33,441 nt of DNA from Rhodothermus sp. Lineage in GTDB: Bacteria > Bacteroidota > Rhodothermia > Rhodothermales > Rhodothermaceae. The stretch is from positions 1 to 33,441 of the forward strand of contig JALSJJ010000011.1 in the NCBI GenBank assembly GCA_026989375.1. Direction: 5' to 3'. The position numbers and the translations under genes were made by a program. Position 1 is the first letter of the stretch; every line of letters begins with the position of its first letter. Of the stretch, positions 1 to 33,441 are shown piece after piece. Below the pieces are notes generated by a model, which was not told the origin of the DNA, did not search any database, and worked only from the letters and a program-made list of their open reading frames with translations.

Positions 1-1
1 C

Positions 2-802
2 CTGCTTCAAGATCCTGTACTGGTGATTCGTGGCGTTGCCTTTGTATTCACAGTGCTACTGTGCTGGTTCGTATGGAAGGCTGATGATGATGAATTATTT
101 TTTGTAATGGCTTTTGTCGTACCTGTGTTTTTTTATGCGTTCAGTATGAATGTATTACGTATGGGATTGGCCTCGGCCATTTTTCTGTTAGCTTTACAAT
201 TAGATAGAAGACAGCAACTGAAAAAGGCTCTGTTGTTAGCTTTTGCTTCAATATTGTTTCATTATTCTGTTGTTTTTATAATTCTTTATCTGTGGCTTAT
301 TGATAATAAATTGAGTGGAAAAGGTAAAATAGCTGGTGTAGCAGGAATTGTGTTTTTTGTTGTTTTGCTTATCCTTTTTAATGAGGCATATTTTGAAGTA
401 AAGTTAAAAAGTTATGTCATGATAGAACCTCCAGGTATGTTATCTGGCTTGTCCCGAATTATTCTGTGTCTGATTCTGCTGAGCGGGGTTGTATTTTCGT
501 CGCTGCCACAGCGTGAAAGGTATCGCCTCTTCTGGTGGACGCTGTTGTTTATGGGTATATTCTGGGGCATTACACGTATTTCATATGCCGGGTTACGTCT
601 GTTGGATCTGCTGATTTTTTCGCTGGCGGTAGCGATTATGCGTAGCTATGGGCGTACAGGCCGCCCTGTTGATCGTATGGTGAAAGCCAGCTGGCTACTG
701 GCCGGATTATTAGGGGCTGCAGCTATGTATCGCAATATGCTGCAGGAGCGCTTCTGGTCGCCCAGTCCCTGGCTTCCTTACCACACGCTCTTCGAGCGTT
801 AA
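2..802 (+). CDS. EpsG-family / Wzy-like polysaccharide polymerase, C-terminal part (gene continues upstream of the window)
   Basis: Frame is open to the window edge (LLQDPVLVIRG...). Multi-TM hydrophobic protein with 'MNVLRMGLASAIFLLALQ' resembling the EpsG 'N-R-A' region. Stop TAA at 800-802. Confidence 0.6.
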   Translation: MLQDPVLVIRGVAFVFTVLLCWFVWKADDDELFFVMAFVVPVFFYAFSMNVLRMGLASAIFLLALQLDRRQQLKKALLLAFASILFHYSVVFIILYLWLIDNKLSGKGKIAGVAGIVFFVVLLILFNEAYFEVKLKSYVMIEPPGMLSGLSRIILCLILLSGVVFSSLPQRERYRLFWWTLLFMGIFWGITRISYAGLRLLDLLIFSLAVAIMRSYGRTGRPVDRMVKASWLLAGLLGAAAMYRNMLQERFWSPSPWLPYHTLFER

Positions 803-2004
803 GGGGTTTGCTGCTGAAGTTCGGCGGCGACGGCTTCGACCGTCTCCCAGACGCGCAGCAGGTTACCGCCCAGGATTTTTTCGATATCGGCTTCGCTGTA
901 GCCGCGCCGTAGCAGTTCAGCCACCAGGTTGGGATACATCGACACATCTTGCAGGCCTTCCGGGAGGGCGAAGACCCCGTCAAAGTCGGAGCCCAGTCCT
1001 ACGTGATCAATGCCTGCGAGTTGGACTACGTGATCGATGTGATCGGCTACGTCGGCTACTGTGCCCAGGGGATATTGCTTGCGCTGCTGGGCCAGCCAGC
1101 GGCGTCCCTCGGGCGAATCAGGGTCGAGCCCCTGCGCTTGCATTTCGCTCCGAAGTTGCTGCCGAAGCGAGTCCCCTATGGCCTGGTACTCACTACGCAA
1201 GAATGAAGAGCCAAAGTTGATCATGATGACCCCCCCGTTGGCTGCCAGTGCCCGGATCATGTCGTCGCTCATGTTGCGTTCCCAGCCGGGCGTAAAATGG
1301 CGGGCTGACGAGTGAGAAGCGATTACCGGGGCCTTCGTGCGGCGCAGCACGTCGTAAAATGCGCTGTCGGAAACATGCGAGATATCGATCAGCATGCCGA
1401 GCCGGTTCATTTCGTCGACGACCTGCTCGCCAAACGGGCTCAGGCCATTCCAGACGCGTGTGGTGTCATAGGAGCTGTCGCAGATCTGGTTCACGCGGGC
1501 ATGCGTGAGCGTAATGTACCGGATGCCGCGTTCGTAAAAGTAAGCTACGTTGCGCAGATCGCCTTCCAGCCCAGAGCCATTTTCCATACCCATAAGTAGC
1601 GCGATGCGGCCTTCGCGGTGGGCGCGGCGCACATCATCTGGTGAGCGGGCCAGCATGAATTTATCCGGTGCCTGGCGGACCAGTGCCTCCACCATGTCGA
1701 TCAGCGAGTCGGCCAGCGCTTTGGAAGCGCCAGGCGTATCTTGCAGTTCAGCCGGCAGGTAAATGGAGAAAAACGGGGCATCAAGACCACCGGCGCGGGC
1801 GCGTTCGTAGTCGAAGTCGCCCAGTTCGGTGCGCCGGGTGATGTCCTCCGGAAACTGCCGCAAGCGGTAGGGCACGTCAATATGTCCGTCAATCAAAATG
1901 AACCGCTGGGTGAGCTGGCGCGCTTGTTCCAGGCGCCGTTGGTCTTCAGTCCGGCAGGCAGCCAGCAGACTGACCAGCAAGAGCATGCAGGTAATGCCAC
2001 GCAT
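799..2004 (-). CDS. Membrane dipeptidase (peptidase family M19), predicted lipoprotein
   Basis: Lipobox-like N-terminus MRGITCMLLLVSLLAAC; M19 motifs DGHIDVPYRLR, HVSDSAFYDVL, IASHSSARHF, GLGSDFDGV. Confidence 0.93.
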   Translation of the reverse strand: MRGITCMLLLVSLLAACRTEDQRRLEQARQLTQRFILIDGHIDVPYRLRQFPEDITRRTELGDFDYERARAGGLDAPFFSIYLPAELQDTPGASKALADSLIDMVEALVRQAPDKFMLARSPDDVRRAHREGRIALLMGMENGSGLEGDLRNVAYFYERGIRYITLTHARVNQICDSSYDTTRVWNGLSPFGEQVVDEMNRLGMLIDISHVSDSAFYDVLRRTKAPVIASHSSARHFTPGWERNMSDDMIRALAANGGVIMINFGSSFLRSEYQAIGDSLRQQLRSEMQAQGLDPDSPEGRRWLAQQRKQYPLGTVADVADHIDHVVQLAGIDHVGLGSDFDGVFALPEGLQDVSMYPNLVAELLRRGYSEADIEKILGGNLLRVWETVEAVAAELQQQTP

Positions 2005-2056
2005 CCTTTCACGAAAGGGTTGGACTGCATAGTGCTGGAAGAATATAAAATCCCGG

Positions 2057-2866
2057 CTAAGATGGCAACCGGATGGGCAGTTGCGTACGCAAGCGTTGCA
2101 GGTACGCGGGCGTTTCTAACAGGCGTGCGCCATACCAGGAAAACGGCTGGCCATCGACCAGCAGGAACGTTGCGCCGGGACACAAGGGGCGTAGCTCTTC
2201 GATATGGGCTTCCTTGAAGGGATAGGGCTCGCTGCTGAGCAGTACAACTTCGGGCTGGAGTTCACGGATCGATTCCGGCTGGAGTGCTGGGTAGCGCGTC
2301 TGGTGTGCACATACGTTTTCAAAGCCGCCGCGTCGGAGCATATCGTGGATGAAGGTATCGCCCCCGACGCTCATGTAGGGGTTGCGCCAGATCAAATAAA
2401 GTGTACGTACAGAGGGGAAAGAAGGCAGGGCGGTGAAGCGTTCGGCAATCGTGGTGGCCAGTGCATCGGCTTTCGACTCGGTGCCGGTAAGGTATCCGAT
2501 CTGACGAATCATCTGGAGGGCATCGTCCAGCGTGCGTACGTGCGTGACAAAGACCGGCACGTGCGGATCCAGCGTCTCGACGATCTCGCGGGTGTTCTCT
2601 TCCAGGTTAGCCAGCACCAGATCCGGTTGCAGGTGCAGCAGGCGCTCAACGTTGATCTGCTTGGTTCCTCCCACAATTGTTTTGCGGCGTTTCCAGTCGG
2701 GTGGGCGCACGCAGAAGCGCGTCAGTCCGACCACGGCGTTGTCCAGTCCGAGGGCCGCCAGCAGCTCGGTCAGACTGGGCACGAGCGAGACGATACGTCG
2801 GGGTGGAGCAACAAGGCGGATTGTGCGCCCCCGTGCGTCGGTCTGCTCACGCGGAAAAGGGATCAT
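2057..2866 (-). CDS. Helical-backbone metal receptor / cobalamin ABC transporter substrate-binding protein (BtuF-like)
   Basis: RIVSLVPSLTELLAALGL, VGGTKQINVERLLHLQPDLVLA are typical of BtuF/FepB-like periplasmic binding proteins. Start taken at MIPFPREQT (2866), not the longer ORF start at 2938. No clear signal peptide. Confidence 0.82.
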   Translation of the reverse strand: MIPFPREQTDARGRTIRLVAPPRRIVSLVPSLTELLAALGLDNAVVGLTRFCVRPPDWKRRKTIVGGTKQINVERLLHLQPDLVLANLEENTREIVETLDPHVPVFVTHVRTLDDALQMIRQIGYLTGTESKADALATTIAERFTALPSFPSVRTLYLIWRNPYMSVGGDTFIHDMLRRGGFENVCAHQTRYPALQPESIRELQPEVVLLSSEPYPFKEAHIEELRPLCPGATFLLVDGQPFSWYGARLLETPAYLQRLRTQLPIRLPS

Positions 2867-4364
2867 GGGCCTGCTGGGGTGTTTTCGAGGTGGATTGATG
2901 GGACAGCGCCTGCAGGAGACGCTCATGCAGGTTGCCAAAAGCGCCGTTGCTCATGATTAAAGCGACGTCGCCTGGACGAAGCGCTTCCAGCAAAAGTGGG
3001 AGCAGGGCTTCGACGTCTGAGGCTACCTGTGCCGGAATACCACGTGCTCGAATGCCGGCTGCTACAGCTTCTGGATCGAAAAAGTCCTCAGGCTGATCGT
3101 TGTGCCGAAAAGGCGGCATGCTGAGCCAGACGGCATCGGCATCGTCGAAGGCCTCCGTATAGGCCTGCTCAAAACGTTTACGACGGCTTGAGTTGGAACG
3201 AGGTTCGAAGATGGCTACCAGCCGACGATCCGGCCAGCGCTGGCGGGCGGCGCGTAGCGTTTCGCGGACGGCCGTCGGGTGATGCGCAAAGTCGTCCACG
3301 ACCACCACACCCCCGGCTTCACCTCGAACTTCCAACCGGCGCTTTATGCCAGGAAAAGTGGCCAGCCCTGTGTGTAACTGTTCAGCGGTGAGGCCTATCT
3401 CCAGCCCGAAGGCGCATACAGCCAGCGCGTTGCGCAGATTATGACGACCGCTCAGGGGGAGAAAGAAACGACCTATTTCCCTGCCGTCTGCAAGTAGCGT
3501 GAAGTGCTGACCATCAAAGGTAGGATACACCTGACCGACCGTTACATCGCAGAGTGTGTGCAGGCCATAGGTGCACAGCCGTCCCCGATAGGCGCGTGCT
3601 ACCTGCCGGACCGTCGGGTCGTCGCCATGCGCCACCAGGAGTCCGTCGGGAGGCAACAAAGCGACCAGTTGCTCGAAGGCCTCTCGATAGTCATCCAGGT
3701 CGTCGTACAGGTCAGCATGGTCAAACTCGATAGAAGTCAGCAAGACGGCCCAGGGACGATAGTGCAAGAATTTGGGGCGTTTGTCGAAATAAGCACTGTC
3801 GTATTCATCGCCTTCGACGATAAACCAGGGGCTGGCGCCGATGCGGCCGCTTGTTTCGGTGCCGATCATAACGCCACCGATAAAGAAGCCCGGGTCCAGT
3901 CCGGCGCTGTCCAGCACGTGAGCCAGCAAGCCGGCGGTAGTAGTTTTGCCATGGGTGCCGGCTACAACCACAGGCCGACGGCTGGCCAAAAAGAAATGCG
4001 CCAGCGCCTCAGGCAAGGAGAGTTGCGGGAGTCGGTGCGCACGAGCGATTGCTGCTTCGGGATGAGTAGGTGTACAGGCATTGCCCACGATAACCAGATC
4101 AGGTGGGGGATCCAGGTGAGCTGGATCGAAGTCTTCATGGAACGAGATGCCATGCCGACGCAACAGCATGCTCATGGGCGGATAGGCAGCCGCGTCACTA
4201 CCGCGCACATGATACCCTGCTTCATGAAGGAGCAGGGCCAGTGTTCCCATGCCTGTACCACAGATGCCGATCAAGTATATATCACGTACGGCGTCTGCAG
4301 GCGGAGCAGGAGGCCGCTCGAATCGCCGTAAATGTGCGTCCGGGTAGTCCTCAAGCCGTTTCAT
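2847..4364 (-). CDS. mpl: UDP-N-acetylmuramate:L-alanyl-gamma-D-glutamyl-meso-diaminopimelate ligase (Mur ligase family)
   Basis: IYLIGICGTGMGTLALLLHEAGYHVRGSD, AGTHGKTTTAGLLAHVLD, FIVEGDEYDSAYFDKRPKFLHYRP, DDFAHHPTAVRETL are Mpl-type Mur ligase motifs. Confidence 0.95.
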   Translation of the reverse strand: MKRLEDYPDAHLRRFERPPAPPADAVRDIYLIGICGTGMGTLALLLHEAGYHVRGSDAAAYPPMSMLLRRHGISFHEDFDPAHLDPPPDLVIVGNACTPTHPEAAIARAHRLPQLSLPEALAHFFLASRRPVVVAGTHGKTTTAGLLAHVLDSAGLDPGFFIGGVMIGTETSGRIGASPWFIVEGDEYDSAYFDKRPKFLHYRPWAVLLTSIEFDHADLYDDLDDYREAFEQLVALLPPDGLLVAHGDDPTVRQVARAYRGRLCTYGLHTLCDVTVGQVYPTFDGQHFTLLADGREIGRFFLPLSGRHNLRNALAVCAFGLEIGLTAEQLHTGLATFPGIKRRLEVRGEAGGVVVVDDFAHHPTAVRETLRAARQRWPDRRLVAIFEPRSNSSRRKRFEQAYTEAFDDADAVWLSMPPFRHNDQPEDFFDPEAVAAGIRARGIPAQVASDVEALLPLLLEALRPGDVALIMSNGAFGNLHERLLQALSHQSTSKTPQQAHDPFSA

Positions 4365-4367
4365 GGA

Positions 4368-5501
4368 TCAGCGATTCGGATGAGGAGGGCCGCCTGTCAG
4401 TCCCAGGCGCACGGTAGCCGCTCGCTCGCCAGCGGCTGCTGCCGCATCCGCTGCCGCCTGCGACTCCGGCAGCAAACCCAGCCGGACAGCACGACGTCGC
4501 CACTGCTGACGAGCCAGCTCCTGCATGTCGCGTGTGGAATCCACTTCGTCCACGATCTCCAGTCCCAGCAATGTCTCGACCACATCTTCCAGCGTCACAA
4601 TGCCAGCCGTCCCTCCGTATTCGTCGATTACCAGCGCGATATGTTCCAGCCGATTCAACATGCGCTCGAACAACTCAGGGAGCGGCAGGTTCTCTGGCAC
4701 AACCAGAATTTCACGTCGCAGGCGATGTAGCGGCAGGGCCCCTTCATCCCGGGCCGCGTGCAGTAGAATCTCGTCTTTCAGCACGTAACCGGTAATATGA
4801 TCACGTGATTTGCGGTAAATGGGAATGCGAGAAAAGCGCAGCTCCGGATGCCGACGCAGCACTTCTGTAATCGTCAGTTCTTCAGGCAGGGCAAAGACGA
4901 CAGTGCGCGGGGTCATAATATCCTTAGTCCGGAGCGCATGAAACCGCAACAGGTTCTTCAAAATGCGCAGCTCTTCCTGCTCAAACACACCTTGCTGACG
5001 TCCCAGTTCGGCGAGGGCTGCCAGTTCTTCACGGCTGACCGAAGGTGCCTGACGTTCACGCGTTAACAGGCGGGTAATGGCTTCTGAGAGTAGCACAAAG
5101 GGGTATAGCAACCAGATTAAAGCAATGAGGAGGGGAGCAGTGGGAGGCGCCAGGATTCGCCAGTAGAGGGCACCTACGGTTTTAGGGATAATTTCTGAAA
5201 AGACCAGGATCATCAGCGTCAAGCCGCCGGAAATAAGGCCCAGATACGCGTCACCGAAGACCTTAACTGCCTGGGCGCCCACGCCTGCTACGCCCGCGGT
5301 GTGCGCAATCGTATTCAGGCTCAAGATAGCTGCCAGCGGTCGGTCGATGTTCCGTTTTAGCCGTTGGAGGAGACGTCCCGTTGCGGTATGCTGGCGGGCT
5401 GCAACGTACGAGGGAGTCACGCTGAGTAGTACAGCTTCCATGATAGAACACAGAAACGAGACACCCAGCGCTAAAGCGAGATAAAAAATTAGAAGGCCCA
5501 T
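4368..5501 (-). CDS. CNNM transmembrane / CBS-domain protein (HlyC/CorC family)
   Basis: MGLLIFYLALALGVSFLCSIMEAVLLSVTPSYV (DUF21/CNNM start), VFSEIIPKTVGALY, then CBS region MTPRTVVFAL...IDEYGGTAGIVTLEDVVETLLG. Start chosen at 5501; upstream ORF extension overlaps a terminator. Confidence 0.92.
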   Translation of the reverse strand: MGLLIFYLALALGVSFLCSIMEAVLLSVTPSYVAARQHTATGRLLQRLKRNIDRPLAAILSLNTIAHTAGVAGVGAQAVKVFGDAYLGLISGGLTLMILVFSEIIPKTVGALYWRILAPPTAPLLIALIWLLYPFVLLSEAITRLLTRERQAPSVSREELAALAELGRQQGVFEQEELRILKNLLRFHALRTKDIMTPRTVVFALPEELTITEVLRRHPELRFSRIPIYRKSRDHITGYVLKDEILLHAARDEGALPLHRLRREILVVPENLPLPELFERMLNRLEHIALVIDEYGGTAGIVTLEDVVETLLGLEIVDEVDSTRDMQELARQQWRRRAVRLGLLPESQAAADAAAAAGERAATVRLGLTGGPPHPNR

Positions 5502-5584
5502 GGAAATATGGTCATGTTGAACGCCAGTTGGTTGCAAAGGCGCTACTTGAAAAAGTGAATGCTCCGGTTGTTTTCCGGGTTTCA

Positions 5585-5628
5585 AAAAAGGAACGGCGGC
5601 CTGGGAAGCATAGATTCCAGGCCGCCGT
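5585..5628 (-). terminator. Rho-independent terminator of the 5650-8349 gene
   Basis: Perfect 12-bp inverted repeat acggcggcctgg (5593-5604) / ccaggccgccgt (5617-5628), 12-nt loop; read on the minus strand it is followed by TTCCTTTTTTG. Confidence 0.85.
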
Positions 5629-5649
5629 CCCCTCAAACAACGGTTTCTG

Positions 5650-8349
5650 CTAATGGGCAATAACCAGTGAACGGGTATCGATGTGCTGGCTGCCTTCTAA
5701 TCTCAGGAAATACAAGCCTGAAGGAAGGTCAGCCACGATCCAGCGAATGTGGTGCGTGCCCGCAGCAACCAGCCCATCCAGGAGACGGGCCACTTCCTGA
5801 CCCAGCAGGTTATAAACGCTAAGACGCAGGCGCTCTGGCTTGGGTACCTGCACCACCACAGAGACCTGCCGGGAGGCTGGATTGGGATAGATGCTCTCCA
5901 GCCGTAGCTGGGCAATTTCAGGAAGCGGCTCTCTACTGACCGCTACGGGCAGCACCTCACCGGTCTGCATGTCAATCAGGACAATGAGCGAGTCCTGCTG
6001 CTGGGTGGTCAGGCCGGTCTTTGGTGCTCCCTGACCCGCAGGTACCTGGAAGCGTACCTCCCAGATATATCGACCTTCTAAGTGCGGGTAGCGGTCTGGC
6101 ATGGCCCGGCCTTCCATGAAAATCATTGCATTCGGATGAGCTTCCATAAACTGACGCCCCCCGTTGGCCATAGCTACGCCCATGGCCTGATCCGAATCAA
6201 TAAAGGGCTCGGGCAGCGTTGGCCAGTCCGCCAGGGGGATTTCCGGCGGCTGCAGGTGCGTGACCGTGATCTGATTGGGCGTTGCCGTCACTTCGAGCTG
6301 TGCACTGTCGCCCGGTACATAATAGTCGTACTTCCAGTCCAGCGCAATGCCCAGGGGCCCCACCGACTGGCTCCAGATGCGTTTGAGTTCGGCCGTCTGA
6401 GCGCGCGCCTGGGCAGAATCCTGGACCGTCTGCAGCCGAGCCCGTGCGGTGTGGGGAAGTTCCAGCGTGCTGCCGATGAATTCGCCGGTGACCATATGCG
6501 TGAAGTAACGGGCCGTGGCCTGCGCTGGCTGCGGCATGGTCTGCTTGGCCGCTTGCTGACCGAAGCTCTGTAAGGTCAGGCCATAGAGGGGCGTCTGGGC
6601 GTCCACATTAAGAGGATAACGTGTAGCCAGCAGGCCACCTTCCAGTAGCGAGAAGACAGGGCCTTGCTGGGTGCTCAGAAATGTGGCGGCATTGTTTGCC
6701 AGCATGGTGTCGGCTGCCTGGTCAGCGTCCACAATATCTGGATAAGGAAGCTTGGGATCATTCGGCCAGCTTACATTGGTAAGCGTATCTACCCGAGTGA
6801 CCAGTGTGTCTTCCACCCAGACCCAGAGCGGTTGGCCGCCGGCAACCAGTCCTACCTGCCAGCGGCTGGCTGTGCCATCATAGGGGTTGAAGTTGAACGC
6901 CGAGAATTCGACAATGCCGTCGGCCTGCTGAACATGCTTGGCCAGTCCAGCAGTGGCCCAGGACCAGGCCCGGTTCAATGCCGCCTTCGCGGTGACGGGC
7001 TGCGTGCTCAACAGTTCGGCGCCGCTTGTCAAGCCGTAGACACCGCTGTAGTCAGCCGTTCCAGCCAGGGGTTCCGGCAGGGGACGCCCCTCCTGCACAA
7101 ACCAGAGCTGTTCGGTAGGCGGTAATGGATAGAGTGAGGGGTCAATGAAATTGTTGTAGGTCACATAGGGGAAAAGCTGGCCTGCCATCATCTGGCGATA
7201 ACGTGGGGCTCCCATGCTGGGAAAGGTTGTAAGGAAACTGGTCAGGATGGCATCGGAATCCATCATGTTTTGCAGGTCAATGGGAGCCATCTGGTCGAAG
7301 GGGGCCGGACTGGAAAGCGGCTGCGGGGCGCCGGTAGGCATACCGCCGGAGATATTAAGCGCATAGGCTGTCTGTTGGGAGGAGGAATAAGCGACAACAT
7401 ACCAGAAAAGCGATTGACCTGTGTCGTCGGGCGCACCCATTAGAAAGACCACCTGCGCATCCGGAGCTACCTGACTGAAGGCCATCTGGGCTGCGGCTGC
7501 GGCTGGTTTGGCGGTGGTCGGTGAGAGAATAACGACAGGGACGACCAGCCCGCTCAGATCGCCTGTAACCTGGAGTGAGTCCGCTGCGCCATCTCCATTG
7601 GTATCGTATGTACCAAATCCTATCGGTTGCTCGAGCGTAAAGCCAAAGCGAAAGGCCCACAGGAAGTAAAGCCCGGGTCGGACGTAGTCGATCGAAAAGC
7701 TACCGTCTGTACCGGTTACGGCAACCCGAAGGGGATCCCCCTCGGCATCTGGTGTAGGAAAGAGCGCGACGTACCATCCGCCCAGATGCCCAGATTGTAC
7801 AGTAGGAAAGGGCAACGGACGTTTTTCGGAAAAAGCGTACGGAAGCGGTGAGGGTTCGACAGGACGGATCAGCGAGGGCGATGGCGTGTTGTCAGCGCGA
7901 AAGCGTATGAAGAAAGGAGGCGAAGGTTGGAGACGTTGAGAAGCTCCAGCTTCGACAAGCTGGCCACCGACCGTATGGGGACCGGCTTCTGCGGCTGTCG
8001 TATAGAAGAACGTGAACGGAGCAGCCAGTCGGCTACCGTCTGCTGCTTTTACATAGTGTACAACCCAGGTATAATCTTGATTCGTATTGTGCGTTACTGT
8101 GAACGTAATGGTCTGGCCATCGTCACTGAGTTGAACCGCTCCGGGAGTTAACTGGCTTTGCAGCGTAGAGTCCAGGGGAAAAATCATCAAGCTGTCAAAT
8201 ACAATTGCTTTATTAAACGTAATGGATACGGGCGTTGCTGGATCAACCCCGGTGCTTCCATGGGAAGGACTGGTAGAAACGACGACAAGATCCTGAGCGG
8301 AAGCAGAAGTAACCAACCACACTGCCAACAGATAACATAGCCGCTTCAT
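5650..8349 (-). CDS. Large secreted protein: N-terminal Ig-like (SbsA/Big_5-type) domain, PepSY-like internal segments, T9SS type A C-terminal sorting domain
   Basis: Signal peptide MKRLCYLLAVWLVTSASA; 'VVSTSPSHGSTGVDPATPVSITFNKAI' Ig-like; C-terminus 'LESIYPNPASRQVSVVVQVPKPERLRLSVYNLLGQEVARLLDGLVAAGTHHIRW...LPSGLYFLRLEG' matches the type A sorting domain pattern. Start at 8349 preferred over 8421. Confidence 0.85.
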   Translation of the reverse strand: MKRLCYLLAVWLVTSASAQDLVVVSTSPSHGSTGVDPATPVSITFNKAIVFDSLMIFPLDSTLQSQLTPGAVQLSDDGQTITFTVTHNTNQDYTWVVHYVKAADGSRLAAPFTFFYTTAAEAGPHTVGGQLVEAGASQRLQPSPPFFIRFRADNTPSPSLIRPVEPSPLPYAFSEKRPLPFPTVQSGHLGGWYVALFPTPDAEGDPLRVAVTGTDGSFSIDYVRPGLYFLWAFRFGFTLEQPIGFGTYDTNGDGAADSLQVTGDLSGLVVPVVILSPTTAKPAAAAAQMAFSQVAPDAQVVFLMGAPDDTGQSLFWYVVAYSSSQQTAYALNISGGMPTGAPQPLSSPAPFDQMAPIDLQNMMDSDAILTSFLTTFPSMGAPRYRQMMAGQLFPYVTYNNFIDPSLYPLPPTEQLWFVQEGRPLPEPLAGTADYSGVYGLTSGAELLSTQPVTAKAALNRAWSWATAGLAKHVQQADGIVEFSAFNFNPYDGTASRWQVGLVAGGQPLWVWVEDTLVTRVDTLTNVSWPNDPKLPYPDIVDADQAADTMLANNAATFLSTQQGPVFSLLEGGLLATRYPLNVDAQTPLYGLTLQSFGQQAAKQTMPQPAQATARYFTHMVTGEFIGSTLELPHTARARLQTVQDSAQARAQTAELKRIWSQSVGPLGIALDWKYDYYVPGDSAQLEVTATPNQITVTHLQPPEIPLADWPTLPEPFIDSDQAMGVAMANGGRQFMEAHPNAMIFMEGRAMPDRYPHLEGRYIWEVRFQVPAGQGAPKTGLTTQQQDSLIVLIDMQTGEVLPVAVSREPLPEIAQLRLESIYPNPASRQVSVVVQVPKPERLRLSVYNLLGQEVARLLDGLVAAGTHHIRWIVADLPSGLYFLRLEGSQHIDTRSLVIAH

Positions 8350-8415
8350 GGCACATTCTTTAATTGTGTTATACAATACGCTACGTAGATTATAATGTAC
8401 ATTCAGTTGATGTAA

Positions 8416-9051
8416 TTGCAAAAACTTTGCAACTTAGCTTTGTTTAAACAAATAAAGGATGTCTGGCGAGCGGCTTTAGAGGCGTATCGGCAGGGTTACT
8501 TTCCCATGGCCGATCCAGAAAGCGGGCACATTTACTGGTATGCGCCGGATCCCCGGGCGATTCTGCCACTGGATCGCTTTCATGTGCCACGCAATCTGGC
8601 CCGCTTGGTGCGGCGAGGCGTCTTTGAGGTGACGTTTGATCGGGCCTTTACAGCCGTGGTGGCGGCCTGTGCCGACCGTCCACAGACGTGGATTTCCCGG
8701 GAGCTACAAGCAATGTATCAAGGGTTGTATCAGCAGGGGTATGCGCACAGTGTCGAGTGCTGGCAGGACGGGCAGCTTGTGGGTGGACTATTCGGGGTGA
8801 CGATCGGCGGGGCTTTTTTCGGCGAGTCGATGTTTCACCGGGTGTCCGAGGCCTCTAAAGTGGCGCTGGTGCACCTGGTAGCGCACCTGCGGCGTCAGGG
8901 ATTTCAGTTGCTGGATATTCAGTTGCTGACGCCGCACTTCCGTCAGTTCGGGGCTGAAGAGATACCGCGGGCAGTGTTCGAGCAGTTGCTGGCCCAGGCT
9001 GTTGCTTTACCGGTGTGTTGGGATCCGAATGTTCGTAATTTGTCGCCATGA
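8416..9051 (+). CDS. aat: Leucyl/phenylalanyl-tRNA--protein transferase
   Basis: EAYRQGYFPMADPESGHIYWYAPDPRAILPLD, GGLFGVTIGGAFFGESMFHRVSEASKVAL, LLDIQLLTPHFRQFGAEEIPR. Start codon uncertain (TTG at 8416 or 8440). Confidence 0.93.
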   Translation: MQKLCNLALFKQIKDVWRAALEAYRQGYFPMADPESGHIYWYAPDPRAILPLDRFHVPRNLARLVRRGVFEVTFDRAFTAVVAACADRPQTWISRELQAMYQGLYQQGYAHSVECWQDGQLVGGLFGVTIGGAFFGESMFHRVSEASKVALVHLVAHLRRQGFQLLDIQLLTPHFRQFGAEEIPRAVFEQLLAQAVALPVCWDPNVRNLSP

Positions 9052-9881
9052 GCTGGACGTTGCTGTGGATCGGAATGCTGCTGGCGGCTGAGCCGGACTC
9101 GGCCCTGCAGGCGCGTTTTACCGAACTGATGCGCTATGCGCGCCAGGCGCAGTTAGCGACGCGTCCGCTGGGCGAGGTAATGCAGGCGCTGGGGCTTCGG
9201 CTACGGGGGGCTCCGTACGCTGCCGGCATACTTGAGGAGGGGCCGGTCGAGACGCTACGGACGCCGCTGGACCGGTTCGACTGTGTGCTGTTTGTGGAGA
9301 GCATCCTGGCACTGGCCCAGGGCGTGGTGCAAGGCGACACAACGCTGGCAGGATTCCGGCAGCGCGTCGAGCAACTACGCTATCGGAACGGCAGGATGCA
9401 GGGGTATTGCAGTCGGCTGCATTACTTCACAGACTGGATCGACGATAACGCGCGTCGGGGGCTGGTGCGCGACCTCACGCAGGCGCTGGGTGGGCGCCGC
9501 GTGCGCCGCCAGATTCGCTTTATGACGACGCATCGGAGCCGCTACCCGCGTCTGGCGGCCGACAGCACCTGGCAATGCATACGGCGTGTCGAAGAGGAGC
9601 TGAGCCGGCGGGAACGCTTCATGCTACCTCACCATCAAATACAGCACATTGCTGAACAGTTACAGCCCGGCGATATTATCGCGTTTGTCGCGCGTGAACC
9701 TACCCTGGATGTGGTCCACGTCGGACTGGTCTACGTGGATGCGCAGGGCCGGCGTGGTCTGCTGCATGCTTCTCCACAGGGTGGAGTGATAGTTTCGCCG
9801 GATCTTCAAACATATGTCCAGAACAACCCTGAGCAGGTGGGCATTGTCGTGGCACGCCCACTTGATCCGCGTCGCCGTTAA
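9048..9881 (+). CDS. DUF1460 domain-containing protein (NlpC/P60-like fold, predicted amidase)
   Basis: PYAAGILEEGPVETLRTPLDRFDCVLFVESILALAQG resembles the DUF1460 core, with conserved Cys and a later HVGLVYVD...LLHASPQGGVIV. ATGA overlap with aat. Confidence 0.8.
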   Translation: MSWTLLWIGMLLAAEPDSALQARFTELMRYARQAQLATRPLGEVMQALGLRLRGAPYAAGILEEGPVETLRTPLDRFDCVLFVESILALAQGVVQGDTTLAGFRQRVEQLRYRNGRMQGYCSRLHYFTDWIDDNARRGLVRDLTQALGGRRVRRQIRFMTTHRSRYPRLAADSTWQCIRRVEEELSRRERFMLPHHQIQHIAEQLQPGDIIAFVAREPTLDVVHVGLVYVDAQGRRGLLHASPQGGVIVSPDLQTYVQNNPEQVGIVVARPLDPRRR

Positions 9882-9916
9882 AGCTTCTACAGGATTGCAC
9901 GATCGACCAGAGGCCT

Positions 9917-10900
9917 ATGGAAGAAATTCGACGTATTGGGGTTTTCACCAGTGGTGGTGATGCTCCTGGCATGAATGCCTGTATCCGGGCGGTTGTACGC
10001 ACGGCGCTTGCGCATGACCTGGAGGTCATGGGAATTCGGCGCGGCTATGCAGGCATGATTGAGGGGGACATTGTGGAGATGGATGGCCGTTCGGTGTCGA
10101 ATATTCTGCAACTGGGGGGGACGATCCTCAAAAGTGCGCGCTCCCAGCAGTTTATGACGCCCGAGGGGCGGGCCCGGGCGGCTGAACAGCTCCGCCAGGC
10201 CGGAATCGATGCGCTGGTAGCGATCGGTGGAGACGGGACGTTCCGGGGGGCGGCTGTCTTTTATGAAGAGCACCGTATTCCGATTGTAGGATGTCCGGGT
10301 ACCATCGACAACGACCTGTTCGGCACCGACGAGACGATCGGGTTTGATACGGCCATGAACACGGCCATTCAGAACATTGACCGGATTCGGGATACGGCCG
10401 ATGCGCACGATCGGTTGTTTCTGGTCGAGGTGATGGGGCGGGATGCCGGCTTCATCGCCCTGAACTGTGGGATTGGCAGCGGAGCGGAGATGGTGCTGAT
10501 CCCAGAGACGTTTACGGATATTGAGGAGATCAAAGAGCGCATTCTCTCCCTGATGTCGGCCCAGTCTCGTTCATCGATTGTAGTGGTGGCCGAGGGGGAC
10601 GAACACGGGGGGGCCTCGCAGATTGCGCAGGATCTGCGACAGGATCCGGCCTTTGCCCGGATTGACCTGCGGGTATGTATTCTGGGCCATACGCAGCGGG
10701 GAGGATCGCCCACAGCCCGAGATCGCGTATTGGCCAGCCGGCTGGGGGCTGCGGCCGTAGAAGCGCTGCTGCAGGGGCACACGAACGTGATGGTCGGGGT
10801 AGTCAATGGTGAGATCAAGCTGACTCCGCTCAAGCATGTCTACAGCCGAAAGAAGACGATCGACTACGAGCTGCTCAAACTGACCCAGCTACTGGGCTGA
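9917..10900 (+). CDS. pfkA: 6-phosphofructokinase
   Basis: GVFTSGGDAPGMNACIRAVV, IGGDGTFRGA, GCPGTIDNDLFGTDETIGFDTA, LGHTQRGGSPTARDR. GGDG/PGT residues suggest the ATP-dependent type. Confidence 0.95.
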   Translation: MEEIRRIGVFTSGGDAPGMNACIRAVVRTALAHDLEVMGIRRGYAGMIEGDIVEMDGRSVSNILQLGGTILKSARSQQFMTPEGRARAAEQLRQAGIDALVAIGGDGTFRGAAVFYEEHRIPIVGCPGTIDNDLFGTDETIGFDTAMNTAIQNIDRIRDTADAHDRLFLVEVMGRDAGFIALNCGIGSGAEMVLIPETFTDIEEIKERILSLMSAQSRSSIVVVAEGDEHGGASQIAQDLRQDPAFARIDLRVCILGHTQRGGSPTARDRVLASRLGAAAVEALLQGHTNVMVGVVNGEIKLTPLKHVYSRKKTIDYELLKLTQLLG

Positions 10901-11637
10901 TGCCACGACGTCGCAAGCACTATCCGCCTATTGGAGAGACCAAAGGCAAAAAGCAGCAGGTGGCGGCCATGTTCGACGCCATCGCGCCGCGTTACGATCT
11001 GCTGAATCGTATTCTAAGCGCCGGTATTGATCGGCGTTGGCGTCGGCAGGCGGTCGACCTGATTGCCCTGGAGGAGCCTCGGCGTGTGTTGGACGTGGCG
11101 ACTGGCACGGCTGATCTGGCTATTGAAGTGGCACGTCGTCTGCCCGTCGAACGGGTGGTGGGGGTGGATATTGCCGAATCGATGTTGCGGATCGGGCAGG
11201 AAAAAGTGGCGCGTCTTGGCCTGGGCGATCGCGTGGTGTTGCGAAAAGGCGATGCCGAAAAGCTGCCGTTCTCCGATGCGCAATTTGATGCTGTGCTGGT
11301 CGCTTTTGGCGTGCGTAACTTTGAAGATCTGGACCGGGGGTTGCAGGAAAGCTATCGGGTGCTCAAGCCCAATGGGGTGCTCGTGGTGCTGGAGTTCAGC
11401 CATCCCCGTACGCCAATCATTCGCACCCTTTATCGGTGGTACGCGCATCACGTGCTGCCGCGCATCGGTGCTTGGCTGTCTCGGGATGAAGGCGCCTATC
11501 GCTACCTGCCGGAATCGGTAGAGGCGTTTCCAGACGGGCCAGATTTTCTACAACGTATGGCCCGGGTGGGCTTCCGCGATCTGTACTGGAAGCCGCTGAC
11601 CTTTGGCATTGCTTCACTTTATCGGGGCAGGCGATAG
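10900..11637 (+). CDS. ubiE: Demethylmenaquinone methyltransferase (UbiE/MenG family)
   Basis: KKQQVAAMFDAIAPRYDLLNRILSAGIDRRWRRQAV, VLDVATGTADLAIE, VAFGVRNFEDLDRGLQESYRVLKPNGVLVVLEFS. TGATG overlap with pfkA. Confidence 0.95.
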   Translation: MPRRRKHYPPIGETKGKKQQVAAMFDAIAPRYDLLNRILSAGIDRRWRRQAVDLIALEEPRRVLDVATGTADLAIEVARRLPVERVVGVDIAESMLRIGQEKVARLGLGDRVVLRKGDAEKLPFSDAQFDAVLVAFGVRNFEDLDRGLQESYRVLKPNGVLVVLEFSHPRTPIIRTLYRWYAHHVLPRIGAWLSRDEGAYRYLPESVEAFPDGPDFLQRMARVGFRDLYWKPLTFGIASLYRGRR

Positions 11638-11639
11638 GC

Positions 11640-12095
11640 TCAAGCGTTGGCCGAAGGAGGCAGTGCTGTACCTGAGCGGGCCAGGTATTTGATTAGCTGC
11701 ACTTCATTATACCGACCCCGACTCTGGTAGGTTACTTCGTCCATGAGCTGGCGGATCAGGCGTACGCCCAGGCCACCGCCCTGCCGCCGGCGAATGAGGG
11801 CAGGCAAATCAGGGGCGCGATAGTGGACGGGATCGAATGCTTCGCCCTGGTCCCGAATGCGCACAATAAACCGATCCGGCTCAATGAGCACGGCGATGTC
11901 GATAGGCTGGTCGGGGCGTCCTTTATAGGCATGCTTGATCACATTGGTGCAGGCTTCATCTACGGCCAGTTTGAGCTGTTCAATTACTTCGCTGGAAAGA
12001 CCGGCTGCGCGGGCGTGCCGCTCCACAAAGCGCCGAACCGTCTTCAGGTGGCGCGTCGTGCTGGGAATACGCAGGGTGTAAAGCGTGTGGCCCAC
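11640..12095 (-). CDS. HATPase_c anti-sigma-factor-kinase-like protein (RsbW-like)
   Basis: LKLAVDEACTNVIKHAYKG (N-box), IRDQGEAFDP (G1-like), GGGLGVRLIRQLMDEVTY (G2-like). Start uncertain: GTG 12095 or further upstream (ORF opens at 12248). Confidence 0.85.
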   Translation of the reverse strand: MGHTLYTLRIPSTTRHLKTVRRFVERHARAAGLSSEVIEQLKLAVDEACTNVIKHAYKGRPDQPIDIAVLIEPDRFIVRIRDQGEAFDPVHYRAPDLPALIRRRQGGGLGVRLIRQLMDEVTYQSRGRYNEVQLIKYLARSGTALPPSANA

Positions 12096-12111
12096 GGCTG
12101 CCTCTGGTCGC

Positions 12112-12486
12112 TTAAGTAGCAGGAAGCGTTGGGCGTTCGCCACGAGCAAAACGCTCCAGCGCTTCGGCCTCAGAAGGAAGAATGTCAAACAGTAACGGAA
12201 AGCCCAGTAGATCAAACACGTTGTACACACTGGGTTTGAGCTCAGCAATCTTTAGATCGCCACCTTTTTCGCGAATCTCTTCGATATAAGCCATGAAAAC
12301 GCCCAGTCCAGCACTGGAAATGTAATCCAGGTCGCGACCATTGATCAGAATCTGATAGTTCCCATTGCGTAGGCATTGCTGGAGGGCAGCTTCCAGTTCA
12401 GGAGCCGTATGGGCGTCCAGCTCGCCGTGCAGATCCAGAATGTGCACGCTGTCGTGTTGCCGAAATCCTACCGAAAAGTTGCTCAT
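12112..12486 (-). CDS. STAS-domain anti-sigma-factor antagonist (RsbV/SpoIIAA-like)
   Basis: HILDLHGELDAHTAPELEAALQQCLRNGNYQILINGRDLDYISSAGLGVFMAYIEE, including the DYISSAGLG phospho-Ser site. ATGA overlap with upstream gene at 12483-12486. Confidence 0.92.
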   Translation of the reverse strand: MSNFSVGFRQHDSVHILDLHGELDAHTAPELEAALQQCLRNGNYQILINGRDLDYISSAGLGVFMAYIEEIREKGGDLKIAELKPSVYNVFDLLGFPLLFDILPSEAEALERFARGERPTLPAT

Positions 12487-14729
12487 GGCTTTTTCTGTGG
12501 ATGTTGTGAAGGTTGGGAGGAAAGGGTCGGGACGTTCTGGTTGGTCTGCGTGAAAGTTTCCGGGCGGTCTGATGTTGGGCATGCTGGTACTTGCTGCCAC
12601 TGGAAAATAACAAGCGTCAGGTCGTCCTCGTAGGAGGAGCGGCCGGTAAACGACGCCAGAGTGGCGAGCAGGTGTTGGTGGAGCTGTTCGATGGAATCGA
12701 ATTGGTGGGTTTCGAGGAGCTGAAGCAGGCGATTGTAGCCCAGTGCTTCGCCCTGTGCGTTTCTGCTTTCGATCAGCCCGTCGGTGTAAAGCAGCAGGCG
12801 ATCGCCCGCCTGCAGCGAAAGGGTGCAGGTCTCCAGCGTCTGGCGAAAGAGCGGGCCCCGGTCCAGCCCCAGGCCCAGCCCTCGGAGCCGGAGTGGACAC
12901 GGAGACTCGTGAGGGCGCAGCAGGATCGGTGGAGGATGACCGGCCCGAGCCAGGGCGAGCGTCCCCTTTTGCGCGTCGAAGACGCCATAGACGACGGAAA
13001 TAAAGGTCTTGCGTTCCAGCATGTCGAAAAGGGCCTGATTGGCCTGCGTCAGAAACGTTGCTGGATCTGGGTTCAGTGGGCTCAGGGCACGGAAGATGCC
13101 CTGCAACTCGGCCATGTAGAAAGCGGCCGAGGTACCTTTGCCCGCCACATCGGCCACGATAAAAGCCAGTCGATGCTCGTCGAGCGGCAGGAGATCGTAG
13201 TAGTCACCGCCCACTTCCTGAGCGGGTACGCTGGAGGCCACGATCTGCAGTCCGGGCAGTTGAGGAAGCTGCTGCGGCAACAGCCGGCGTTGCACGTCGC
13301 GGGCGATAGCCAGCTCGCGAGCCAGGCGTTCTTTTTCCAGGCGTTCATTCAACAAACGTGCGTTGTCGAGTGCAAGGGCTGCCTGTGTGGCAAAAACCGT
13401 GATAGCCTCGACGTCGTCCTGCTCAAAGCCATACGCCACTTCATGGACGGCGAACAGCACGCCCAGCAGTTCATTGCGGGCAACCAACGGTACAACCAGC
13501 AGGCTCCCGATTCCGTGCTCTGGGCGTGCACGCACCCGATGATCGATCAGGGCCTGTTCCAGCAGCAGAGACTGTCGCCGCGTAGCGACTTCCTGGTAGA
13601 GCGTGCCGACATCTACAAGGGCCTCTGGAGTTAGGCCCATCGGCAGGTTGTAAGCGGCCACAATTTGAGGACGGAAGGTCTGTTGAAAGTCCGGCAGGAC
13701 CAGCCAGGCGGCTCGGGCGACCCCGGCTTCTACGGGTAGCCGAACAATCGTTTCGGTCAGGCGCTGCGTGTCGAACACCTGGCTGACCAACTGCATCAAG
13801 GCATGCAGCGCCGCCAGCTCATCCACCTTCCGTTGAAAGGCACCTGTTGTGGGCAGGTGAAAGAGCAGCGATAGAAATGAAGTAACCAGATACAGAATCC
13901 CAAAGGCCAGGCTCAGGTTGATGAAGCTGCTCAGAGCAGCGCTGTAATGCCAGAGATATGCATGCGCGGGACCACTGGTGAAGGCCAGGGTGCCCGATAA
14001 AGCGATGGTGGCGAGGATCGTCAGACCCAGGTTGACCAATTTTTGCCGGAAGGTGAGGTACAGAATCCAGGAGACGCGAAACGCATTGCGGAGCATGAAG
14101 CCAACCGGCAGACTCAATAGCAGCGCCAGCACGAACTCTCCCGGTTGCAACAGGTCGACTACCAACGCTGAAACGGCCATGCTGACCAGCATCCACCGCC
14201 AGCTACGTTCACTCTGGCGCGTACGCTTGAACAGTACCAGTCCACGTAGCTGAAGCAAAAGCCAGAAGGCCAGCAGGGCTCCAAGCAGCGCCAGCGCATT
14301 CATCTGGGCGACGGCGGCCCACGTCAGCGGCACACCTGTGCCATATGCAAAGCCGGCTACTTCTCCAGAAAACGTTAGATCGGCGGAAGGGCGCCCAATG
14401 CGTAGTAACAGATAGCCGATGCCCAGGAAAAGCAGGGCCGTGACCGTCAGACTCCAGAAGGTTCGTGTCGGGGCCGTACCACGCTGGTTCGTCTCCCCCC
14501 AGAGCAACAGCCAGAGCGCTCCATATGTGATCAAGAGGAGGCTGTCGTAGTAGAACAGGCGAATCCAGGTCGAAGGAGGTGTGCCTGATTTCCACACCAA
14601 TACATGAAAGACCACCGACAATGCGTATCCTATCCCGAAGAACGGTAACAGCAAAGACAGGCGCGTGCGCCGTTGTTGAAGCAACGTTGCCGTCTGCTGC
14701 AGCGAAGGGATCGTCACGTTGCGGATCAT
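12483..14729 (-). CDS. Membrane PP2C-type serine phosphatase (RsbU/SpoIIE-like) with multi-TM N-terminus and GAF domain
   Basis: N-terminal ~300 aa with about 8 hydrophobic segments; GAF-like region (LALDNARLLNERLEKERLARELAIARDVQRRLLPQ); PP2C motifs EVGGDYYDLLPLDEHRLAFIVADVAGKGTSAAFYMAEL, LLYTDGLIESRNAQGE. Confidence 0.93.
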   Translation of the reverse strand: MIRNVTIPSLQQTATLLQQRRTRLSLLLPFFGIGYALSVVFHVLVWKSGTPPSTWIRLFYYDSLLLITYGALWLLLWGETNQRGTAPTRTFWSLTVTALLFLGIGYLLLRIGRPSADLTFSGEVAGFAYGTGVPLTWAAVAQMNALALLGALLAFWLLLQLRGLVLFKRTRQSERSWRWMLVSMAVSALVVDLLQPGEFVLALLLSLPVGFMLRNAFRVSWILYLTFRQKLVNLGLTILATIALSGTLAFTSGPAHAYLWHYSAALSSFINLSLAFGILYLVTSFLSLLFHLPTTGAFQRKVDELAALHALMQLVSQVFDTQRLTETIVRLPVEAGVARAAWLVLPDFQQTFRPQIVAAYNLPMGLTPEALVDVGTLYQEVATRRQSLLLEQALIDHRVRARPEHGIGSLLVVPLVARNELLGVLFAVHEVAYGFEQDDVEAITVFATQAALALDNARLLNERLEKERLARELAIARDVQRRLLPQQLPQLPGLQIVASSVPAQEVGGDYYDLLPLDEHRLAFIVADVAGKGTSAAFYMAELQGIFRALSPLNPDPATFLTQANQALFDMLERKTFISVVYGVFDAQKGTLALARAGHPPPILLRPHESPCPLRLRGLGLGLDRGPLFRQTLETCTLSLQAGDRLLLYTDGLIESRNAQGEALGYNRLLQLLETHQFDSIEQLHQHLLATLASFTGRSSYEDDLTLVIFQWQQVPACPTSDRPETFTQTNQNVPTLSSQPSQHPQKKP

Positions 14730-14935
14730 GCAAACCCAAGAAAATACTTAGCGCAGCGCGTAAAACATGACGAAAGCCTGCCCGCGTCCAGTTGTCTGCA
14801 TCATACTGAAAAAGGCAGGCGATTGTTACGCTTTTTCTCTAAAAGCTAAACGTACCAGTAGGCGCGTTGCGTATGGTAGCGTAACTTTCAGGTGCCAGCG
14901 CACGTACGCCGGATTCAGCGTTGCAAGAGCCTGCC

Positions 14936-16690
14936 ATGTCGCGCACTACCCTGATACGTTGGCAGCTTATTATACTGACTTTCTTGATGTTGCTGGTAGG
15001 CCTGCGTGCCTGTCAGCGCCGAGCGTCTCCGGTTAGCGAGATCGTTGTGTTTGCCGATATGGCACCCGGTATGCTCTACCACCGGGTACTGGTGGTAGAG
15101 CGTCCGGTTCGGCTGTTTGTGGAAGGCCTTGGGGCGCGGGCAGATGCGTCTCCGGAGGCTCCACCGGTGGCGTACGGGTGGTTGCTGCGCACGGAAGACC
15201 GGCGCGTTGTCTGGCAAATGCGGCCGCCATCCGGTACCGAATCGCTGCGTTTCCGCGTGCGTGATACGCTGCAGTTGACCCCGGGACGTTACGAGGTTTT
15301 CTTCACGACACAGGGCGATGCACCCCGCCGGTCCGGCTTCTGGGCCTGGCTGATGCCGGAGGCCCCTTGGACACGAAGCCGCCGCGAATGGACGCTGCGC
15401 TTTCAGGTGTTGGACGATGTGGCGTCGCTGCAGTTAACGGACGGTCGACCAGTGCCTCCTGGGGGATCCGGATTGCTCTGGACGGCCGCCCCCATGCCTT
15501 CAGCGACTGTGCGCATGGCGTTGCTGAAGGTGCAGGTCCCTACGCGTATTCGCCTTTATGCGGTCGGAGAGTTTGAGCCAGCACCAGCCGACTATGGGTG
15601 GATTGAACAGTTGCCTGATGGCCGGCGCATCTGGGAGATGACCTACGCCCGAACCCGGCCCGCCGGTGGCTGGCATGGAAACCGGCAGATGCAGGATACA
15701 CTCACCCTGGCGCCGGGCCTCTATCGCGCCTGGTTTCAGACCGACAACGCGCACGCTTTTGGTAACTGGCGCTTCACTCCTCCGTTTGACCCGGCCGCCT
15801 GGGGATTGACGCTCTGGCGCCTGCTGCCCGACGATACGACCGTGACGCTGTGGGACCCCTGGCAGCATTTGCAGCCCCGACTGCGGCTTACCGCCGTGGG
15901 GAATAACGAAAACCGTAGGGCTGACTTCGAAGTAACGGACACCACGACGGTGCTGATTTATGCGCTGGGAGAGCTGGGCTCCCGAAACCGACGCTACGAC
16001 TATGCCTGGCTGGCCGATAGTACGGGAGAGGTTATCTGGGAAATGCAGCGCAGCCGCTCGGTGCCGGCCGGCGGTCATCCCAATAACCGCCTGGAGATCG
16101 CTGCCCTGCGGTTGTCCCCCGGACGCTATGCGCTGCACTACCGCACGGACGATTCGCATGCTTATGGCGACTGGCGCAACGGACAGCCGGAATATCCGGA
16201 ACGCTGGGGCGTGACGCTGTTTGTGCTGCACCCGGAAACAGCCGCCGTGCAGGTGCTGACGCCCGTCGAACCATCGCCCCTCGAAGGTCCCTCCCCCACG
16301 ACAGTTGCTCCGCCAGCCGCGGGAAAGGTTCTGGTCGATCTGACACGCGTCGGAAACAACGAACATCGCGTTCAGGTGTTTACCCTCGACCGCGCCACGC
16401 GGCTGCGTATTCGAGCAGTTGGCGAACTGTCGATCAGTGGCCGATATGATTATGCCTGGATCGAACGTGCTGGCACAGGCGAGATCGTCTGGGAGATGAC
16501 CTGGGAACGCACACGCCCGGCCGGCGGTGATCCGCGAAACCGACTGATCGATACGACGCTGACCCTACCGCCCGGATCGTACACGGCACATTTTCAGACC
16601 GATTTTTCGCATGCCTATGGACAGTTCGAATATCCTGCACCCGACGAACCCCAGGCCTGGGGGCTCCGGATTGAGCGTCTCAATCAGTGA
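14936..16690 (+). CDS. Uncharacterised membrane-anchored or exported protein of four tandem ~110-120 aa repeat modules
   Basis: N-terminal hydrophobic segment IRWQLIILTFLMLLVGLRACQ, then four copies of a module ending '[YF]xYxWxx...xxxWEM...PAGG..NR......L.PG.Y...[FY].TD..HA[YF]G.W......P..WG'. The ORF may start at 14921 or 14936. Confidence 0.85.
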   Translation: MSRTTLIRWQLIILTFLMLLVGLRACQRRASPVSEIVVFADMAPGMLYHRVLVVERPVRLFVEGLGARADASPEAPPVAYGWLLRTEDRRVVWQMRPPSGTESLRFRVRDTLQLTPGRYEVFFTTQGDAPRRSGFWAWLMPEAPWTRSRREWTLRFQVLDDVASLQLTDGRPVPPGGSGLLWTAAPMPSATVRMALLKVQVPTRIRLYAVGEFEPAPADYGWIEQLPDGRRIWEMTYARTRPAGGWHGNRQMQDTLTLAPGLYRAWFQTDNAHAFGNWRFTPPFDPAAWGLTLWRLLPDDTTVTLWDPWQHLQPRLRLTAVGNNENRRADFEVTDTTTVLIYALGELGSRNRRYDYAWLADSTGEVIWEMQRSRSVPAGGHPNNRLEIAALRLSPGRYALHYRTDDSHAYGDWRNGQPEYPERWGVTLFVLHPETAAVQVLTPVEPSPLEGPSPTTVAPPAAGKVLVDLTRVGNNEHRVQVFTLDRATRLRIRAVGELSISGRYDYAWIERAGTGEIVWEMTWERTRPAGGDPRNRLIDTTLTLPPGSYTAHFQTDFSHAYGQFEYPAPDEPQAWGLRIERLNQ

Positions 16691-16706
16691 GCCAACGATT
16701 GAAGTG

Positions 16707-17528
16707 ATGCTGCCTGTCCCTGCGACGCGCCATGAGCCGCTGATTATTCAGCTTGATGCCCTGGGCTTCGAAGCGTTCTGGGAAGAGGCCGATCATCTGA
16801 AGGCTTACATGCCTGCCTCGCAGTGGCGAGCGGCCGTCCGCGAAGCCGTGCGTGAGCTACTGCGTCGCCAGGGCCTGTCTGATGAAATCGAAGTCCGTAC
16901 GATCGAACCGGAAAACTGGAACGCCCAATGGGAAGCACAATTGCGACCCATTGCGGTGGGACCGTTTCTGATCAAACCGAGCTGGCATGCCGTTCCCGAA
17001 GCCTACGCCACGCACATTGTGCTGGAGATCGATCCGAAAATGAGCTTCGGGACCGGTTACCACGAAAGTACCCGGCTGGTCCTGCAGATGCTGCCCGATT
17101 GTGTGGAGCCGGGCGCTCGCGTGCTTGATGCCGGTACCGGCACGGGCATCCTGACCATCGCCGCGCTGAAACTGGGGGCCAGCTCGGCCATCGCGTTCGA
17201 CATCGATCCCTGGGCCGCGGAAAACGCGCAGGAAAACTTTGCCCGTAACGGCGTAGCCGATCAGGTCGAGTTCCGGCAGGGATCGATTGAGGTGGTGCCC
17301 GAATGCGGTTTCGATCTGATCCTGGCCAATATTCATCGGCGCGTCCTCTGCGCGTTGCTTCCGGCCTTTCGGGAAAAAGTACATCCTACCGGCTACGTAC
17401 TGCTTTCTGGACTGCTGCGCGAGGAGCGCGAGCTGATGCTGGAGGCAGCCGCCGCGCACGATCTGGAGCCACTTCGCGAAGCGACGGAAAATGCCTGGTG
17501 GGCTGTCATGCTGAAACGATCGGTCTGA
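16707..17528 (+). CDS. prmA: Ribosomal protein L11 methyltransferase
   Basis: MSFGTGYHESTRLVLQMLP, VLDAGTGTGILTIAALKLGASSAIAFDIDPWAAENAQENFARNGV, DLILANIHRRVL. Start near 16704/16707 rather than 16611, which overlaps the previous gene. Confidence 0.92.
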   Translation: MLPVPATRHEPLIIQLDALGFEAFWEEADHLKAYMPASQWRAAVREAVRELLRRQGLSDEIEVRTIEPENWNAQWEAQLRPIAVGPFLIKPSWHAVPEAYATHIVLEIDPKMSFGTGYHESTRLVLQMLPDCVEPGARVLDAGTGTGILTIAALKLGASSAIAFDIDPWAAENAQENFARNGVADQVEFRQGSIEVVPECGFDLILANIHRRVLCALLPAFREKVHPTGYVLLSGLLREERELMLEAAAAHDLEPLREATENAWWAVMLKRSV

Positions 17529-17532
17529 AACC

Positions 17533-18456
17533 GTGCGGCTGGCCGCGATCGATCTGGGTACCAACACGGCGCTGCTCCTTGTGGCTGAAATAACCGACGG
17601 TCAGCTTCGGCCCTGCTATGAGGCCGAACGCTTCGTGCGGCTGGGGGAAGGGCTTGAACGTACAGGCCGGATCGGCCAGCCCGCACTGCGGCGGCTGCGC
17701 CGTACCCTGGAAAGCTACCGGGAGACGCTGAAGCGCTGGGCTGTTGAAACGTGCCTGGTGGTCGCTACCAGCGCTACGCGGGAAGCACGGAATGCAGCGG
17801 CCGTGGCCAATGTAGTGCGCGAAGTGCTGGGAACGGAGCTGGAAGTCATTTCTGGAGAAGAAGAGGCGCGATGGAGCCTGGCCGGAGCGCTGGCAGCACC
17901 CGGCATGCCTGCCGGACCCTGGCTGGTTGTGGACATCGGCGGAGGATCAACCGAGCTGGTGATAGGTGCATACCGAGCTGAAGGTGCACCCGCCATTTCA
18001 TTTGTCCGAAGTCTTCCGCTGGGCACCGTACGTCTGACCGAACGCTGCTTTGCGACGTTACCTCCAGCGCCTGAGGCTATTGCCGACGCGCAGCGCCAGA
18101 TTCGGGCAATGCTGGCGGAGGTAGAACTGCCGCCGGTGGCCGCGTCGTGTGTGCTGGTGGGTGTGGCCGGCACCTGCGTGTCGCTGGCGGCGCTGGAAAC
18201 GCGCCGTTTTCCGCTGACATCGTCGGTTGTGCTGCCGCGGACAACCGTGGCTGCCTGGTGTGAACGGCTACTGCAGATGCCAACGGAAGCAGTACGTGCC
18301 CTCTGGCCGGAGCTGCTGCATGGTCGGGCCGACGTGCTCCCGATGGGTGCTCTGCTCCTCTATGAAATCATGGTATGGGGTAACTGGCCGGTCTGCCATG
18401 TCAGCCCGTTTGGTTTGCGCCACGGCCTGATGCTACGCCATCTGGCCCTCCGCTGA
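17533..18456 (+). CDS. Ppx/GppA exopolyphosphatase / pppGpp phosphatase family protein
   Basis: RLAAIDLGTNTALLLVAEI, VVATSATREARNAAAV, VISGEEEARWSLAGA, LVVDIGGGSTELVIG. GTG start. Confidence 0.93.
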   Translation: MRLAAIDLGTNTALLLVAEITDGQLRPCYEAERFVRLGEGLERTGRIGQPALRRLRRTLESYRETLKRWAVETCLVVATSATREARNAAAVANVVREVLGTELEVISGEEEARWSLAGALAAPGMPAGPWLVVDIGGGSTELVIGAYRAEGAPAISFVRSLPLGTVRLTERCFATLPPAPEAIADAQRQIRAMLAEVELPPVAASCVLVGVAGTCVSLAALETRRFPLTSSVVLPRTTVAAWCERLLQMPTEAVRALWPELLHGRADVLPMGALLLYEIMVWGNWPVCHVSPFGLRHGLMLRHLALR

Positions 18457-18524
18457 GACGGAACAATTCGCGCAGCCTGCGGTCCCAGACACGCTATCTC
18501 GAAGCAATCGGAAACGTACGCGCC

Positions 18525-19628
18525 ATGCCCACCCCCCAGGAAGTGTTGCACGTATTGGCCCGCGTTGTCGAGCCAGAGCGCGGCCGCGACATCGTCCGCC
18601 TCAAGATGGTGCGAAATCTTCGCGTCGAGGATAGCCGCGTTTCGTTTACACTGGTTTTGAAACGGCCTGATACCGACTTTGCCCGTCAGGTGCCTGAACA
18701 GTGCCGAAGGCTGCTACAGGAAGCGTTCGGATCAGATCTGGAGGTGAAGATCGAGACCGATACTGAAATGATCGGATTGGAAGTGCAGGGAGGCGGTCCC
18801 ATGCCCTCGGTGCAGCCTGAGGGCGTATTGAACTTCATTGCAGTAGCCTCTGGTAAAGGCGGGGTGGGCAAAAGTACGGTGGCTGTCAACCTGGCGGTGG
18901 CACTGGCCCAACAGGGATACGACGTGGGCCTGCTTGATGCTGACATCTACGGGCCCTCGGTGCCCACCATGTTCGGCGTACGTGACGAGAAACCCCGGGT
19001 CAATGAGCAGCGCAAGATTGTGCCGCTGATGCGGCACAACGTGCGATTGCTCTCAATGGGCTTCCTCGTCAATCCTGAACAGGCTGTGATCTGGCGGGGG
19101 CCTATGGTGGCCAAGGCATTGCGGCAATTTCTGGGAGAGGCCGACTGGGGCACGCTCGATTACTTGATCTTGGATCTGCCACCGGGGACAGGCGATGTGC
19201 CGCTAACCATCGTGCAGTCTATTGCCTTGACCGGTGCCATCATCGTTTCGACACCCCAGCCGGTGGCGCTGGCCGATGCCCGCAAGGGCGTGGCAATGTT
19301 CCGTAACGTGCAGGTGCCTGTACTGGGCATTGTCGAGAACATGGCCTACTTCTCACCACCAGATCTACCCGATCGCAAATATTACCTTTTCGGACGAGGC
19401 GGTGCGCGCCGGCTGGCCGAAGAGCTGGATGTACCCTTCCTGGGCGAGATTCCCATTGAGGAGGCTGTGCGGGAAGGGGGCGACACCGGCAAGCCTATCG
19501 TGCTGGCCGATCCCGAAAGTGCTTCAGCACAGGCTTTCTACCGGCTGGCCGAGCAGGTAGTCGAACAGGTTAACTTGCGCAATGCCGAGCAGCCGCCCAC
19601 GCAACGGGTTGAAGTTCTTTATCGCTAA
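18525..19628 (+). CDS. mrp: Mrp/NBP35-family Fe-S cluster carrier ATPase with N-terminal MIP18/DUF59 domain
   Basis: VASGKGGVGKSTVAVNLAVALAQQGYDVGLLDADIYGPSVPTMFG, LILDLPPGTGDVPLTIVQS, VLGIVENMAYF. Confidence 0.95.
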   Translation: MPTPQEVLHVLARVVEPERGRDIVRLKMVRNLRVEDSRVSFTLVLKRPDTDFARQVPEQCRRLLQEAFGSDLEVKIETDTEMIGLEVQGGGPMPSVQPEGVLNFIAVASGKGGVGKSTVAVNLAVALAQQGYDVGLLDADIYGPSVPTMFGVRDEKPRVNEQRKIVPLMRHNVRLLSMGFLVNPEQAVIWRGPMVAKALRQFLGEADWGTLDYLILDLPPGTGDVPLTIVQSIALTGAIIVSTPQPVALADARKGVAMFRNVQVPVLGIVENMAYFSPPDLPDRKYYLFGRGGARRLAEELDVPFLGEIPIEEAVREGGDTGKPIVLADPESASAQAFYRLAEQVVEQVNLRNAEQPPTQRVEVLYR

Positions 19629-19693
19629 CCCGGCAACAATTCGTCAGCTAAGGGGTTTTTTTCTTTCGAGCAGAAGACGCAACAGTGCGCATT

Positions 19694-19984
19694 ATGGCCG
19701 ACACGAAACCCACGCATGCGGCAGGCCCGCTGGCGCCTAACGATCCTGAACTGCATCGCCGTATCGAAGAGGCGCTCGACATGATTCGCCCTTATCTGAT
19801 GACCGACGGAGGATCGGTACGGTTACTGAACGTCACCGAAGATTATGTGGTCGAGCTGGAGTTGCTGGGCGCCTGCGGAACCTGCCCGATGAGCTTGATG
19901 ACGCTTCGCGCCGGGATCGAGCAAGTGCTCAAGCGGGCCGTTCCCGAAATCACGCGCGTCGAAGCGGTTCAGGCTACCAGTTGA
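19694..19984 (+). CDS. NifU C-terminal domain (Nfu-type) Fe-S scaffold protein
   Basis: RIEEALDMIRPYLMTDGGSVRLLNVTEDYVVELELLGACGTCPMSLMTLRAGIEQVLKRAVPEI with CxxC. Confidence 0.93.
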   Translation: MADTKPTHAAGPLAPNDPELHRRIEEALDMIRPYLMTDGGSVRLLNVTEDYVVELELLGACGTCPMSLMTLRAGIEQVLKRAVPEITRVEAVQATS

Positions 19985-20010
19985 ATGTGGCCACATCAGC
20001 TTAGACGAAT

Positions 20011-20036
20011 GCCCTGGCACCGGTCAGGGCTTTTTT
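20011..20036 (+). terminator. Rho-independent terminator downstream of the Nfu gene
   Basis: gccctg (20011-20016) / cagggc (20025-20030) stem followed by TTTTTT (20031-20036). Confidence 0.85.
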
Positions 20037-20265
20037 GTTGAATTACGTAGCGGCTCTCGAAGCATCTATGTGGATTCGTCGGCGATGGTTGAAACGTTGA
20101 GACCACAGGCGTCGATGTAACTGGTTAAGGTGCAAATGGACCACGGATGCAGCTTTGACCACGCTATTCTCAAGCTGCTGATTTGACGGAAACAGTATGA
20201 TTGCCCTGTGATCTCTGTTCGGTGGTAAACCAGGTAGGTCAAAGGGTAGCTGATCAGGTGCAGCT

Positions 20266-20829
20266 TCAGGGCCTTTCAAGGTGCAGCCGCGGCACAAAGC
20301 GCCAGCGACAACCGGGTTCGGCCACCAACGAGCGTCCCAGCGCAAAGCGGATTTGATAGACATAGGATCGGTCAGGAGACAACACCAGCGTCACCGGCAG
20401 GGCCAGCGTGTCGGGCTCGACGTGCAACGTGCCGCCTGCGTTGGGGCCAAAACGAACCGACACGTCAGAGAGCCAGATCCATAGCGTGTCGTATCGGCCG
20501 GGGGGAACGGGAACCCCTTCGAGCAGGGGCCAGGCATGGAGGGAAGTGGCAGTGAACGTCAGGGTACGGTGGGTGGGCGGGAGTGGAAGGCGTGTAGCAT
20601 CCGGGCGCTGCAGGGCGAGCAAGTGTAGCGTCAGCGTGAGCGTCTGAAAGGGAGCGGGAAGTACTGTATCGGCCTGGAGCGTGAGGGTCAAGCGTGCTGG
20701 CAGGAGGGTGGTATCAGGTACATACGGGACGGCCGGACGGGGCGGCGCCATAACGATTTCTCGGGCGCCTCCACAACCTACCATCAGTCCGGTCATCAAC
20801 AGCGCGATCAGGTATCCACAGCGGCCCAT
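20266..20829 (-). CDS. Hypothetical lipoprotein (possibly DUF4382-like)
   Basis: Lipobox-like MGRCGYLIALLMTGLMVGC; 'VPVPPGRYDTLWIWLSDVSVRFG' resembles DUF4382-type pattern. Starts within the end of the upstream DUF2461 gene. Confidence 0.65.
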   Translation of the reverse strand: MGRCGYLIALLMTGLMVGCGGAREIVMAPPRPAVPYVPDTTLLPARLTLTLQADTVLPAPFQTLTLTLHLLALQRPDATRLPLPPTHRTLTFTATSLHAWPLLEGVPVPPGRYDTLWIWLSDVSVRFGPNAGGTLHVEPDTLALPVTLVLSPDRSYVYQIRFALGRSLVAEPGCRWRFVPRLHLERP

Positions 20830-21503
20830 CCGAATTCCAGCAGGGGCAATACGGTTTCAGCAAACTGAACGACGGTCTGCGTAAAGTCGCGGCGCAGCAA
20901 GGCTTCGTCCGACACGTCCCGGGATACCAGGAAGGAATGCCATCGCAGGTACGGGGCCACCGGACTGTCGGCGGCCTCCTCGAAGCCCCGGGGCATGCGC
21001 TTGAGCATTGTATCGGTCTCCAGCGTCAGGTCATGGGCTTGGAGATGACGGACGAGCTCCAGAAACGTTTCGTTCTCCTGCAGCATGCGCTGACGCCAGC
21101 GACGAAGAAAGGCGGGTTCGGGCTTCCAGAATCCGGCCCCCAGAAACGAAGCCCCGGGCTCCACATGAATGTACACCACGCCCAGATCGCGCCGGCTGCC
21201 TGTGCGGGAGAGTACAGCTCCGATGTGCGTTTTGTAAGGACGTTTGTCTTTCGTAAAGCGCGTATCCCGGTAAATGCGGAACAGTCCTCGCTCCGGGTCT
21301 CCACGCAACGGCAGCCCTCTTCGTGCCAGTTGGCGTCCTACCTCAGCTATCAGGCACTGCATGGGCCAGCGCACTTCATCTTCGTAGATTGCCTTGCGCG
21401 GTTTGAACCAGTCGCGGCGGTTGTGTTGCTTCAGCGCTCGCAGAAAGTCCAGCGCCTGCGGCCGAAAGCCCGGGAACGGTGGAAAGTCGGAAGAAAACGT
21501 CAT
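20808..21503 (-). CDS. DUF2461 domain-containing protein
   Basis: ALDFLRALKQHNRRDWFKPRKAIYEDEVRWPM, LFRIYRDTRFTKDKRPYKTHIGAVL, GVVYIHVEPGASFLGAGFWKPEP. Confidence 0.92.
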   Translation of the reverse strand: MTFSSDFPPFPGFRPQALDFLRALKQHNRRDWFKPRKAIYEDEVRWPMQCLIAEVGRQLARRGLPLRGDPERGLFRIYRDTRFTKDKRPYKTHIGAVLSRTGSRRDLGVVYIHVEPGASFLGAGFWKPEPAFLRRWRQRMLQENETFLELVRHLQAHDLTLETDTMLKRMPRGFEEAADSPVAPYLRWHSFLVSRDVSDEALLRRDFTQTVVQFAETVLPLLEFGWAAVDT

Positions 21504-22702
21504 GCTGCTGCCTGCAGGTAGCGCCAGGTCAGGTAGGCCATAAAGCCTGGAGCGATACGCAGCGCCTCTTCATCGATGGTAAAGCGGGGGGTGTGTAGTC
21601 CGTGTACGATGCCTTTTTCTGGATTACCGGTGCCGATGCGGTAGAAACATCCCGGGCGTTCTTTCAGGAAATAGGCAAAGTCTTCACTGGCAAACCAGGG
21701 TTCGAGTTCGACTACCCGGTCAGGGCCCACATATTCGCGGGCGGCTTCGCGCACAAGCTTTGTGGGTTGTTCATGGTTGTAAAGGGCCGGGTAGCCTATC
21801 ACAATCTCCACGTCGGCCTGAGCGCCAAAGGCGCGTGCCGTCTGTTCGGCAACCCGCCGGATGAGTGCGTGCGCTCGAAACCGCCAGTCTTCGTCCATTG
21901 CCCGAAACGTCCCTTCCAGGCGCACCGTAGTGGGGAGCACGTTCGTGGCCCCTTCGGCCAGCACCCGTCCGATTGAGAGCACCGTGGGCACGTCGGGTGG
22001 TGCGTTGCGGCTGACTACGGATTGCAGCGCTACGATGATGTGGGCGGCTACCAGCACGCCGTCGGCTTCCAAGCGATGCGGGGCGGCGGCATGGCCCCCT
22101 TCGGCATGAACCGTGATATAGAGTTCATCGGCCGAGGCCATGTACATGCCGCTACGCACGCCGATAGTTCCGATCGGCAGGTCCGGCTGCACGTGCTGGG
22201 CAAAGACAGCGGACGGGGCCGGTATGCTATCGGAGGCCTCCAGCACGCCTTCGCGGATCATGGCCTGGGCCCCGCCGGGAAGTTTTTCTTCACTGGGCTG
22301 AAAGACCATGCGCACCTGGCCACGCAGCCGATCGCGCAGGCGCGACAGGATCATGGCCGTACCCAGCAGCGAAGCTGTGTGCACGTCATGCCCGCAGGCG
22401 TGCATCTTGCCTGGATGGCGCGAGCGAAAGTCAAAGTCGTTTTCCTCCTGAATAGGCAGGGCGTCCATATCGGCGCGGAGCAGGACGGTCGGGCCGGCTT
22501 CGGTGCCGCGCAATGTAGCCACCACGCCGGTGCGGGCTACACCGGTCTGGAGCTCCACGTCCAGCGGCCGGAGCGTTTCGACTACCAACCGGGCTGTTTC
22601 GTACTCTTCAAAGGCCAGCTCCGGGTTTGCGTGAATGGCGCGACGGAGCCGGAGCACTTCTGGAAAGACTTCCTCACTCAGGCCCTGAATCTCACGCAGC
22701 AT
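21500..22702 (-). CDS. M20-family amidohydrolase / N-acyl-amino-acid hydrolase
   Basis: LRRAIHANPELAFEEYETARLV, LLRADMDALPIQEEN, GKMHACGHDVHTASLLGTA, PSEEKLPGGAQAMI, SEDFAYFLKERPGCFYRIG. ATGA overlap with DUF2461 gene. Confidence 0.94.
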   Translation of the reverse strand: MLREIQGLSEEVFPEVLRLRRAIHANPELAFEEYETARLVVETLRPLDVELQTGVARTGVVATLRGTEAGPTVLLRADMDALPIQEENDFDFRSRHPGKMHACGHDVHTASLLGTAMILSRLRDRLRGQVRMVFQPSEEKLPGGAQAMIREGVLEASDSIPAPSAVFAQHVQPDLPIGTIGVRSGMYMASADELYITVHAEGGHAAAPHRLEADGVLVAAHIIVALQSVVSRNAPPDVPTVLSIGRVLAEGATNVLPTTVRLEGTFRAMDEDWRFRAHALIRRVAEQTARAFGAQADVEIVIGYPALYNHEQPTKLVREAAREYVGPDRVVELEPWFASEDFAYFLKERPGCFYRIGTGNPEKGIVHGLHTPRFTIDEEALRIAPGFMAYLTWRYLQAAA

Positions 22703-22711
22703 AGCCGTTGC

Positions 22712-24448
22712 TCAGTTAAAACCGGTTCCGGTGACCGGTGGGCGGTTGTCCTGGTTGGCCACCTGCCAGGCTGTCCCAAAAATGAGCCGTACGATGCGTG
22801 CCATGCGGTTGTAGTCAATCTTGTGGGGTTCGTCATCTACGCCGTGATAGTCTTCATGGGTACCGGTGAAGAAGAAGATGAACGGGATGCCGTGTTTGCC
22901 GAAGTTCCAGTGGTCCGAACGGGCATAGAACCGGTTAGGGTCGTCTTTGCTGTTGAAGCGTTCATCAAGCACAAGGTGCGTACCGGTGATTTCGTTCACG
23001 CGCAGGTTGATCTCATGCAGTTCCTGTGAGATCAGGTGTGAGCCAATGATGTACACGTAATTGGAGTCGCCTTCCCGGGAGGGATCATGGCGGCCGATCA
23101 TGTCGATGTTCAGGTTTGTTACCGTCTGTTCGAGTGGGAAGACCGGCTCATGGTCTGTGTAATAGGCCGAGCCGAGCAGTCCCTTTTCTTCGCCCGACAC
23201 GTGCAGAAACAGGATGGAGCGGCGGGGGCGGTAGCCATCGCGGACGGCCTGCATGAAGGCTTCGGCGATTTCGAGCAGGGCAACGGTGCCCGTTCCGTCG
23301 TCATCGGCGCCGTTGTAGATGCCATCGCCTTCAGCCGTCGGATCGATGCCCACGTGGTCGTAGTGGGCTGAAAGGACCACCACTTCGTCTTTCAGGAGCG
23401 AGTCAGCGCCTTCGATGTAGGCCAGCACGTTTTCGGTCTGAGCCTGATAGGTTTCCTGTATAAGCTGGCCGTGGATGGTAACTTCAGGCACGGCAAAAAC
23501 GACCGGCTGCCGGCTTTTGTCGATCTGCTGTTGCAGTTCGGCAATGGTGTAGCCGCTTGGAGCCAGCAGCGCATCGGCCATGCGGCTGCTGATCACCCAG
23601 ATGGGCGGAAGCTGGAAGCCTCTCGATTGGGGTGGGGTAAGTGAGAGGCGGCCAACGCGGGTACGCACCCGCAATGCAGCGCGGGTAGCACGCTCGGCCA
23701 ACGATTCGGTTGTGCGTGGGGAACGATCGCCTACCAGGAGTACCCCTGCCACGCCGGCCTGCAGGGCCTGGCGCAGCTTGAGGAATGGTTGGGTTGTCCA
23801 GCGTGAAGGTTGGCCGTTTGGCGTCAACAGGCTGGTTGAGTCGTTTGCCATCGGCTCATCGGCGAGGATCATCAACCAACGCCCCGTTAGCTCAATGCTG
23901 TCGGCCGCCAGCGCGGCGTAGTCGTCGTAGCCCAGCGTCGAATCGGCAATGCCGTAACCGCCGAAGACCAGACTGCCGGCGCTTTCAGGTCGGGCACCCA
24001 GCCACAGGTAGCCATTCGGATCGGCTTGGTCCGGACCGAACGACAGCACGGTCAGCGTGTCGCTACCTTGAAGTGCAATCAGTTGGGCTTCCTGCAGCCG
24101 CTGACCATAGACAGTGAAAGGCTGAAAGTAGGCTTCGGGCGCATAGGGATGATCGGGTTGCAGCGTGCCGGCAGGTTTGAGTCCCAGCTTGCGGTACTGG
24201 CTGGCCAGGTAATAGGCGGCCAGCTTCTGGCCACGCGTGGTGGTTTCGCGCCCTTCGAAGTAGTCCGAGGCCACGATGAACAGATGGGCGGCCAGCTCCT
24301 CCGGCGTAATGGTAGCCTGGTAGCGCTGCACAAGGGCTGGATTGGCAAACACCGTGGGCGTAGGAGCGGGGCGTTGGCTCTGGGCCTGCAGCAGCAGGGG
24401 CCAGCCCAGAAGCAATATCCAGAGGATCACAGGAATGCGTCGTGGCAT
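22712..24448 (-). CDS. Secreted M28-family zinc metallopeptidase with PA-like insert
   Basis: Signal peptide MPRRIPVILWILLLGWPLLLQAQ; VVLSAHYDHVG, NGADDDGTGTVALLEIAEAF, LHVSGEEKGLLGSAYYTDH, NIDMIGRHD, DYHGVDDEPHKIDY. Confidence 0.94.
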   Translation of the reverse strand: MPRRIPVILWILLLGWPLLLQAQSQRPAPTPTVFANPALVQRYQATITPEELAAHLFIVASDYFEGRETTTRGQKLAAYYLASQYRKLGLKPAGTLQPDHPYAPEAYFQPFTVYGQRLQEAQLIALQGSDTLTVLSFGPDQADPNGYLWLGARPESAGSLVFGGYGIADSTLGYDDYAALAADSIELTGRWLMILADEPMANDSTSLLTPNGQPSRWTTQPFLKLRQALQAGVAGVLLVGDRSPRTTESLAERATRAALRVRTRVGRLSLTPPQSRGFQLPPIWVISSRMADALLAPSGYTIAELQQQIDKSRQPVVFAVPEVTIHGQLIQETYQAQTENVLAYIEGADSLLKDEVVVLSAHYDHVGIDPTAEGDGIYNGADDDGTGTVALLEIAEAFMQAVRDGYRPRRSILFLHVSGEEKGLLGSAYYTDHEPVFPLEQTVTNLNIDMIGRHDPSREGDSNYVYIIGSHLISQELHEINLRVNEITGTHLVLDERFNSKDDPNRFYARSDHWNFGKHGIPFIFFFTGTHEDYHGVDDEPHKIDYNRMARIVRLIFGTAWQVANQDNRPPVTGTGFN

Positions 24449-24525
24449 GGCCGGTTCAGGATAGAAGTTACAGATCGAAACGACCTTACTAAGATAGCAT
24501 CCCTTCCGTATCGATGCATGGCCTT

Positions 24526-25458
24526 TTAGCCCATCCGCTTACGTTTGTTCAGATAGGCCATCAGGGCGGTAGCATAAGGCTGACCGGTGTCAAGCTCGAC
24601 AAAGTCGATGCGATGCTCCAGACAGCGCCGGCGAAACTGTTCGGTAAAAGCCTGCACAGCCTGCACGTAGGCCTCCCGAAACTGCGCTGGATGCAGGGTT
24701 AAGGCTTCACCGGTTTCTATATCGAAAAGGCGAAGCGGACGATCCGGTAGTTCAAAATGCCGTTCTGTCGCACCTTCCAGCACGTGAAACACCAGCACTT
24801 CGTGTCCACGATGTCGCAGATGGCGCAGGGCGCGCAGTAGCTCGTCGTGTGTCGAGAGGTTGTCAAACAGATCGGTGATCAGCACAACGAGTGCCCGGCG
24901 GTGGATACGCTCGGCTACTTCGTGGAGCACCGGCGCCACAGCCGTACGTCGAGTTTCGGTCGTTTCTTGGCGTACCAGTCGTTCCAGATGCGCCAGCAGC
25001 GTGTACAGGTAACCTGGTTTGCTTCTGGGGGGAAGCAGTGTATGCACCCGTTCGTCAAAAGCGATGAGACCTGTGGCATCGCGCTGGCGTATCATGAGAA
25101 AGTGAAGGGCTGCAGCCAGATAGGCTCCGTATTCAAGTTTGGTCAGAGAGGCCCGGTACCGGTAGCGCATCGAAGGCGACGTGTCGAGCACCACGTAGTG
25201 CCGCAGGTTCGTTTCTTCCTCGTACTGTTTGACGTAGAAGCGGTCCGTCTTGGCGTACACCTTCCAGTCGATGTGCCGCAGTTCGTCCCCTGCGTTGTAG
25301 GGACGGTGCTCGGCAAATTCTACCGAAAAGCCATGATACGGACTGCGATGCAACCCGGTAATAAAACCTTCGACGATCAGCCGCGCCCGCAGCTCCATGT
25401 TTTTCAGGCGCGAGAGAACGGCTGGATCAAGGTACTGTAATGTGTCAGGGCGGGCCAC
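24526..25458 (-). CDS. DUF58 domain-containing protein (vWA-like fold)
   Basis: MELRARLIVEGFITGLHRSPYHGFSVEFAEHRPYNAGDELRHIDWKVYAKTDRFYVKQYEEETNLRHYVVLDTSPSM. Confidence 0.94.
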   Translation of the reverse strand: MARPDTLQYLDPAVLSRLKNMELRARLIVEGFITGLHRSPYHGFSVEFAEHRPYNAGDELRHIDWKVYAKTDRFYVKQYEEETNLRHYVVLDTSPSMRYRYRASLTKLEYGAYLAAALHFLMIRQRDATGLIAFDERVHTLLPPRSKPGYLYTLLAHLERLVRQETTETRRTAVAPVLHEVAERIHRRALVVLITDLFDNLSTHDELLRALRHLRHRGHEVLVFHVLEGATERHFELPDRPLRLFDIETGEALTLHPAQFREAYVQAVQAFTEQFRRRCLEHRIDFVELDTGQPYATALMAYLNKRKRMG

Positions 25459-25529
25459 CGAAAGCCTGAAGGTTGATGTAAGAGATCAGGTGATGCGGTT
25501 AGAATCCTGACGTGGGCCAGGGTTCCTTC

Positions 25530-25556
25530 GGTAGGGGCAGACCCTTGTGTCTGCCC
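25530..25556 (+). repeat. Palindromic repeat unit A: GGTAGGGGCAGACCCTTGTGTCTGCCC
   Basis: Perfect 8-bp stem gggcagac (25535-25542) / gtctgccc (25549-25556). Confidence 0.85.
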
Positions 25557-25588
25557 GAAAGGCAGACCGTGTGTTCGTCCGATTCGTC

Positions 25589-25614
25589 GGGCGCACACGG
25601 GGTGCGCCCCTACC
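25589..25614 (-). repeat. Palindromic repeat unit B, inverted copy: GGTAGGGGCGCACCCCGTGTGCGCCC on the minus strand
   Basis: Plus strand gggcgcacacggggtgcgcccctacc; same GGTAGGGGC end as units A and C in opposite orientation. Confidence 0.85.
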
Positions 25615-25650
25615 GTCCCTATCGGTTTGATTTCCCATTCATCACCCCCC

Positions 25651-25677
25651 GGTAGGGGCAGACCAACGTGTCTGCCC
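25651..25677 (+). repeat. Palindromic repeat unit C: GGTAGGGGCAGACCAACGTGTCTGCCC
   Basis: Near-identical to unit A (differences confined to the loop). Confidence 0.85.
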
Positions 25678-25767
25678 AGAATGTGGACCATTCGGGATGG
25701 GATCCTTTGGGCAGGCCTGTGCGTGTGGCCGATAGGAAGGCGCTATCTGGTCAAACGAACAACCCAT

Positions 25768-26346
25768 ATGGAAGCCCGAGCTTGCATTAAAGCACAGCTT
25801 ATGGACGAGGCCGACCTGGACCGCACACTGGAGCGTATGGCCCGGCAGATCATTGAACGGGCGGCACTCGACGCCGGCAGTCCGGAGCGCCTGGCATTGG
25901 TGGGTATGCAAACGCGCGGCGTGTATCTGGCGCGTCGACTGCAGGCCAAGATTCGGACGGCGGCCGGGCTGGAAGTCCCTGTCGGCATTCTCGACGTGAC
26001 CATGTATCGCGACGATGTGCGGCTGCGGGCACATCAACCTGTAGTGCGTCCCACGCATATCCCTTTTGATGTGACGGGCCGCCATCTGGTGCTCATCGAC
26101 GATGTGATCTATACGGGCCGCACTGCGCGGGCCGCGCTGGATGCGCTGATGGATCTGGGGCGTCCGGCTGCTGTCTATTTGCTGGTGATGATCGATCGAG
26201 GGCTACGCGAGCTGCCCATTTGCCCGGACATTGTCGGGCGCCAGGTTCCGACACTCCCTGGCGAAGAGGTACGCGTGCGGTTGCGTGAGGTGGACCATCA
26301 GGAAGGCGTATGGCTTGTAGAAACACCCCGTGTGCCAGCACCATAA
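25768..26346 (+). CDS. pyrR: Bifunctional pyr operon regulator / uracil phosphoribosyltransferase PyrR family
   Basis: LALVGMQTRGVYLARRLQAKI, VPVGILDVTMYRDDVRL, HLVLIDDVIYTGRTARAALDALMDLGRPAAVYLLVMIDRGLRELPI. Start at MEARACIKAQ (25768); the longer ORF from 25627 runs through the repeat. Confidence 0.94.
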   Translation: MEARACIKAQLMDEADLDRTLERMARQIIERAALDAGSPERLALVGMQTRGVYLARRLQAKIRTAAGLEVPVGILDVTMYRDDVRLRAHQPVVRPTHIPFDVTGRHLVLIDDVIYTGRTARAALDALMDLGRPAAVYLLVMIDRGLRELPICPDIVGRQVPTLPGEEVRVRLREVDHQEGVWLVETPRVPAP

Positions 26347-26461
26347 TTTTTAGCTGGAATCTCAAAGAACAAAGGCCTTTCTTGTCGGATCTTTAACCGC
26401 CTGCGTACGCTGCGCGAAGCGCGGCTTTGAGTTGCTTTTGCGAACCGGAAAACATAAAAGC

Positions 26462-26818
26462 ATGACACACAGGCAGATCCTGGCACAGTGGATCGGGCTA
26501 TTGCTGGTATTTGTGATGGCCGGATGTGGCCGTAATGGAGAAAGGGCAGAGAGTCCGGTGCGGGTTGAGCATTTTCGCTATCAAGAATTGCCCGGAGGAA
26601 CGCGGATCGTTACCGGTGTGGTTCGTAACCTGACGGATCAGCCAATTACCAATCTTCAGCTCGAAATCGGCCTCTATGACCGTCACAATCGGCTGATCGG
26701 TACAATGCAGGTCCCTGTCCAGAATATTCCACCCCAGGGGCGCAAACGCTTTCGCCAGCCGCTCGATACCGATCAGGATGTACGGGGCGCCCGCGTACGC
26801 AGCGTGCTTGTACTCTGA
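26462..26818 (+). CDS. Hypothetical lipoprotein with FxLYD-like domain
   Basis: MTHRQILAQWIGLLLVFVMAGC lipobox; ITGVVRN-type segment 'RIVTGVVRNLTDQPITNLQLEIGLYDRHNRLIGTMQVPVQNIPPQGRKRFRQPL' typical of FxLYD proteins. Confidence 0.8.
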   Translation: MTHRQILAQWIGLLLVFVMAGCGRNGERAESPVRVEHFRYQELPGGTRIVTGVVRNLTDQPITNLQLEIGLYDRHNRLIGTMQVPVQNIPPQGRKRFRQPLDTDQDVRGARVRSVLVL

Positions 26819-27714
26819 ACTAAATTATAGCGGTTACCGTTTAGCGTGTCGCTGGCGCAGACGAAAACGACTATGGCATATGCCCGGGCGAGCTGCCTCC
26901 AGATCCTGCCTATGACGCCGGCGTCTTGCATGCTCTGGCTCCATCGAAAAGATATACCAGGAGATTCCGTTCTGGCATCGGCCGTACGACCTGGCTCGAA
27001 GCGCTTCGGAGACTTATCGCGTGGCCTCTGCAAGCAGAACGTCTGGTTGTCGTGGCCCCTTTAGCGTAGCTATCACGCCATGCTGCACTGTTTCGGGCCA
27101 GCATGCATGCGCTTTGTCCATCGAATGGCCAATCACAAAGCGATTCGCTGGCGTCCGATAGCGTAGTGGAAGCATGGTATGCGTGATATAGTGCCAATTC
27201 ACGCATCGCAAATTTTCTGTAACAGAGAGCTAAGATGCAAGCCTGTGGATGGACGGATACGTGCGCTCATAACGAAAGGCTATCACTTCGCTGAGTAAAG
27301 GTGTGGATCCTATCGTAGGGCTGGGATTGAATGCGCGATCCGTTCGCCTTCAGGTGAACATCGCGGGCTCCTGCTACTGGAGGACTGAGGTGCATGCAAA
27401 GGCTCGCCGTTGTGTGTGACCGATTCGTTTGGATACGTAGGGTTACCTATCGTAACGCTCAAGACAGACCGTTCTGAGGTAGCAAAGGGTCACACCTCTT
27501 TTTAAATGGACAGCTTTTGAAGGTTTAGAACAGGAGAGCAGTAGTGGTGGACGCAACTGGCATAGCCTGTGTAACAGAAAAGAGACGGGTTTTTGGCGGG
27601 GCCGTATAAGGCCGAAAGAAAAAATTGTCCGACCATTTAAGATGCCGGACTGACGGTCGATACCTACCCAGAAGCCTGTCAACAGGAAAACCACCAAACA
27701 TCCGTTAACCAAAC

Positions 27715-27720
27715 AGGAGG
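27715..27720 (+). promoter_or_regulatory. Shine-Dalgarno AGGAGG of the pilin-like gene
   Basis: AGGAGG with 6-nt spacer (ctcgtc) before ATG at 27727. Confidence 0.85.
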
Positions 27721-27726
27721 CTCGTC

Positions 27727-28191
27727 ATGGGTCAGCAACAGCTTTTGCTCCTTGTGCTGGGTATGGTGATCGTGGGCATTGCGGTAGTGGCTGGCATCCA
27801 GGCGTTCTCAGAAGGGAAAGCCAAGGCCGACCGTGATGCAGCGGTCAGCGACGCTATGCGGCTGATTTCGGACATCCAGGCTTGGATGTTGAAGCCCAAA
27901 GCCTTTGGAGGGGGCGGCGATTCGGGCGACTGGAGCAACGTGAGTTTTCAGGCGATCGGAATTCCTTCTTCCAGCCTGGATAACAACGGACGCTATCTTA
28001 CCCTCAATGGGTGCTATGCGTTGAGTGGGAATACCACGGCCGCTACGCTGACAATTTATAGCCTTACAACCGACAACAATGGCAATCGCGTCTGTGATGC
28101 CAACACCACCATTGCTACGGTGACAATTGACGGTACGACGCCCGACGATATTGCCTGGAGCTATGCGACTAACAACAATAACAACAATTAA
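27727..28191 (+). CDS. Atypical type IV pilin-like protein
   Basis: MG-QQQLLLLVLGMVIVGIAVVAGIQAF hydrophobic N-terminal helix, two cysteines (C96, C123), Asn-rich C-terminus, followed directly by pilC and pilB homologues. Confidence 0.75.
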   Translation: MGQQQLLLLVLGMVIVGIAVVAGIQAFSEGKAKADRDAAVSDAMRLISDIQAWMLKPKAFGGGGDSGDWSNVSFQAIGIPSSSLDNNGRYLTLNGCYALSGNTTAATLTIYSLTTDNNGNRVCDANTTIATVTIDGTTPDDIAWSYATNNNNNN

Positions 28192-28216
28192 TTAATAAGA
28201 AGCTTTTCGATGTAAA

Positions 28217-28274
28217 TCCGGCGGCGTTCTGTGCGGGGGAATGCGCCCCGGCGGGGCGCCGCCGGACGGTTTTA
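28217..28274 (+). terminator. GC-rich hairpin / partial terminator between pilin-like gene and pilC
   Basis: Perfect 10-bp stem tccggcggcg (28217-28226) / cgccgccgga (28257-28266), competing inner hairpin cgcccc-ggc-ggggcg (28244-28258 region), followed by short TTTT. Confidence 0.6.
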
Positions 28275-28332
28275 GGCCTCTTCTACGAGAACGATCGGCC
28301 CGGTTTGCTATCCATTTGTGCAGGTATCGAAA

Positions 28333-29694
28333 ATGCCCGTTCGTGAGTTTCGCTTCAGTGGGGTCAGCGTAAGCGGGGTGCCCGTGCAGGGGACCGTACT
28401 GGCTCCTTCGATGCGGGCAGCCCGTAAAAAGCTGGCCGAGTTAGCTCGGAAGCATAACTTCCGTCCCCAACTCTTGCAACCGCGCCGCACGTTCATCTAC
28501 AAGGTACGGCATCCCAGTGGCAAGGTCATTACCGGGGAACAGAAAGCGTACACGGCCGAGGAGCTGGCCCAGGCCCTGCGCAAGATGGGCCTGGAGGTGA
28601 TCCGCATTGAACGTAAGGTACTCGACCTGCAGCTCAAGCCGCCACGGACAGACATCATCATGTTCGTGCGCCTGGCGGCCAACCTGCTACGCGAAAAGCT
28701 GCCCTTCGATGAAGTCCTGAACCTGCTGGTCAACGACATCTCGTCGAGCTCGCTGCGCCAGGTGATCCGCGATCTGAACGCCGATTTGAAGGCAGGCATG
28801 GAGGCGCAGCAGGCCTTCATGAAGCACCAGCACATCCTGGGCAAATTTACGGCCTACATGCTCGGCCTGGCCTCAAAAAGCGGCAACATGGCCGAGATCT
28901 TTGAATCGACGGCCCGTTTTCTGGAGCGTCAAAATGAGTTTCGCAAGAGCGTCCGCAGTGCAATGATCACCCCGGCTATTACGATCATCGCGCTGGTGGC
29001 CACGTTCATCTGGTACGTGTGGTACATCTTCCCGATGACGGCCGGCCTGCTGGCCGACCTGGGCATGGAATTGCCCCCGATGACGGCAGCGACCATGAAG
29101 TTTTCGCAATGGTTGGATCGCAATATCCTCTGGCTGACGCTCAGTTTTGCAGCGGTCGTGTTGGGGTTTGTAGCGTTTGCTCGCTCAGAAAAAGGGCAGC
29201 TCATCGTCCATCGATGGCTGATCAAGTTACCACTCATAGGAGGGCTATTGCACAAGCTGAACATTGAGATCTTCTGTCGGGTCTTTGCCATCCTGTATTC
29301 TCATAGCGGTGAAAACATCAGCGTGATTAAGATCGCTGCCGAAGCCTGCGGTAATCGCTATATGGAGCATCGAATCAAAACGGTTACGGTGCCGCTGATG
29401 GTGGCGCAGGGGGTGGATCTGGTACGAGCCATGGAAGCCAGTGGCGTCTTTACTCAGATGGCTCTGGCTCGCTTCCGAAGCGGGGCGGAAACGGGGAACG
29501 TGCGAGGGGCTGCCGAGCAAATGGCCAACTATTACGAAAGCGAGACTACCCTGAAATTGAAGGCGGTTGTGGAGGGCATCCAGACGGTCATTGCCATCCT
29601 GATTACGATCGCTATCGCCATCCTGACCATTATTTCCTCTGAAGTGGCCCTGATTCAGCCATCCACGACCGACCTGATGCGCATGGGTGGCTGA
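28333..29694 (+). CDS. pilC: Type IV pilus / type II secretion inner-membrane platform protein (PilC/GspF family)
   Basis: Two T2SSF-like repeats, hydrophobic segments ITPAITIIALVATFIWYVWYIFP and VEGIQTVIAILITIAIAILTIISSEVAL; located between the pilin-like gene and the pilB homologue. Confidence 0.9.
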   Translation: MPVREFRFSGVSVSGVPVQGTVLAPSMRAARKKLAELARKHNFRPQLLQPRRTFIYKVRHPSGKVITGEQKAYTAEELAQALRKMGLEVIRIERKVLDLQLKPPRTDIIMFVRLAANLLREKLPFDEVLNLLVNDISSSSLRQVIRDLNADLKAGMEAQQAFMKHQHILGKFTAYMLGLASKSGNMAEIFESTARFLERQNEFRKSVRSAMITPAITIIALVATFIWYVWYIFPMTAGLLADLGMELPPMTAATMKFSQWLDRNILWLTLSFAAVVLGFVAFARSEKGQLIVHRWLIKLPLIGGLLHKLNIEIFCRVFAILYSHSGENISVIKIAAEACGNRYMEHRIKTVTVPLMVAQGVDLVRAMEASGVFTQMALARFRSGAETGNVRGAAEQMANYYESETTLKLKAVVEGIQTVIAILITIAIAILTIISSEVALIQPSTTDLMRMGG

Positions 29695-29907
29695 TGAGGG
29701 ACGAAAAAAGAATTCCATTATGGTCCACATACTGTCAGGGAAAACGCGTGCTCCATAGAAGAGGCCTGCTAATAGGCCAGACACGATAGGTAGTCCGGCC
29801 AGAATGATGGGACATTGAGGGGGGCGGGTGCTTCCCTGGTGTGCACCTACTGGCAGGGCAGAGAAGGACATCGAACCACGCGCAAGTGCGCCAGAACGAT
29901 CAAGCGT

Positions 29908-32900
29908 ATGGGCTGGAGTGATCTGTTCGGGCGCCGCCGTTCGCATCGTGAGTGGAACGAGGAGCTGCGGCGGCTGAAGTTCGGGAAAGCGAGTGCTTCC
30001 GAAACACCATCGCCCGATGCCGCCAGGCAGTCCGAGGCCAACGATAAGAAGGCGCAGGAGGCTGCTTCGGAATCGACCGGCCAGAATACCCCACTGAGCC
30101 ATGAAGACGCGCCACTGACGCAGTTATGGCTGGAGATGGTGGGTGATGGACACGCCAAATCGTTGCCAGCACTGTCCGACGCATCATGGTCGGCTCCACA
30201 GGAAGCGGTAGAAGACACGCAGGCCGCCAGGGAAGCTGATCAGACTGCCGAGCTGGCTGAAGACGTAGCCGCTACCGGAACCGTGTCGGCCCAGCCGCAA
30301 GCGAGTCAGTCCAATGCGTCGTCAGAACAGCCTCCCCACCGTTCGTCATCGTTCCGACCGCAAGCAGAGGCTAACGATTTGCAGCCTGCGGAGCGTGACC
30401 ATAGCCGTGCCCATTCGGGCGCAGGCGATTCCCGGACGGCTATGTTTACTGATGGAGGAGGGATGGCCGAGCTGGCCGAAATGTTTGAAGATGAAGTGGT
30501 CATGGCACTGCTCTATGGAGGGGCTGTGCGTCTGGATCAGATTGCCCGGGCAATCGTCCTGCGTCGCCGCCAGCCTGCACAAGCACTCTGGCGGTGTTTG
30601 CTGGAAGTTCCAGATGTGGACCGCGAGGTCGTGCTGGCCGAAGCGGCCCGCATCGGCGGTGTCGCACCGGCTCCGGTAGATGAAAAACGGCCTTCTGTTG
30701 AATTCATTAAGGCCATTTTGTTACTCTTACCGCCTTCAATGCAGCATGCCCTGTTCGAATGGCAGTTGCTTCCATGTGGATTTGCCCAGGGAGGAAAGGA
30801 CGAAGGGCGCGTACTCCTGCTGGCTACCTGCGATCCCACGCGTTCGGATCTGGAAGCATGGGTGCAGGAGTTGCCCCTGGCAGCCGAGCTCCGGTATGCT
30901 CCGGAACGTATCCTGAAGAAACGACTGGCTGAGCTGGAAAACTTCCGGCCACCTGCCCTGAACATGGATCAGTCGCCGCCTCCTGCGGAAGCTGCCGACA
31001 CCTCGATAGCCGGTACCCCAGAGAAGCAAGATGACGCTGTGGTAAACCAACCGCTTGAGGTGCCGGCGTCGATGGAGAGGCATGCGGCCCATCAACCCGA
31101 CGCAGGTGTCCCTAACGTACCGGAGATATCGGCGGTCGAAGCACCTTCGGACAAAAGCGCGGAAACAGACGAATCCCCAGGTCCAGCAACAACTTCTGGA
31201 TTGCCCGCAACCGAAATCGCGCCGGACAGCCAGTTGGAAGAAGACGAGGCCTCCTACCAGGACGATGAGCCTGAAGCCCCTGAGCCTTCTATTGCTACAG
31301 ACCATGCGATAGATCAGGAAGCAGCCGTTGATTGGTCTTCGGAAAAGCACGCAGTAGACGAACTGCCGACAAAAGCGTGCCTTGATCAGGAAGCCAGCTA
31401 CGCCGATGAGCCCTCATCGGAACCTGAGGCGGAAGCGCATGCTGCAGCCGCATCAGAAACCGCCTTGCCTGAGGTTACGATAGAGACCATAGAGCCGGCG
31501 TCCGAAGTAGCAGGCGGAGACAGAGAAGAGGTAGCAGATACGCCCTCGATCGCCGAAGAAGAAACGGAAGAGACGCCTGCGTCGGTTAAGATTGTCCTGG
31601 ATGATCTACCTGAGCTCAAAACGGCCATTAGTCGTGACCGGGTAGTGAGCCGTTTGCTCGAAAAGGAAGTGGTGGCCCTGCATCAGATCTATCAGGCCTA
31701 TCAGCGACAGCAGGATGAAGGGTTGAAAGAGCCCCTCTGGCGCGTGCTGGCGCAAAGCGATCATGTGCCGCAAGATGCTATTTACGAAGAGGCCGCCCGG
31801 TTGTACGCCTTTCCCATTGCCCGATTGGAGCCGGGCAAGCCCAGTCCCGAATTTGTGCGCTCGGTGATGGACACCTTCGAAGAAGAGGTGCGCGAGCGTC
31901 TGATTGCCCTTCGAGTTGTACCCTTTGAGGTTGACCTGGACGCCCAGACCGGTGCTGTCAAGCTCGTGCTGGTCACCCATGATCCCATGCGGCCCGAAGT
32001 GCACCGTCTGATGCATCGGCTCAAGCTGGAGCGGTTCGAGCTCCAATATGCACCGCAGGGCGTCATTATGCAGGCGTTGCTGGAGGCTTATCCGCGACGC
32101 AACGAATACCTGGAGCGTGTTCAGGAAGAAGAAGCCTATGATCTGGGCACCAGCTACGAGGCTGAGGCCGAACTGATCGACGAGGATGCCTTAGAGGCGG
32201 AGATCAACCGTTCAAAGCTGATCAACCTGTTCGAGGCCACGCTCGTCGAGGCCGTCCACCAGGGCGCCTCCGACATCCACATCTTCCCCAACAATGAAAA
32301 GAAAGTCGAAATCCATTTCCGGATTGATGGACGGCTTACGCGCTGGCACGTTGAGGATAAGGTGCATCCGGAAGCGCTGATCGCCGTCATCAAAGACCAG
32401 GCCATCAATGTGGATCGCTTTGAGCGCGATGCGGCGCAGGACGGTTTCATTCAGCGCTGGATCGACGATCACCTGATCCGCTTCCGCGTCTCCGTGCTAC
32501 CCATTGCCAATGCGCTTGAAGACCTGCGCTCTGAATCGATCGTCATCCGCGTGCTCGACGACCGCAAGGTCATCAAAGACCTGCGGTTGCTGGGCCTGAA
32601 CAAAAAAGCGCTGGAGCGCTTTGAGCGGGCCATCCGCCAACCCTATGGCATGGTGATCGTCACCGGACCCACCGGCTCCGGCAAAAGCACCACGCTCTAT
32701 GCCGCCCTCCACCAGGTCGTCAGTCCTGAGGTGAATGTGCTGACGATCGAAGATCCGGTCGAGTACATCATTCCGGGCGTGCGGCAGATCAAACTCAACC
32801 ACAAGCTGGGCCTGGAAGATGCCCTGCGGGCTATCCTTCGGCACGACCCCGACATCGTGATGGTCGGGGAGATGCGCGATCGGCAGACGGCCGAGCTGGC

Positions 32901-33414
32901 CATCAAGCTGGCCAACACGGGGCATCTGACCTTTTCGACGTTGCACACGAACGATGCGCCCAGTGCGGTCAGTCGGCTCTACAAGATGGGGATTGAGCCG
33001 TTTTTGATTGCCTATGCGATCAACTTGGTCGTGGCCCAGCGCCTGATCCGTAAAGTCTGTCCAGCCTGTAAAGTAGAGGACAAAGATCCGGATTACGTAA
33101 TGCTGCGCAAACTGGGTTTTACGGACGAAGAGATTGCGCGCGCCACCTTTTACAAAGCAGGACGTGATCGGCGCTGTAAGGTCTGCAAAGGGGTTGGCTA
33201 CAAAGGCCGACGGGCGATTGTTGAAGCCATGTACTTTTCGAGAACGATCCGCCACATGATCGTCGAGGCCCAGGGCTCTATCGACGAAGACGCATTGCGC
33301 GAGCAGGCCATCAAGGAAGGCATGCAGACGCTGCGCGATGCCGCCCGCGAAGTCGTACTGGCCGGTGAAACGACCGTTGAAGAAATGATCCGAGTGACGA
33401 CTACTGAAGAGTAA
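29908..33414 (+). CDS. pilB: Type IV pilus assembly / T2SS ATPase (PilB/GspE family) with long N-terminal extension
   Basis: Walker A GPTGSGKSTTLYA, Walker B/Asp box LRHDPDIVMVGEMRD, His box GHLTFSTLHTNDA, tetracysteine CPAC...CKVC. Start at MGWSDLFGRRR preferred to the TTG at 29815. Confidence 0.94.
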   Translation: MGWSDLFGRRRSHREWNEELRRLKFGKASASETPSPDAARQSEANDKKAQEAASESTGQNTPLSHEDAPLTQLWLEMVGDGHAKSLPALSDASWSAPQEAVEDTQAAREADQTAELAEDVAATGTVSAQPQASQSNASSEQPPHRSSSFRPQAEANDLQPAERDHSRAHSGAGDSRTAMFTDGGGMAELAEMFEDEVVMALLYGGAVRLDQIARAIVLRRRQPAQALWRCLLEVPDVDREVVLAEAARIGGVAPAPVDEKRPSVEFIKAILLLLPPSMQHALFEWQLLPCGFAQGGKDEGRVLLLATCDPTRSDLEAWVQELPLAAELRYAPERILKKRLAELENFRPPALNMDQSPPPAEAADTSIAGTPEKQDDAVVNQPLEVPASMERHAAHQPDAGVPNVPEISAVEAPSDKSAETDESPGPATTSGLPATEIAPDSQLEEDEASYQDDEPEAPEPSIATDHAIDQEAAVDWSSEKHAVDELPTKACLDQEASYADEPSSEPEAEAHAAAASETALPEVTIETIEPASEVAGGDREEVADTPSIAEEETEETPASVKIVLDDLPELKTAISRDRVVSRLLEKEVVALHQIYQAYQRQQDEGLKEPLWRVLAQSDHVPQDAIYEEAARLYAFPIARLEPGKPSPEFVRSVMDTFEEEVRERLIALRVVPFEVDLDAQTGAVKLVLVTHDPMRPEVHRLMHRLKLERFELQYAPQGVIMQALLEAYPRRNEYLERVQEEEAYDLGTSYEAEAELIDEDALEAEINRSKLINLFEATLVEAVHQGASDIHIFPNNEKKVEIHFRIDGRLTRWHVEDKVHPEALIAVIKDQAINVDRFERDAAQDGFIQRWIDDHLIRFRVSVLPIANALEDLRSESIVIRVLDDRKVIKDLRLLGLNKKALERFERAIRQPYGMVIVTGPTGSGKSTTLYAALHQVVSPEVNVLTIEDPVEYIIPGVRQIKLNHKLGLEDALRAILRHDPDIVMVGEMRDRQTAELAIKLANTGHLTFSTLHTNDAPSAVSRLYKMGIEPFLIAYAINLVVAQRLIRKVCPACKVEDKDPDYVMLRKLGFTDEEIARATFYKAGRDRRCKVCKGVGYKGRRAIVEAMYFSRTIRHMIVEAQGSIDEDALREQAIKEGMQTLRDAAREVVLAGETTVEEMIRVTTTEE

Positions 33415-33441
33415 GGTTTCGTTTTGAAATGGTAGAGGTAT

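Follow-up and report, generated by a model that had tools for sequence, protein, structure and literature searches.

Toward the end of the stretch of Rhodothermus sp. DNA analysed here (33,441 nucleotides, hereafter the window) lies an ORF on the + strand (27727..28191) that encodes a 154-aa protein, annotated as a probable leaderless type IV pilin and probable major subunit from the ORF itself, its homologs, its predicted fold and profile matches to pilins. The N-terminus of the product is MGQQQLLLLVLGMVIVGIAVVAGIQAF, starting MGQQQLLLLV. A ribosome-binding site, AGGAGG (27715..27720, +), stands 6 nt ahead of ATG 27727, and the reading frame upstream of this ATG is open for only 6 codons before a stop, with no ATG, GTG or TTG among them. 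The original prediction, made from the sequence alone, took this ATG for the true start because of the AGGAGG and its 6-nt spacing, with no longer basic leader hidden upstream; that choice holds, and no upstream in-frame start with a canonical leader was found at the window gene. Residues 6-27 (27742..27807, +), which make up the hydrophobic half of the N-terminal helix, are free of K, R, D and E. Two cysteines, Cys96 (codon 28012..28014, +) and Cys123 (codon 28093..28095, +), are possible disulfide partners, and the pair recurs in homologs of other Rhodothermus species and of Roseithermus. The poly-Asn C-terminal tail, which the prediction had pointed out together with the cysteines, is present in the sequence but not conserved. 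The approximately 900 bp 5' of the pilin gene (26819-27726) hold no convincing gene or known RNA family, and a search of the window for Rfam and tRNA features found none.

Downstream of the pilin gene are a pilC-type gene for an inner-membrane platform protein (28333..29694, +; probable start ATG 28333, conserved MPVREFRF; PF00482 E 2e-27; PilC 3jc8 E 1.7e-30) and a pilB-type gene for an assembly ATPase that has a long, acidic extension at its N-terminus and contains an MshEN-like domain (29908..33414, +; probable start ATG 29908; PF00437 E 6.9e-103; MshEN E 3e-4; PilB/GspE models E ~1e-120). The window contig ends just past pilB, and PilT, the secretin and PilM-PilN were therefore read from the operons of sister species. 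There, the operon continues with three membrane proteins (~180, 211 and 380-390 aa), PilT (TIGR01420 E 5e-95), a fusion protein resembling PilM-PilN (PilN match in the C-terminal half, E 3e-7), one more membrane protein and then a PilQ-like secretin. The type IVa machine of PilB, PilC, PilT, secretin and PilM/PilN is accordingly complete, partly by way of sister species. Linkage to pilC and pilB, on which the original prediction leaned, extends across the order: the pilin gene lies ≤3 kb from PilC in 37 of the 39 genomes with both, and the two genes co-occur (Fisher P 1.8e-11), the opposite of what had been named as evidence against the prediction. ComEC (PF03772), sought as a link to DNA uptake, is found in nearly all relatives and is hence uninformative.

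The N-terminal extension of the PilB homolog (window 29908-31900) is about 600 residues long, acidic and of low complexity, and seems to hold two diverged MshEN-like domains, the second alone giving a weak Pfam match; this unusual layout might relate to c-di-GMP control. One genome in two contigs (G058, locus L130) has two intact MGQQQ pilin genes beside a shortened pilB, with pilC not detected, a possible decay of the pilus machine.

Whole-protein searches found homologs of the window pilin in 42 of 60 Rhodothermales genomes, often in 2-6 copies per genome. All homologs listed from these loci start MGQQQLLLLV, except for MGQQQLLLLA in one second copy, and overall identity to the window protein drops to 25-55% among homologs sharing the MGQQQLLLL start. 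A wider scan extended the family to Rhodothermia, relatives of Balneola and Gracilimonas, Ignavibacteria, Melioribacteraceae, Kryptonia and KSB1. With a homolog profile made without the first 11 residues as a guard against circularity, 147 of 148 non-redundant copies begin M-G-Q-Q-Q and one begins M-A-N-K-E, a count slightly biased by the part of the sample that was fetched by the pattern MGQQQLLL, a bias from which the whole-protein-search loci are free. One of the 147 MGQQQ copies uses a TTG start. The preceding in-frame stop is ≤8 codons away in 116 of 146 copies (median 4 codons), and no Lys or Arg occurs within the first 25 residues of any of 96 diverse homologs. Judged from these comparisons, the conservation of the MGQQQ N-terminus is not due to chance, and most copies cannot have a longer hidden leader, since a fixed start codon with stop codons just upstream leaves no room for one. 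Paralogs reach 8 pilin copies per genome. In most relatives outside Rhodothermus (L008, L010, L014, L019 and others) a second, diverged MGQQQ pilin of the FWKTKRDPYNGGNASY type adjoins the first, many of these relatives have further unlinked copies, and one Roseithermus genome (G012, L132) carries a second pilin-pilC-pilB locus with a diverged MGQQQ pilin.

AlphaFold2 predicts for the window protein a continuous helix over residues 3-55 (~53 residues) followed by four strands (pLDDT 86), and for a Melioribacteraceae homolog, modelled with 96 aligned sequences, a helix over residues 2-55 and four strands (pLDDT 92.9). A small profile searched against PDB sequences gave no match, but the deeper 96-sequence profile, run against all PDB chains, gave 8 matches, 7 of them to type IV pilins or pilin-like subunits, with PilE1 the best (E 0.006) and geopilins and Thermus PilA5 among the others. 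Nearly all of these pilin matches share one register, in which profile position 9 mostly falls on mature residue 6. Profile-profile alignment (hhalign) to canonical pilins of the same phylum that sit beside A24 peptidase genes (P 1.7e-5, 93 columns) places residue 8 opposite Glu5. Foldseek ranked PilA first, weakly (E 0.07), for the deeper Melioribacteraceae model and matched no pilin with the window model, all E-values for both models being >0.05, and Pfam and NCBIfam offer no named family for the window pilin. Two marks of a type IV filament subunit in the broad sense are found, namely an N-terminal helix of ~50 residues with a hydrophobic first half and, by the PDB profile and hhalign, sequence similarity to pilins; for a third, a C-terminal antiparallel beta sheet in a pilin fold, there are the four predicted strands and the weak PilA match. 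Evidence for pilin identity is good from sequence profiles and topology and weak from fold libraries, and models and profiles together identify the window protein as a type IV pilin with Leu in the place of Glu5. The fold, which if unrelated to pilins would have counted against a filament or pseudopilus subunit, is instead predicted to be pilin-like, and with the profile matches and the pilC/pilB linkage it supports that earlier idea.

The lack of Glu at +5, also part of the prediction, is borne out under either numbering, as both residue 7 (the naive '+5 after Gly2') and residue 8 (aligned with Glu5 of canonical pilins) are Leu. The 'MG' start proposed there as a minimal leader is real, but Gly2 is probably not the cleavage residue Gly-1, because the profile register has residue 8 opposite Glu5; this would give Gly2 a position of about -2 and leave Gln3 in the place of Gly-1, with the chain starting three residues before the canonical +1. 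'MG leader' is therefore misleading, and 'leaderless' is the better name.

Three companion membrane proteins, m3 (MAQSLFALLA), m4 (MGKAILLAV) and m11 (MWFIFDNLNALIVGG), likewise start straight with a hydrophobic helix after M or M-G/A/S/P, and for most of them the frame upstream is open for ≤8 codons. An acidic residue of m11 falls exactly five positions past the start Met, as if Met stood in for Gly-1. Residue 2 should permit Met removal in most m3, almost always in m4 (Gly2) and in only 5 of 25 m11. PDB searches with m3 and m11 profiles returned nothing useful; by their position and N-terminal helix only, m3, m4 and m11 are probably minor pilins.

Genomes were searched for the A24 prepilin peptidase. 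With PF01478, the genome of the window gave no match at E≤1, and six more Rhodothermus genomes, of which two are assembled into one or two contigs, gave none at E≤0.1; in Rhodothermus, the archaeal-type peptidase PF06847 was not found and no canonical N_methyl pilin was detected. Consistent over seven genomes and two models, these searches strongly indicate, without proving it, that A24 is absent genome-wide in Rhodothermus. The leaderless argument does not rest on this absence alone, because there is no leader on the pilins to be cut off. Of 296 genomes ≥90% complete sampled across the phylum, 101 carry an MGQQQ pilin, and A24 is above cut-off in 11 of these carriers and not detected in 90, the latter an upper estimate of A24-free carriers because the loose first step of the genome search overlooked short, divergent A24 proteins in some Bacteroidia (G139, 27 bits; G264, 25 bits), which surfaced through the regions around their N_methyl pilins and a family-specific profile. 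N_methyl pilins occur in 11/11 carriers with A24 versus 2/90 carriers without. An anti-correlation between A24 and MGQQQ pilins was not seen at the phylum level (P 0.58), because most pilin-free genomes also have no A24, and the informative contrast is consequently that between A24 and canonical pilins. A24 and MGQQQ pilins occur together in 6 of 8 KSB1-like genomes versus 3 of 21 other carriers checked.

A24 clusters were fetched from the A24-positive carriers of the phylum sample and from carriers in the order. Those with enough flank have a leader-bearing pilin (G|FSLTELM and similar) within a few kb, except at one of two A24 loci in one genome (G070, L152), and none of the A24 clusters fetched contains an MGQQQ gene. 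Conversely, a sensitive A24 profile made here found no match in the window and 122 MGQQQ loci (1.53 Mb). Near canonical pilins in Bacteroidia (L168, L171, L172, L173) are short A24 peptidases of ~155-200 aa that are divergent, carry a G-x-GD motif and are missed or barely reached by PF01478. At two further loci, L175 (G220) and L176 (G130), no A24 gene lies within 10 kb of the N_methyl pilins or was detected elsewhere in the genome, which reflects either incomplete assemblies or another unusual case.

A review of type IV filaments defines their subunits by a hydrophilic leader of 6-26 aa ending in Gly-1, by Glu5 and by a dedicated prepilin peptidase (PMC4471445). Against these class III features, the window pilin has ≤2-3 residues before the aligned +1 and Leu for Glu5; the MGQQQ family departs from the definition in leader and Glu5, and probably in peptidase, yet keeps the machine and, by prediction, the fold. 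Type IVa pilins (PilA/PilE, PF07963) share with it the long N-terminal hydrophobic helix, the antiparallel sheet (predicted for the MGQQQ pilin), profile similarity and PilB/PilC linkage, whereas the MGQQQ pilin is without leader, Gly-1/Phe1 and Glu5 and is not recognised by PF07963. The GFSLTELM pilin and A24 clusters of sister Rhodothermales and Balneola (L148, L158) occur in the same phylum, sometimes in the same genome as MGQQQ pilins, and in several genomes have their own PilC/GspF-type platform gene nearby; they differ in having basic leaders, Glu5 and A24, and form a distinct locus with pilins of their own. Archaeal type IV pilins (Pilin_N PF07790, DUF7263) also are often without Glu5 and give weak, sub-threshold matches to the window pilin, but none is significant, and described members have leaders and archaeal prepilin peptidases. 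In Melioribacter roseus, a pilTQBC machine was reported with pilA and pilD missing (PMC3534657). That report did not conclude anything about leaderless pilins; MGQQQ pilins occur in Melioribacteraceae (L071, L099), and a relative of the window pilin is a candidate for the missing pilA. We found no relevant paper on leaderless pilins or peptidase-independent pili in the literature searched, which excluded most subscription journals and preprints.

The best explanation, to which we give a probability of about 0.72, is that the window gene encodes what is probably the major subunit of a type IVa-like pilus, one that is probably retractable and whose pilins are synthesised without a class III leader peptide. 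It is unlikely that the protein is instead a pseudopilin of a type II secretion-like machine, which would be leaderless all the same: the window PilB fits GspE models as well as PilB models, PilC matches GspF with a slightly higher score and a secretin is present, but the operon encodes a PilT-type retraction ATPase, its secretin is closest to PilQ, and the pilin paralogs, up to 8 per genome, suit surface filaments better. We consider it improbable that some other prepilin peptidase, either a divergent or an unrelated one, is encoded elsewhere in the genome and cuts Met-Gly (or Met-Gly-Gln) from the chain, with Gly2 kept as the cleavage residue. Such an enzyme would fit the near invariance of Gly2 and the divergent A24 proteins that do escape genome searches; however, described leaders have 6-26 aa (PMC4471445), the alignment has Gln3 rather than Gly2 at Gly-1, Gly is missing altogether at that place in companions such as m11 (M-W-F-I-F-D), Rhodothermus has no detected leader-bearing pilin, and the 122 operon loci hold no A24. 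With its short N-terminus ahead of a hydrophobic stretch, the N-terminal segment could also be an ordinary signal peptide or a simple anchor on a protein that is no filament subunit, and curated Pfam and NCBIfam families do not recognise the protein; this is very doubtful, as the segment is nearly invariant across phyla, whereas signal peptides vary, forms half of a continuous 53-residue predicted helix and matches pilins by profile, and the gene is linked to pilC.

For a leaderless pilin, the start codon would set the mature N-terminus, with deformylase and methionine aminopeptidase (permitted by Gly2) leaving GQQQLLLL..., and this helix would insert directly, N-in, without a basic leader. 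PilB and PilC would then extrude the pilin subunits, a PilQ-like secretin would give passage through the outer membrane and PilT would pull the pilus back. The prepilin peptidase PilD (A24), seemingly missing from the genome, would not be needed. In m11, where residue 2 is mostly non-permissive, Met may stay on, and the three Gln side chains are a candidate replacement for the contact of Glu5 with the N-terminus. Here we infer filament assembly, Met removal, membrane orientation, a role of the companions as minor pilins and that no other peptidase acts. The original suggestion that the pilin is either not processed or trimmed by aminopeptidases alone remains the best reading, and the undetected A24 and the short-start companions lend it further support. 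On balance, we also favour the broader view that a whole branch of type IV filaments, in Rhodothermia, Balneola relatives, Ignavibacteria and allies, does without leaders and peptidase, with the translation start and Met aminopeptidase setting the N-terminus and no Glu5.

Genome tools look for pilins through the class III leader, which reviews, together with a dedicated prepilin peptidase, treat as conserved in all type IV filament machines. If a common lineage really has neither, then filaments can be assembled without leader cleavage and without Glu5, and genomes such as that of Melioribacter roseus, reported with pilB/pilC/pilT/pilQ but without pilA or pilD, would be accounted for; the lineage would also offer a simple system in which to study the purpose of prepilin processing. 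In a large bacterial group, filament building thus seems to have lost a step that was held to be universal.
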